47,647 nt of DNA from Candidatus Saccharimonadota bacterium (GTDB lineage Bacteria > Patescibacteriota > Saccharimonadia > Saccharimonadales > Saccharimonadaceae): the NCBI GenBank assembly GCA_030530605.1, contig JAUMUO010000003.1, positions 47,063 through 94,709 of the forward strand, written 5' to 3'. Within the stretch, counting starts at the first letter, position 1. Every line of letters begins with the position of its first letter. A model generated the notes under the pieces. The model was not told the DNA's origin and ran no database searches. It saw only the letters and a program-made list of their open reading frames with translations. The translations under genes were made by a program, and so were the position numbers. Shown one piece after another: positions 1-47,647 of this stretch.

Positions 1-641
1 ACTTTTGTGGTCTTTATATTAGTGACAAGCCCACTTGTGATAAATATACTGAAGATGCTATTAAATTAGTTGGGTTAGAAGATTTTAAGAAATTTGTGCC
101 GAAAAAACTCTCCGGGGGCTTACTTCGAAGACTTAATATCGCTTGCGGAATTGCTCACAAGCCAAAATTAATTTTCCTAGATGAGCCGACCGTAGCGGTA
201 GACCCACAGAGCCGTAACAATATCCTTGACGGCATCAAACAACTTCGTAAAGACGGCGCAACTATCGTCTATACCACTCATTATATGGAGGAGGTGGAGA
301 TTCTGTGCGACCGGATTATAATTTTGGACCACGGCAAAATTATTGCTAGCGGCACTAATGATTCCCTTAAGGACCTTGCCAAGGTGAAGGAAAAGATTAC
401 CGTGGAAGCTAAGAATTTCCCGCCTAAAATTAAGGCTGAGATTATGGGTCTAAAAGATGTCATTGATGTAAAATGTGGCGAAGAAAGTTTTGTGGTGCTG
501 TACAAAGACACCAAGAAAAACCTGGCCGAGTTAGTGACTTTGCTTGAAAACAAGAAAATTAAATACGATAAAATTTATTCCGAGCGTCCGACTCTAAATG
601 ATGTGTTCCTAGAATTAACTGGTAAGGAACTGAGAGACTAA
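1..641 (+). CDS. ABC-2 exporter ATP-binding protein (5' end outside window)
   Basis: This is the C-terminal part of an ABC transporter ATPase that powers export through the two permeases encoded just downstream. The frame is open from base 3, so the start and Walker A lie upstream of the window. A GTG at 96 falls inside the conserved domain and is not the real start. Visible motifs are the signature LSGG (followed by LLRR), Walker B LIFLDEP and the H-loop TTHYMEE, then a C-terminal extension typical of DrrA/CcmA-like drug or lipid exporters. The stop TAA overlaps the next ATG by one base, so the two are translationally coupled. The substrate cannot be told from sequence. Confidence 0.9.
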   Translation, partial: FCGLYISDKPTCDKYTEDAIKLVGLEDFKKFVPKKLSGGLLRRLNIACGIAHKPKLIFLDEPTVAVDPQSRNNILDGIKQLRKDGATIVYTTHYMEEVEILCDRIIILDHGKIIASGTNDSLKDLAKVKEKITVEAKNFPPKIKAEIMGLKDVIDVKCGEESFVVLYKDTKKNLAELVTLLENKKIKYDKIYSERPTLNDVFLELTGKELRD

Positions 642-1726
642 TGAGACGACTATTATATAACTTGAAAATTACTTTCAAAAACAGAGAGCTGATTTTCTGG
701 ACGTTTGCCTTCCCTATAATTCTCGGTACATTGTTTTATGCGGCCTTCTCCAACATTAAAACTGCCGAGGAATATGAGCCCATTAAAATTGCAGTGGTAA
801 AAAACGAGGAAAACCAGATTTACCCGGCTTATACGCAGATTTTAGGGAGCCTGAGCGAAGGTGACAAGAGAATTTTTGATACGACCTATTATAATAATAG
901 GGACGAGGCCCTAGCACGGGTTCACGACGGTGAAGCCAGTGGCGCGGTGGTCTTTGAAAACGAGCAGGGTTTTCCAGAGCTCGTGGTAGAAAAAAGTAAT
1001 GTCAACCAGACTATCGCCCAAAATATAATGACCGAGATTGAGCAGGCGATGGTGGCAGGGCGGCCATTTGACAACCCTCGTATTAAAAACACCTACAAGA
1101 CGGACTACGAATTTACGATGATCGAATACTACTCGCTGCTGGCGATGGCTTGTCTTTATGGCGGGATGATCGCTACTAAAGCGCTGGATAAAAATCTCGC
1201 CAATATGACGGCGAGCGGCAAAAGAATCGCGGTAGCATCGGTATCAAAGGCCAAAATTGTGCTGGGTTCGCTTTTCACTAGCTATATCACTCAGCTCGTG
1301 GGGTTGGCGTTGCTATTTTCCTACCTGACTTTGGTTCTGCGCGTGGACTTTGGCGCAAACTTGCCATATATTATACTGTTCACGATGATGGGGGCGCTGA
1401 TGGGGCTCGCGCTTGGCACCTTTATTTCGGCCGTATTTAAGACTAAGGAAGATAACAAGGATGGGATTTTGACCGGCTTTACGATGGTTGGCTGTTTCTT
1501 CGCTGGAATGATGGGTCCACAAATGAAATACGTAATTGATACTAACTTGCCAATCGTAAATAAGGTTAACCCCTCGGCGATTATTACAGACGGCTACTAC
1601 GCTTTGTCCACTTACGGCCCGGGGCAGAGGTTTTTCTTTGATATTCTTTCCCTGTTAATTTTCAGCGCAGTTTTATCCGTGATTTCAATTTTAATTCTCC
1701 GGAGGCAAAAATATGACAACCTATAG
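641..1726 (+). CDS. ABC-2 type permease, first of two
   Basis: Integral membrane subunit of the exporter, 361 residues. It has one N-terminal membrane segment (about residues 15-35), a long extracytoplasmic part (about 40-155) and a cluster of hydrophobic segments from about 160 to the end, the usual ABC-2 layout. The start is fixed by the one-base TAATG overlap with the ATPase gene. Its last 14 bases overlap the second permease. Two unequal permeases with one ATPase suggest a heterodimeric membrane channel. Whether the cargo is a drug, lipid or peptide cannot be decided. Confidence 0.85.
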   Translation: MRRLLYNLKITFKNRELIFWTFAFPIILGTLFYAAFSNIKTAEEYEPIKIAVVKNEENQIYPAYTQILGSLSEGDKRIFDTTYYNNRDEALARVHDGEASGAVVFENEQGFPELVVEKSNVNQTIAQNIMTEIEQAMVAGRPFDNPRIKNTYKTDYEFTMIEYYSLLAMACLYGGMIATKALDKNLANMTASGKRIAVASVSKAKIVLGSLFTSYITQLVGLALLFSYLTLVLRVDFGANLPYIILFTMMGALMGLALGTFISAVFKTKEDNKDGILTGFTMVGCFFAGMMGPQMKYVIDTNLPIVNKVNPSAIITDGYYALSTYGPGQRFFFDILSLLIFSAVLSVISILILRRQKYDNL

Positions 1727-2846
1727 AGCATTTCTTAAAGTTCTCCGAAAAAATGTCTGGGTAATTGTGATTTATACGGTAATTTTACTACTCTGTGTGT
1801 TTGGCAATACCCAGAGCGGTCAAGGTATGACTAATTTCACCGCTTCTAAACCAGATGTGACAATTTATGATAGCGATAAATCTTTGCTTTCAAGAAGACT
1901 TGAAAAATACTTTTCCGCGCAAGCAACAATCGTAGAGCTCAACACTGAAGAAAAACTAGATGACGCGCTTTATTTCAACGGCACCGATTATGTGATTTAT
2001 GTTGAGAAAGGTTTTGGCGAGCAAATCGCACGGGGCGAAAAGCCGGAGATGGTAGTAAAATCGGTTGGAAATTATGATTCTTATCTGGCCGAAACGATGC
2101 TATCCCGCTTCTTAAAGCTGGTCGAGGTCTATGCGCCAGCGTCTCAGGAAGAATTGGTCAAAAATCTAGATAAGTTATTAGAGCACGAAACCAAAGTTGA
2201 GATGACTTCCAAGCTAGACACGGTGGCGCTCACCAATGCCAAGAATTATTATAACTTCATGAACTATGCAATTTTGGCCGGGCTGGTGTTTGCAGTGGCT
2301 TATTCAACCGCTTCGTTCAAGCGTGAAATGACCAGAAAGCGTATCGCGGTTTCGGCCACAAATTATAGGAAAATTAACCGCCAGCTTCTGATTTGTAACC
2401 TGGCTTTAGCGATGGTACTACTGCTATTTTACGTAATTTTGAGCCTAATAATTATCGGGGATATTATCCTGACGATGAACGGTGCGCTGTTTATCGCCAA
2501 CGCCGCGATTCTCTCGGTGTTTGGGGTGTCGCTTGCGTTCTTCTTGGTGAACCTACTGAAGAACAACAACGCGATTTTAGCACTAATCAACGTGATTTCA
2601 ATTGGTTCGTGTTTCCTCTCGGGAGTATTTGTGCCGGCAGAGTGGATGCCAGTATTCGTCCAGAATATCGGGCGGGCCTTGCCGAGCTTTTACTATGTTG
2701 AAAATAACCGGCTGATTTCCGAGCTAGAAAAATTTGATTTTGAATCTCTAAAGCCGATTCTAATTAATGCTCTCGTGATTATTGGGGCGAGCATTATCGT
2801 GGTGATTCTCAATAATATCATCACCCGCAGGAAGCAAAAAGACTAA
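1713..2846 (+). CDS. ABC-2 type permease, second of two
   Basis: A 377-residue membrane protein with the same plan as its neighbour: an N-terminal membrane helix (about 12-30), a hydrophilic outer domain, then five or so hydrophobic segments from about residue 183 onward. The start lies inside the preceding gene (14-base overlap), which suggests coupled synthesis of the two permeases. It ends 19 bases before hisS, which has its own -10 element, so the exporter operon probably stops here. No clear intrinsic terminator is visible. Confidence 0.85.
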   Translation: MTTYRAFLKVLRKNVWVIVIYTVILLLCVFGNTQSGQGMTNFTASKPDVTIYDSDKSLLSRRLEKYFSAQATIVELNTEEKLDDALYFNGTDYVIYVEKGFGEQIARGEKPEMVVKSVGNYDSYLAETMLSRFLKLVEVYAPASQEELVKNLDKLLEHETKVEMTSKLDTVALTNAKNYYNFMNYAILAGLVFAVAYSTASFKREMTRKRIAVSATNYRKINRQLLICNLALAMVLLLFYVILSLIIIGDIILTMNGALFIANAAILSVFGVSLAFFLVNLLKNNNAILALINVISIGSCFLSGVFVPAEWMPVFVQNIGRALPSFYYVENNRLISELEKFDFESLKPILINALVIIGASIIVVILNNIITRRKQKD

Positions 2847-2865
2847 TCTGTGATATAATTAAGGT

Positions 2866-4212
2866 ATGAAAAAGATGAATACTACCCCAATTTCTGGGAT
2901 GATGGAGCTTTTACCATCCGACCAAATTATTTTCAATGAAATTAAGTCCAGAATTTCCCGGGCGTATCATCTTAATGGGTTTAGGCCGATAGAGCCACCT
3001 ACGATCGAGCGAAATGAAATTTTGTTTGCTAAGGCTGGTGGCGATACTGAAAAACAGATTTATCGCGTCATCAAGACCGAGGAGGCGGCGGAAGATTCCG
3101 ACCAGAGCCTTCGTTTTGACCACACTGTGCCTTTGGCGCGCTACATTATTGAACACGAATCGACCTTACAATTTCCTTTTCGTGTAACCCAAATTGGCAA
3201 AAACTTCCGCGGGGAAAGAGCACAAAAGGGGCGCTATCGCGAGTTTTATCAATGTGATGTGGATGTGATTGGGCGAAACGAGCTCCCAATTTCTTATGAT
3301 GCCGAGGTGATCGCCACGCTTTATTCTGCGCTTTCTTCGTTTTTGAAACCTTCGCTTTTAATCCGGGTTTCTAACCGCAAGATTCTGTCTGGCTTAATTA
3401 CAATGCTAGATCTTGGCGATAAGTCCGAGGCGATTTATAGTATTATTGACCACGCCGAAAAAGTGCCACCGGTGAAGACCCAGCAGTTTTTAATGGAAGA
3501 AATTGGCGATGATGATGAGGTAGATTTCTTCGTAGAGTTTATGAGCACTTCTGGTAACCAAAGCGAGGTAAAAGCCGTACTCGAGGCGATTTTGCGCGAA
3601 GTAAAGGAATATGTGCCGGCTGAAATTCAGGGGACGGAAAGGTTTGTGGCTGGCGAGCAGATGTATCTTGCTGGACTTTCCGAGCTTCTTATGGTAGCAG
3701 ATTTACTTGAAAAGCGTGGGCTTGCCGGGAAATTTGTACTAGATATGCTAATCGTGCGTGGGCTAGATTATTATACTGGCACCGTGTTTGAAACAATTTT
3801 GCCAGAGTATAAAGAAATCGGTTCGGTTTGTTCTGGCGGACGCTATGAGAATCTCTGCGAGTTTTACAGCGACCAAAAGTTCCCAGGCGTGGGCGGTTCA
3901 ATCGGTCTGACTCGCTTGTTCTATATCTTGAAGGAAAATAATCTACTTCCAGAAGTTTCTGGCTTGATTGATTATGCGATTATCCCGATGTCTGAAAACG
4001 AATATGAATTTGCGTTTGGTCTATCCGAGCGGCTGAAAGGCGAGGGTAGTGCCTGCGACGTAATTCTAACTGACAAGAAACTCGGTGACAAACTATCTTT
4101 GGCCTCTAAAATTGCCGCCTTTGGCATTGTAATTGGCGAGAGAGAAGTAGCCGAAAACAAAGTCAGTATTAAAAACTTCGCCGACGGCTCCGAGACGGAA
4201 CTTAGTCTTTAA
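2866..4212 (+). CDS. hisS: Histidyl-tRNA synthetase
   Basis: Class II aminoacyl-tRNA synthetase that charges tRNA-His in the cytoplasm; 448 residues, normal for the family. Motif 2 is seen as FRGERAQKGRYREFYQCD and the histidine-specific motif as RGLDYYTG. A C-terminal anticodon-binding domain follows (about 350-448). The start is ATG 2866. A TATAAT at 2854-2859 lies 6 bases before it, predicting a leaderless mRNA. The 3' end overlaps the convergent methyltransferase gene by 11 bases. Confidence 0.96.
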   Translation: MKKMNTTPISGMMELLPSDQIIFNEIKSRISRAYHLNGFRPIEPPTIERNEILFAKAGGDTEKQIYRVIKTEEAAEDSDQSLRFDHTVPLARYIIEHESTLQFPFRVTQIGKNFRGERAQKGRYREFYQCDVDVIGRNELPISYDAEVIATLYSALSSFLKPSLLIRVSNRKILSGLITMLDLGDKSEAIYSIIDHAEKVPPVKTQQFLMEEIGDDDEVDFFVEFMSTSGNQSEVKAVLEAILREVKEYVPAEIQGTERFVAGEQMYLAGLSELLMVADLLEKRGLAGKFVLDMLIVRGLDYYTGTVFETILPEYKEIGSVCSGGRYENLCEFYSDQKFPGVGGSIGLTRLFYILKENNLLPEVSGLIDYAIIPMSENEYEFAFGLSERLKGEGSACDVILTDKKLGDKLSLASKIAAFGIVIGEREVAENKVSIKNFADGSETELSL

Positions 4213-4762
4213 TTTTCTTAGCCTCAAAGAGTACAGTGGAGACTGCTGGAGGCGGGGTGAAATCGTATGGTTTTAAGGGATAGCGAATTTTGGTCTGATA
4301 TTTTTGCGTAAGCGCATACCCGAGTTGTGAGGTATAATGACGCTCTGTATTGAGAAGTTTTAAGGCAAGTTGTTTTTGTAAAATCAAATATATCGCATCG
4401 GGTGGGTTTTCAGCCGCAAGCAGTTTCTTAAGGATGGCCGAAGAGAGATGGAAGGGTGGGTTGGCAAAGATTTTATAGGGTTCTTTTGGAAGTTCCATCT
4501 CTAAAAAATCTTCCGAAAGAATTTCTACATTGTCTAATTTCTCGGTGTTCTTGCGCAATTTTTCGCACGCGGTTTTGTCTGGCTCTATCGCAATCACCTT
4601 TTTACATCTCTTAGCAAGGGCGGAAGTAATCACGCCACTGCCAGCCCCAATGTCTAAAACTAAATCTCTCTTTTTGATATTAGAGTGGCCAATCAGCATC
4701 AAAGCTGTCCGCGGAGAACGCAGAAAATGTTGAGACAAAAGATGATTTCTTGAATTTGACAT
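4202..4762 (-). CDS. Short Erm/KsgA-family rRNA adenine dimethyltransferase
   Basis: Predicted SAM-dependent N6-adenine methyltransferase acting on rRNA. It has the family start SQHFLRSP, motif I VLDIGAGSGVIT, the acidic IEPD after strand 2, and catalytic motif IV NPPF followed by HLSSAILKK, which resembles Erm enzymes more than KsgA. At 186 residues it is clearly shorter than typical KsgA (about 270) or Erm (about 245): it stops right after the catalytic fold and lacks the C-terminal helical RNA-binding domain. A full promoter is visible (TTGAAC 4795-4800, 17-base spacer, TATAAT 4772-4777) with 9 bases to ATG. Whether it targets 16S or 23S rRNA is unresolved. Confidence 0.8.
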   Translation of the reverse strand: MSNSRNHLLSQHFLRSPRTALMLIGHSNIKKRDLVLDIGAGSGVITSALAKRCKKVIAIEPDKTACEKLRKNTEKLDNVEILSEDFLEMELPKEPYKIFANPPFHLSSAILKKLLAAENPPDAIYLILQKQLALKLLNTERHYTSQLGYALTQKYQTKIRYPLKPYDFTPPPAVSTVLFEAKKIKD

Positions 4763-4802
4763 ATATGATATATTATATCATAGTATGAATATTAGTTCAA
4801 TG

Positions 4803-5507
4803 CTACTTTTTGAGGCCGGCGTTTAAGTATTGTTTGACGTAATTGTAATCCCAGGATGGGTCAAAGCCAGATTGAGTCCAGTTGCCGAAGACGAAGTATG
4901 GCAGGCCTGACTGCACCTGCTGATAGGCTTTTTCGGTGTTTTTCTGGACAGCTTTTAGAGTATCATCGGAATTAAAGCAACTGGTAAACTCCTCCATATT
5001 GACGCCGGCTTTTTTGGCGACATTTTCAGACCAGTATTTTTCGGTCATACCAGAAATCATCGGAGCGTCTTTGCTACTGCCAATACCCTTGCTATGATAA
5101 TCTTCCCAGAGAGATTTTACGCCGCCGTCGTAATATTCCCAGAACTTGTTTTGCTTAGCAGCACAGTAAGCACCTTTGGCGCCCCAGCGCGACATATCCG
5201 GACGGTGGCCACTGTTTTCGTAAAGAAATTCCGTCACGCGAACCTCGTAGAGAATATGATTCTTCTTAATATAATCTTCAAAATCAGACCGGTTTTCTAG
5301 AATTAGACGAGACCAGACATCACAATACGGGCAGGCAAAGTCAGTGTAAAAAATGTAAAGATTTTTAGCGTTCATATCGCCCATTGTGGTGGCCGTGTCC
5401 CAAACTTTATCTTCGTTCTTAGGCTTACTATTGGTATTCATAATTAGGACTGCGATGAAAACACCAATTAGCGCAATTAAGACTCCGATTCTAATTCCTT
5501 TTTTCAT
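4803..5507 (-). CDS. DsbA-like thiol-disulfide oxidoreductase, membrane-anchored
   Basis: Predicted extracytoplasmic thioredoxin-fold protein that forms or shuffles disulfides. An uncleaved N-terminal membrane anchor (about residues 5-23) precedes the thioredoxin domain. The active site is CPYC (residues 59-62) and a cis-proline loop GLPYFVFG sits near the C-terminus; the helical insertion between them is as in DsbA. The start lies 17 bases inside the upstream membrane-protein gene, with an AGGAG at 5513-5517 and a TATAAT at 5525-5530, so it has its own promoter as well as coupling. The partner is likely the upstream CPTC membrane protein. Confidence 0.85.
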   Translation of the reverse strand: MKKGIRIGVLIALIGVFIAVLIMNTNSKPKNEDKVWDTATTMGDMNAKNLYIFYTDFACPYCDVWSRLILENRSDFEDYIKKNHILYEVRVTEFLYENSGHRPDMSRWGAKGAYCAAKQNKFWEYYDGGVKSLWEDYHSKGIGSSKDAPMISGMTEKYWSENVAKKAGVNMEEFTSCFNSDDTLKAVQKNTEKAYQQVQSGLPYFVFGNWTQSGFDPSWDYNYVKQYLNAGLKK

Positions 5508-6135
5508 CTAAACTCCTTTTCTCTATTATATCACGGTCTTTCTTCAGGTTTTTTGTAATAATCGCAACATAGGCATTGTAGCCGAGCTTTTTTAAGGTGA
5601 AAAGCGCCAGCAAAATCGCCGCCCAAGTAATAATAGATGAAACTGTACCGGCCAGCGCCACACCAGAGCCAAAAATCGTGGTAAGAATAGGTGTGAGGAG
5701 AGCCGTGCCGCAGGTCGGGCAGCCAGAGCCGAGCACCGCCAAAATCGCCACGATGCCGGAATTCTGGACCGAGGCAGAATTATCGGTGCCTTTTTTGCTA
5801 TATTTAATGGTTACAACGAGAAGGCCAATTAAAAACCCTTGAAGTAGGGCGAGCAGGAAAATTCCTAGCCAGTCAATAAAATTCCGATTAATACCAAAAG
5901 TCTGCAAGAAAGCATCCCAGATTACCTTGAGTCCATCCGGAAAACCCATCGCGCTGATAAGATTAAAGGCGGCAAAACCGCCAGAAAGAAGATTGAGCAG
6001 TGTACCAAAGATACAAAAAGTCGGTACAAAACCAAACCAGAAATGTTTCTCTTTGGTGGCGAGCAAAATTCCGCGCACGGAAAACTTGCCGTGCTCCCAC
6101 CACTCATCAAAATGCCTTTTTACTCCACTTGTCAT
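5491..6135 (-). CDS. Polytopic membrane protein with CPTC motif, DsbA-linked
   Basis: I do not recognise a characterised family. The 214-residue protein has a hydrophilic, Trp-rich N-terminus and about four membrane segments (roughly 34-60, 88-111, 127-147 and 150-183). A GSGCPTCG motif (C139, C142) sits at the edge of the third segment. Its 3' end overlaps a DsbA-like gene by 17 bases. A CxxC at a membrane boundary next to DsbA suggests the role played elsewhere by DsbB or VKOR, re-oxidising the thiol oxidase, but the second cysteine pair of those families is absent (only C41). The start ATG follows TATAAT 6142-6147 by 6 bases, so the mRNA is predicted leaderless. Confidence 0.7.
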   Translation of the reverse strand: MTSGVKRHFDEWWEHGKFSVRGILLATKEKHFWFGFVPTFCIFGTLLNLLSGGFAAFNLISAMGFPDGLKVIWDAFLQTFGINRNFIDWLGIFLLALLQGFLIGLLVVTIKYSKKGTDNSASVQNSGIVAILAVLGSGCPTCGTALLTPILTTIFGSGVALAGTVSSIITWAAILLALFTLKKLGYNAYVAIITKNLKKDRDIIEKRSLDEKRN

Positions 6136-6157
6136 ATGGATATTATATCACAAGCGT

Positions 6158-7939
6158 TTAATTTTCGTCTAGGAAGGCACCAGACTGGCGAGACCAGAGT
6201 TTGGCGTAGACACCGCCTTTTTTCAGAAGTTCGGCGTGGGAGCCGGATTCGGCAATTTTGCCATCTTTTAGAACAATGATACGATCTAAATCCATCACTG
6301 TTGAAAGACGGTGAGCAATCACAATGGCAGTGCGACCCTTAATTAGTTCACGAAGTGCGTCTTGAATTAAAGCTTCCGACTCCGAGTCAAGCGCTGAAGT
6401 AGCCTCGTCTAATACTAGAACTGGGGCATTTTTCAGAATCGCGCGGGCGATGGCAATTCTCTGTCTTTGACCACCAGAAAGTTTAATACCCCGCTCACCG
6501 ACTAGCGTTTCATAACCATTTGGCAAAACTTTAATAAACTCATCAGCATTGGCAAGTTTTGCGGCGTGCTCTATTTCGGCAAAAGTGGCATCTGGTCTTC
6601 CGTAGGAAATGTTCTCGGCAATAGAACGATGGAAGAGCGCAGTTTCCTGCGGAACATAGGCGATATTTTTGCGCAGAGAGTCTTGAGTGACATATTTGAT
6701 ATTTTGCCCATCAATAGAAATCTCACCTTCGTCCACATCGGCAAATCTTAGTAGCAGCTTAGTCAAAGTGGTTTTGCCGGAACCGGAAACCCCGACGAGC
6801 CCGATGCGTTCGCCCGGTTTAATATCAAGGGTGAAGTTTTCAAAGATAGCTTCCTTAGCATCGTGATGTTTAAAGGCAATATCATCAAACTTAATGCTAG
6901 CATCTTTAATTTCAAGCTTGGTTGCGCCTGGCATATCTACAACGTCATCTTCTAGATCTAAGATTTCAGTCATCTGCTTGGCATCACTAAAAACTCGTTT
7001 AGTGTCCTTCAAAAGACCAGTAATATCCCAAAGCCGATCCATCACTTGCCAAGTATATGAAATTATCAAGAACAGAAGTGAAATCGGCATACCCCAATAC
7101 AAACCACCTAATACTAAAGCGACAACACCAACTGTATTAATTGCTATGTAGACTATATCGTATTTAATATTGCGTAAAATGTTAGCACGCATGAAGTTTA
7201 AAGTGGCCACACGTTGTTTGTGCGCATAATCTGCATAGCGCTTGCGCTCGTGGTTTTCTCTAGCATAAGACTTCACGGCGTTAATATTACTGATTGAATC
7301 AGCAAGTTGACCAGTAGCCTTAGACTCTGACTCGGACATCTTGTTGCTTAATTCGTTCATTTTCTTTGAGGTTAGAACAGATATAGCAATGAAAATGCAC
7401 ACAAAAATCACTAGGCTCACTGCATACGCTGGGACCTTGAAAGATAGCACAACCACTACCGAAATTATGTCGGTAGCTAGCGGCACCAGATTCCAAACTA
7501 TCATATCCATTAATCTTTCATAAGCGCGTACGAATTGGTTAGTTTGAGAAACTAGAGAGCCAGAAAAACGATTAACATGGAATTGCATAGATTGATAGCA
7601 GATAGTATTGAAGGCCATGTTGGCCAAATCATACATGCCTAAAATTTCTGATTTCCAGTTACAAAAAGTTCGTAATTGCCCAATAGCCTGAGCCGATACA
7701 TACGACACAATCGCCAATATAGCTTTTGGAAAGACAATCTTAGCGGCTTCATCGGTTGGAAGACCTTGTGAAAGCCCTTCTATTATATCGGAAATTAGGA
7801 GAGTAAGAATAGTATTTCTAAGTAATATTACAGCAATTTGCCCGAAAACGGCACCAAAATTATACCAACCGTATTTCTTGGTAATTTGCCAGTAGTAATA
7901 CAACGTCCGGCGAGTGGTATTTGGTTTTTTCTTACTCAT
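6158..7939 (-). CDS. ABC exporter with fused membrane and ATPase domains
   Basis: Half-transporter of the MsbA/LmrA type, 593 residues. An N-terminal six-helix membrane domain (to about residue 310) is followed by a nucleotide-binding domain with Walker A GVSGSGKTT, signature LSGGQRQR and Walker B VLVLDEATS. It probably works as a dimer at the inner membrane; the substrate is unknown. An in-frame ATG 12 codons upstream exists, but the promoter (TTGCAA 7970-7975, 17-base spacer, TATAAT 7947-7952) places transcription start at the ATG at 7939, which encodes MSKKKP. I therefore take 7939 as the start, with a leaderless mRNA. Confidence 0.9.
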   Translation of the reverse strand: MSKKKPNTTRRTLYYYWQITKKYGWYNFGAVFGQIAVILLRNTILTLLISDIIEGLSQGLPTDEAAKIVFPKAILAIVSYVSAQAIGQLRTFCNWKSEILGMYDLANMAFNTICYQSMQFHVNRFSGSLVSQTNQFVRAYERLMDMIVWNLVPLATDIISVVVVLSFKVPAYAVSLVIFVCIFIAISVLTSKKMNELSNKMSESESKATGQLADSISNINAVKSYARENHERKRYADYAHKQRVATLNFMRANILRNIKYDIVYIAINTVGVVALVLGGLYWGMPISLLFLIISYTWQVMDRLWDITGLLKDTKRVFSDAKQMTEILDLEDDVVDMPGATKLEIKDASIKFDDIAFKHHDAKEAIFENFTLDIKPGERIGLVGVSGSGKTTLTKLLLRFADVDEGEISIDGQNIKYVTQDSLRKNIAYVPQETALFHRSIAENISYGRPDATFAEIEHAAKLANADEFIKVLPNGYETLVGERGIKLSGGQRQRIAIARAILKNAPVLVLDEATSALDSESEALIQDALRELIKGRTAIVIAHRLSTVMDLDRIIVLKDGKIAESGSHAELLKKGGVYAKLWSRQSGAFLDEN

Positions 7940-7980
7940 CAAAATAATTATATAATAATTATTTTCACTTTGCAAGCATG

Positions 7981-9321
7981 TTATAATTCGGCGATTTTGA
8001 CGCGGACCTGGGAGGCGGTGTCACGATCACGGACGGTGACGGTGTCATCTTCCAGGGTGTCGAAGTCAATCACTACACACTTCGGCGTACCGATTTCATC
8101 TTGCTTACGATAGCGTTTGCCGATGTTTCCGGAATCATCCCAAGTAACGAAACCGTACTTCTCTTTCAACTTCTTATAGACTTCTCTGGCCTTCTCTACT
8201 AACTCCGGCTTGTTCTTTAGGAGTGGTGAAACACAGAAACTATATGGCGCAAGATTTTCCGGAAGTTTCAAAACAATACGTTTGCTGCCGTCAATTTCAT
8301 CTTCAGTATAAGCGGTAGAAAGCACCGCGAGCATCAAACGCTCTACGCCGATACTCGGCTCAATCACATGCGGGACAAAAGTCTCACCGGTATTTTTATC
8401 ACGATATTCAATGTTTTTGCCGGACTCACGGGCAATATTCTGAAGGTCAAAATCGGTGCGGTAAGCAAGACCCATTAATTCTTCTTCGCCGTTTGGATAG
8501 TCGAACATAAAGTCAACTGTGCGCTTGCTATAGTGAGCGCGGTCTTCCGGGGCAACCTCAAGGTCGTGAATCTTCTCTTTTGGCAGACCCATCTTTTCCT
8601 CTAGGAATCTATGATTTTCTCTCAGCATTTCTTCAAAGGCCGGTTCCCATTCATCCGGGCGAACGAAATATTCAATCTCCATCTGCGAGCACTCGCGGTC
8701 TCTCAAAATGAAATCGCGCGGAGAAATCTCGTTTCTAAAGGCCTTACCTTGCTGGGCGATACCAAAGGGAATGTCCGGATAAATCGTATCTACCACATTT
8801 TTGTAATTGGTGAAAATACCTTGGGCGGTCTCTGGACGGAGATAGGCCACGGACTTTTCAACCAATTCCTTATCGGTGTCATCCGGAAGAACGGCACCAA
8901 CGTGGGTGGTGAACATCATATTAAACTTGCGAATCGGGCCCCAATCAGTCTTGCCACAAGTCGGGCATTTAACATTTAGCTTCTGGAATTCTTCAGTGGT
9001 GACAGACTCGGTGATGCCGTCGGCAATCTTGTCGGCACGGAAGCGGCCGTGACAACTCTTACATTCTACCAAAGGGTCGGCAAAGGTAGCGGTATGACCG
9101 GAAGCCACCCAAGTCCGTGGATTCATAAGAATAGCAGCGTCGACGCCAAAAATGTCGTCGCGACTTTCAACCCAGAAATTCCACCATTCGTTTTCAATTT
9201 TCTTTTTGAGACTGACGCCGAGCGGGCCAAAATCCCAAGTTCCGGCAAAACCACCATAAATATCCGAACCCGGGAAAATGAAACCGCGGCGCTTACAGAG
9301 ACTGACTATATCGTCTAACAT
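7981..9321 (-). CDS. glyS: Glycyl-tRNA synthetase, dimeric type
   Basis: Class II synthetase of the homodimeric type, 446 residues, charging tRNA-Gly. The N-terminus shows the glycine-specific FPGSDIYGG and FGPLG. A zinc-type CKSC...CPTC pair lies near residues 84-122. Motif 2 includes FRNEISPRDFILRDRE, and the C-terminal anticodon domain ends the protein. The ATG overlaps the stop of ppa by one base (TAATG), so both are made from the ppa promoter. Pairing pyrophosphatase with a synthetase makes sense, since the synthetase releases pyrophosphate. Confidence 0.95.
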   Translation of the reverse strand: MLDDIVSLCKRRGFIFPGSDIYGGFAGTWDFGPLGVSLKKKIENEWWNFWVESRDDIFGVDAAILMNPRTWVASGHTATFADPLVECKSCHGRFRADKIADGITESVTTEEFQKLNVKCPTCGKTDWGPIRKFNMMFTTHVGAVLPDDTDKELVEKSVAYLRPETAQGIFTNYKNVVDTIYPDIPFGIAQQGKAFRNEISPRDFILRDRECSQMEIEYFVRPDEWEPAFEEMLRENHRFLEEKMGLPKEKIHDLEVAPEDRAHYSKRTVDFMFDYPNGEEELMGLAYRTDFDLQNIARESGKNIEYRDKNTGETFVPHVIEPSIGVERLMLAVLSTAYTEDEIDGSKRIVLKLPENLAPYSFCVSPLLKNKPELVEKAREVYKKLKEKYGFVTWDDSGNIGKRYRKQDEIGTPKCVVIDFDTLEDDTVTVRDRDTASQVRVKIAEL

Positions 9322-9851
9322 TATTTATCTTCCCAGCGCTTGATGGCCGACTTAATAACTGATTTGGCTTCTTCTAGGTCGCCAAACTTCTCAACCTTGG
9401 TGGTGCCAGGCTTCTTCAAATCCTTGTAGTGGTTGAAGTGAAATTCAATCTGCTCTAAGGTGCGCTTTGGCAAATCTTCTAGTTTGCTGTAGCAGTCGCC
9501 ATTGTTGCGGTCGTCGGCCGGAACACAAATGATTTTATCGTCAACTTCGCCGTCATCGACAAATTTCATTACGCCGAGAACTTTAGCGGTAAGATAAATA
9601 CCAGTGGTGAGAGGCTGGTCGGTGATAATAAGAGCGTCGAGCTCATCGCCGTCCTCGTCTAAAGTCTGTGGGATAAAGCCATAGTTACAAGGCTTCGCAA
9701 AAGCAATTGGCTCTACGCGGTCTAACATAAAGCAAGCATTGTCGCGGTCCCATTCAATTTTGTGGTTGGAACCGGTCGGGATTTCTACAACGACATTAAT
9801 CTCGCCGTTTTCATAATCCCCTGCGTTTAAAATCTTGTTAAAATCTGCCAT
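9321..9851 (-). CDS. ppa: Inorganic pyrophosphatase (family I)
   Basis: Soluble Mg-dependent pyrophosphatase, 176 residues, typical length. It carries the family motif as DEDGDELDALI and the later VDDGEVDDKI metal-ligand stretch. It drives reactions that release pyrophosphate, including the aminoacylation by glyS immediately downstream. It has its own promoter: TATAAT at 9873-9878, within the 3' flank of recO, followed by AGGAG at 9861-9865 and 9 bases to ATG. This -10/leader sequence is nearly identical to that of the DsbA-like gene at 5507. Confidence 0.95.
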   Translation of the reverse strand: MADFNKILNAGDYENGEINVVVEIPTGSNHKIEWDRDNACFMLDRVEPIAFAKPCNYGFIPQTLDEDGDELDALIITDQPLTTGIYLTAKVLGVMKFVDDGEVDDKIICVPADDRNNGDCYSKLEDLPKRTLEQIEFHFNHYKDLKKPGTTKVEKFGDLEEAKSVIKSAIKRWEDK

Positions 9852-9883
9852 AATAAAAAACTCCTTTTCTCTATTATAACATA

Positions 9884-10555
9884 TTAGAACTGTTTTGAAA
9901 TATAATATATGGTGTCTAAATACTTATCAATTCCTTTTACCCTACTAGTTAGCTCAAGGGAGCTACTAAGAATCAAGCGGATAATTTTTATTTCGGCGGA
10001 GCTGATATTTCCTTCGGGCAATTTCTTTAAGGCCATATCGGTGGAATCCCAGACATAGCGTAAATCTTCGCGGAGTTTTTCGCCGTCGGTGTCGCTTAGC
10101 ATATTAATTTGCTCGCCACGAGACCGAGCACAGTTAAAATTGAACCAGGTTTCTACTAGCTTCAAATTAAGGCCGCTGTTTAGCCCTTCTAAGGATTGTT
10201 TTAAGATGCTGAAAAATTCTTCATTGTCAACCTGTTCAGTGATGCGATTCAATTCCTTAATAATTTTAGAGGCGACCTCCAGCCGATCTAGGTCAATTAA
10301 AAGATTGCTGTAAAATACTTTCATTTTAGCGGAAGTAAGAAGCATAAGCTCGGACCTCTGGGACTTATGAAGCACTATGCTACTTAATGTAAAAAGTTCA
10401 ATTCCGCCGGCTAGTTTAGACTTTTCTTTTCTAACGCCTTTTGCGAGACAGGAAACTTTGCCGCCCGGAGTTAAGAGGTTCAAGATGCGGTCGGTCTCGC
10501 CGTAGTTGGTGCGGCGCAGGACAAAGGCCTCGGTCTTTAAATCAGTGCCAGACAT
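9884..10555 (-). CDS. recO: DNA repair protein RecO
   Basis: Recombination mediator that helps load RecA on SSB-coated single strands. At 223 residues it is slightly short but within the family range. The N-terminal OB-fold is recognisable from TEAFVLRRTNYGETDRILNL and the LAKGVRKEKSKLAG loop; the C-terminal helical domain lacks the zinc cysteines of some RecO proteins. The start overlaps the response regulator gene by 19 bases, so expression appears tied to the two-component genes upstream. Confidence 0.88.
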   Translation of the reverse strand: MSGTDLKTEAFVLRRTNYGETDRILNLLTPGGKVSCLAKGVRKEKSKLAGGIELFTLSSIVLHKSQRSELMLLTSAKMKVFYSNLLIDLDRLEVASKIIKELNRITEQVDNEEFFSILKQSLEGLNSGLNLKLVETWFNFNCARSRGEQINMLSDTDGEKLREDLRYVWDSTDMALKKLPEGNISSAEIKIIRLILSSSLELTSRVKGIDKYLDTIYYISKQF

Positions 10556-10878
10556 TTTTTCACCTCCTCTGGGGTGAGAGTTTCTTTCTTTAATACCTTT
10601 TTAACCCCATAGGCCTGCATAGATTTTTCGTCCAGATTTAATGATGTAACTATCACAACAGGAATTTTAGCGGTATTTTCGTAAGACACAATTTCATTTA
10701 GAAAGGTGAAGGCATCCGGGCCATCCAACAAAACGTCCAGAAAAATTAATTTCGGGTTATCTTCATCAATATTTGAAATTGCGTCAATCGCATTGCCAAA
10801 AATTTTCACTTCTTCAGGGCGAAGGTAGCGCTCTAAACACTCTGACATTAGGCGGTCGTCGTCGATGATATAAATCAT
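10537..10878 (-). CDS. Single-domain response regulator
   Basis: A 113-residue receiver domain with no output domain. Key residues are present: acidic cluster DDD (6-8), phospho-acceptor D48 in FLDVLLDG, T78 and K97. Such stand-alone receivers usually act by binding partner proteins or passing phosphate on. The ATG overlaps the stop of the histidine kinase gene (ATGA), making the two a clear cognate pair. Its own 3' end is overlapped by recO. The output cannot be predicted from sequence. Confidence 0.88.
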   Translation of the reverse strand: MIYIIDDDRLMSECLERYLRPEEVKIFGNAIDAISNIDEDNPKLIFLDVLLDGPDAFTFLNEIVSYENTAKIPVVIVTSLNLDEKSMQAYGVKKVLKKETLTPEEVKKCLALI

Positions 10879-11564
10879 TGGAACAAACTCACTTGTTTAG
10901 AGGCCGGCAGTTCAATATAGAAGCTCGTGCCGTCGCGGTGACGCACGGCACCGACGGGAGCGTTCATCGCTTTGGAGAATTTGGAGGCAATGTAGAGACC
11001 AAGCCCAGACGAGCCGGGACGCATCGCAATAGAGGTCGGCTGCTCGAGCCAGCCTTGCTTTAGAGCGCGCCAAACATCCATCGGAAGAGCCGGGCCAAAG
11101 TCGCGGACTTCAAGGCGAACATTTTCGTGGCGGTCGTAGATAGTGAGAAAGCTAGCAGTTTCTTCATCCGAATAATGTAGAGCATTGATACAGAAATTGT
11201 AAACCACCGAGTGTAAAAGATCGCGGTTCCCCACCACCAGGCGAGAACGGTTGCGATAATCGATTCTCAGATTTTTATGGTTGGCCCGGAAAAGGTCGCG
11301 AAGCTCGGCGGTGACTTCATCGCAAACCGAGCGAACTGCCACCGGCTCGATATCAAAGAGACCATTTTCAATGCGCGAAATACGCGTCAAATCATTTACT
11401 TGCTTAAGGGCGCGGCTCGAGACATCTATCATCTGCTCTTCAATTTTCTTACGTTCCTCTTTGGAATCAGTATATTCAAGCGAAAAAGCGAGCTGGCGAA
11501 TTAAAGATAATGGCCCTTTTAATTCGTGTGCAGCAACTAAAACTCCATCTACCTCGCTTAACAT
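10875..11564 (-). CDS. Soluble histidine kinase
   Basis: A 229-residue protein consisting only of a dimerisation/phospho-acceptor domain and an HATPase domain. The H-box is AAHELKGPLSLI (H13) very close to the N-terminus, the N-box NFCINALHYS, and the glycine boxes VRDFGPALP and GSSGLGLYIA. There is no membrane segment and no sensor domain, so it is a cytoplasmic kinase whose input must come from a partner or from the catalytic core. ATG 11564 follows TATAAT 11571-11576 by 6 bases (leaderless). It is first in an overlapping chain: kinase, receiver, recO. Confidence 0.88.
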   Translation of the reverse strand: MLSEVDGVLVAAHELKGPLSLIRQLAFSLEYTDSKEERKKIEEQMIDVSSRALKQVNDLTRISRIENGLFDIEPVAVRSVCDEVTAELRDLFRANHKNLRIDYRNRSRLVVGNRDLLHSVVYNFCINALHYSDEETASFLTIYDRHENVRLEVRDFGPALPMDVWRALKQGWLEQPTSIAMRPGSSGLGLYIASKFSKAMNAPVGAVRHRDGTSFYIELPASKQVSLFQ

Positions 11565-11583
11565 ACTATTATTATAGCATATA

Positions 11584-12327
11584 TTACGAGTTGTATGAGA
11601 CAGTACTTAAGATATAATTAAATTCGTTTTCATAGAGCAGGGCGTCGGTTTGGATGACAACGGTTTTGTCACGGATTTTAAGAATAGCGGCGATACCCTG
11701 GAAATCATTGTCTAGTTTGCCTTTATAGATATTAGCATTGGTGCCGCCGACCGGCGCAACGGTAAGAGTCATTGAGCCATCTTCAACTTTGCTCTGGTAA
11801 GTCTGGATGTAACTATCATAGCTCTCGTTTAGAATCATCACGCGGAGAGCAATAGGGTTGTTACTGTTAACCGGCGGGACCTTGTCCGGATTGAGATAAG
11901 CGGAGAAATCATTGTTGGTGGAGGCATCCTCTTCCTCGTATAGGCTCCAGGTCTTGGGATACTCGAAAGTTAAGCTACCAAGATCGGCCGGACCGGAGAA
12001 AATCTTGTACGGATTTTTCTCGCGCTCTTCAAACTCTCTTTCGGCCTTTTCAGTGGCTTCACTTTTAGCGATAGCGACGGCAGTGTTAATCTGGCCCTGG
12101 ACATTAGTGTCCGCATCATTCCACTTGCTATACATCCAAATGAACAGAATAATAAAAGTGATTGCGGTAAGCCCGCTTATAATAGTAATTATAATCCAAA
12201 GGATAGAACGATTCTTCTGAGTCTGAAGCGCGTCCTTCGGGATGATTTGATTACCCTGTAAAGGGGTTTCAGCCGAATGCGAATAGGGCTGATTTGCCAT
12301 AGTTGGTTGATAAGTATTATTATCCAT
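11584..12327 (-). CDS. Membrane-anchored extracytoplasmic protein, unknown function
   Basis: Not recognised. The 247-residue product has a polar N-terminal cytoplasmic tail (about 1-40), one membrane helix (about 43-66), a short charged helical stretch rich in A, E and K, and a C-terminal domain of about 140 residues of probable beta structure outside the cell. A longer reading frame starts 12 codons upstream inside xseB, but a strong promoter (TTGACA 12358-12363, 17-base spacer, TAAAAT 12335-12340) sits 7 bases before the ATG at 12327, which I take as the start. Its promoter therefore lies within the 3' end of xseB. Confidence 0.75.
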   Translation of the reverse strand: MDNNTYQPTMANQPYSHSAETPLQGNQIIPKDALQTQKNRSILWIIITIISGLTAITFIILFIWMYSKWNDADTNVQGQINTAVAIAKSEATEKAEREFEEREKNPYKIFSGPADLGSLTFEYPKTWSLYEEEDASTNNDFSAYLNPDKVPPVNSNNPIALRVMILNESYDSYIQTYQSKVEDGSMTLTVAPVGGTNANIYKGKLDNDFQGIAAILKIRDKTVVIQTDALLYENEFNYILSTVSYNS

Positions 12328-12337
12328 TACTACTATT

Positions 12338-12538
12338 TTATTCTTTAGCGAAATCTTTGTCAATCACTGTGATTTCGTTCTTGAGATTTTTTAAGTCTTC
12401 CTCGATTTCTTTGGCAAGGTTAGTCGCCTTTTGATATTTTTCGGTGGATTTGTCCAAAGAAAAATCTTCGCTATAGAACCAGTTGGTAAGCTCGTCTAGC
12501 TCGGCAATCTTTTGACTAATAGTTTTCTTTTCGGCCAT
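12338..12538 (-). CDS. xseB: Exodeoxyribonuclease VII small subunit
   Basis: A 66-residue, mostly helical acidic/basic protein with the family pattern (KIAELDELTNWF... then SLDKSTEKYQKATNLAKEIEEDLK). Several copies join XseA to form exonuclease VII, which degrades single-stranded DNA from both ends. It follows xseA with a one-base gap and a GGAAAT purine stretch ahead of the ATG, so translation is coupled. Confidence 0.9.
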   Translation of the reverse strand: MAEKKTISQKIAELDELTNWFYSEDFSLDKSTEKYQKATNLAKEIEEDLKNLKNEITVIDKDFAKE

Positions 12539-12539
12539 C

Positions 12540-13616
12540 TTATTTCCTTTCTTTTACTGCTTTAATTTCAGCGGTCGCGATATTTTCTATTGTGGTAATT
12601 TCTACAATACTACCAGGGGCGAGTTTGCCAGAAACAATAGAGTAGCCCTGCTTTAGGACAAGCTCGGGATTTAAGCGCTCAATTAGTTTGAGGTTGCTTC
12701 TAATTTTCTCAATTTCGGTATTAATTCTAGAAGCCATATTTTCGCGGACATTTTTAAGAGATTCGTAGGCCGTAATAATCGCCTGAGCAATCTTAGAGCG
12801 GGCGCCTTTGATATTCTGGGCGATTCTGGCAACAAGCGCTTCCTTATCGGGAGTGATAAGCTCCGCCACATTGGACGGCGTGGAGCCGTGTAAATCGGCA
12901 GCGAGGTCTGCCAAAGATTCGTCAACTTCGTGGCCGATGCCGGTCATAACGGGAATTTTAGAGCTAGCGATTTCCCGCACGAGGCCCTCGTCGTTGAAGC
13001 AGGCGAGATCGTCTTTAGAACCACCTCCGCGGATAATCACAATCAGCTGAACCTCTGATTTTTCATTAAAATATCTGAGCGCGCGAATAATCTGGGCTGG
13101 GGCATCCAAACCTTGGACCTGAGTATGAGCGGTCTGGATTTTAAGACCACCCCAACGAGCATTAACAATCTTACAAAAATCAGCATAACCAGCGGCGCCA
13201 GTGGAAGAAATCACCCCGATATTCACGAGATTTTCCGGCAATGGGCGTTTTCTTTCGGGGGAGAATAAACCTTCTTTCTCTAGTTTCTTCTTTAACATTT
13301 CAAAGGCTTTTTTAATGCTACCCTCGCCAACCGGCATAATCTGCTCGATTGTGAAGGAAAATTTACCCCAGGCAGTGAGTTTAGGGTGGCCGCGCAAAAC
13401 CACTTTCATACCGTCTTCAAGCGGCACTTTTAATTTGAACAGCGGAATAAAACAAGGAAGGCTAGAAGTTTCGTCTTTAAGACTGAAGAATACCCATTTG
13501 CCCTGGCTGGTTTTGAGTTCGGAAACTTCTCCTTCTACTAAAGTACTAGCATAGGCATAATCTAGTGTTTGATTTACAACATCTATAAATTCCGAAACAG
13601 TAAAGCGCGGTTCCAT
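12540..13616 (-). CDS. xseA: Exodeoxyribonuclease VII large subunit
   Basis: Catalytic subunit of exonuclease VII, 358 residues (somewhat shorter than E. coli XseA, mostly in the coiled-coil region). The N-terminal OB-fold domain (about 1-95) includes GKWVFFSLKD; the catalytic domain follows with GVISSTGAAGYADF and the VIIRGGGSKDDLACFNDEGLVREI and TGIGHEVDESLADLAA core segments; a helical region and a short C-terminal domain end it. TATAAT 13624-13629 lies 7 bases before the ATG, so the mRNA is predicted leaderless. The gene is divergent from the orphan gene at 13703. Confidence 0.95.
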   Translation of the reverse strand: MEPRFTVSEFIDVVNQTLDYAYASTLVEGEVSELKTSQGKWVFFSLKDETSSLPCFIPLFKLKVPLEDGMKVVLRGHPKLTAWGKFSFTIEQIMPVGEGSIKKAFEMLKKKLEKEGLFSPERKRPLPENLVNIGVISSTGAAGYADFCKIVNARWGGLKIQTAHTQVQGLDAPAQIIRALRYFNEKSEVQLIVIIRGGGSKDDLACFNDEGLVREIASSKIPVMTGIGHEVDESLADLAADLHGSTPSNVAELITPDKEALVARIAQNIKGARSKIAQAIITAYESLKNVRENMASRINTEIEKIRSNLKLIERLNPELVLKQGYSIVSGKLAPGSIVEITTIENIATAEIKAVKERK

Positions 13617-13702
13617 ATATCCTATTATAACATATGGCCTTTTCTAAAAAATATGGTATAATTATAATAGCTGTTGTTTTTCTAGAAAGGGAGGTGGTTT
13701 TA

Positions 13703-14377
13703 GTGAAAAGAAATGCGGCAGAGCAGGTTTTTATAAATGTACTCTCAGAGGTACCAAGTGTTGAGAAAAATGGCATCACTCATAGCGATGAATACTTCGA
13801 GATTATGCTTGATGACGCTAATCTCTCAAATGAAGAGAGGGCTGAGTCATTAATCAAGGCCCAGCAGGCAGCTTTGGAGAAAGTCAGCCAACTTGAAAAC
13901 CGACGTGACGAGATAGCGGAAAAACTTCATAGGTTTGACGGCGACGAAGGTGCTGTAGCTTTAAGAAAAGCTATCGCAAAGGAGCAGCGTTATTATTTTG
14001 GTCAACGAGTCTTTTGGCTATCAACGACATTCTTTGCGGTCGTGATACTGGTTATCACAAACCTTTTTGTGTTTGATGCTTTCAGCGCCATAGGTCTAGG
14101 AATCGCAGCCGCCATATCTTACGTGCTTGCTCTGATTTTAGCAAGAGCTGCTTCAAACAAGCCTATGATATACGCGCAGGCAGAAAAGGATTTTTTGGAG
14201 GAGCTTGAGGAAAAGCGCCTGAAACTTACCGACATTCAGGAAGATATTCTGAGTCTGGAACGGTTAAAAACATTCATCGACAGAATGTTGAAATTAGACA
14301 ACCTCGAAGGCGTGGTACGCGATTTGAAAGGGCTGAATGACAAAAAAACTCAGGATGAGCTTGGTACCGGAGAGTAG
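13703..14377 (+). CDS. Orphan protein with two membrane helices and coiled coils
   Basis: Not recognised. I choose GTG 13703 as start because a strong Shine-Dalgarno sequence (AAGGGAGGTGG, 13687-13697) precedes it; an ATG at 13634 in the same frame lies upstream of the -10 candidates (TATAAT at 13657 and 13663). The 224-residue product has a charged helical N-terminal half with a predicted coiled coil (about 55-100), two adjacent membrane helices (about 110-155) and a C-terminal coiled coil (about 165-215). The gene is monocistronic with a good intrinsic terminator. The layout suggests a membrane scaffold with both ends in the cytoplasm. Confidence 0.75.
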   Translation: MKRNAAEQVFINVLSEVPSVEKNGITHSDEYFEIMLDDANLSNEERAESLIKAQQAALEKVSQLENRRDEIAEKLHRFDGDEGAVALRKAIAKEQRYYFGQRVFWLSTTFFAVVILVITNLFVFDAFSAIGLGIAAAISYVLALILARAASNKPMIYAQAEKDFLEELEEKRLKLTDIQEDILSLERLKTFIDRMLKLDNLEGVVRDLKGLNDKKTQDELGTGE

Positions 14378-14383
14378 AACCTT

Positions 14384-14412
14384 AAAAACCGGCAAAGTTT
14401 GCCGGTTTTTTA
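14384..14412. terminator. Bidirectional intrinsic terminator
   Basis: Inverted repeat AAAACCGGCAAA / TTTGCCGGTTTT with a T-run on the plus side and an A-run on the left, so it can end transcription of the orphan gene (plus) and of rpmA (minus), which face each other here. Confidence 0.85.
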
Positions 14413-14418
14413 ATGTCT

Positions 14419-14691
14419 TTAGCGAACTTCAACGCGGACGCGCGGAACGGACTTGCCGGAGAAGTGGGTTTTCTTGGTTTTAACGAAGGTGACAACCCCG
14501 TCTTTAGCAGCGTGAATAGTGAAGTTTCTAGAAATGTAAGTGCCAGGGCCAGCAATCTTAGTGCTGCCAGTCTGGCGAACTAGAACCTCGCCGCTCTTTA
14601 CTTTTTGACCACCAAAACGCTTGACGCCGAGGCGCTGACCAGCGTTGTTGTGGATGTTCTTGGCGGTACCGCCAGCTTTAACATGTGACAT
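14419..14691 (-). CDS. rpmA: 50S ribosomal protein L27
   Basis: A 90-residue ribosomal protein that reaches the peptidyl-transferase centre. The conserved block GQRLGVKRFGGQ and the following VRQTGSTKIAGPG are present. The N-terminus MSHVKAGGTAKN has no cleavable extension of the Firmicutes type. The usual partner rplU is absent; instead the gene follows a Trm11-like methyltransferase with one base between stop and ATG, with AAGGAA as a ribosome binding site. Confidence 0.95.
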   Translation of the reverse strand: MSHVKAGGTAKNIHNNAGQRLGVKRFGGQKVKSGEVLVRQTGSTKIAGPGTYISRNFTIHAAKDGVVTFVKTKKTHFSGKSVPRVRVEVR

Positions 14692-14692
14692 A

Positions 14693-15802
14693 CTATTTTT
14701 TCCTTAATACTATTATTTCACGAGCGACGACCTGATTTTCTCTAGCATATAAAAGGCCGCCCTTACTCTTATTTAATACATTATACCCCAATTTTTCAAT
14801 AAAATCAAGGGTAATTAGCCTTTCAAAATGACCGTCATTCCTTCGCCAAGCCGGGATGGCAAGCGTAACAGGGGTACCTTCGGCAATTTGAGAAGCAAGA
14901 TTCTTCAGAAATTCGGTTAAAATTGCACCACATTCCTGCTTTACGGTTTTTAGTTTTATTTCTACCGGAGTCTCAGACATCGGCGGGCCGAGATAGATTT
15001 CGGCAGCCACGGCATCTATCGGCGGTTGCCACTGATGAGAAGTGGCGTCGCCTTGCTCCAGTCTGAAAGACTTTGAAGATTTTAACCACTCTAAATTCTT
15101 CTCGGTATATCTCACCATACGTTCATCTTTGTCAGTGCCATAGACATTGTAGCCCATTAGGAGTGCTTCTTGAAGAACCACGCCGGTGCCACAGAAGGGA
15201 TCTAGAATAGTCGCGTTTTCCGGGAGCGGACCGCAGAGGTTAATCAGAATCTGGGCGAGTTTTGGCGGGAGCATTCCGACCTTGGCGTCGCGAGCCGGGC
15301 GGGCCTGGTCGCGGTCTTTATAAGCGGTGATATTCTGAACACCAATGGAAATGAAGAAATCTTTGCCAAATTTGATGAGCTCTACCTTTTTCGGATGACG
15401 CCCGAGGCCATTATGGTGGGCAGCAGCAGTGGAAATGACCGGAGCAGAGTTCGGCAGAAGGCGGACAGAGCGGCCTTTTTTTCTTAATGCTTGCTTTATC
15501 TTAACTCCATATTGTGATATATTTTTTATATCACGGGGTGAATAATTTTTACTGTTTACGGCGTAATCAGAGACGCCAAGGGTAATTTTACCCTCCGGAA
15601 GGCTTAAGAGATATTCTTCTGGCGAGATATTTTCAAGGCTCTTTGCGAGTTTTAGGGAGCCGCCGAGACGATTCAAATCCGGCGGAGTTTTAGATTCAAA
15701 TAAGGCGATTTCAGGGCTTTTCTGTTCGACATTATCAAAAAGCGCCGCAAGCTCGGCTATAGAAATTTCTGGCTGACGCCCTAAAACAGCTAAATATTTC
15801 AT
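14693..15802 (-). CDS. Trm11/TrmG10-like RNA methyltransferase
   Basis: Predicted SAM-dependent guanosine methyltransferase of the COG1041 type, 369 residues. An N-terminal THUMP-like region (about 1-165) is followed by a Rossmann domain with motif I as DPFCGTG (201-207). The expected catalytic D/N-PP-Y motif is not present; at its place is EIYLGPP (268-274), so either this subfamily uses a variant motif or the chemistry differs. TATAAT 15809-15814 lies 6 bases before ATG (leaderless). It is followed after one base by rpmA. Confidence 0.8.
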   Translation of the reverse strand: MKYLAVLGRQPEISIAELAALFDNVEQKSPEIALFESKTPPDLNRLGGSLKLAKSLENISPEEYLLSLPEGKITLGVSDYAVNSKNYSPRDIKNISQYGVKIKQALRKKGRSVRLLPNSAPVISTAAAHHNGLGRHPKKVELIKFGKDFFISIGVQNITAYKDRDQARPARDAKVGMLPPKLAQILINLCGPLPENATILDPFCGTGVVLQEALLMGYNVYGTDKDERMVRYTEKNLEWLKSSKSFRLEQGDATSHQWQPPIDAVAAEIYLGPPMSETPVEIKLKTVKQECGAILTEFLKNLASQIAEGTPVTLAIPAWRRNDGHFERLITLDFIEKLGYNVLNKSKGGLLYARENQVVAREIIVLRKK

Positions 15803-15833
15803 GTTTATATTATAACATATTTTCAGAGAATAA

Positions 15834-15861
15834 AAAAGAGCCTATCTTTATAGGCTCTTTT
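15834..15861 (-). terminator. Intrinsic terminator of rplY
   Basis: Perfect 12-base inverted repeat (AAAAGAGCCTAT / ATAGGCTCTTTT) with a 4-base loop. Read on the minus strand it follows the rplY stop by three bases and ends in a run of T. Confidence 0.88.
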
Positions 15862-15864
15862 GGT

Positions 15865-16569
15865 TTATTCTTTGTTTTCTTCAGCAGATTCTTCTTCTGG
15901 CTTACTACCATTGTCGGACGGAACATCAGCAGCTTCAGTGGTTTCACCAGCGGCGGCAGCAGCAGCGGCGGCAGCTTCTTCGGCCTCACGGGCAGCAGCT
16001 TCAGCGGCCGGGTCGTAAATACTGGCGACAACCTGGTCAGAGGAAAGCTCTTTATCGGCGAGTTCTACACCCTTCGGGAGGACGAGGTCAGCGACGGTGA
16101 GCTTATCATCAAGAGTGGCAAACTTAGAAGCGTCGGCGACGATTTTCTCCGGAAGGTCGGCCGGCTTAGCCTTGACTTCGATTTCTTCCATAACCTGAAG
16201 CACGACGTAGTGAAGCTTGTTAGCCTCGGAAGTCTCAAAGCCTTCAAGAACGATTGGGGTAGTAGCCTCAATCGCCTTATCAGCGGAGACGGCCTGGAAC
16301 TCTACGTTCATCAGCTTTCTAGAAACCGGGTTAATATCAACATTTTTAACGATTGCGAGCTGTTTCTTACCAGCGATGTCGAGATCAAGAGTGGAGTGAT
16401 AACCAGCTAGGCTAAGAGCCTTTTTGATTTCATTATATTCACCCTGAACCATAACAGGCTCGGACTCACCACCATAAACGACAGCCGGGACTTTACCAGC
16501 ATCACGGAGCGCAGCTAGCTTTTTGCCAGCAACTTCACGCTTCTCTAAAGACAACTTAATATCTGCCAT
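15865..16569 (-). CDS. rplY: 50S ribosomal protein L25 (CTC form)
   Basis: Binds 5S rRNA. The 234-residue protein has the N-terminal L25 domain (about 1-90, start MADIKLSLEKREVAGKK) and the TL5/CTC C-terminal domain (about 95-185), then a low-complexity acidic tail rich in Ala and Glu with a run of nine Ala. The promoter is TTGCAA 16621-16626, 17-base spacer, TAAAAT 16598-16603, with a leader of about 20-25 bases and AAGGA before the ATG, so this is one of the Shine-Dalgarno-led genes. Confidence 0.95.
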   Translation of the reverse strand: MADIKLSLEKREVAGKKLAALRDAGKVPAVVYGGESEPVMVQGEYNEIKKALSLAGYHSTLDLDIAGKKQLAIVKNVDINPVSRKLMNVEFQAVSADKAIEATTPIVLEGFETSEANKLHYVVLQVMEEIEVKAKPADLPEKIVADASKFATLDDKLTVADLVLPKGVELADKELSSDQVVASIYDPAAEAAAREAEEAAAAAAAAAGETTEAADVPSDNGSKPEEESAEENKE

Positions 16570-16637
16570 ATTTTTCCTTTATAACTTAACTTTCTATATT
16601 TTACACTACTTTGGCAATTTTTGCAAGAGTGTTACCC

Positions 16638-18446
16638 CTATTTTTTCTTGAGAGCTTCGGTGTTAGCAATCAGGCGCTGGCGGAAGGCTTCACGGGCAGT
16701 GTCACAGTTCTCGTTATTCCCCATCCAGGCGGTGAGTGCCGGGTCTTGGAGAGCACGGGCAAAGGAGAAGGTGACCGGCCACGGGAACGGACCATTATTC
16801 GTGACCTCCTGGAGATTCTCAGTAGCCTGAACCACGGTCTGGCCACCAGAGAGGAAGACCACGCCAGCCAAACTCTGGGGGACATGAGTGCGCAATACCT
16901 CGGCAGTGGCCCGCCCAACTTCCTCTTTGGAAGACGGGATAGGATACTGCTTGCCAGCAAGCACCATATTAACCTTTAAGATACATTGGTCAAGGCGAAC
17001 TTTTTCGCGATTCAAGGCATCGAAGAGAGTGTCAAGAATCTTGGCGGTAACATCTTTACTCTGTTCGAGAGTATAGTTACCGTCGTAAACTACCTCTGGC
17101 TCAACAATTGGGACCATCTTGGCATCCTGGCAGATGCGAGCGTATTTCGCGAGGTCGTTACAATTTCTTTCAATCGCCATATCGGACGGACGGCCCGGAG
17201 CGATTTCAAAGGCGGAGCGCCACTTACAGAAGCGAAGACCCATTTTGTAATACTCGGCAAGACGTTCTGGCAAATCATCTAAGCCTTTCGTGTATTTTTC
17301 CTCGGAATTTTCAAAGTTCTCGAGACCCTGGTCGACTTTGATGCCGGCCACAATGCCTTTAGAAGTGAGGAAAGAAACGAAATCACGGCCATCATCAGCC
17401 TTCTGGCGAGCAGTCTCATCAAAGAGAATTACACCAGAAACATATTTTTCTAAATCAGGAGTGGTAAAGAAGATGTTGCGGTAATCACGGCGGTGTTCCT
17501 CGTCATCGGGGATGCGCATATTTTCAAACTTCTTATGGATAGAACCGCCAGATTCATCGGCGGCAAGGATGCCTTTACCAGGGGTCATCAGAGTTTTAGC
17601 AATCATGGCGGTGTCGGCCTCTTCGGCACGAGCATTAGATAGTAATTCCTCCAACTTGTCTAGCGGGGCAGTGCCGTTTAAGGTCGAGCGGAGAGCGTTG
17701 TCGCGGGCCATCATAATAGAATCTTCAATAGACTTGCCGCGAAGAAGTGCGCCAAAGACGGTGGCGGCGATGATAGAATACAAGGTTAAATGTGTCATTA
17801 AATCGGCGTTTTCGGCGGACCAGATAATTTTAGCGTCGCCGAAGGTGATTTCGTGGTCGGAAATCTGACAAACAGAGCCGTAATATTTAGTGCCAGCGAG
17901 CAAACCATCGGAGAAGACAAGGTTAGCCATCTCAACGAGTTCGCGATCTGATTCCGACATTTCTTTCGGGGCATAAACCGCCAAACGGGTGTGGTTGGAC
18001 ATAGAAAGGAAACCTTTTAGGCCCTTGACTAGCTCTGGCGTGACTTTGGCAGAGCGGTCAATAAAGACCCAGTCCACAGCATCGGTAGGGTTGACCCACT
18101 CGGTATCCTCTCTACTTTCTGGTACAAGATAAGAAATCTTGTTCTCTTTACAGAGAATATAACGGGTGGTTTTAATTTCCTGCTCGCCCGGAATAATTTC
18201 GCCGTTTCTAAATTCGGCGAGGCTGCCGGAAATCTTGGCACTCGCGCCCATCCGGTTTAGAACCTCCAAAGCGACAGTGGCGCCGGCGTAAACCGTGGTG
18301 CTTTTTACAAATTTATGCGTACTCCCATCAAAGCCGAAATCAAGCCACGGGGTGCCATGCTCGTCGGTTTCGAACTTGTTTTGTTGTTCATCAAGGCGGA
18401 GATAGACATCTTGGTGAACATTCCCAATTATTAACACATTACTCAT
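16638..18446 (-). CDS. PfkB-fold (kinase-like) domain fused to class I fructose-bisphosphate aldolase
   Basis: A 602-residue fusion. Residues 1 to about 270 have the ribokinase/PfkB fold order: VLIIGNVHQDV, a sugar-site YAGATVALEVLNRMGA, and the C-terminal helix region. However, the anion-hole/catalytic GAGD motif expected near residues 211-225 is replaced by AENADLMTHL, so kinase activity is doubtful. Residues about 278-602 are a complete vertebrate-type class I aldolase: GILAADES (D297), KWRSAF (K408, R410), VEPEV (E449) and the Schiff-base lysine K491 in ILKVNMV. The aldolase splits fructose 1,6-bisphosphate into DHAP and glyceraldehyde 3-phosphate. TAAAAT 18453-18458 lies 6 bases before ATG. 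Confidence 0.9.
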   Translation of the reverse strand: MSNVLIIGNVHQDVYLRLDEQQNKFETDEHGTPWLDFGFDGSTHKFVKSTTVYAGATVALEVLNRMGASAKISGSLAEFRNGEIIPGEQEIKTTRYILCKENKISYLVPESREDTEWVNPTDAVDWVFIDRSAKVTPELVKGLKGFLSMSNHTRLAVYAPKEMSESDRELVEMANLVFSDGLLAGTKYYGSVCQISDHEITFGDAKIIWSAENADLMTHLTLYSIIAATVFGALLRGKSIEDSIMMARDNALRSTLNGTAPLDKLEELLSNARAEEADTAMIAKTLMTPGKGILAADESGGSIHKKFENMRIPDDEEHRRDYRNIFFTTPDLEKYVSGVILFDETARQKADDGRDFVSFLTSKGIVAGIKVDQGLENFENSEEKYTKGLDDLPERLAEYYKMGLRFCKWRSAFEIAPGRPSDMAIERNCNDLAKYARICQDAKMVPIVEPEVVYDGNYTLEQSKDVTAKILDTLFDALNREKVRLDQCILKVNMVLAGKQYPIPSSKEEVGRATAEVLRTHVPQSLAGVVFLSGGQTVVQATENLQEVTNNGPFPWPVTFSFARALQDPALTAWMGNNENCDTAREAFRQRLIANTEALKKK

Positions 18447-18491
18447 AATACCATTTTAACATAAAAGTTTTGGATATGGTAGAAGTACAAA

Positions 18492-21365
18492 TTACAACAT
18501 CTGCTTGAGGTATTCACCAGTCGGGGTTTTGGCGGATTTGGCGAGAGCCTCTGGAGTGCCGGTGGCAATAATCTGGCCGCCACCCTGACCGCCTTCTGGG
18601 CCCATGTCAATCACCCAGTCCGCAGATTTGATGACGTGAAGATTGTGTTCGATAACAATCATAGAATTGCCGCCGTCTACAAGTTTATTTAAGATAGAGA
18701 GCAATCTCTTAACATCGTCAGTATGAAGACCAGTGGTCGGCTCATCCAAAATATAGAGAGTTTTGCCGGTGCTACGGCGAGCCAGCTCGGTGGCAAGTTT
18801 AATTCTCTGAGCCTCACCACCAGAGAAAGTGGTGGCCGGCTGGCCAAGACGAATATAGCCTAGCCCCACTTCTTGTAAGGTCTTTAATTTCGGAGCGATA
18901 CTCGGGATGTTTTCGAAGAATTCTACCGCCTCATCGATGGTCATATCAAGAACCTGGGAAATATCTTTGCCTTTATATTTAATCTCTAAGGCCTCGCGAT
19001 TATAGCGGCGACCGTGACAGGCCGGGCAAGTAACATAAACATCCGGCAGGAAGTGCATTTCAATCTTGTTGACGCCGTCACCCTGACAAGTTTCACAGCG
19101 ACCGCCCTTAACATTGAAAGAGAAGCGGCCGGCTTTATAGCCACGTACCTCGGACTCGGGCTGGTGGGCATAAAGTTCGCGGATTTGGTTGAATACGCCA
19201 GTATAAGTAGCCGGGTTGGAACGAGGGGTACGACCAATCGGTGACTGGTCTATTACAATACATTTATCAAGATTTTCGATGCCTTCAATTTTATCGTGAA
19301 GACCCGGCACAGTCTGGGCGCGGTGGAGACGAGCGAGCAGCTCGTTGGCTAAAATCTCGTTTACAAGCGTAGATTTACCAGAGCCAGAAACACCAGAAAC
19401 TACAGTCATAACACCAAGTGGGAAATGCGCATCAATGTTTTTTAAGTTGTTCTCGCGGGCACCACGGACCACCAGCTCCAAACCCTGTTTAGCCTTACGG
19501 CGCTTTTTAGGAGTTTCAATTTTCTCTTTGCCGGAAAGATAGCGGCCGGTGATAGAATCAGGATTTTTCATCACTTCTTCAGGAGTACCAGCAGCGACCA
19601 CTTCCCCACCATTGACGCCGGCGCCCGGACCAATATCAATTAAATAATCTGCTGAACGCATTGTATCTTCGTCGTGCTCGACAACGAGAACAGTATTTTT
19701 AAGGTCTCTTAGGTGCTTAAGTGTAGCAATAAGTTTATCGTTGTCTCTTTGGTGAAGGCCAATGGACGGCTCATCAAGAACATACAAAACCCCCTGGAGA
19801 CCAGAACCAATTTGAGTAGCGAGACGAATTCTTTGCGCCTCACCACCAGAAAGCGTGTTGGCAGCGCGCCCAAGCTCAATATAGCCAAGGCCGACATCTT
19901 TCATAAAACTCACGCGCTCTTTGATTTCTTTGATAATCGGGCCGGCGATTTGTTGCTCTTCATGAGAGAAACCAAAATCACCCTCTAAAACATCTAGAAC
20001 GTGGTCCACATCAAGGCTACAGACATCAACGATGTTGAGGCCGTGGATAGTGACAGCGAGAACCACCGGCTTTAATCTAGCTCCGTGACAGGTTTGGCAC
20101 TCTTTGATACGCATAAAACGCTCAATATCTTTGCGAATAAAATCTGAGTCGGTTTCTCTGTAGCGGCGTTCCAAAGTCGGGATAACACCCTCGTAAGTGG
20201 TTTCATAGGTGGTGCCTTTAGCAAACTTGCCGGAGCCACCAATTAAAACGCGGTATTTTTCTTCACCGGTACCATATAAGATAATATGTTTAGTTTCTTC
20301 AGAAAACTGGTTAATCGGCGTATAAATATCAAACTTATGTTTCTTGCCTACGCTGTCTAGCCGACGTAGCCACCAGGAATCTTGCGAGACACGGTTGAAC
20401 GGGCGGATGCCACCCTCGGCGATGGTGAGATTTTCGTTGAAAATTAGATTTGGATCTACTTCCATGCGCGAGCCAAGACCGGTACAAGTTGGGCAGGCGC
20501 CCTGCGGGGCGTTGAAGGAAAAGAGGCGTGGCTCTAATTCCGGGATGAGCTCGTCTGGGTGATTTGGACAGGCATAGCGCTGGGAGAAAGTGTAAATTTC
20601 GGTGTTATCTTTGCCAGGATTTTCGGAAACAGAGGTAGAATTATCAGTGATTTTTAAGAGTTTGATGATTCCCTGGCCAAGTTCCAAGGCCTGTTCAACT
20701 GAGCCGGCAATACGCGAACGAAGGTCCGGGCTTAAAATGAAGCGATCCACCACGATTTCAATATCGTGTTTTTCTTGCTTCTTTAGCTCCGGGAATTCAT
20801 CGAGAGCATAAACAATACCATCTACTCTTACGCGGGAGAAACCTTTGGCAATATATTGCTCGGAGATGTGTTGAAATTCACCTTTTTTAGCCTGGACGAT
20901 AGGAGCTAAAAGCATCAATTTAGAACCGAGCGGGAGTTTCATTACTTCTTCAACAATATCTTCGTTGGTCCTTCGCGTAACCTCAGAGTGGCAAATCGGA
21001 CAGTGCGGGACGCCAACGCGGGCAAAAAGCAAACGAAGATAATCATAAATTTCGGTAACGGTTGCAACAGTGGAACGAGGGTTTCTAGAAGTCGATTTTT
21101 GGTCAATAGAAATGGCCGGCGAAAGACCAGTGATAGTATCAACATCTGGTTTATCCATTACCCCGAGGAACATCCGAGCATAAGACGAGAGGCTTTCGAC
21201 ATATCTTCTCTGGCCCTCGGCGTAAATCGTATCAAAAGCCAAGCTCGACTTGCCAGAGCCGGAAAGTCCAGTTAAAACTACGAGTTTATCACGCGGGATG
21301 TCGACGTCGATGTTTTTCAAATTGTGTTGGCGGCAACCGCGAATTTTAATCATATTATCGCTCAT
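18492..21365 (-). CDS. uvrA: Excinuclease ABC subunit A
   Basis: Damage-recognition ATPase of nucleotide excision repair, 957 residues. Two ABC modules are seen (Walker [10 protein letters not shown] and GVSGSGKST; signatures [12 protein letters not shown] and [12 protein letters not shown]), plus zinc modules with CPIC...CPNH and CETC...CPAC. The frame continues 42 codons upstream, but those codons cross a terminator hairpin (21422-21452) and read as low-quality sequence; the ATG at 21365 (MSDNMIKI) is the conserved start. TATAAT 21376-21381 gives a leader of only about six bases. Confidence 0.96.
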
Positions 21366-21421
21366 AAAAACTCGTATAATTATACTCCTTTTTAGGAAAA
21401 AAGTCCAGCATGGCCAAATGA

Positions 21422-21452
21422 AAAACGACGCTTTAATTTCAAGCGTCGTTTT
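21422..21452 (-). terminator. Intrinsic terminator of the orphan gene at 21460
   Basis: Inverted repeat AAAACGACGCTT / AAGCGTCGTTTT with a 7-base loop, directly after the stop codon on the minus strand and followed by a T-rich stretch. It separates this gene from the uvrA promoter. Confidence 0.85.
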
Positions 21453-21459
21453 CTTGCGA

Positions 21460-21939
21460 CTAGATAAAAGCCGACATATTGAATGCGGCATTTTCCTTCT
21501 CTGCGAGATATTTCTTTACGTCGTCGTCAGTCATATAATACTGTGACATTCTGCCGTAGTCTTTTCTCTCACTCCTACTTAAAATAAGTGGACCATATTT
21601 CCAGTGGACAACCAAAAGGTTTCTAGCCCAGCTATAAGAGGCTCCACTGTTGCCACACTTCGTATCAGCCAACCGTTCGCACTCATCTACGAGCGCCTGA
21701 TTCAACTTGTGACCCTTCTTCATTTCGTTTTCCATGAGCCGGGCCCAATTTTCAGTAAACTCAACAAGGGAAATATACTTTTGGTTGCTGATCCTTACGT
21801 TCTCAAAGCTGTGCTCCGCTTCAGGAGAAGCAAACGTCATACGGGGGGCATTAACAAGTTCCTTTTCAAGATCTTTTGCTGAGACCTGTTTAGGAAAAAT
21901 CCGCTCCGAACGACTTTTAGCAAAAAATTTTTTAAACAT
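21460..21939 (-). CDS. Orphan cytoplasmic protein under a long structured leader
   Basis: Not recognised. I take ATG 21939 ([12 protein letters not shown]) because AAGGAGGT lies 7 bases upstream (21947-21954); an ATG 12 codons earlier would put the start inside the leader structure. The 159-residue product is charged and soluble with no membrane segment; a Trp/Tyr-rich central part ([18 protein letters not shown]) may form a small domain. It has one promoter (22084-22112), a leader of about 138 bases and its own terminator, so it is a self-contained regulated unit. No function is proposed. Confidence 0.72.
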
Positions 21940-22077
21940 ATTCTCTACCTCCTTGCGTTTAGCCCCGCCGGGCAAAATATTTTTGCCACAAGGCTACTAC
22001 ATAAAAAGCGAGAAATATGAAATCTCTCTAATCGCTTTTAATGTACTAGCCTCGTGGTCACCCACTCTAACTTCGTT
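21940..22077 (-). promoter_or_regulatory. Structured 5' leader with alternative Shine-Dalgarno pairing
   Basis: On the minus strand the leader holds a 72-base hairpin (21986-22057) whose 26-position stem has 23 Watson-Crick pairs, one G-U and two mismatches, then a 7-bp hairpin with a 3-base loop (21971-21987) and a short GCCC/GGGC hairpin. The 3' arm of the long hairpin includes CCUUGUG (21987-21993), which could instead pair over seven positions with CGCAAGG (21951-21957), covering part of the Shine-Dalgarno sequence. The two pairings exclude each other, as in a translational switch. No known riboswitch class was recognised. Confidence 0.65.
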
Positions 22078-22083
22078 GCTTCT

Positions 22084-22112
22084 ATTATATCACACTTACG
22101 CTAAAAAGTCAA
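22084..22112 (-). promoter_or_regulatory. Sigma70-type promoter of the structured-leader gene
   Basis: TTGACT (22107-22112), a 17-base spacer and TATAAT (22084-22089), read on the minus strand. It lies just after the aspS stop codon and should start transcription near 22077. Confidence 0.8.
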
Positions 22113-22153
22113 TAACCGTTATGCTTATTTTGGTAGTTAGTCAAATAAACAAT

Positions 22154-23953
22154 TTATTCATCCTCAATAGACTGAATATGTAAATCTTCCAATTGATAAT
22201 CATCAACCGCAGACGGCGAACCCATCATCAGGTCAATACCAGAGCCGTTCTTCGGGAAGGCCACCACATCACGGATGGACTTGGCGTCCATTAATTCCAT
22301 AAAGATACGGTCAATACCAAAGGCGCAGCCAGCGTGCGGAGGAGCGCCGAACTTGAAGGCGTTTAGCATTCCGCCAAAGCGAGCCTCGACATAGGCTTTA
22401 TCATAACCAAGTAGGCCAAAAGCCTTATACATAATCTCAGGGTTATAATTTCTAACCGCACCAGAGCAAACCTCAATACCGTTCATCACGAAATCGTATT
22501 GGTCCGCCACGATAGCTAATTTTTCTTCGTCGGTCTTGGCGGATTCTAGAGCCTCTAGGCCACCTTTTGGCATTGAGAACGGGTTGTGACCGAAATCCAA
22601 TTTTTCTTCCCCATCATTCCACTCATAAAATGGGAAATCGGTAATCCAACAGAAGGCAACCTTGTTCTTATCGGCGAGATTGAAGTGTTCAGCAAAGGAA
22701 ATGCGAAGCTGGCCGAGGACTTTGTTTACTTTGTCTCTTTCATCAGCACCAAAGAAGACCGCGTCGCCATCTTCGGCGCCAGTCAGTTCTTTAATCTTTG
22801 CGAGTTCTTCTGCTTTCAAGAATTTAGCAATCGGGGATTTTTCGGAGCCGTTTTCGTAAATAATGTAAGCTAAACCACCGGCACCGAGCTTTTTAGCTTC
22901 GTCGGTAAAGTTGTCAATTTGACTACGAGAGAGTGAGGCACCGTTTTTGACGCAGAGCGCCTTAACACAGGGGCTCTTAAAGACCTTGAACTCGGTGTCC
23001 TTTAGGGCGTCGGTCAAATCTACCATTTCCATACCATATCTTAAATCTGGCTTGTCTACACCATAGACATCCATAGCCACCTGGTATGGGATGCGCGGGA
23101 TACTACTTCCCTCTTTGATGAACTGTTTGGCAAACTCGGAACTAATTTCAATCTTTTTACCGCCAAAATCAGTGGCGAGAGATTCCATAAGAGGCTCAGT
23201 GAGCTTTCTAATGGTTTCGCCGTCTTCGACGAAGGCCACTTCTAGGTCTAGCTGATAGAAATCACCATAAAGGCGGTCCGCCCGCGGGTCTTCATCTCTA
23301 AAGCACGGGGCAATCTGGAAATAGCGCGGAACACCGCCAACCATCAAGAGCTGTTTGAACTGTTGCGGAGCCTGGGGGAGAGCATAGAAAAGGCCGCTTT
23401 TTAATCGGGACGGGACGAGGAAGTCGCGCGCGCCCTCTGGCGAGGAATTGGCCAAAATTGGCGTTGTAACTTCTACAAAATCAAGGTCGGTCATATACTT
23501 GCGTAAAATCTGATAAAACTCTGAGCGCTTTCTAATCAGGCGTTGCATAGACGGGCGGCGAAGATCAAGGAAACGATATTTAAGACGCAGGTCTTCCCCG
23601 GTTTCAGGGCCGTCATCGTGAGTGTTGACAGGCAAAGGCTCGGAACGGTTTAGAAGGATAAGTTCAGATACGACCAATTCAATATCGCCAGTTTCAATGT
23701 TCGGATTTTTTAATTCTTCGGCACGTTCGCGGATTTTGCCAACCGCCTTTAAGACGAATTCGTCACGCACTGTTTCGGCAAGTTTGAAACTATCCTCTGT
23801 TTCAGGGGTGACAACCAACTGAATAATGCCTTCGTCGTCACGCAGGTCAATGAAAATCAGACCACCGTGGTCACGGCGAGAATTAACCCAACCCTCTACT
23901 AAAACTTCTTTTCCTATGAACTCTTTTAACTCTCTTGACTTCGTTCTTTCCAT
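22154..23953 (-). CDS. aspS: Aspartyl-tRNA synthetase (bacterial type)
   Basis: Class II synthetase of the long bacterial type, 599 residues. It has an N-terminal OB-fold anticodon domain (VEGWVNSRRDHGGLIFIDLRD), motif 2 (CFRDEDPRADR), an inserted GAD domain (about 285-400) and motif 3 (FGIDR). Whether it also charges tRNA-Asn cannot be told here. The frame allows an ATG four codons earlier, but a -10 like element (TATGGT, 23961-23966) lies 7 bases before the ATG at 23953 (MERTKSRELK), which also fits the family start. Confidence 0.95.
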   Translation of the reverse strand: MERTKSRELKEFIGKEVLVEGWVNSRRDHGGLIFIDLRDDEGIIQLVVTPETEDSFKLAETVRDEFVLKAVGKIRERAEELKNPNIETGDIELVVSELILLNRSEPLPVNTHDDGPETGEDLRLKYRFLDLRRPSMQRLIRKRSEFYQILRKYMTDLDFVEVTTPILANSSPEGARDFLVPSRLKSGLFYALPQAPQQFKQLLMVGGVPRYFQIAPCFRDEDPRADRLYGDFYQLDLEVAFVEDGETIRKLTEPLMESLATDFGGKKIEISSEFAKQFIKEGSSIPRIPYQVAMDVYGVDKPDLRYGMEMVDLTDALKDTEFKVFKSPCVKALCVKNGASLSRSQIDNFTDEAKKLGAGGLAYIIYENGSEKSPIAKFLKAEELAKIKELTGAEDGDAVFFGADERDKVNKVLGQLRISFAEHFNLADKNKVAFCWITDFPFYEWNDGEEKLDFGHNPFSMPKGGLEALESAKTDEEKLAIVADQYDFVMNGIEVCSGAVRNYNPEIMYKAFGLLGYDKAYVEARFGGMLNAFKFGAPPHAGCAFGIDRIFMELMDAKSIRDVVAFPKNGSGIDLMMGSPSAVDDYQLEDLHIQSIEDE

Positions 23954-23980
23954 ATCTATTACCATACCATATTTTTAAGA

Positions 23981-24688
23981 TTATTTCAATAAACCGTCAA
24001 TCTTCTCGTGGAGGAATTTGAAGAAATCATCCTCTGTTTTAGTGGAAGAATAATCCAGCCGCTCGCCGTTTAGGTAGAGCGAGGGAGTGCCAGGAACATC
24101 GATTCTAGTGGCGATATCCTGGTCGAAACCGATCTTCTTTTGAACATTTTTAGACTTCATATCGTCTTTGAATTTGTCGATGTTGCCCTTATTATTAGAG
24201 GCGGTCTTAAAATAAGAGACAAAGAGATCGGTGCGCTCGTCAACATCGGCATATTGCCAGTTGGCTTGGTTAGAGAAGAGGAGATTGCCCATTTCTTTCC
24301 AGTAGCCCTGAAGGCCGGCAGTCTCGGCAGCGGAAGCGGCGGCGGTGCCGTTTTGGTGATAGCTCATTACGAAGTTGCGATAAATGACCGCGACTTTATA
24401 GTCAAATTTTTCAGGGATTTTGTTGACATAATTGTTGAGGGAGGCGCAGCCCGGACACTGAAAATCAGCATACTCCACGATAAAAACCTTAGCTTTGTCT
24501 TTATCACCCTTGACGTTGTCGCCAATCTCGCCGTTGAACTCATTAGGGCCGATATAACTGTTTAGATTATAATCATCCCATTTAATCTGATTTTGATGCT
24601 TACTCATTAGGTTAACACAGAGAAGCGCCAAGAAGCCGGCAATGATGACTGCGAAAACCGCAACTACACCCCAATTTTTCTTTTTCAT
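23981..24688 (-). CDS. DsbA/BdbD-like thiol-disulfide oxidoreductase
   Basis: Second DsbA-family protein of the window, 235 residues. It has an N-terminal membrane anchor (about 6-28), active site CPGC in YADFQCPGCASL, and a cis-proline loop PGTPSLYLNG, which resembles BdbD and other DsbA-like proteins of monoderms. It likely acts outside the membrane on secreted proteins. A GAGGAA ribosome binding site lies before the ATG. It is not adjacent to the CPTC membrane protein, which could serve both. It is divergent from the CBS gene. Confidence 0.87.
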   Translation of the reverse strand: MKKKNWGVVAVFAVIIAGFLALLCVNLMSKHQNQIKWDDYNLNSYIGPNEFNGEIGDNVKGDKDKAKVFIVEYADFQCPGCASLNNYVNKIPEKFDYKVAVIYRNFVMSYHQNGTAAASAAETAGLQGYWKEMGNLLFSNQANWQYADVDERTDLFVSYFKTASNNKGNIDKFKDDMKSKNVQKKIGFDQDIATRIDVPGTPSLYLNGERLDYSSTKTEDDFFKFLHEKIDGLLK

Positions 24689-24752
24689 ACTTTATTCCTC
24701 GCTTAAAATATGTTATAATATACTCTAATAATACTAAATCTATTATACCACG

Positions 24753-25301
24753 ATGAAACCGAAAACACTAAAAGAATTTATCGAAATCCTGCGCGATCTG
24801 CCGGAAGATGTTTTGTCTCAGCGCGAGCGGATGACGATTGTGACGGTGATGGAATTTAAGAACCGTCTGGTTTCTGATGTAATGACCCCACGTGAGAAGG
24901 TGACGTTCGTGAATATCCGGGATTTTCTAGGGCCACTGACGCTTGATAAACTTTATAGGTCCGGCACTTCGATGTTTCCGGTGGTAGATGAAAGTGGCCG
25001 ACAAGTGGTGGGGACTTTGAATACCGACCGGTTTAATTCCCTGGAGATTCGCGAGAACGACACCGCAGAAAAATATCTAGACCGGCGAGTTTGCTATCTG
25101 CGCGAAGATTATTCTTTGGAGCAGGCGATGGCGGCATTTTATCGCACACATTGTTATTTCTTTATCGTGGTAAATAAAATGGGGCAACTCACTGGGACTT
25201 TGAATTATAAAGAGCTGATTGAAACGATTTTGGGATATTGCCCAGAAGATGATTTTAACGAAGACAGTTCGCTCGGAGCGGTAATCCGAAGGAAATTATA
25301 G
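24753..25301 (+). CDS. CBS-domain protein, CorC-like without membrane part
   Basis: A 182-residue soluble protein with a tandem CBS pair. The segment RLVSDVMTPREKVTFV is typical of the start of the CBS pair in CorC/HlyC-type transporters, and the second repeat begins near DRRVCYLREDYS. The DUF21 membrane domain and the CorC_HlyC C-terminal domain are absent, so this is a stand-alone regulatory module, presumably binding adenine nucleotides. A TATTAT at 24741-24746 sits 6 bases before the ATG, suggesting another leaderless gene, although no good -35 is seen. Confidence 0.8.
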   Translation: MKPKTLKEFIEILRDLPEDVLSQRERMTIVTVMEFKNRLVSDVMTPREKVTFVNIRDFLGPLTLDKLYRSGTSMFPVVDESGRQVVGTLNTDRFNSLEIRENDTAEKYLDRRVCYLREDYSLEQAMAAFYRTHCYFFIVVNKMGQLTGTLNYKELIETILGYCPEDDFNEDSSLGAVIRRKL

Positions 25302-25305
25302 TCAC

Positions 25306-25331
25306 AAAAACCGCCTAGTTTTACTAGGCGG
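25306..25331 (-). terminator. Intrinsic terminator, minus strand
   Basis: Perfect 9-base stem (CCGCCTAGT / ACTAGGCGG) with a TTT loop. The run of T follows on the minus strand only, so it ends a minus-strand transcript coming from 25507, not the CBS gene. Confidence 0.8.
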
Positions 25332-25346
25332 ACACGCTTCATTGAA

Positions 25347-25439
25347 CTAGATTTCAATGAATTCCTGCCAGGGGGCAGGCGGAAGCTCATACTTCGACTT
25401 GTGACGTGATACTTGACCCCGTTTTAGTCTGATACGCAT
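25347..25439 (-). CDS. Candidate 30-residue small protein or structured RNA
   Basis: A 30-codon frame starting MRIRLKRGQVSRHK and ending EFIEI with TAG. It is basic at the N-terminus and acidic near the end, with no membrane segment, and is not recognised. AGGAA directly precedes the ATG and a better AGGAG lies 16 bases upstream. The frame sits inside a transcript bounded by a promoter (25514-25542) and a terminator (25306-25331). The RNA itself is rich in hairpins (25347-25380 includes TTCATTGAA/TTCAATGAA and CCTGCC/GGCAGG repeats), so the product could be a noncoding RNA instead. Only a coding-conservation test would decide. Confidence 0.45.
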   Translation of the reverse strand: MRIRLKRGQVSRHKSKYELPPAPWQEFIEI

Positions 25440-25507
25440 TTTCCTGTTTTTTAATCTCCTTTTTAATTGGTTGGTCCACGACCAGTCACAGATTTTAAGA
25501 ACCAACG
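25440..25507 (-). promoter_or_regulatory. Leader of the small transcript with competing hairpins
   Basis: GUUGGUUC (25499-25506) can pair with GGACCAAC (25470-25477) over eight positions including one G-U, while an inner GGUC/GACC hairpin (25473-25483) uses some of the same bases. The Shine-Dalgarno-like AGGAG (25456-25460) follows. The arrangement resembles a small regulatory leader. Confidence 0.45.
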
Positions 25508-25513
25508 TTATCT

Positions 25514-25542
25514 ATTCTATCAAACAAAATGGAATAATTCAA
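25514..25542 (-). promoter_or_regulatory. Promoter of the small minus-strand transcript
   Basis: TTGAAT (25537-25542), 17-base spacer and TAGAAT (25514-25519) on the minus strand, predicting transcription from about 25507. It lies between the end of uppP and the small frame. Confidence 0.65.
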
Positions 25543-25600
25543 GTCTTTTTTTCTTATGCTTGTATCGGTGTTTTTACAGGGGCGATTTTTGCTGTAAATT

Positions 25601-26404
25601 CTACTGGATTAACAGATAGATTAAAACAATGCTGGCCAGAATAATGCGGTAGAAACCAAAGGCCCTAAGAGAATCTTGCTTTTTAACGTAATTCATCACA
25701 ACTTTTAGAGCGATTAGACCAAAGACAAAGGCAAAAAGGTTAGAAAGAAGCAGTGGGCCGAGATTTTCAGTTAGATAAGTTCTAGTGGAGGAGCTAATGA
25801 GGCTCTTGGCGCAGACGGCGAGCATCAGCGGGATGGAAACTAGGAAGGAATACTCGGCAGCCGAAGCGGCGGAAAGACCAACGGCGCGACCGGCAAGAAT
25901 GGTGGAGCCAGAACGGGAAACGCCCGGAATAAGCGCGAAGACCTGCGCCAAACCGATGTAGAGAGCGCGCGGTTTAGTGAGTTTGTCCTCGTCTTTTAAT
26001 TTAGACATATGCGGGAGCTTGCTTGAAGCGACCATTAAGATACCAATAACCATCATTGCGATAGAAACGGTGTAAAGCGAGGAGAAGAAACCGTTGGTTT
26101 CAATGAAGTGGCTGAGCAGGAGCCCAGCAAGGCCGGCCGGGATACAGGTAATAATGACGTTGATGGCGAGTTTGTAGTTTTTCTTTTTGAAAATGTCATT
26201 GAGGATTTTTAGAATACGCTTCCGGAAATAAATAATTAGTGCGAGCACGGTGCCGAGGTTGATAAGCTCAATAAATAGATGGAAGTTGTCGGCGCGGCCA
26301 CCAATGATTTGCTGGATAAGCTCTAGGTGCCCCGAGCTAGAAACCGGGATAAACTCTGTTAAACCTTGTACTATACCTAAGAAAATCGCAATAAAAATAC
26401 TCAT
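25601..26404 (-). CDS. uppP: Undecaprenyl-diphosphate phosphatase (BacA/UppP)
   Basis: Polytopic membrane enzyme that recycles the lipid carrier for cell-wall synthesis; its activity serves the class A PBP encoded at 41215. 267 residues, with both active-site signatures: EFIPVSSSGHLEL near the N-terminus and PGVSRSGSTI in the second half. The frame continues far upstream across the antisense of tRNA-Ser, which is an artefact. The ATG at 26404 (MSIFIAIFLGIVQG) matches the family start and lies 6 bases after TATAAT 26411-26416. Confidence 0.95.
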   Translation of the reverse strand: MSIFIAIFLGIVQGLTEFIPVSSSGHLELIQQIIGGRADNFHLFIELINLGTVLALIIYFRKRILKILNDIFKKKNYKLAINVIITCIPAGLAGLLLSHFIETNGFFSSLYTVSIAMMVIGILMVASSKLPHMSKLKDEDKLTKPRALYIGLAQVFALIPGVSRSGSTILAGRAVGLSAASAAEYSFLVSIPLMLAVCAKSLISSSTRTYLTENLGPLLLSNLFAFVFGLIALKVVMNYVKKQDSLRAFGFYRIILASIVLIYLLIQ

Positions 26405-26448
26405 ACGCTCATTATACCACAAGAATTTGGAAATTGGGGTTAATATGA

Positions 26449-26454
26449 TATAAT
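26449..26454 (+). promoter_or_regulatory. -10 element of tRNA-Ser
   Basis: TATAAT placed 7 bases before the first base of the mature tRNA, with TTGGAA 16 bases further upstream as a weak -35. The transcript should begin at or very near the mature 5' end. Confidence 0.7.
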
Positions 26455-26461
26455 GGCTTAC

Positions 26462-26547
<86 letters not shown>

Positions 26548-26562
26548 TATTTATTTTTGTGA

Positions 26563-26568
26563 TATAAT
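26563..26568 (+). promoter_or_regulatory. -10 element of tRNA-Met
   Basis: TATAAT 9 bases before the mature tRNA, so this tRNA has its own promoter rather than being processed from the tRNA-Ser transcript. Confidence 0.65.
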
Positions 26569-26577
26569 ATATCAAGT

Positions 26578-26654
26578 GGCAACGTAGCTCAGTTGGTTAG
26601 AGCGTGGGACTCATAAGCCCAAGGTCACTGGTTCGATCCCAGTCGTTGCTACCA
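26578..26654 (+). tRNA. tRNA-Met (CAU), elongator type
   Basis: 77-base tRNA. Acceptor stem GGCAACG pairs with CGTTGCT (first pair G-U); D-arm and T-arm are canonical (TTCGATC); anticodon loop CTCATAA; discriminator A and encoded CCA. The GGC start and TAGCTCAGTTGGTTAGAGC resemble elongator tRNA-Met, but a CAU tRNA modified to read isoleucine AUA codons cannot be excluded. It lacks initiator features. Confidence 0.92.
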
Positions 26655-26680
26655 TTTTTGTGCCTGTGGCACAAAAATGG
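26652..26680 (+). repeat. Perfect inverted repeat starting at the tRNA CCA
   Basis: Thirteen-base arms (CCATTTTTGTGCC / GGCACAAAAATGG) around a TGT loop. The left arm begins with the CCA tail of tRNA-Met. It may act as a terminator-like hairpin or influence 3' processing; there is no T-run after the stem. Confidence 0.7.
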
Positions 26681-26725
26681 AAAGGCAAACTCGCGAGGAA
26701 TCGAGCGAGGAAACTTACCATGTGG

Positions 26726-26756
26726 TATAATAGGTATAGTTATTGTAGTAAAGGAG
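26726..26756 (+). promoter_or_regulatory. yebC promoter and ribosome binding site
   Basis: TATAAT (26726-26731) followed by AAAGGAG (26750-26756) five bases before ATG 26761. This is a Shine-Dalgarno leader of about 22 bases, unlike the leaderless starts around it. Confidence 0.75.
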
Positions 26757-26760
26757 TATA

Positions 26761-27462
26761 ATGTCAGGACACAGTAAATGGGCAACGACCAAAAGGCAGA
26801 AGGCCGTGGTTGACGCCAAGCGCGGAGCGCTTTTCACAAAGATTGGAAATCAAATTGCGATTGCCGCTAGAAGTGGTACAGACCCGGCGATGAATCCGAG
26901 TCTTGCGATGGTACTTGAAAAGGCTCGTCTTGCCAATATGCCAAAGGCAAACATCGAGCGCGCAATTGCTAGGGTTACCTCTAAGGAAGGGGCTGCCCTG
27001 ATGGAAGAAACCTACGAAGGCTACGGTCCGGGCGGAGTTGGTATTATTATCGAAGTTGCGACCGACAACAAAAACCGCACGATGCCGGACGTCCGCAACA
27101 CACTTTCTAAGAACGGTGGCCGGATGGCCGACCCGGGAAGCGTAATGTTCCAGTTCGAAAGAAAAGGTGTAATTGTGATTTCTGACAAGGGCGAAGATGC
27201 CCTGATGGCGGCGCTTGAAGCTGGTGCTGAAGACGCTTCCGAGGAAGAAGACGGCATCGAGATTATCACTTCCCCGTCCGACTTGATGAAAGTCCGCCAG
27301 GCGTTAGTTGATGCTGGCATGACCGTTACTTCGGCCGAGCTCCAATACATCGCTACTAATAATGTTCCGGTGGACGGTGAAAACGCCGAGAAGCTAGAAA
27401 AACTTCTGGACGCACTTGATGACCTAGATGATGTGACCGCAGTTCATACCAACGCCGAATAA
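26761..27462 (+). CDS. yebC: YebC/TACO1-family protein
   Basis: A 233-residue member of the YebC/PmpR family; members have been described as DNA-binding regulators and as factors that help ribosomes through proline-rich stretches. The N-terminus MSGHSKWATTKRQKAVVDAKRG and the following YEGYGPGG and TDNKNRT are diagnostic. Elsewhere the gene often neighbours ruvABC, and here ruvB, ruvA and ruvC lie within a few kilobases. It has its own promoter and ends 20 bases before the pseudopilin ATG. Confidence 0.95.
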   Translation: MSGHSKWATTKRQKAVVDAKRGALFTKIGNQIAIAARSGTDPAMNPSLAMVLEKARLANMPKANIERAIARVTSKEGAALMEETYEGYGPGGVGIIIEVATDNKNRTMPDVRNTLSKNGGRMADPGSVMFQFERKGVIVISDKGEDALMAALEAGAEDASEEEDGIEIITSPSDLMKVRQALVDAGMTVTSAELQYIATNNVPVDGENAEKLEKLLDALDDLDDVTAVHTNAE

Positions 27463-27482
27463 ACTTGTGGTATAATGGTTAT

Positions 27483-27869
27483 ATGAAGAAAAAATCTGGA
27501 TTTACGATTTTAGAACTCGCGATTGTAATCATTTTTGCGGGGCTCGCGGTGGTACTGTTCTTTGTCCAGAAGTCCAATATGGATGCGATGGAGCGAGATG
27601 AAGACCGCAAAACTGCTATTAATGCGATGTATTATGCCCTCGAGGAGGGATTCTATGCTAAAAATAAATACTACCCAGAAACAATTTCTGAGAGTAATTT
27701 AACTGTGATGGACCCGAAATTGTTCACTGATCCAAATGGCGTAAATCTTGGTCAGGAAGGCAGCAACTATACTTACACCCCGGCGAACTGCGAAGATGGC
27801 AAATGTAAAGAATATACTCTACGAGCCGAGCTCGAAAAAGAAGACGCTTACATCAAGAAAAACCGCTAG
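27483..27869 (+). CDS. Type IV pilin-like (pseudopilin) protein
   Basis: A 128-residue protein with a class III signal peptide: MKKKSG then FTILELAIVIIF, with Gly before the cleavage site, Phe at +1 and Glu at +5. A single hydrophobic helix follows, then a small globular domain with a C...C pair (NCEDGKC). Such proteins build pili or pseudopili used for adhesion and DNA uptake. The start is ATG 27483, 6 bases after TATAAT 27471-27476; an ATG six codons earlier lies before the -10. No assembly genes are nearby. Confidence 0.85.
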   Translation: MKKKSGFTILELAIVIIFAGLAVVLFFVQKSNMDAMERDEDRKTAINAMYYALEEGFYAKNKYYPETISESNLTVMDPKLFTDPNGVNLGQEGSNYTYTPANCEDGKCKEYTLRAELEKEDAYIKKNR

Positions 27870-27872
27870 ATT

Positions 27873-28475
27873 TTAATCGTCGTCGGCATTTTTAATTTTT
27901 CTACGAGTCTTGGCAACGTGGATGAGATAAGAAATGGTTTCGATTTCATCAGTCGGCTTGGCGGCGTATTTGAAAGTATAGGTCGTTTCGTCGCCGACGG
28001 TGGACATACGGAGCAGGCCAATCTGGAAAATTTGGTCCGTGAGGCCCTTCTGCTTGAAGGAAACATCCTCCACGGAAACAAGGTCAATCGTGTTGACGGA
28101 TTTAGCAGTGAGAGAAGTCTGTTCGTATTGAATCAGACGTTTATTAGTGACATAAAGACGGTTGCCCTTGTAGACCACAGTGGAAATCCAGGCCATCAAG
28201 ACGATGGCACCAAACAATACAATCACGATTAAATAAAGATACGGAAGTGAGTTGTTGTTAAGCAACCCGTTAGTCTGGCCGCTAGCGCTGATGGTGACTA
28301 GTACCATCGCCAAGGTAAGCAAAATAATCGCGAGGCCAGCAACGCCCCAGATAAACATTAGACCAAGTTTTGAGCGATAAACCGCCAAAGCAACATATTC
28401 ATCATCTTTTAACTGCAGCTCAGGAAAATCCTTCTTACTGCGGGCGTGATGAACTTTAAGCAAATCCTGTTTCAC
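27873..28475 (-). CDS. Membrane protein with bacterial PH domain
   Basis: About 200 residues. The N-terminus is basic and soluble, two adjacent membrane helices follow (about 38-62 and 75-100), then a bPH2-type pleckstrin-homology domain recognisable from GNRLYVTNKRLIQYE and IDLVSVEDVSFKQKG. I choose GTG 28475 because TATAAT (28495-28500) and AAGGA lie just upstream; longer versions would start within ruvB. The function is unknown; proteins of this type are common in small genomes. Confidence 0.75.
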   Translation of the reverse strand: MKQDLLKVHHARSKKDFPELQLKDDEYVALAVYRSKLGLMFIWGVAGLAIILLTLAMVLVTISASGQTNGLLNNNSLPYLYLIVIVLFGAIVLMAWISTVVYKGNRLYVTNKRLIQYEQTSLTAKSVNTIDLVSVEDVSFKQKGLTDQIFQIGLLRMSTVGDETTYTFKYAAKPTDEIETISYLIHVAKTRRKIKNADDD

Positions 28476-28500
28476 TTGACGATTCCTTTTCTTGATTATA

Positions 28501-29517
28501 TCATATCTTCTTGGTTTTTTCAAGGTGGTTCTTGGCTTTTTCAGTGACACGGCGGCCGCTCTTAGTGCGTTCAATTAAGCCCATCTGAAGGAGGTAAGGC
28601 TCATAATAGTCGGCAATGGTGGTTTCCTCGTCGCCGGTAAGAGCGGCGATAGTGGAAAGGCCGACGGGGCGATTACCGTAATTTTCAAGCATCAAGTTTA
28701 GCATATTGCGATCTGCCGGGTCGAGGCCGAGATCGTCTACTTCCATTAACTCCAGAGATTTTTCGGCGGTGATTTTATCAACGATGCCGTCGCCGTTGAC
28801 ATCGGCATAGTCGCGGACGCGCTTTGTCAGGCGGTTGGCAATACGCGGAGTGCGACGCGAACGACGGGCGATAATTTCAAGAGCGTCCGGCTCTATTTTG
28901 GTATTCAAAATGCCAGCGGTGCGAGAGATGATTTTTTTGATTTCGTCTTCGGTATAATACTCTAATCTTTCTACTAGACCAAAACGATCTTGTAAAGGTT
29001 TTGCGATAGCGCCGGCGCGAGTGGTAGCACCAATGATGGTGAATTTCGGCAAATCGAGACGAACGGAACTAGCAGAAGGGCCCTTGCCGATGACGATATC
29101 GAGTTTATAATCTTCCATCGCGGAATATAAAATTTCTTCTACGGCGCGCCTTAAGCGGTGGATTTCATCAATGAATAAGACATCCCCCTCGGCAAGGTTA
29201 GTGAGGATGCTCGCTAGGTCGCCGGCGCGCTCAATGGCAGGGCCGGAAGTAACACGGAAATTAGCACCCATTTCGTGAGCAATCACCGCCGCCATAGTAG
29301 TTTTGCCAAGCCCCGGCGGACCGTATAATAATATATGGTCTAAAGTGGCACCGTCGCTTCTTTTTTTAACGGCATCAATCGCAACTTTAAGATTGTTTTT
29401 CATGCGCTCTTGGCCGATATATTCAGCAAAAGAAACCGGGCGGAGGGAGTTTTCTAAAACTTGCTCTTCTTTATCTTCAACATCAGTGGTAGTGTCTACT
29501 AATCTTTCAATTCCCAT
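28501..29517 (-). CDS. ruvB: Holliday junction helicase RuvB
   Basis: AAA+ motor that drives branch migration with RuvA; 338 residues. It has Walker A GPPGLGKTT, Walker B LFIDEIHRL, sensor 1 TIIGATTRAG and arginine-finger region RSRRTPRIANRL. The C-terminal winged helix ends with LIERTKSGRRVTEKA. It is separate from ruvA and ruvC, with its own promoter that overlaps the divergent rubrerythrin promoter (TATAAT on both strands near 29522-29532). Confidence 0.97.
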   Translation of the reverse strand: MGIERLVDTTTDVEDKEEQVLENSLRPVSFAEYIGQERMKNNLKVAIDAVKKRSDGATLDHILLYGPPGLGKTTMAAVIAHEMGANFRVTSGPAIERAGDLASILTNLAEGDVLFIDEIHRLRRAVEEILYSAMEDYKLDIVIGKGPSASSVRLDLPKFTIIGATTRAGAIAKPLQDRFGLVERLEYYTEDEIKKIISRTAGILNTKIEPDALEIIARRSRRTPRIANRLTKRVRDYADVNGDGIVDKITAEKSLELMEVDDLGLDPADRNMLNLMLENYGNRPVGLSTIAALTGDEETTIADYYEPYLLQMGLIERTKSGRRVTEKAKNHLEKTKKI

Positions 29518-29551
29518 GATATAATATAATTATATCAGAATAAGGAGGAAT

Positions 29552-30097
29552 ATGGCAAAAGAACTTAAAGGTTCAAAGACTTGGGAGAATTTGAAGGAGG
29601 CCTTTGCGGGCGAGGCGCAGGCTTTCACAAAATATTCTTACTATGCTTCAAAGGCTAAAAAAGATGGCTACGAACAGATTGGGGCGCTGTTTGAAGAGAC
29701 CGCTATGAACGAAAAAGAGCATGGCAAGATTTGGTTTAAGTTGCTACACGACGGTGGTACACCGGAGACTACTGCCAACCTAGAAGATGCGATTGCCGGC
29801 GAGGATTATGAATATAAAGATATGTACAAGCGCTTTGCCGACACCGCGCGCGAGGAAGGTTTCGACGAAATTGCCGAGAAGTTTGAGCAGGTCGGGGAGA
29901 TTGAAAAAGAGCACAAGGAGCGCTACGCAAAACTTTTGAAGAATATTGATGAAGATATCGTGTTTAAGTCTGACAAAGTCACGGTTTGGAAGTGTCGGAA
30001 TTGTGGGTATATTTGTACTGGCGACAAGGCGCCGGAGGTTTGTCCGGTCTGCGATCACCCACAAAGCTTCTTTGAAGTCCGCGCCATTAATTACTAA
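29552..30097 (+). CDS. Rubrerythrin
   Basis: Peroxide-reducing non-haem iron protein, 181 residues. The ferritin-like four-helix domain (about 1-135) has the diiron ligands, for example E21 and the NEKEH motif; the rubredoxin-like domain has CRNC and CPVC (C148, C151, C164, C167). It gives protection from peroxide in anaerobic or microaerobic cells. It has AAGGAGG four bases before the ATG. The 3' end abuts ruvA on the other strand with no gap. Confidence 0.95.
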
Positions 30098-30679
30098 TTA
30101 TTTCTTCAAAGCTTGACGAACTCTCTCTTCTACAGAGAGAGTTTTGTCGATGTCGGCGAGGGCAGAGGAGGCTTCTTTTAATGGGAAGCCGAGGGCGATG
30201 AGGGCGTCAAGAGCTTCGTCTTTTTCGTCTAGTTTGATGGTCTTTTCGGGGGCTTTAGTAGTGCCATAATGGGACGGGATGCCGACTTTGTCTTTTAGGT
30301 CCACAATGACGCGCTCGGCGGACTTTTTGCCAACGCCGGAGGCTTTAGAGATAAAGACGGAATCGGCGTTCGCAATGGCGTTTCGGACTTCTTCGGGAGA
30401 GGCAAGGCTTAAAATCGCCATGCCGGCCTTCGGGCCGATGCCCTGGACGGAAATTAAAAGTTCAAAGAGTTTTTTCGCAACTAGAGTAGAGAATCCATAG
30501 AGTTCCTCGGCATTTTCACGAATCGAGTGGTAAGTATAAAATTTGGTTCCATCGTTCAAGTTGGTGTTTTCAAAATCTAAGGTAGTGAGGTTTATCTCAT
30601 AGCCGACACCGCCTACATCTACAATAATACTACTGGGTGGAAATTTCTCAACTACAGTTCCCTTGATGTGTGCAATCAT
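30098..30679 (-). CDS. ruvA: Holliday junction protein RuvA
   Basis: DNA-binding partner of RuvB, 193 residues. The N-terminal OB domain (MIAHIKGTVVEK...GVGYEINLT) is followed by two helix-hairpin-helix motifs (LISVQGIGPKAGMAIL and ISKASGVGKKSAERVIVDLKDK) and the C-terminal UBA-like domain that contacts RuvB (LDALIALGF). ATG 30679 lies 6 bases after TATAAT 30686-30691, which follows the ruvC stop, so ruvA has its own leaderless transcript as well as possible read-through. Confidence 0.96.
   Translation of the reverse strand: MIAHIKGTVVEKFPPSSIIVDVGGVGYEINLTTLDFENTNLNDGTKFYTYHSIRENAEELYGFSTLVAKKLFELLISVQGIGPKAGMAILSLASPEEVRNAIANADSVFISKASGVGKKSAERVIVDLKDKVGIPSHYGTTKAPEKTIKLDEKDEALDALIALGFPLKEASSALADIDKTLSVEERVRQALKK
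30119..30145 (+). terminator. Candidate rubrerythrin terminator inside ruvA
   Basis: AACTCTCTCT / AGAGAGAGTT, 10-bp stem, 5-base loop, followed by TT, placed 22 bases after the rubrerythrin stop on the plus strand. It lies within codons at the 3' end of ruvA, so one sequence serves as coding DNA and possibly as an opposite-strand terminator. Confidence 0.45.
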
Positions 30680-30696
30680 AGTAACATTATAACATA

Positions 30697-31206
30697 TTAG
30701 TTCAAGCGGTGGGAGGATGGGGCAAGGAGGTCGGCACGCGAGGAGAACAGGTGCGTAATGGCGGCCGCGAGAGCGTCGGCGGCATCGTCGGGTTTTGGTA
30801 CGGTCTTTAGGCCGAGCTGGACTTTAACCATTTCCTGCATCTGCTTTTTCCCCGCCGAGCCATAGCCGGTCAGGGTCTTTTTAATTTCATTTGGCGTGTA
30901 TTCATAAATCGGGAGGTTGTTTTGTTTAGCTACGAGTAGACAAATCCCACGGGCTTCTGCGACGGAAATGCCAGTGGTAATATTTTTGCTGAAGAAAAGT
31001 TTTTCAATGCTAACTAAATCTGGTTGATTTTGTTTGATAATTTCATTCATTGAATTATAAATATCTTCTAGCCGGTCCGGGAGCGGCGTGTGGGGCGGAG
31101 TAGCAATCACACCAAAATCTCGCGCGACGGGTTTATTCAGCTTCGTGATTTCTATCACGCCGAATCCGCAGATGCCAGTGCCGGGGTCAATGCCAAGAAT
31201 CTTCAT
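30697..31206 (-). CDS. ruvC: Holliday junction resolvase RuvC
   Basis: Structure-specific endonuclease that cuts Holliday junctions, 169 residues. The first catalytic Asp is in ILGIDPGTG, the Glu in SIEKLFF, and the C-terminal acidic pair in KPDDAADALAAA. The frame extends six codons upstream, but the ATG at 31206 matches the family and lies 6 bases after TATAAT 31213-31218. That -10 sits within the last codons of the HD-domain gene. Confidence 0.95.
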   Translation of the reverse strand: MKILGIDPGTGICGFGVIEITKLNKPVARDFGVIATPPHTPLPDRLEDIYNSMNEIIKQNQPDLVSIEKLFFSKNITTGISVAEARGICLLVAKQNNLPIYEYTPNEIKKTLTGYGSAGKKQMQEMVKVQLGLKTVPKPDDAADALAAAITHLFSSRADLLAPSSHRLN

Positions 31207-31208
31207 AA

Positions 31209-32282
31209 TTACATTATAATCCAATCATACTTAGCCTGCGAAAAATGTTTTTGGCGGGAGATTAGCTCGGCGGACTTTTTAGAAAGATTGGAAACTCTCT
31301 CGGCGCCATTTTTTGTAGAAACTAATGGGTCTATAAAACGATTTTTACCAACAAAAGAGTTCATCAGAATATCACCTGGCTTAATTTTATCAAAATAGTC
31401 TGGGTCTTCTGAAAGCGTCCTAAATGTTTTCCCTTCCGGTAGTTTCTCACCGGAGAATACTTTTTCTTTGGCCTGGCAATCTTTGAAAAACTTTGTGAGG
31501 CCCGGGACCTTACTATGATAAATTCTTTCTATTACATCTTCTTCCGAAATCTTGAATAGTTCTTCATAAGAAAGCTCGTCGGCTTTGAACATAGCGCGAA
31601 AAGCGTCTATTAAAATCCCAAAAACAATTTTATTTTCGGGACTGAAATAACTTTTCCAAAGATACTTCACACATAAATCTATGTATTCTTCAGCAATTTC
31701 AAGATTTGTAAAACCAAGTTCTACTATATCATCCTCGTTTTTTAATACCTTAATGTCTTGATATATTTTTGTGGCGGTTTCTTTCGGCAGCGGATTGCCA
31801 TACATACCACTAATTAAATCGGATAGGGTATACTCTAAACGGTCTGCGGCAAGGCGAGGAGAGTCATTGTCGGCAATAGGGTAAATATGGTAGTCAGAAA
31901 CTTCCGAGATTTTGATATGATCACGTTTTAGAAGCTCGTTGATTTCTGGCGAGCCGACAAGGATTTCTTCTGTAGTATCTTCAATTGATTCTTCTTTCTC
32001 AAAATCACCGTTAAGACCATCTACTATGTGCTTAAAGGCCGGGCTAGCGATGTCGTGGAATAACCCTGCGAGAGTTTGGACTTTGTCGCCAGTATGTTGC
32101 CAAACTATCAAAGCGCAACCAATACTATGCGACAAAACATCAGCATATTCACCAGTTGGAAAAAAGTTGAAAAAATCCGCACCGCAAGCATTGGAAACTC
32201 CAGCAAGATGTTGCATTGGCGGAGTGTTAATATAATCTTCTAAAAACGTCGGGATTTCGCCATAAATATCATAACGGTTCAT
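31209..32282 (-). CDS. HD-domain phosphohydrolase
   Basis: Predicted metal-dependent phosphohydrolase, 357 residues. HD residues are seen as H52, the H76-D77 pair in GLFHDIAS, H85 and D147 (ADRLEYTLSD), similar to the YdhJ/dGTPase-like HD proteins. The natural substrate (dNTP, nucleotide or other) is not predictable. The start overlaps radA by one base (TAATG), and two bases lie between its stop and the ruvC ATG, so it sits in the middle of a recombination cluster radA-HD-ruvC-ruvA. Confidence 0.82.
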   Translation of the reverse strand: MNRYDIYGEIPTFLEDYINTPPMQHLAGVSNACGADFFNFFPTGEYADVLSHSIGCALIVWQHTGDKVQTLAGLFHDIASPAFKHIVDGLNGDFEKEESIEDTTEEILVGSPEINELLKRDHIKISEVSDYHIYPIADNDSPRLAADRLEYTLSDLISGMYGNPLPKETATKIYQDIKVLKNEDDIVELGFTNLEIAEEYIDLCVKYLWKSYFSPENKIVFGILIDAFRAMFKADELSYEELFKISEEDVIERIYHSKVPGLTKFFKDCQAKEKVFSGEKLPEGKTFRTLSEDPDYFDKIKPGDILMNSFVGKNRFIDPLVSTKNGAERVSNLSKKSAELISRQKHFSQAKYDWIIM

Positions 32283-33640
32283 TATTTCTCCATATATTTT
32301 ATGAGCGTGTTTCGGAGGTCTTTCACGGGCAGGACGAACGGGTCTTTAATCGTGGCGGGGCCAATGGCTTTAGTGAAGCCGAGTTTTTTAGCCTCGTTAA
32401 TTCTCTGGTCTGGGCGGAAAGCAGAGCGAATTTCGCCACCAAGACCGACTTCACCAAACACGACATACTTTTCGTTTAATTTCCTTTTCGCACACGCGCT
32501 AGCAATCGCCATACAAACGGCAAGGTCGGCGGCGGAATCTTGTAATTTTAACCCGCCAACTACATTGATGAAAATGTCTGATTCGGAAAGTTTTAATTTA
32601 GTCCTGCGTTCTAATACGGCAATAAGAAGATTTAGACGATTTAAATCAAAGCCAGAAGCCGTGCGCTTCGGGTAGCCAAAATTAGTCTTATTAACAAGAG
32701 CCTGAATTTCCACTAAAATCGGGCGAGTGCCTTCTAGGGTCGCTAGGATAATAGAGCCGTCGGTATTTTGGCGTTCAGAAAGAAGGGTCGCGGAAGGGTT
32801 TTCAACTTCTTTTAGGCCTTCGTCGTTCATCTCAAAAATCGCGACTTCGGATGTGGAGCCGAAGCGGTTTTTGACGGCGCGAACGGTCTTGAACCCGCCG
32901 TAGCGGTCGCCTTCAAAATTCAAAACTACATCTACCAAATGTTCCAAAACCTTTGGGCCGGCGAGTGTACCATCTTTAGTAACATGGCCAACAATCACTA
33001 CAGCAGTGTCGGTAGCCTTGGCGGCGCGGATAATAAGATTACCACAGTTATTGACCTGGGAGACGGTGCCGGGAGCGGAAGAAATCTCGTTCATCGCGAG
33101 AGTTTGAATAGAATCTACAATTACTAATTTGTAGTTGCCCGTGGCGATAGTTTTGGCGATGTCATTTCCAGAAGTACTACTCGCGAAATAAAGATTTTCG
33201 GAACTCGCGCCAAGTCTTGTCGCCCGAAGTTTAACCTGACCGGCCGATTCCTCGCCGGAAATATAAAGCACTGGCACATCTTTAGAAACATAAGCACAAA
33301 TTTGCATGAGCAAAGTAGACTTACCAATACCCGGCTGGCCGGCGAGTAGCGAGACAGAACCTTGTAAAATCCCGCCGCCGAGCACAGTGTTCAAATCTTT
33401 GAACTCGGTTTTTAGGCGCGCTTTCGCGTCAGACGGGATGATGTCACCAATTTTGTCAGGGTTCAAGGCCTTACCAGAAACCTGGCCCTTCGCGATGGCA
33501 GTCTTGGCGGAGGCCTCTTCGGCTGGATTTACAACCTGCTCGGTAAGGGTATTCCACTCGTTACAATTTTCGCAACGACCAGCCCACTTGGCGAAAGTCG
33601 CCCCACAGTTACTACAAACAAAATTGGTTTTTGATTTCAT
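32282..33640 (-). CDS. radA: DNA repair protein RadA
   Basis: RecA-like ATPase that helps branch migration and processing of recombination intermediates; 452 residues. It has the N-terminal zinc finger CSNC...CENC, Walker A GQPGIGKST, the RadA-specific KNRFG motif and a C-terminal Lon-protease-like domain. The promoter is TTGACT 33687-33692, 17-base spacer, TAAAAT 33664-33669, giving a leader of about 15-20 bases with GGAG before the ATG. It heads the radA-HD-ruvC-ruvA group. Confidence 0.96.
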   Translation of the reverse strand: MKSKTNFVCSNCGATFAKWAGRCENCNEWNTLTEQVVNPAEEASAKTAIAKGQVSGKALNPDKIGDIIPSDAKARLKTEFKDLNTVLGGGILQGSVSLLAGQPGIGKSTLLMQICAYVSKDVPVLYISGEESAGQVKLRATRLGASSENLYFASSTSGNDIAKTIATGNYKLVIVDSIQTLAMNEISSAPGTVSQVNNCGNLIIRAAKATDTAVVIVGHVTKDGTLAGPKVLEHLVDVVLNFEGDRYGGFKTVRAVKNRFGSTSEVAIFEMNDEGLKEVENPSATLLSERQNTDGSIILATLEGTRPILVEIQALVNKTNFGYPKRTASGFDLNRLNLLIAVLERRTKLKLSESDIFINVVGGLKLQDSAADLAVCMAIASACAKRKLNEKYVVFGEVGLGGEIRSAFRPDQRINEAKKLGFTKAIGPATIKDPFVLPVKDLRNTLIKYMEK

Positions 33641-33695
33641 ATTAACTCCACTTGTCTAAACTTATTTTAACAGAGAAGATAAGTGAAGTCAAATA

Positions 33696-34277
33696 CTACT
33701 TAATTACTTCGTCCACAATGCCATATTTCTTGGCGTCTTCGGCGGACATCCAGTTGTCGCGGTCCATATCTTTTTCAACCTGTTCGAGCGATTTGCCGGT
33801 GTTTTTAGCAAAAATTTCGGCGAGGCGTTTTTTAAGATAGATTCCTTCTTTCAAGGCAATTTCCTGGTCAGTAATCTTGCCCTCGGTACCGGAAGACGGT
33901 TGGTGAATCATAATGCGAGAGTTTTCGAGACAGTAGCGCTTGCCCTTGGCGCCGCAGGAAAGAAGCATCGCACCCATTGAAGCCTGAAGGCCAATGCCGA
34001 TAGTCTGGACATCTGGCTCGATATAATTCATGGTGTCGATGATGGCTAGGCCGTCATAAACGGAACCGCCAGGAGAATTAATGTAGAGTTTGATATCTTT
34101 TTTCGGGTCTTCGTGGGCGAGAAATAGCAGCTGCGCTACCACGAGATTAGCGGTGTGCGGGTTGACATCTTCACCGAGGAAAACGATGCGATCCGTCAAA
34201 AGCCTTGAGTAAATATCGTAGGCGCGCTCGCCCTTCGATGTTTCTTCAACCACGGTTGGAACTAAATAATTTTTCAT
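33696..34277 (-). CDS. clpP: ATP-dependent Clp protease proteolytic subunit
   Basis: Serine protease ring subunit that partners with ClpC, 193 residues. The nucleophile is S100 in [13 protein letters not shown] and the base H125 in MIHQPSSG, with the acidic member in the KDMDRD region. I choose ATG 34277 ([12 protein letters not shown]) because AAAGGA lies just before it; another ATG 5 codons upstream overlaps the previous stop but would consume this ribosome binding site. It is the last gene of the clpC-HELLH-clpP cluster. Confidence 0.95.
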
Positions 34278-34288
34278 TTGATTTCCTT

Positions 34289-35281
34289 TCATAATTTAAC
34301 TTCCTTATTTGAATTAATTAAATTTTCTAAATCCTGATTTTTCAAAATATTGTCATTATATTCGCCGACTTTGGAATTATACTCTTTAATAGTGGTATCC
34401 AGTTCGCCATAAAGAGTGTTCACAGCGGACTGTTCGGCGGTCAGTTCTCCGCGGCGAGCGTTGAATTCGCCACGAGAAGTGAAGCAATTTAAAGTACTGG
34501 CGCAATTATTAAACTCAGAAATTTCCTGGTTTAATTTTTCGGCACGAGCCTGGTATTCTTTAGTCTTTTCATCAATCTGCTTTTTAAGCGTCTCTAAAGT
34601 TTTGGAAAGTTCCTTAATTTGGTTTTTCAAAGTTTCAAACGGCTTAATATAAGAATCGTAGTAGGAGACAATTTTATCCTGGTCTTTGAAATACTTGCTG
34701 TAATGATTTTCTAACTCCGAGCCCAGGTCTTTAATTTCAGTACCAACGCGCGAGTGAAGTTCATCTTCTCGGTCTTTTTCACTATAATTTTCAAGTTCAG
34801 ATTTTAGTTTTTCGGATTTGTTATAGACCTCATCCAGTAGCGGCTTTAAGCAATTTTTTTCTGTTTGTTCAAGCCGAGCCCAAATGGCGTGTAAAAGTTC
34901 ATGAGCGGAGGTAGATTCTTTGATACCGTTCAGCTCTTTAGTATCAACATTATAAACATGAATTTGGCGACCAGCATAACAACCTAGTACGGCAGTTTCA
35001 TTCTGATAAGAGTCACAAGCCATATTAAAATCTTCCCTTGAATTTAAAATAGGATGGGAAGCATTAAAAATACGTTCTCCATCCGTAGTCAAATCTAAGG
35101 ACAATCTGATATCGGCCATTTCCTTAGAAGGACCGTAAGTCCAAGCAGCTATAGTGTCAAATATGAATGTCTTATTCAACATGACAATCCAGAAAACCAC
35201 TATTAAGGCAACGATTGCTATCAAGGTAACCCTAGCCCCTCGGGTAGTCATCTTCTTGATTGCAGCTGAAGACATTACCAT
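34289..35281 (-). CDS. Membrane-anchored coiled-coil protein with HELLH motif
   Basis: Not a characterised family. The 330-residue protein has one membrane helix (about 18-37), then an outer domain with HELLH (H127, E128, H131) in [15 protein letters not shown], the HExxH pattern of zinc metallopeptidases, and a long predicted coiled coil (about 155-330) rich in E, K and L. C90, C101, C143 and a further C...C pair might form disulfides. It lies one base after clpC and just before clpP, in the same operon. A third zinc ligand is not obvious, so peptidase activity is an inference. Confidence 0.7.
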
Positions 35282-35282
35282 A

Positions 35283-37763
35283 TTATTCTTTCCCTACTTT
35301 CAGCTTAAACTCACCATTTTTAGTGATATCTACATTTATAATATCACCTTTTTCGAGTTCGTTCTTGATAATAGCGTCGGAAATGAGGGTTTCAAGGTGG
35401 TCTTCGATGGCGCGGCGAAGCGGGCGAGCGCCGTTCTTCGGATCATAGCCTTGTTTTATGAGCCACTCTTTCACGGCTGGAGTGATTTTAAGACCGAGCG
35501 ATTTCGTCGCGAGGCGCTTTCTCAAATCTTCTAGCATCGTGTCAAAAATCTGCTCGACTTGCTTCTCGGTGAGAGCGTGGAAGACCAGGATGGCATCGAG
35601 GCGGTTGATAAGCTCTGGGCGCATCCGCTTTTTAAGAGCACGCATCGCGGCGTCTTTTTGTACTTCATACTCGGCATCACGAGCTTTCTTATCTTTCTTA
35701 GTATTGGCAGAGTGGAAACCAAAATTGTCATCATCATACATCGCTTCAGAACCGAGGTTCGATGTAAGAATTACAATAGTGTTATTGAATTTAACTTTGT
35801 TGCCCTGACCGTCGGTGAGAACACCATCTTCAAGAATTTGAAGTAAGAGATTGAAGACATCCGGATGGGCTTTTTCGATTTCGTCGAAGAGCACGACAGA
35901 ATAAGGGCGGCGGCGGATAGCCTCGGTGAGCTTACCACCATCATCATAGCCGACATAACCGGCCGGCGCACCAACTAGACGCGAGACGTTGTGCTTTTCG
36001 CCAAATTCGGACATATCAATTTTGAAGAGCGCGTTTTCGCCACCAAAGACCTCGCGGGCAATCACGCGGGCGAGCTCGGTCTTGCCGACGCCGGTTGGAC
36101 CCATAAAGAGGAAGGAGCCAATCGGGCGATTCGGGTTAGCAATCCCGGAGCGACCACGGCGGATAGCCTTAGCGACGGCGTGGACAGCCTCATCTTGGCC
36201 AATAATCGCCTTGTCAATGTGCTCTTCAAGTTTAGTAAGAAGTTCTAGCTCAGAGCCGTGGACCTTAGAAACAGGAATACCGGTTTTAAGCGAAATGGCT
36301 TTAGCGAGATACTCCTCGGTGAGTTTAGGCGTTTCCTGATTTTTGGCACCGGCTTTTTCTAATTCCTTAATTTCCTTTTCAAGATTTAGGAGGCTAGTTT
36401 TAAGAGTTGCGGCCTTTTCAAAATCCTCGGCTTCGGCAGCTTCTTCAATTTTTTCTTCAAGCTGCTGAGCCTCAATTTTGAGTTTCTTATATTTACCGCC
36501 GCCTTTTTTATCGGCAGAAACTTTAGCAATAGCAGAAGCCTCGTCTATTACATCAATCACTTTGTCTGGCATATAACGGTCGTTAATGTAGCGCTTGGAC
36601 ATTTGGACAGCAGTTTCTAGAACTTCGTCGGGGATTTCAACACCGTGGTGTTTTTCGTAATGACCTTTAATGCCTTTTAGGATGCGAAGAGTGACGGTAT
36701 CGCTCGGCTCTTCTACTAAAACAGTTTGGAAGCGACGAGAAAGGGCCTTGTCTTTTTCAATGTTCTTGCGATATTCATCAAGAGTGGTGGCACCGATTAA
36801 ATGCAGTTTACCACGAGCAAGGGCGGGCTTTAAGATGTTGGCGGCATCCATTGTGCCTTCGCCAGAGCCAGCACCGCTTAGTAGGTGGAGCTCGTCAATG
36901 AAGAGGATAATGTCTGGGTTTTCAACGGCCTCGTCGATAACGCCTTTGATGCGTTCCTCAAACTCGCCGCGGAATTTAGTGCCAGCGACCATCGCCGACA
37001 AATCTACCTGGTAAAGACGTTTGCCGATTAGGTTACCCGGCACATCGTTTTTAGCAATACGAGAAGCCAAACCTTCTACGATAGCAGTTTTACCAACACC
37101 GGCTTCGCCGATTAAAACTGGGTTAGACTTGGTGCGGCGGCAAAGCACAGTGACTACGCGCTCAATTTCGGAGTCACGACCAATGACGGTATCAAGCTCG
37201 CCGTTCTTGGCGGCTTCGGTTAAATCAGTAGCAAAACGTTTGAGCCATTTAAGATTAGTCTTATTGGAATACTTAGCCTTTTCTTTTTCATTTTTGGCTT
37301 CTTCCGCCTGTTTTTCGGCTAACTCTTCAATAGTAGCCATAAGGGCATCTAGGTCGACACCCTGCTGTTCAAGAATTAAAGAAGCGCGAGAGTTGCCCTG
37401 GGTAAGAAGGGCGTAGAGTAGATGCTCGGTCCCAACAGCTGGCAAACCTTGTTCTTTGGCGAAATTAGCGGCGATACGAAGAGTGAGCACGGTGGCCTCG
37501 GAGAGCGACATCATCGCCATCTGTGAGCCGGGCACTTCAACGGCGGTGCGGTTAATACCCTTTTCAAGAGTGTCAAGATCTAGACCTTCATCCCTAAGGA
37601 GCCTGGCGCCGGTGGAGGTATCCATCGCCATAATACCAAGCAAGAGATGCTCAGTGCCCATATAGCCGTTGTTGTATCTTTTACTATAATAGTCAGCTTT
37701 CTGAAGCGCAAAGCGGGCGTCCTCGGAAAGACCGTTCATAATATCGCTAAAATCGTCGTTCAT
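35283..37763 (-). CDS. clpC: ATP-dependent Clp protease ATPase ClpC
   Basis: AAA+ unfoldase, 826 residues, that feeds substrates to ClpP. Paired Clp-N repeats (about 1-150), first AAA module with GEAGVGKT and LFIDELHLL, a UVR-containing middle domain (about 410-470) and a second AAA module with GPTGVGKT. The promoter (TTGACA 37794-37799, 17-base spacer, TATAAT 37771-37776) ends 7 bases before the ATG and overlaps a CIRCE operator, so heat-shock control by HrcA is expected. No mcsA, mcsB or ctsR is nearby. Confidence 0.96.
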
Positions 37764-37770
37764 ACTCTCT

Positions 37771-37799
37771 ATTATATGCGATTAGCACTCGTATGTCAA
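37771..37799 (-). promoter_or_regulatory. clpC promoter
   Basis: Consensus-like sigma70 promoter, TTGACA then 17 bases then TATAAT. The -35 element lies in the centre of the CIRCE repeat and the left half-site fills the spacer, so bound HrcA would block RNA polymerase. Confidence 0.85.
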
Positions 37800-37808
37800 G
37801 ACTGCTAA
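37782..37808. promoter_or_regulatory. CIRCE operator (HrcA binding site)
   Basis: TTAGCACTC, nine bases, GACTGCTAA. The consensus is TTAGCACTC-N9-GAGTGCTAA, so only one base differs. It ends directly before the stop codon of pgk. Confidence 0.9.
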
Positions 37809-38882
37809 TTAAGCATCGTCAAGGGAGTCAAGACCAGGGAGATCAAGGCCGGAAAGAAGCTCGAGACTAGCACCACCACCGGTGGAAATCAAGGAGAAAG
37901 AGCAATCCGGATGAGTCTTCAGGAAATTCTCGGCAAAGCCGGCAGTATCACCGCCACAGATTACGGAAGTAATCTTCGGATGAGTGCCGAGGAACTCGGC
38001 AAATTTTTCGGAACCTTTAGCAAACTCTGGTTTTTCGGTTTCACCAAGCGTGCCGTTCCACAGCACGGTTTTAGCACCTTCAGCCAGTTTTATTAGGGCC
38101 TCAATACAAGGCTCGCCGATGTCGCGCTTACCGCCTTCGCCATCCTCTTTGAAGGTATCACAAACGTGAATTTTAGGATTGTCGGAGGTATAACCATCGG
38201 CGGCAATTTTGCCACCAACGAAAATATCATCAGCAAGCGGAGAAAGTTTGTCAATTAGAGGCTGTTTATCGTCGACTTTGGCACCGCCGATTACAATCAG
38301 GAACGGGTGGGCCGGAGAGGTGGCGACTTTATCAAGCGCAGAAACCTCTTTTTCAACTAAGAAACCGGCCACGGAAGGAAGCTCTTTGGTAATAGCATCA
38401 GTAGAAGCGTGGGCACGGTGAATCACGGCGAAGCCATCCTGGACAAATAAATCTGCTCTAGTACACTCGGCGATTTCGCGCGCAAACTCACTAGAATTTT
38501 TTTCTTCACCTGGGAAAAATCTAAGATTCTCTAGAAGCAGCACTCCGCCAACCGGAGTTTTTTCGACGGCTTCTTCAACATCTGGGCCACTCACGTCATC
38601 AATAAAGCCAACTTTCGCGTCCGGGAGAAGTTCCTTTAGACGCTCGGCAACCGGGCGGAGCGAAAGTTCTTTGACCTTCTTCCCCTCTGGGCGACCGAGG
38701 TGAGAAATCAAGATTACCCGGCGAGCACCTTTTTTGATAAGATACTCAATGGTAGGGATACTAGCCTTAATTCTTAAGTCGTCGGTGATTCTGCCATTTT
38801 CCATCGGCACATTATAATCTACCCGCACTAAAACGTTCTGATTCCGAACTTTAACATCTTTAATAGTAAGTTTTGTAAACAT
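37809..38882 (-). CDS. pgk: Phosphoglycerate kinase (short form)
   Basis: Makes ATP from 1,3-bisphosphoglycerate in lower glycolysis. The substrate site DYNVPMENGRITDDLRI, HLGRPEG and HRAHAST are intact, as is the C-terminal STGGGASLELLSG. At 357 residues it is about 35-50 shorter than usual; the loss is in the C-terminal nucleotide domain after GGAKVDDK, where the common GGGMAYTFL region is replaced by FVGGKIAADGY. The leader has TATAAT 38902-38907 and AGGAGG only three bases before ATG. Its 3' end touches the CIRCE operator of clpC. Confidence 0.93.
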   Translation of the reverse strand: MFTKLTIKDVKVRNQNVLVRVDYNVPMENGRITDDLRIKASIPTIEYLIKKGARRVILISHLGRPEGKKVKELSLRPVAERLKELLPDAKVGFIDDVSGPDVEEAVEKTPVGGVLLLENLRFFPGEEKNSSEFAREIAECTRADLFVQDGFAVIHRAHASTDAITKELPSVAGFLVEKEVSALDKVATSPAHPFLIVIGGAKVDDKQPLIDKLSPLADDIFVGGKIAADGYTSDNPKIHVCDTFKEDGEGGKRDIGEPCIEALIKLAEGAKTVLWNGTLGETEKPEFAKGSEKFAEFLGTHPKITSVICGGDTAGFAENFLKTHPDCSFSLISTGGGASLELLSGLDLPGLDSLDDA

Positions 38883-38937
38883 TGGCCTCCTATTTAAGAC
38901 TATTATAGCATATCTCTTAAACGCTGTCTGTTGTATT

Positions 38938-40371
38938 TTATACGTGAACGAGCTGGATGGTATCGGTGCCGCCCATTTCGTCTTTGTGGCCGGAAATAAT
39001 CACGGCGAGTAAATCTTTCTTACCCTCTTCAACCTGGAGATAGCCCTGCTCTTTCAACTCTTGAGCGAGATCTAAACCATAGGTTTCGGTGTAAGGGCGG
39101 ACAAAGGCGGAGTTAGCATAGGTGAGCGCGAGCTGGCCAGCCACGCGAGCATTGGAAGTGACAGTAATAATCGGGAGCTTCGGGCGCTGGGCGGAAATAG
39201 CCGCAGCAGTAGCGCCGGTAGCGGTCTGGCAAATAATAATATCGGCATCAATCTTCTCGGAGAGCGCGGTAACGGCGTTTGATATCGCATCATAGTTTTT
39301 GAAATCACCAGTAACTTCGTGATTAATCGGCGAAACGTGGGAGTGATTCTGTGTATATAAAATCACTTTCTTCATCGCCTTGACGGTTTCAAGCGGATAT
39401 TTGCCGTTGGCGGTTTCATCGGAAAGCATCACGGCATCGGCACCCTGAATCACGGCATTCGCAACGTCGGAAACCTCGGCACGAGTTGGCTCTGGATTAT
39501 CAACCATGCTGCCCATCATCTGGGTCGCTACGATACAAATTTTAGAATGTTCGCGGCACATCGCTATCAACTTGCGTTGAACAATTGGCACGACTTCGGC
39601 GCCGGCCTCAACGGCCATATCGCCACGTGCTACCATAATGCCATCAGAAGCTTCGACGATGGCCTCCATCGCCTCGTCGGTTTCAATAGCTTTTTTGGTT
39701 TCAATTTTAGCAATAATCTGAGCAGTAGAACCGTGTGAAAGTAGAATCTGGCGAAGTTTTTCAATGTCGCTGGCAGACTGGACGAACGAGAGCGCTACAA
39801 AATCGAAATCGCGCGAAGCGCCAAACTCAATGTCAGCCATATCTTTTTCAGTAATAATGTCGCCGCCAAAATCGGTGTCTGGAAGATTAAGACCTTTGTG
39901 GCTCATTAAGAAGCCGTCGTTTTCAGCCTCTACTTCAATCGCGGTCTTAGAAAGCACTCGCACTACGTGAGTTTTAACCTTGCCATCGAATAGCGAAATC
40001 GGCTCGTCGACTTTGACTTTGTCAGCCAAATTATACTGGACCGGGAGAACATTATCACCTTTATGTTCTTCTACAGCGTGGTCTAAAATAAAGTGGTCAC
40101 CCTTCTTGACATCGTAATGATTATCTCTCAAATCGCCTAGACGAATCTTGGGACCCTGTAAATCTTGTAAAATGGCAACTGAACGACCCTTTTTCTCGGC
40201 GGCTTCGCGAATCCACTGAATTTGCTGGTCACGTTCAACATAATCGCCGTGTGAGAAATTTAGACGGCAGCCGTTGACACCGGCCATAATTAAATCTTCT
40301 ATTTTTTCTTTTGAAAAGGTTGCTGGACCTATGGTTGCTAAAATCTTAGTGCGTTTAAATAATTTGCTCAT
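38938..40371 (-). CDS. pyk: Pyruvate kinase
   Basis: Final ATP-making step of glycolysis, 477 residues. It has the N-terminal KILATIGPA and LNFSHGDY, the active-site segment IAKIETKKAI and GIMVARGDMAVEAG, then the C-terminal domain. The frame extends ten codons upstream, but TATAAT 40378-40383 lies 6 bases before the ATG at 40371 (MSKLFKRTK), the conserved start. It follows the tRNA-Arg terminator and precedes pgk on the same strand, so two glycolytic genes are clustered. Confidence 0.96.
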   Translation of the reverse strand: MSKLFKRTKILATIGPATFSKEKIEDLIMAGVNGCRLNFSHGDYVERDQQIQWIREAAEKKGRSVAILQDLQGPKIRLGDLRDNHYDVKKGDHFILDHAVEEHKGDNVLPVQYNLADKVKVDEPISLFDGKVKTHVVRVLSKTAIEVEAENDGFLMSHKGLNLPDTDFGGDIITEKDMADIEFGASRDFDFVALSFVQSASDIEKLRQILLSHGSTAQIIAKIETKKAIETDEAMEAIVEASDGIMVARGDMAVEAGAEVVPIVQRKLIAMCREHSKICIVATQMMGSMVDNPEPTRAEVSDVANAVIQGADAVMLSDETANGKYPLETVKAMKKVILYTQNHSHVSPINHEVTGDFKNYDAISNAVTALSEKIDADIIICQTATGATAAAISAQRPKLPIITVTSNARVAGQLALTYANSAFVRPYTETYGLDLAQELKEQGYLQVEEGKKDLLAVIISGHKDEMGGTDTIQLVHV

Positions 40372-40388
40372 ACTTATATTATACACTA

Positions 40389-40412
40389 AAAATAGCCACA
40401 AGGGCTATGTTT
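40389..40412 (-). terminator. Terminator of tRNA-Arg
   Basis: ATAGCC / GGCTAT stem extended by A/T pairs, 5-base loop, then a T-run on the minus strand, immediately after the encoded CCA of tRNA-Arg. The pyk -10 element begins 5 bases beyond it. Confidence 0.75.
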
Positions 40413-40487
40413 TGGTATCGCTGGCTGGAATCGAACCAGCATTGTATCCTTAGAGGGGATATGTCCTATCCGTTGAACGACAGCGAC
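40413..40487 (-). tRNA. tRNA-Arg (UCU)
   Basis: 75-base tRNA with acceptor stem GTCGCTG / CAGCGAT (one G-U), anticodon loop CCTCTAA giving TCT, a TTCGATT T-loop, discriminator A and encoded CCA. TATAAT at 40497-40502 lies 9 bases before the mature 5' end. Confidence 0.94.
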
Positions 40488-40507
40488 GTTTTATATATTA
40501 TAACATA

Positions 40508-41215
40508 TTATTTAGATTTTCGGGTGCTTTTGGGGATTTTAGCAAAAATCATCCGGCCGGCAGAAGTTTGGATGTATTTAGCCACTTCGACTTCTATTTC
40601 TGAATTAACCTTAGTGGAGGCATTATCTACCACCACCATAGTGCCGTTTTGAAGATGACCAACACCCTGATTGCGATTACTGCCAGTGCCAGTGATTTTA
40701 ACGTGAATACGCTCGCCGGGGAGATATTCATTTTTAAGTGCCATCGCAAGGTCGTTGACATTTAGGACTTCAATTCCTTCGGTGGTAGCAACCTTGTTGA
40801 GATTAAAATCTGTGGTACAAATTAGCCCGTGATTTTTCTTGGCGAGGTCTATCAAAATTTGGTCGACATATTCACCCTTGCCGAGCGTATCTTGATAAAT
40901 TTCAGTATCGACCTCGGCCACTCTTTGAAGTGAGCTGGCAATGTCTAGACCAAAGCGCGCACGGCTTCTTCGCTCGTCATCTTTACCGTCGGCAAGAAGT
41001 TGAAGTTCTAGAAGCACACTTCTAGTGATAACTAAATCGTAGCCCAAGAAATTACTCCTTGCGATATTGAGAATCCGCCCGTCCATTAAAGCAGAAGTGT
41101 CAACAAAAACTTTTCGTTTACCGGTAGATTTCAGTTTTTTGAGGCTTCTAGTAAACAGGATGATGGTAGTTTCTACGAATACCAACAACAATACTACTAA
41201 ACTTAAGATTTCCAT
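40508..41215 (-). CDS. PIN-TRAM protein, YacL-like
   Basis: A 235-residue protein with one N-terminal membrane helix (about 2-22), a PIN nuclease-like domain (VFVDTSALMDGR with D39 and D45, and a later CTTDFNLN) and a C-terminal TRAM RNA-binding domain (GERIHVKITGTGSNRNQGVGHLQNG). YacL of Firmicutes has about four helices before the same domains, so this is a shortened version. Likely a membrane-tethered RNase or RNA-binding factor. The ATG overlaps the PBP stop by one base. Confidence 0.87.
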   Translation of the reverse strand: MEILSLVVLLLVFVETTIILFTRSLKKLKSTGKRKVFVDTSALMDGRILNIARSNFLGYDLVITRSVLLELQLLADGKDDERRSRARFGLDIASSLQRVAEVDTEIYQDTLGKGEYVDQILIDLAKKNHGLICTTDFNLNKVATTEGIEVLNVNDLAMALKNEYLPGERIHVKITGTGSNRNQGVGHLQNGTMVVVDNASTKVNSEIEVEVAKYIQTSAGRMIFAKIPKSTRKSK

Positions 41216-43953
41216 TATTTTACTAAGACCTCGGCCGAACTTTCAAAATCATTACTATCGGTGATGACGATTTTTATAACTTTTTCTTTGCCCGTGGTGG
41301 TATAACCTGGGTCAAAGGTGGTGCCGGAAATGTTGCCACTTTTCACGACCTTGCCATCAACAATTAATTGATAGCTCTTGAGATTGCCACTGCCTTTAGT
41401 GACGGTGGCTCTAACAGTAGCGCCAACTACACCGGTCTCTTCCTTCTTCTTGTCGTCCTTGTCATCTTTCTTGTCATCGGAGTTAGTTTTCTTGATTAAT
41501 TCGAGCGTAACTTTCGGGCCAGTGTATCCGTCCGTACAATCATCTTTCTTTTCGCGGTCATAATCATCCGGAACATACCAAATTTCTTGTTTAGTCATTG
41601 GGTCAATCGTGACGGTGGCCTCTACTTGGACTTTAAGATTATTTGGTGTACAATCCGCAGCAAGTTTCTTGTTTAATTTGTTGAAGGTGAGTTTCTGAGT
41701 GGAAACGCCGGAGCTAGAAGAGCCATACCAGCTTGGCCAAATATCGGTATTACCGCCGATGTTTAAGGTCTGGATGCCGGCCGGACGATCCGGAGCTTGA
41801 TTCTGAGACCAGCGACCATCATTGGCATATAAATCAAAGTGAACTGGGCGCATATAAGAGTCGATCACTCTTCTTACTACATAGTTTGTAGCAGCGCCAA
41901 GAGCGGAACCGTCGTGGTTGCCGTTCCAAACTACAGTGGAAACAGCAGGAGTATAAGAAATCATCCAAGAATCCTTAGCCTGAGTGGAAACGGCGGTGGT
42001 AGTAGTACCAGTCTTAGACGCACTCCAAATGCCTTGCATATAGAAGCCGTAGTCGCGAGCCTGAGAGCCGAAGGTGATGGTGCGAGCATCTGGGTCAGAA
42101 AGGATACTAGAAATCATATAGGCAACTTGTTCATCAACTACGCGATCGCCGGCAGTATCTTCCCATTGTTCAATTAAATCACCAGCAGAGTTTCTAACTT
42201 CAAGCACGTAGGCGAGAGGCTTGGCGACGCCGCCACGAGCAAGCGAAGCGTAAGCATTGGCGTGTTCAATTGGAATAACTGTACAACCAGAACCGATAGC
42301 CATAGAGAGGCCAGCGTTCTCATTGTCTGAACAATAATATTCATCACCAAGAGCGTGAGCAATCTCCAAAGAATTATCAATACCATTAATATATAGTGCT
42401 TTAACAGCCGGGATGTTTAGAGAGTTGCCGAGCGATTTTCTGATGGTAAGATTACCATAGAAAGCACCCGAAGCGTTTCTAAGGGCACAGGCACCACTGT
42501 AACCGGCACAATAGAGTGAGTCGATATTTTCGTCACGAAGCACGGAGCCTGGACCATAATTAATATCAGAACGTTGCATAAAGAGTGGGGTGTAATCTAG
42601 AATCGGCTTGATAGAAGAACCCGGCTCGAGCGGCGAAGTAGCAGCGTTGACCTGGCCATAAACCGGCGCGTTCCAGTCAGCAGAACCAACCATAGCGATA
42701 ACCTGAGAAGTCTCAACGTCCACAGAGGAAAGCGAGATATTATCGGAGGCATTAGTGTAGAACAACTCGGCACCTTCGGCGACAGCCTGCTCGGCCATCT
42801 GCTGAGCGCGATAATCGAGCGTGGTTTTAATGGTGAAACCACCGGAACGCATTGTCTTAACACCATATTTATTTTCAAGATAGCTCTTGACTGTAAGTAC
42901 AAAGTGCGGAGCTTTCATATTGCTGTACTGCTCTTGCTCTGGCTGGATTTGGTCCAAAATCGGAACAGCCTTAGCTTCATCACGTTGCTGTTCGGTGATA
43001 AAACCGAGCTCAGCCATTACATCCAAAGTGTATTGCTGACGCCAAATTAGCTGGTCGTGACCATATTCGTTGTACGGATTAAAGACGGCTGGGTTTTGAG
43101 GGATGGCGGCAAGCAGAGCCGACTCTGCTAAAGTTAGGTCTTTCGCAGATTTACCAAAGTAAGTCTGGGCGGCAGATTCGACACCGTTTCTACGACCGCC
43201 GTATGGCGACTCGTTGAGGTACATAGTAATAATCTGTTCCTTGTCGTACATCTTCTCAACTTCAAGAGCAAGGATAGCCTCCTTAATCTTTCTTGGGATA
43301 CCGGTAAGGCCACGGTCCGCAGACTCATCGGAGAAATAAACTTGCTTAATGAGCTGCTGAGTCAAAGTTGAACCACCCTGGACGCTTTTACCGGAGAGGG
43401 TGGAGAAAGCAGCACGCACGAGCGAGAACAAATCTACACCATTGTGGTTATAGAAGTTTCTATCCTCAATTGCCACGGTGGCCTGGCGCATATAAGTGGA
43501 GATGTCACTGCCATCTACCACGAGGCGATAATCGCCATCACCACGGTCTTCCCAGAGCACCTCGCCATTTCTATCAAGATAAGTGTTGACGGTTTCAGAA
43601 ACTTTGAGCTCGTCTAGGCGGATGGCTTCAAGGTCTTTCTTGTAGTAAAGGAATAGGGCACCGACCGCGATAATACTGAGCAAAATACAAGCGGCGATAA
43701 ACTTGCCAATTTTTTTAAGGCCATTCCAGGAGAACCAATAATGAAAAACTCGCTTCGGTTGAAAATGTGCAAGAAAGCGCTTGCCCGGAGTTTTTGGTAG
43801 AGATGCCAAATCTTCAGCCTTTTTCCTGGCTTTTTGGTCTTTCTTGACCTTAGATTTGTACATCAAACTAGTGTAAGTCGACTTGCTTTTAGTTTTTCTA
43901 GCAAAGCGGCTTCTTTTTGGCACAGTTTTTTTCCCACTCTTTTCTTTACTCAT
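41215..43953 (-). CDS. Class A penicillin-binding protein
   Basis: Bifunctional peptidoglycan synthase, 912 residues. A long basic cytoplasmic tail (1-80) and a membrane helix (about 84-103) precede the GT51 glycosyltransferase (AIEDRNFYNHNG with E163; QGGSTLTQQL) and the transpeptidase with SSIK (S446), SLGNSLN and SKTGTTT. A Lys/Asp-rich linker (DDKKDDKDDKKKEE) leads to a C-terminal Ig-like domain of about 80 residues. TATAAT 43984-43989 and a GGAG site give a short leader. It is coupled to the PIN-TRAM gene. Confidence 0.95.
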   Translation of the reverse strand: MSKEKSGKKTVPKRSRFARKTKSKSTYTSLMYKSKVKKDQKARKKAEDLASLPKTPGKRFLAHFQPKRVFHYWFSWNGLKKIGKFIAACILLSIIAVGALFLYYKKDLEAIRLDELKVSETVNTYLDRNGEVLWEDRGDGDYRLVVDGSDISTYMRQATVAIEDRNFYNHNGVDLFSLVRAAFSTLSGKSVQGGSTLTQQLIKQVYFSDESADRGLTGIPRKIKEAILALEVEKMYDKEQIITMYLNESPYGGRRNGVESAAQTYFGKSAKDLTLAESALLAAIPQNPAVFNPYNEYGHDQLIWRQQYTLDVMAELGFITEQQRDEAKAVPILDQIQPEQEQYSNMKAPHFVLTVKSYLENKYGVKTMRSGGFTIKTTLDYRAQQMAEQAVAEGAELFYTNASDNISLSSVDVETSQVIAMVGSADWNAPVYGQVNAATSPLEPGSSIKPILDYTPLFMQRSDINYGPGSVLRDENIDSLYCAGYSGACALRNASGAFYGNLTIRKSLGNSLNIPAVKALYINGIDNSLEIAHALGDEYYCSDNENAGLSMAIGSGCTVIPIEHANAYASLARGGVAKPLAYVLEVRNSAGDLIEQWEDTAGDRVVDEQVAYMISSILSDPDARTITFGSQARDYGFYMQGIWSASKTGTTTTAVSTQAKDSWMISYTPAVSTVVWNGNHDGSALGAATNYVVRRVIDSYMRPVHFDLYANDGRWSQNQAPDRPAGIQTLNIGGNTDIWPSWYGSSSSGVSTQKLTFNKLNKKLAADCTPNNLKVQVEATVTIDPMTKQEIWYVPDDYDREKKDDCTDGYTGPKVTLELIKKTNSDDKKDDKDDKKKEETGVVGATVRATVTKGSGNLKSYQLIVDGKVVKSGNISGTTFDPGYTTTGKEKVIKIVITDSNDFESSAEVLVK

Positions 43954-43999
43954 AGTTTCTCCATAAACTCTAGTATATATTAAATTATACCACAGTTTT

Positions 44000-44422
44000 T
44001 TATTCGCAGACTAATTTTATTTCAAAATGATAATTCTTTTTTTCGTAAGGTTCCTCTGGAAAATACTTTACATAAGTTTTATTACGGTCACATTTGAAAC
44101 CTTTTTGGTCGAAATAACCGCTAGCCTCTTTACGACGACCAGAATCGTACAAGAGAAGCTGGCGGAGGTAAGTGTTCGGCACGCCAATATCTTTGTAGTG
44201 TTTCATTTCTTCGCCAATAGCGTCGCCAGTACGATTACCTACCAAGTTTCCATAAAGATAATCTTCATAATACTCCTCGGCCAGACTAGAAATCTCACGC
44301 TCGACTACGGTTTTAGGATTAAAATAAGCACTGGCGGCTACATTTAAGAGCACTAAAACTGAGCAAAAAGCAATAATCACGACAGCAATCCGTTTAGCAA
44401 TAGGAGCAAAAAGTTTTTCCAT
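44000..44422 (-). CDS. Small membrane-anchored protein, unknown
   Basis: Not recognised. 140 residues: a membrane helix (about 11-33), then a mainly helical, charged outer domain with two cysteines (KCDRNK and the C-terminal LVCE) that could pair. ATG 44422 is 7 bases after TATAAT 44430-44435, so the mRNA is predicted leaderless. It is divergent from the phosphoketolase genes and precedes the PBP gene on the same strand. Confidence 0.72.
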   Translation of the reverse strand: MEKLFAPIAKRIAVVIIAFCSVLVLLNVAASAYFNPKTVVEREISSLAEEYYEDYLYGNLVGNRTGDAIGEEMKHYKDIGVPNTYLRQLLLYDSGRRKEASGYFDQKGFKCDRNKTYVKYFPEEPYEKKNYHFEIKLVCE

Positions 44423-44461
44423 ATCTTATATTATAACACAGCTTATGGTATAATTATGTTT

Positions 44462-45481
44462 ATGGATGGGCAATACCTTTCAAAACGAGTTCGGGCGACT
44501 GATTATTTGGTGGTGGCGCAGTTGTTTTTACAGTCCAATTTCCTGCTTGAGCGCGAACTAACTTTTGATGATATAAAGCCACGTTTACTTGGTCACTGGG
44601 GGACTTGCCACGGAATCGATTTAGCTTATTCGTGTCTGAAAGTATTTTTTGAAAACCGTAACAAAGACTTTTCATTTATTTTGGGGCCAGGGCACGGATT
44701 TCCAGCACTCCAAGCAAATTTGTTTTTAGACGGCGAGTTAGAGAAAATTGATCCCAATTTGAAAGGACTACCTGGAAATAATTTGGCTTATCTTTGTAAA
44801 CATTTTTCTTGGCCGGGTGGGTATCCGTCTCACGCTAGCCCGCTGACGCCGGGCGTAATTTGTGAGGGTGGTGAACTCGGCTACGCCCTGGGTGCGGCCT
44901 ATGGGGCGGCGCTGGGACATCCAGAAAAAACGATTGCGGTTTTAATTGGCGACGGCGAATTTGAAACTGCTACGGCGCTTGCTTCAATGAATTTAGTGAA
45001 ACTTTGTAACTCCAAACACCACGGAGCGGTCTTGCCGATTTTACATCTAAATAGTTATAAGATTTCCGGACCGACGATTTCGGGTAGAAAGTCCGAACGT
45101 GAACTATTTCACCAAATTCGTGGCTTTGGCTTTGAACCGATTTTAATTAACGGCACGCCGGGCTCGTTTGAACACGCTCTTTTAATTTCGGAAAGTTTTT
45201 ATGCTAAAATCCATAATGATAATGCTAAACTTGAAGACGCTTATGGTATTAAAGAGCATAACCGGATTCTTGATCCACCATTTATTATTATGAAGACCGA
45301 AAAGGGTGCTGGCGGTCCAGAATATGTAGCCGGCAAAAAAGTGGCAGGTAATTTCCTGGCACACCAAATTCCTTTGCCAAATGCCAAAACTGACCCAGAA
45401 GAATTAGCACAGCTTTCCGACTGGCTAAAGTCGTATCGCTTTAATGAATTGTTTGATGCCGAGAAAGGATTCTTATTATGA
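44462..45481 (+). CDS. Phosphoketolase, N-terminal (PP) half
   Basis: First of two genes that together make a phosphoketolase (xylulose 5-phosphate or fructose 6-phosphate to acetyl phosphate plus an aldose phosphate). This 339-residue part holds GHWGTCHG, GPGHG, EGGELGYALGAAYG, the thiamine-diphosphate motif GDGEFE and the late HQIPL histidine. Family members usually have GHWGTTPG and IHEGGELG; here these read GHWGTCHG and ICEGGELG. I choose ATG 44462 because TATAAT 44449-44454 is 7 bases before it; the ATG six bases earlier is too close. The last four bases (ATGA) overlap the second half. Confidence 0.9.
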   Translation: MDGQYLSKRVRATDYLVVAQLFLQSNFLLERELTFDDIKPRLLGHWGTCHGIDLAYSCLKVFFENRNKDFSFILGPGHGFPALQANLFLDGELEKIDPNLKGLPGNNLAYLCKHFSWPGGYPSHASPLTPGVICEGGELGYALGAAYGAALGHPEKTIAVLIGDGEFETATALASMNLVKLCNSKHHGAVLPILHLNSYKISGPTISGRKSERELFHQIRGFGFEPILINGTPGSFEHALLISESFYAKIHNDNAKLEDAYGIKEHNRILDPPFIIMKTEKGAGGPEYVAGKKVAGNFLAHQIPLPNAKTDPEELAQLSDWLKSYRFNELFDAEKGFLL

Positions 45482-46701
45482 GTTACTTAGATGAAATGCC
45501 AGATTTTGTTGAAAATCCCGGAGCAGAACAGTTCTCTTCTGCGAAGGCAATCGGGCATTTTCTAGCTTCAGAAATGAAACGCGACCCGCACCTATACTTG
45601 TTCTCGCCGGATGAAACTACTAGCAACAAGCTAGATGAAACCTATGGGGTTTCCAAACGGCTTTGGGACCTTCCGGAAGAAATCTGGGATTTGCCGGAGG
45701 CGAAAAACGGGCGGATTGTAGAACTACTTTCGGAAAATACCTTGTTTGCGATGATGGTTGGACATGTGCTTGGTAGCAAAGAACAGGCCTTTATGACGAG
45801 CTATGAATCTTTCTTCCAAATTATTTCTTCGCAAATTGTTCAGCATTTGAAATTCTTGAAGCAAGTGGAAGAGGCAGAGTGGCGCAAGGACGAGAACGGT
45901 AATCCTGAATTATTCCCGGCGATTAATTTGCTTTCTACTAGCACTTGCTGGCGCCAAGACCATAATGGGTTTTCACACCAGTCTCCGGCACTTATTTCTA
46001 CCCTGCTTTCAATTCCGAATCCACGAGTAAACTGTCTTTTCCCGATAGATGATGTAGCTTCGGCAGCGGCATTTGATTTTATGCTAGAATCTAGAAATGT
46101 TGTAAATCTTGCTACATTTAATAAGACTGACGAGCCACGCTTTATTGATAAAAATCACGCTTTGTTCCAACTTCAAAACGGCGGTGCGAGCGTATTCTCT
46201 TTCGCCTCAAATTGTCCTATGGAAGAGGAGCCGGACTATGTCTTTACGGCGGCGGGCGATATTGTTTCGCGCGAAGCAATAAACGCAGTAAAGATTTTGA
46301 ACGAAGATTTGCCGGAGATAAAAATTCGGTTCGTGAATATTGCGGCACTGTCTTACAATGCGATTGGTACGACAAAAAATCGTTTGTCTAATGAACTATT
46401 TGACCAATATTTTGGAAAGCACTGCGCGATTATCGCGAACTTCCACGGTTATCCGGAAACGCTGAAAAACATTTTAAAAAATTATGCCGACCCGATTCGG
46501 ATTCGGGCACACGGGTTTATGGAGCAGGGTTCTACGACCACGCCGTTTGAGATGCTGTCTCTAAACCAGACTTCGCGGTTTGACCTTGCGCTTGAAGTCG
46601 CACGCGACCAAAATAGAGAAGATTTAGTAGCAAAATATGAGGGACTCTTAAAATTAAACCACGAACACGCCTTAGAGCTCGGAATGGATTTACTTCTTTA
46701 A
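45478..46701 (+). CDS. Phosphoketolase, C-terminal (Pyr and C-domain) half
   Basis: Second part of the phosphoketolase, 407 residues. It contains SPDETTSNKL, LSENT with the catalytic glutamate (E86), the strongly conserved WRQDHNGFSHQ (159-168) and FMEQGSTTTPFEML. The two halves total about 746 residues against roughly 790-820 for the usual single chain; most of the missing length is the linker between domains. The ATGA overlap gives a one-to-one coupled translation signal. Both catalytic sets are retained, so a working two-subunit enzyme is likely. Confidence 0.9.
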   Translation: MSYLDEMPDFVENPGAEQFSSAKAIGHFLASEMKRDPHLYLFSPDETTSNKLDETYGVSKRLWDLPEEIWDLPEAKNGRIVELLSENTLFAMMVGHVLGSKEQAFMTSYESFFQIISSQIVQHLKFLKQVEEAEWRKDENGNPELFPAINLLSTSTCWRQDHNGFSHQSPALISTLLSIPNPRVNCLFPIDDVASAAAFDFMLESRNVVNLATFNKTDEPRFIDKNHALFQLQNGGASVFSFASNCPMEEEPDYVFTAAGDIVSREAINAVKILNEDLPEIKIRFVNIAALSYNAIGTTKNRLSNELFDQYFGKHCAIIANFHGYPETLKNILKNYADPIRIRAHGFMEQGSTTTPFEMLSLNQTSRFDLALEVARDQNREDLVAKYEGLLKLNHEHALELGMDLLL

Positions 46702-47433
46702 GCGATAGTAAATCGACGGGGCGAAGCGTACCGGAGCAAGGACTTTTTGAGCGCCGTGCTCTAAGAACATGAGACCGTTTTTTCTAAAGACTTTTTTGAG
46801 CTTCTTAGAGCGGAAGTTAGAAACGGAGCGAACTTTTTCAATTTTGAAGCCGGCATCTTTAAAAATCTTTTCAATATACTTCGGGTGATAATTATAAAAG
46901 ACGGTTTTTGTGACATCTTTACGGTTTTCAATGGAAAGATCAAACGGGTTGACATCCGACTTGCCGCGCCAGTAGCGGACCATCCGCGGGAGAGTCTTTT
47001 TGTTGGCGACTTCAATTACAGCTACGCCGCCCGGTTTCAAAATGCGATAGATTTCTTTGATGACTTTTTCAACATCCTCAAAATGGTGAGTGGCACGAAC
47101 CATAATGGCGGCGGAAAATTCCCCATCTTTGAATGGCATGTGGTAAGCATCGCCGGCCTTAGTATTGATGCGGTCGCCATAGATTTCTTTGGCCTGAGCT
47201 AACTCGGTCTTAGAATAATCAAAGAGAGTGGATTTTTTCGCGCGGTCTAAATACATCGGCGCAAGGCGGCCATAGCCACCAGCAATATCCACGATGCTGT
47301 CAATTTCTTTTGGTAAAAGTTTTTTGATGGCTAGTTTATCGGCGGCATCTTCATAGTCGCGCCCAGAATCTTTCCAGAATTTCTCATAATCATAGCCGTT
47401 GTAGTCAATAACGATGGGGTCTTTTTTGCTCAT
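46690..47433 (-). CDS. Class I SAM-dependent methyltransferase
   Basis: A 247-residue methyltransferase of the type 11 family. Motif I is IVDIAGGYGRLAP, followed by LFDYS and the AGDAYHMPFKDGEFSAAIMV segment; the basic C-terminus (FRSKKLKKVFRKNG) may contact membrane or nucleic acid. The substrate is unknown. TATAAT 47439-47444 overlaps the grpE stop codon and lies 5 bases before the ATG. The last 12 bases overlap the end of the convergent phosphoketolase gene. Confidence 0.85.
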   Translation of the reverse strand: MSKKDPIVIDYNGYDYEKFWKDSGRDYEDAADKLAIKKLLPKEIDSIVDIAGGYGRLAPMYLDRAKKSTLFDYSKTELAQAKEIYGDRINTKAGDAYHMPFKDGEFSAAIMVRATHHFEDVEKVIKEIYRILKPGGVAVIEVANKKTLPRMVRYWRGKSDVNPFDLSIENRKDVTKTVFYNYHPKYIEKIFKDAGFKIEKVRSVSNFRSKKLKKVFRKNGLMFLEHGAQKVLAPVRFAPSIYYRLKK

Positions 47434-47439
47434 AGTATA

Positions 47440-47647
47440 TTATAGCACAGTTTTCACTTTAACCATCGCGGGGCGGAGAATTTCCGAACCATACATGTAG
47501 CCGGGACGGAGAGTTTCGGAGACAACTTCTTTGTCACCGCTACCTTCCGCCATCAAGACAGCCTCATGAAGCTCTGGGTTAAACTCTGTGCCGGGAGCGG
47601 ACGGGATTTTTGTAAGGCCAAGTTCCAGGACAGTTTTTTCAAGCGTT
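47440..47647 (-). CDS. grpE: Nucleotide exchange factor GrpE, C-terminal part
   Basis: The last 68 codons of grpE; the start lies beyond the window. The beta-domain signature NPELHEAVLMAEGSGDKE followed by VSETLRPGYMYGSEILRPAMV is clear. GrpE releases ADP from DnaK, so dnaK and possibly hrcA may lie just outside the right edge, which would fit the CIRCE site found at clpC. The stop codon TAA is part of the -10 element of the next gene. Confidence 0.93.
   Translation of the reverse strand, partial: TLEKTVLELGLTKIPSAPGTEFNPELHEAVLMAEGSGDKEVVSETLRPGYMYGSEILRPAMVKVKTVL

Follow-up and report, generated by a model that had tools for sequence, protein, structure and literature searches.

A predicted pseudokinase domain of PfkB fold, fused to a class I aldolase in Saccharibacteria, outlasts the aldolase in several lineages

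The window analyzed here, a stretch of 47,647 nucleotides from a Candidatus Saccharimonadota bacterium, encodes a class I fructose-bisphosphate aldolase that is fused to an N-terminal domain of predicted PfkB/ribokinase fold. Judged from its motifs, this domain is a pseudokinase and not a hidden phosphofructokinase. What is new here is that the pseudokinase outlasts the aldolase in several lineages, in which the latter was lost, decayed or, in one case, was replaced by a class II enzyme. Because evolution keeps the domain in relatives that have no aldolase, the dead kinase of these tiny gut bacteria probably serves a purpose other than the fused enzyme. Its persistence without the aldolase shows a function as such, and a role in sensing would be a further step beyond this.

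The fused gene and the fold of its two halves

An aldolase fused to a PfkB-fold domain had been predicted from the sequence alone, and this was confirmed. The open reading frame of 602 aa occupies exactly positions 16638–18446 of the minus strand (Table 1). The fusion is neither due to chance nor an assembly artefact, since it is found in dozens of species of the same genus and of sister genera. A contig scan revealed only three near relatives, which come from ruminant gut assemblies, and the L25/CTC-type gene adjoins the pseudokinase domain in several relatives, too.

Table 1. Features of the fused gene and its surroundings; positions refer to the window unless a locus is given
Feature	Position	Strand	Basis
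Whole fused gene, 602 aa	16638..18446	(-)	ORF list; ATG start, stop codon within span
PfkB/ribokinase-fold pseudokinase domain (predicted), residues 1-275	17622..18446	(-)	AlphaFold2 and VIA-align; no Pfam match
Class I fructose-bisphosphate aldolase domain (predicted), residues 281-600	16647..17606	(-)	PF00274, NF033379, catalytic residues
THLTLYS (residues 218-224) in place of DRTGAGD	17775..17795	(-)	Alignment with 16 intact kinases
D13, substrate-side Asp of the PfkB fold, retained	18408..18410	(-)	75/75 pseudokinases and all kinases
R95, lid strand	18162..18164	(-)	75/75 pseudokinases; intact-kinase column mostly W/Y
D130-R131-S132 loop, pseudokinase-specific motif	18051..18059	(-)	D 75/75, R 71/75, S 74/75
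K491, aldolase Schiff-base lysine	16974..16976	(-)	ILKVNM motif
uvrA, upstream neighbour, same strand	18492..21491	(-)	ORF list; identity from sequence inspection
Ribosomal protein L25/CTC-type gene, downstream neighbour	15865..16569	(-)	ORF list; identity from sequence inspection
Loci with the order triosephosphate isomerase/pseudokinase/L25	L128:6278-7894, L143:4951-6588, L144:4803-6437, L145:2979-4627

By profile and catalytic residues, the C-terminal half represents a class I fructose-bisphosphate aldolase in full, and cleavage activity is predicted for it. Residues 281–600 match PF00274 with an E-value of 5.8e-113 in the Pfam profile search (377.7 bits against a cut-off of 22.2) and exceed the curated NCBIfam cut-off of NF033379 (400.7 against 250 bits). 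All nine catalytic positions that were checked are present (9/9), namely D297, K408, R410, E449 and K491, each where the original prediction had placed it, and in addition K370, E451, S533 and R564. The closest solved structures are apicomplexan and animal aldolases.

The N-terminal half (residues 1–275) is not matched by any Pfam or NCBIfam profile at E ≤ 1, and this includes PF00294 of the PfkB family carbohydrate kinases, whose sole match in the genome of the window is a separate kinase, PfkB-A. AlphaFold2 modelled the full-length protein with a pLDDT of 93.3, using an alignment of its own and related loci. Since the fold search with this model returned overwhelmingly aldolases, the N-domain was modelled separately (pLDDT 95.0, pTM 0.92). 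Superposition of the latter model by VIA-align gave Z-scores of 18.3–19.8 across 234–258 residues with dozens of PfkB-family structures, among them ketohexokinase (Z 19.8), ribokinase (Z 19.6), sulfofructose kinase and adenosine kinase, and Foldseek yielded a best E-value of 6.2e-12. The N-domain hence has a PfkB/ribokinase fold, in agreement with the layout initially read from the sequence.

Lost kinase motifs and conserved residues

To locate the kinase motifs, the N-domain was aligned with 16 intact relatives that carry the sequence DRTGAGDAFAS. The GAGD columns correspond to T221-L222-Y223-S224 in the protein of the window, and the column of the catalytic aspartate is thus occupied by S224, a serine being present there in most of the pseudokinase clade. 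The loss of GAGD and aspartate had been predicted correctly; the proposed ADLMTHL comprises residues 214–220 and the GAGD columns comprise residues 221–224. In the window's genus and in the sister genus g8, none of the aligned pseudokinases has the catalytic aspartate in the GAGD columns, and the anion hole and the N-x-x-E and TDG motifs are likewise missing throughout both, which supports the pseudokinase alternative of the original prediction. Large deletions are also apparent in the alignment, the pseudokinase lacking about 60 residues that intact kinases have.

A GAGD-like site elsewhere in the domain had been named as an observation that would speak against this assignment. Such a string occurs in none of the 88 pseudokinase domains (0/88); the motif set of 89 sequences additionally contained the intact kinase L066, which is the source of its single GAGD match. 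The proposed search for an acidic residue replacing the catalytic aspartate was carried out by alignment and was equally negative, as columns 220–222 and 225–231 are devoid of acidic residues in all 89 sequences. D215 was considered as a substitute acid and rejected, being acidic in 71 of the 89 sequences, variable, and situated nine residues ahead of the catalytic column.

Residue conservation was assessed in 75 pseudokinases, comprising 58 fused, 10 stand-alone and 7 sequences with a decayed aldolase. G8, D13, Y15, W34, F39, G55, R95 and D130 are invariant in all of them, including the 17 sequences in which the aldolase is lost or decayed. E26, S132 and T218 (74/75 each), R131 (71/75) and N250 are nearly invariant, while identity of the N-domain to the window's protein falls to 26–45% in most members. 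At position 54, which forms a GG motif with G55, the window's protein carries an alanine and most pseudokinases a glycine. In PfkB-family proteins, the positions of D13 and G55 belong to the substrate-binding side of the cleft. In comparison with the intact kinases, R95, R131 and S132 are peculiar to the pseudokinases; by the alignment, R95, D130-R131-S132 and T218 are newly gained conserved residues on the sugar side of the cleft, in addition to the key residues retained there. Judging from alignment and secondary structure, the retained and the gained residues may line a single pocket.

Ancestry of the domain and its persistence without the aldolase

The distribution of the domain was analyzed in 295 genomes of the class and in a genus-wide scan of 174 genomes, within the limits set by metagenome-assembled genomes. 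Within the window's genus it is found in 163 of 174 genomes and in 107 of the 110 good ones, across which it is commoner than the aldolase.

Other genera of the family possess an intact kinase, here termed PfkB-B, which occurs alone (about 335 aa; L040, L045), with an extra N-terminal part (about 500 aa; several loci within L034 to L046) or, in genus g6, joined to an aldolase of class I (L043, L064-L066). The extra part of about 160 aa is found in several genera (e.g. L034:151-640) and has no Pfam match; it also forms an ORF of its own directly before PfkB-B (L135:6869-7390) and, in genus g6, stands alone in an operon (L134:6728-7186), PfkB-B being located elsewhere and fused to the aldolase.

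The profile of the pseudokinases scores 47–70 bits against PfkB-B, compared to at most 8.6 bits against the other paralog PfkB-A. This profile similarity and a common N-terminal signature place the domain in the same lineage as PfkB-B, and the fusion to an aldolase of one and the same clade is shared with the g6 protein. PfkB-B differs in that DRTGAGDAFAS and the other kinase motifs are present. Close homologs with a normal motif had been listed as evidence against a degenerate kinase; intact relatives do exist, the g6 fusion included, but they are distant, as the N-domains are only 18–20% identical. The pseudokinases form a single clade with a support of 100 in the N-domain tree, although long branches obscure where they belong among the kinases. 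The aldolase domains of the g6, g4, g18, g1 and g8 fusions likewise form one clade (support 96) when compared with further class I aldolases from the class, and within this clade the g6 fusion with its intact kinase branches first. A grouping of the pseudokinase clade with the g6 fusion was not recovered in the free tree and was not rejected by the AU test (p 0.30). One fusion followed by loss of the kinase would be the simplest history, and the pseudokinase domain appears to descend from a once-active PfkB-B that survives intact in sister genera.

Stand-alone pseudokinase genes of 261–271 aa are present in the genomes G184, G361, G348, G364, G381, G151, G139 and G188, in none of which a class I or class II aldolase was found. 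In G115, G168, G167, G252, G383, G370 and G301, the domain is followed by in-frame but catalytically broken aldolase remnants; at L058 and L059 (G115, G168), L051 (G167), L149 (G383), L151 (G301) and L152 (G370), the catalytic residues are lost while the frame is open. It is possible that these ORFs, one pair of which has an omega of 0.13, encode pseudokinase-pseudoaldolase proteins. On the tree, the fused and the unfused state changed at least seven times among the pseudokinases, a count that takes in the uncertain state of G201 as well as g29, which perhaps was never fused; at least five independent aldolase losses would be the safer statement. G201 itself was dropped as a case of aldolase loss since the contig ends within its ORF, and short frames that end at contig edges were also seen in G408, G411, G417, G416 and G296. 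Furthermore, G250 harbors, besides an intact fusion, a second class I aldolase copy with six stop codons, i.e. a pseudogene (contig 7, 99735-100712; L071).

In close pairs, the pseudokinase is under strong purifying selection (omega 0.03–0.11) whether or not an aldolase is present. For the stand-alone genes, the Nei-Gojobori method gave omega values of 0.088 (G361/G184), 0.095 (G361/G348), 0.036 (G364/G381) and 0.032 (G188/G139, with dS near saturation), compared to 0.05–0.11 for the domain within fused proteins. More distant stand-alone pairs ranged from 0.14 to 0.29, synonymous sites being saturated in some pairs. In proteins with a decayed aldolase, omega of the domain versus the remnant amounted to 0.17 versus 0.36, 0.24 versus 0.80 and 0.09 versus 0.13, the domain being the more constrained part in each case.

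In G222, a class II aldolase ORF takes the place of the aldolase domain close to the L25 gene, and the pseudokinase is kept; both ORFs (L126:5019-5900 and 5893-6855) overlap by 8 bases. The domain is therefore tied to aldolase function wherever an aldolase is present, and its independence of an aldolase is apparent from the species that have none. The stand-alone pseudokinase of the clade without aldolase is adjacent to triosephosphate isomerase in divergent and to the L25 gene in convergent orientation. Intact kinase, fused pseudokinase and stand-alone pseudokinase together constitute a rare series, which allows one to ask what role a pseudoenzyme takes on after catalysis.

Sugar-phosphate metabolism, possible roles and known systems

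According to the usual description, Saccharibacteria have no phosphofructokinase and use a pentose-phosphate bypass (PMC6031116, PMC8386444). No phosphofructokinase of the pfkA type (PF00365) was found in the window's genome or in 70 relatives, which fits the lack of pfkA assumed in the original prediction, while 65 of the 71 genomes have a PfkB match. A separate standard pfkA, which had been considered a finding that would speak against a kinase role of the fused domain, is thus missing, but the genome does possess a separate intact PfkB, namely PfkB-A (325 aa, DTTGAGDSF), in a GAPDH-RpiB-Rpe-PfkB cluster. This protein reaches no NCBIfam equivalog cut-off. Its counterpart by operon position, a PfkB next to the aldolase in TM7x (TM7x_02415, Nanosynbacter lyticus), has already been proposed as a PfkB-type phosphofructokinase (PMC12815258) and is a gene of its own, unlike the fused domain. 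Since an intact PfkB is encoded separately, the fused domain need not be the phosphofructokinase. PfkB-A and a working aldolase were not found in G139, G188 and G252, in which the pseudokinase domain is kept.

In those genomes of the window's genus that were sampled, neither of the bypass enzymes transketolase and transaldolase was found. Transaldolase was found in 0 of 26 genomes and transketolase in 5 of 31, which are precisely those with intact PfkB-B and include none with the pseudokinase; this association is statistically weak because both losses may be one joint event. The cluster of the sister genera is longer and encodes GAPDH, RpiB, Rpe, a two-subunit transketolase, a class II aldolase, PfkB-A and PfkB-B. 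A pathway that has transketolase but no transaldolase requires an aldolase and a kinase for sedoheptulose 7-phosphate, and PfkB-B is a candidate for this kinase. In cellulolytic clostridia, a sedoheptulose 1,7-bisphosphate route indeed replaces transaldolase (PMC7029132), and like the operon of the sister genera it combines transketolase, a phosphofructokinase-type kinase and an aldolase without transaldolase. By analogy, PfkB-B possibly stands in for transaldolase as a sedoheptulose-7-phosphate kinase. The kinase of the clostridial route and PfkB-B presumably belong to different kinase families.

On this basis, we give about even chances to a phosphosugar-sensing pseudokinase that is derived from PfkB-B, is fused to a working class I aldolase and has a role beyond that aldolase. 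The ancestral PfkB-B would have acted beside transketolase and aldolase, possibly on sedoheptulose 7-phosphate, would then have been joined to a class I aldolase and would have ceased to act as a kinase at about the time when transketolase was lost. Its cleft may still bind a sugar or sugar phosphate without phosphorylating it, and binding may serve as a signal, which an aldolase, fused or co-encoded, would receive if present and a different partner in species without aldolase. Regulation of the aldolase, as originally suggested, may hold, but it is insufficient, since purifying selection maintains the domain even in species that have neither a class I nor a class II aldolase. A broader formulation, to which we lean only tentatively and at slightly less than even chances, is that of a new, nearly genus-universal and aldolase-independent protein of Saccharibacteria, either a sensor of sugar phosphates or an enzyme of a new kind, which began as a kinase in a pentose pathway lacking transaldolase and whose chemistry was lost together with transketolase. 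If true, the domain would control or perform something that is needed more widely than the aldolase.

The conserved residues also bear on the question whether the remodelled cleft has acquired a new, non-kinase catalysis on a sugar phosphate (e.g. as isomerase, phosphatase or lyase) that is independent of the aldolase. Invariant D13, R95 and D130 and near-invariant S132, T218 and N250 in a fast-diverging scaffold resemble an active site equally well, and the domain survives without the aldolase; yet H219 varies and the structural matches listed are PfkB-family kinases, which offer no precedent among them, so that we regard this reading as unlikely. A purely structural aid to the aldolase in folding, oligomerisation or localisation, with no small ligand, would be in line with the fusion in most species and with the overlapping ORFs that join the domain to a class II aldolase in G222. 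We consider it quite unlikely in view of the low omega (0.03–0.11) in species without any class I or II aldolase and of the invariant residues at substrate-side positions of the PfkB fold.

The divergent phosphofructokinase of the original prediction, handing fructose 1,6-bisphosphate to the fused aldolase, is very improbable. Glycolysis needs such an enzyme, the genome yielded no match for pfkA, transketolase or transaldolase, and a sister genus does fuse an intact kinase to the same aldolase; however, the aspartate, the anion hole and the ATP-site motifs are gone genus-wide with no acidic substitute for the aspartate, and the genome encodes a separate intact PfkB whose TM7x counterpart is the proposed phosphofructokinase (PMC12815258). 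A passive, disappearing remnant of the lost kinase is scarcely credible. Although the domain evolves faster than the aldolase (dN 0.102 versus 0.033 in the closest pair) and has suffered large deletions compared to the kinase, the purifying selection in close pairs largely refutes this idea, as does its occurrence in 107 of the 110 good genomes, where it is more widespread than the aldolase.

Among the papers that we could search, there was no report of a PfkB-aldolase fusion or of a PfkB pseudokinase in Patescibacteria. Fusions of a PfkB kinase with an aldolase are known as NF047869 (5-dehydro-2-deoxygluconokinase/aldolase) and NF041633 (KHG/KDPG aldolase/sugar kinase), but these involve other aldolases and, by their NCBIfam names, both halves are enzymes, whereas the kinase half of the window's protein is predicted to be dead. 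A precedent for a non-metabolic role is provided by the plant fructokinase-like proteins FLN1 and FLN2, PfkB-family members of the plastid RNA polymerase complex (PMC3409070). Being eukaryotic, lacking an aldolase fusion and having an unrelated partner, they are likened to the pseudokinase described here as a functional precedent only.

Follow-up and report, generated by a model that had tools for sequence, protein, structure and literature searches.

A probable two-gene phosphoketolase without the interdomain linker in a genus of Saccharibacteria

Two overlapping genes in the window (the whole 47,647-nucleotide stretch of Candidatus Saccharimonadota contig JAUMUO010000003.1 analyzed here) very probably encode a genuine phosphoketolase that lacks the interdomain linker, is built like split-gene transketolase, probably as an alpha2beta2 assembly, and cleaves xylulose-5-phosphate (X5P). 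At the level of sequence, we found two conserved genes under purifying selection, with coupling signals and an active site complete across the pair, as well as the operon context and the pathway gene content, and from these we infer the assembly, stoichiometry, activity, and substrate of the enzyme. On this reading, phosphoketolase is the product of two short, overlapping genes throughout a genus of tiny Saccharibacteria associated with the gut, and the enzyme is likely key to energy gain, from pentose to acetate, without transketolase in a large group of host-dependent bacteria. After transketolase, it would be the second enzyme seen to lose its linker upon splitting, and the break would offer a natural split point for synthetic acetyl-CoA pathways, in which phosphoketolase is in demand. 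Open PMC papers, searched for split or two-subunit phosphoketolase and for phosphoketolase in connection with Saccharibacteria, contained no report of such an enzyme, with most subscription papers and preprints lying outside the search, and no two-subunit phosphoketolase was present among the structures searched.

In the mechanism that we propose, a leaderless mRNA would yield the subunit carrying the thiamine pyrophosphate (TPP)-pyrophosphate (PP) domain, and ribosomes finishing at its TGA would re-initiate at the overlapping ATG, aided by an internal Shine-Dalgarno (SD) site, to make the subunit carrying the pyrimidine-binding (Pyr) and C-terminal domains. Two copies of each chain would come together in an alpha2beta2 heterotetramer, with TPP sitting where a PP domain meets the Pyr domain of a different chain, an arrangement like that of the single-chain dimer minus its linker. 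X5P, and possibly fructose-6-phosphate, would be converted with phosphate into acetyl phosphate and glyceraldehyde-3-phosphate. Acetate kinase would then form ATP from acetyl phosphate, and glyceraldehyde-3-phosphate dehydrogenase (GAPDH), phosphoglycerate kinase, and pyruvate kinase would gain further ATP from glyceraldehyde-3-phosphate.

Features of the locus

The source genome comprises 678 kb in 10 contigs and is 95.7% complete. The features of the locus, numbered by window position, are as follows.

44449..44454, + strand: probable -10 box TATAAT of a leaderless transcript, 7 nt 5' of the ATG at 44462 (sequence)
44462..45481, + strand: phosphoketolase N half (alpha), XFP_N, TPP-pyrophosphate domain, 339 aa, or 341 aa from the ATG at 44456 (Pfam, PDB, AF2/Foldseek)
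45464..45469, + strand: internal Shine-Dalgarno-like site AAAGGA, inside the N-half frame, 8 nt 5' of the C-half ATG (sequence)
45478..45481, + strand: ATGA stop/start overlap linking both genes (sequence)
45478..46701, + strand: phosphoketolase C half (beta), XFP (pyrimidine-binding) and XFP_C, 407 aa (Pfam, PDB, AF2/Foldseek)

An earlier note, made from the letters of the window alone, had described two separate open reading frames (ORFs) joined by an ATGA overlap, and these are present on the same strand at 44456/44462-45481 and 45478-46701. The three Pfam domains of phosphoketolase are spread across the two adjoining genes in family order and all over cut-off, with XFP_N in the N half (E = 1.3e-89) and XFP (E = 2.6e-41) and XFP_C (E = 5.6e-40) in the C half. 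The best PDB sequence match of both halves (3.2e-96 for the N half and 1.3e-80 for the C half) is 9cd3, by its entry title a single-chain phosphoketolase of a Candidatus Saccharibacterium. This protein (9cd3/9cd4, 799 aa) belongs to the same family and has the same domain order, and in the structure search it was 46% identical to the N half and 37% identical to the C half. However, it is one chain with a PP-Pyr linker, whereas the window pair is two chains and has lost the linker with its RMGxN motif. The note had placed the break exactly in the interdomain linker. The cut is not a clean one, since the two halves together cover phosphoketolase except for about 36 linker residues.

Active site and family membership

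Active-site positions were mapped through alignments with the phosphoketolases of Bifidobacterium breve and Bifidobacterium longum. All 20 active-site and TPP positions checked match the family, and 19 of them are invariant in 112 sequences (111 split sequences and that of genome G360), the position of Y217 varying in a single sequence. The catalytic and TPP/Mg residues of B. breve that are kept include H64, H97, H142, G155, N215, Y217, K300, H320, Q321, S440, E479, Y501, H548, N549, H553, and K605, so the complement of catalytic residues claimed earlier is indeed complete across the two halves. We take the role of each mapped residue to be that assigned from the B. breve structures; entries for the B. 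breve mutants H64A, H142A, H320A, and H553A were among the structure-search matches.

All mapped active-site residues are common to the window pair and the phosphoketolases of Bifidobacterium, Lactococcus, and Synechococcus (3ahc, 3ai7, 6gua, and 8io8), but the latter are single chains. To our knowledge, phosphoketolase has always been described as one long chain. In place of a single polypeptide of about 800 aa, the window encodes chains of 339 to 341 and 407 aa, which score 330.7 and 274.7 bits against the full-length NCBIfam phosphoketolase model, below its cut-off of 962, which is set for whole proteins, the halves having been scored separately. The pair is thus a variant of the phosphoketolase (XFP/XPK) family and not a standard member. 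In Synechococcus phosphoketolase, H706, Y710, and R711 form the ATP site (PMC10365998); by alignment reading, these residues are not conserved in the window pair.

Predicted structure and likeness to split-gene transketolase

AlphaFold2 models of the N half (pLDDT 89.7) and the C half (pLDDT 94.2) both had 9cd3 as their best Foldseek match. The nearest structure to the N-half model outside the phosphoketolases, at about 19% identity, is 6yak, the split-gene transketolase of Carboxydothermus hydrogenoformans, which is an active alpha2beta2 heterotetramer with the PP-Pyr linker missing (PMC7661550). The window pair has the same PP/Pyr break, no linker, and two chains, and it follows the layout of split-gene TPP enzymes, in which one chain carries the PP domain and the other the Pyr and C-terminal domains. 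The parallel that had been drawn with split transketolases is therefore apt, although the enzyme in 6yak is a transketolase and the window pair a phosphoketolase. Since only single chains were folded, assembly of the window pair, probably as alpha2beta2, is argued by analogy.

Split transketolase has been described as confined to archaea and certain thermophilic bacteria (PMC7661550). Transketolase_N was found in 136 of the 199 family genomes, in frames of about 290 aa and in most genera of the family. Judging by these N-domain frames, the transketolase of other Saccharibacteria of the family looks like a split gene too, one widespread in Saccharibacteria. It resembles the window pair in this respect but is a different enzyme, and none of the 136 positive genomes carries the split phosphoketolase.

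Gene neighborhood and pathway context

Transketolase, transaldolase, and 6-phosphofructokinase were not detected in the source genome, and 6-phosphogluconate dehydrogenase (6PGD) was found in none of the 60 genus genomes searched, for which reason the oxidative pentose phosphate route was rejected as the source of X5P. These absences rest on a completeness of about 96% and on agreement across the genus, and nearly all genomes in the analysis are probably metagenome assembled. Escherichia coli deoABCD, fbaA, and tktA queries had no match in the source genome at an E value of 1e-3, a search that is weak for distant homologues. Genes for GAPDH, RpiB, Rpe, and a PfkB-family kinase stand in a row in the source genome at about G000:C8 35026-38119, and the kinase beside rpe is closest to ribokinase models, below their cut-offs. 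The source genome has one acetate kinase gene (ackA), which is present in 91 of 100 genus genomes, and a candidate phosphotransacetylase gene (pta) from a single tblastn match. The split phosphoketolase appears to be the only enzyme of these cells for breaking down five-carbon sugar phosphates. Gene content and operon context together make conversion of ribose-5-phosphate via X5P to acetyl phosphate and glyceraldehyde-3-phosphate the likeliest route, with fructose-6-phosphate possibly an additional substrate.

In the window's genus, the split pair is often near a PBP1/PIN gene pair instead of ackA. In genera g11, g12, and g59 and in the split g9 species, the order is N half, C half, and ackA on one strand, the halves lying directly upstream of acetate kinase. 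The fused gene precedes ackA on one strand in g3, g40, and g9, and T. rhizospherense has the same phosphoketolase/acetate kinase neighborhood (PMC6031116). The position of ackA directly downstream in sister genera points to acetyl phosphate as the product. It thereby counts against the possibility that the halves cooperate in an altered reaction or on an altered substrate, such as a transketolase-like transfer standing in for the missing transketolase. Such a change would suit a genome in which neither transketolase nor transaldolase was detected, and the active site may be more open once the linker is lost, an idea put forward for split transketolase (PMC7661550). However, the phosphoketolase positions are invariant, including the equivalents of the B. 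breve histidines H64, H97, H142, H320, H548, and H553, and we regard an altered reaction as improbable.

Translational coupling and leaderless start

The start of the C half overlaps the stop of the N half in 104 of 110 distinct split loci, most often (77 of 110) by the 4-nt ATGA, and the junction spacing ranges from -23 to +37 nt. A strict SD motif lies 5' of 68 of the 77 ATGA starts, compared with 4.3% of phase-matched control positions within these genes. Relative to the N frame, the C frame is in phase 2 in 80 loci, in phase 1 in 29, and in frame (phase 0) in 1. These differences in phase and overlap length argue for two proteins made by re-initiation rather than for programmed ribosomal frameshifting at the overlap, which would read both frames into one fused chain. 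Frameshifting would agree with frames that overlap and halves that are always neighbors, but the junction has a start codon with an SD site and lacks the linker by which fused relatives join their halves, which leaves frameshifting very unlikely.

Upstream of the N half, a TANAAT box lies 6 to 7 nt 5' of the ATG in 92 of 116 split loci. The start at 44462 used in the earlier note is probably right, since its TATAAT stands 7 nt upstream, the leaderless spacing seen genome-wide, and the N half seems to be translated from a leaderless mRNA. Among 609 ORFs of the genome, 111 have TANAAT at gaps of 6 to 7 nt before the ATG, against a background of about 6 per position, which suggests that this Saccharibacterium often transcribes its genes without a leader. 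An open-literature search returned no paper evidently about leaderless transcripts in Saccharibacteria.

Distribution of the split gene

XFP_N was found in 94 of 100 genomes of the same genus, every listed frame being at most 412 aa, and a fused phosphoketolase frame was found in none of the 100. Every one of the 119 split loci read has the C half 3' of the N half and on its strand; removal of duplicates left 111 split sequences, about 99 from the window's genus and 12 from other genera. Seven near relatives of the N half, all from Candidatus Saccharibacteria assemblies and five of them from ruminant gut, are split in every case. Within the family, the split also occurs in g11, g12, and g59 and in a single g9 species (G203) out of four, and the remaining genomes with a strong match have mostly single-chain frames of about 780 to 850 aa. 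No split form was found in the class and phylum samples outside the family, where all matches are one chain.

The split is real and not a sequencing error. A one-base error at the overlap, which had been named as a possible explanation, is excluded by the split loci of the genus and the 12 of other genera, with their two main phases and varying overlap lengths. The single-chain orthologs in close relatives that would have spoken for a recent frameshift were likewise not found in the genus, G360 being the sole exception in the wider sample, and the gene pair sought in relatives was adjacent and co-oriented in every split locus. The idea that the source genome was misassembled here or carries a pseudogene, decaying or frameshifted, for which one could cite the single chain as the norm in all other phylum families searched, is scarcely credible given the same split in many independent genus genomes, the active-site residues kept, and a low dN/dS (0.02 to 0.14 for the N and C halves in close pairs with measurable dS; many pairs are saturated, so the computed median of zero is meaningless).

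A segment around XFP_N positions 245 to 270 is absent in most of the genus, which has a shorter N half, and kept in the window's subgroup. A phage origin was rejected, there being no PHROG match, and matches in plasmid records were limited to phosphoketolase relatives of <60% identity.

Linker loss and evolution of the split

In fused relatives, about 36 residues separate the halves and in most contain the motif P....RMGxN..A.GG, searched for as a regular expression. Outside g9 and G360, the misses are visible near-variants, such as RMGSN and KTMGMN, and the window's proteins contain none of the motif. The motif is also absent from the fused proteins of g9 and G360, whose linkers are unrelated, in keeping with an ancestral split and later re-fusion. 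In the phylogenetic tree, the split sequences group with those of g9 and G360 in a single clade that is nested within the single-chain sequences. A topology holding the split sequences together without g9 was weakly rejected (p-AU 0.031), the grouping having been chosen after seeing the tree. The minimum number of state changes on the tree is three, with G360 left out, a count that does not separate re-fusion from repeated splitting.

The shared absence of the linker motif leans toward one split followed by re-fusion. Tentatively, and with a chance that we put slightly short of even, an ancestor of several genera that was already without transketolase would have split its phosphoketolase and lost the linker, the split enzyme becoming the only one to cleave pentose phosphates, and the halves would have been re-fused in g9 by an unrelated linker and in species G360 by a palindromic repeat, which would make the two states, split and single-chain, interconvertible in nature. 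The oligomer or the kinetics could differ now that the conserved linker is gone.

The join in G360 is an 80-nt palindrome with partial copies elsewhere in the genome. This dispersed repeat of some 80 nt, with GACGGGTCCTG ... arms, opens one continuous frame at the phosphoketolase junction (L100). Related copies in G360 lie at L207:5315, L218:9811, L214:5211, and L206:16313, and a similar palindromic element occurs as one copy in the window's own genome, at L176:10354 (G000:C4:50354).
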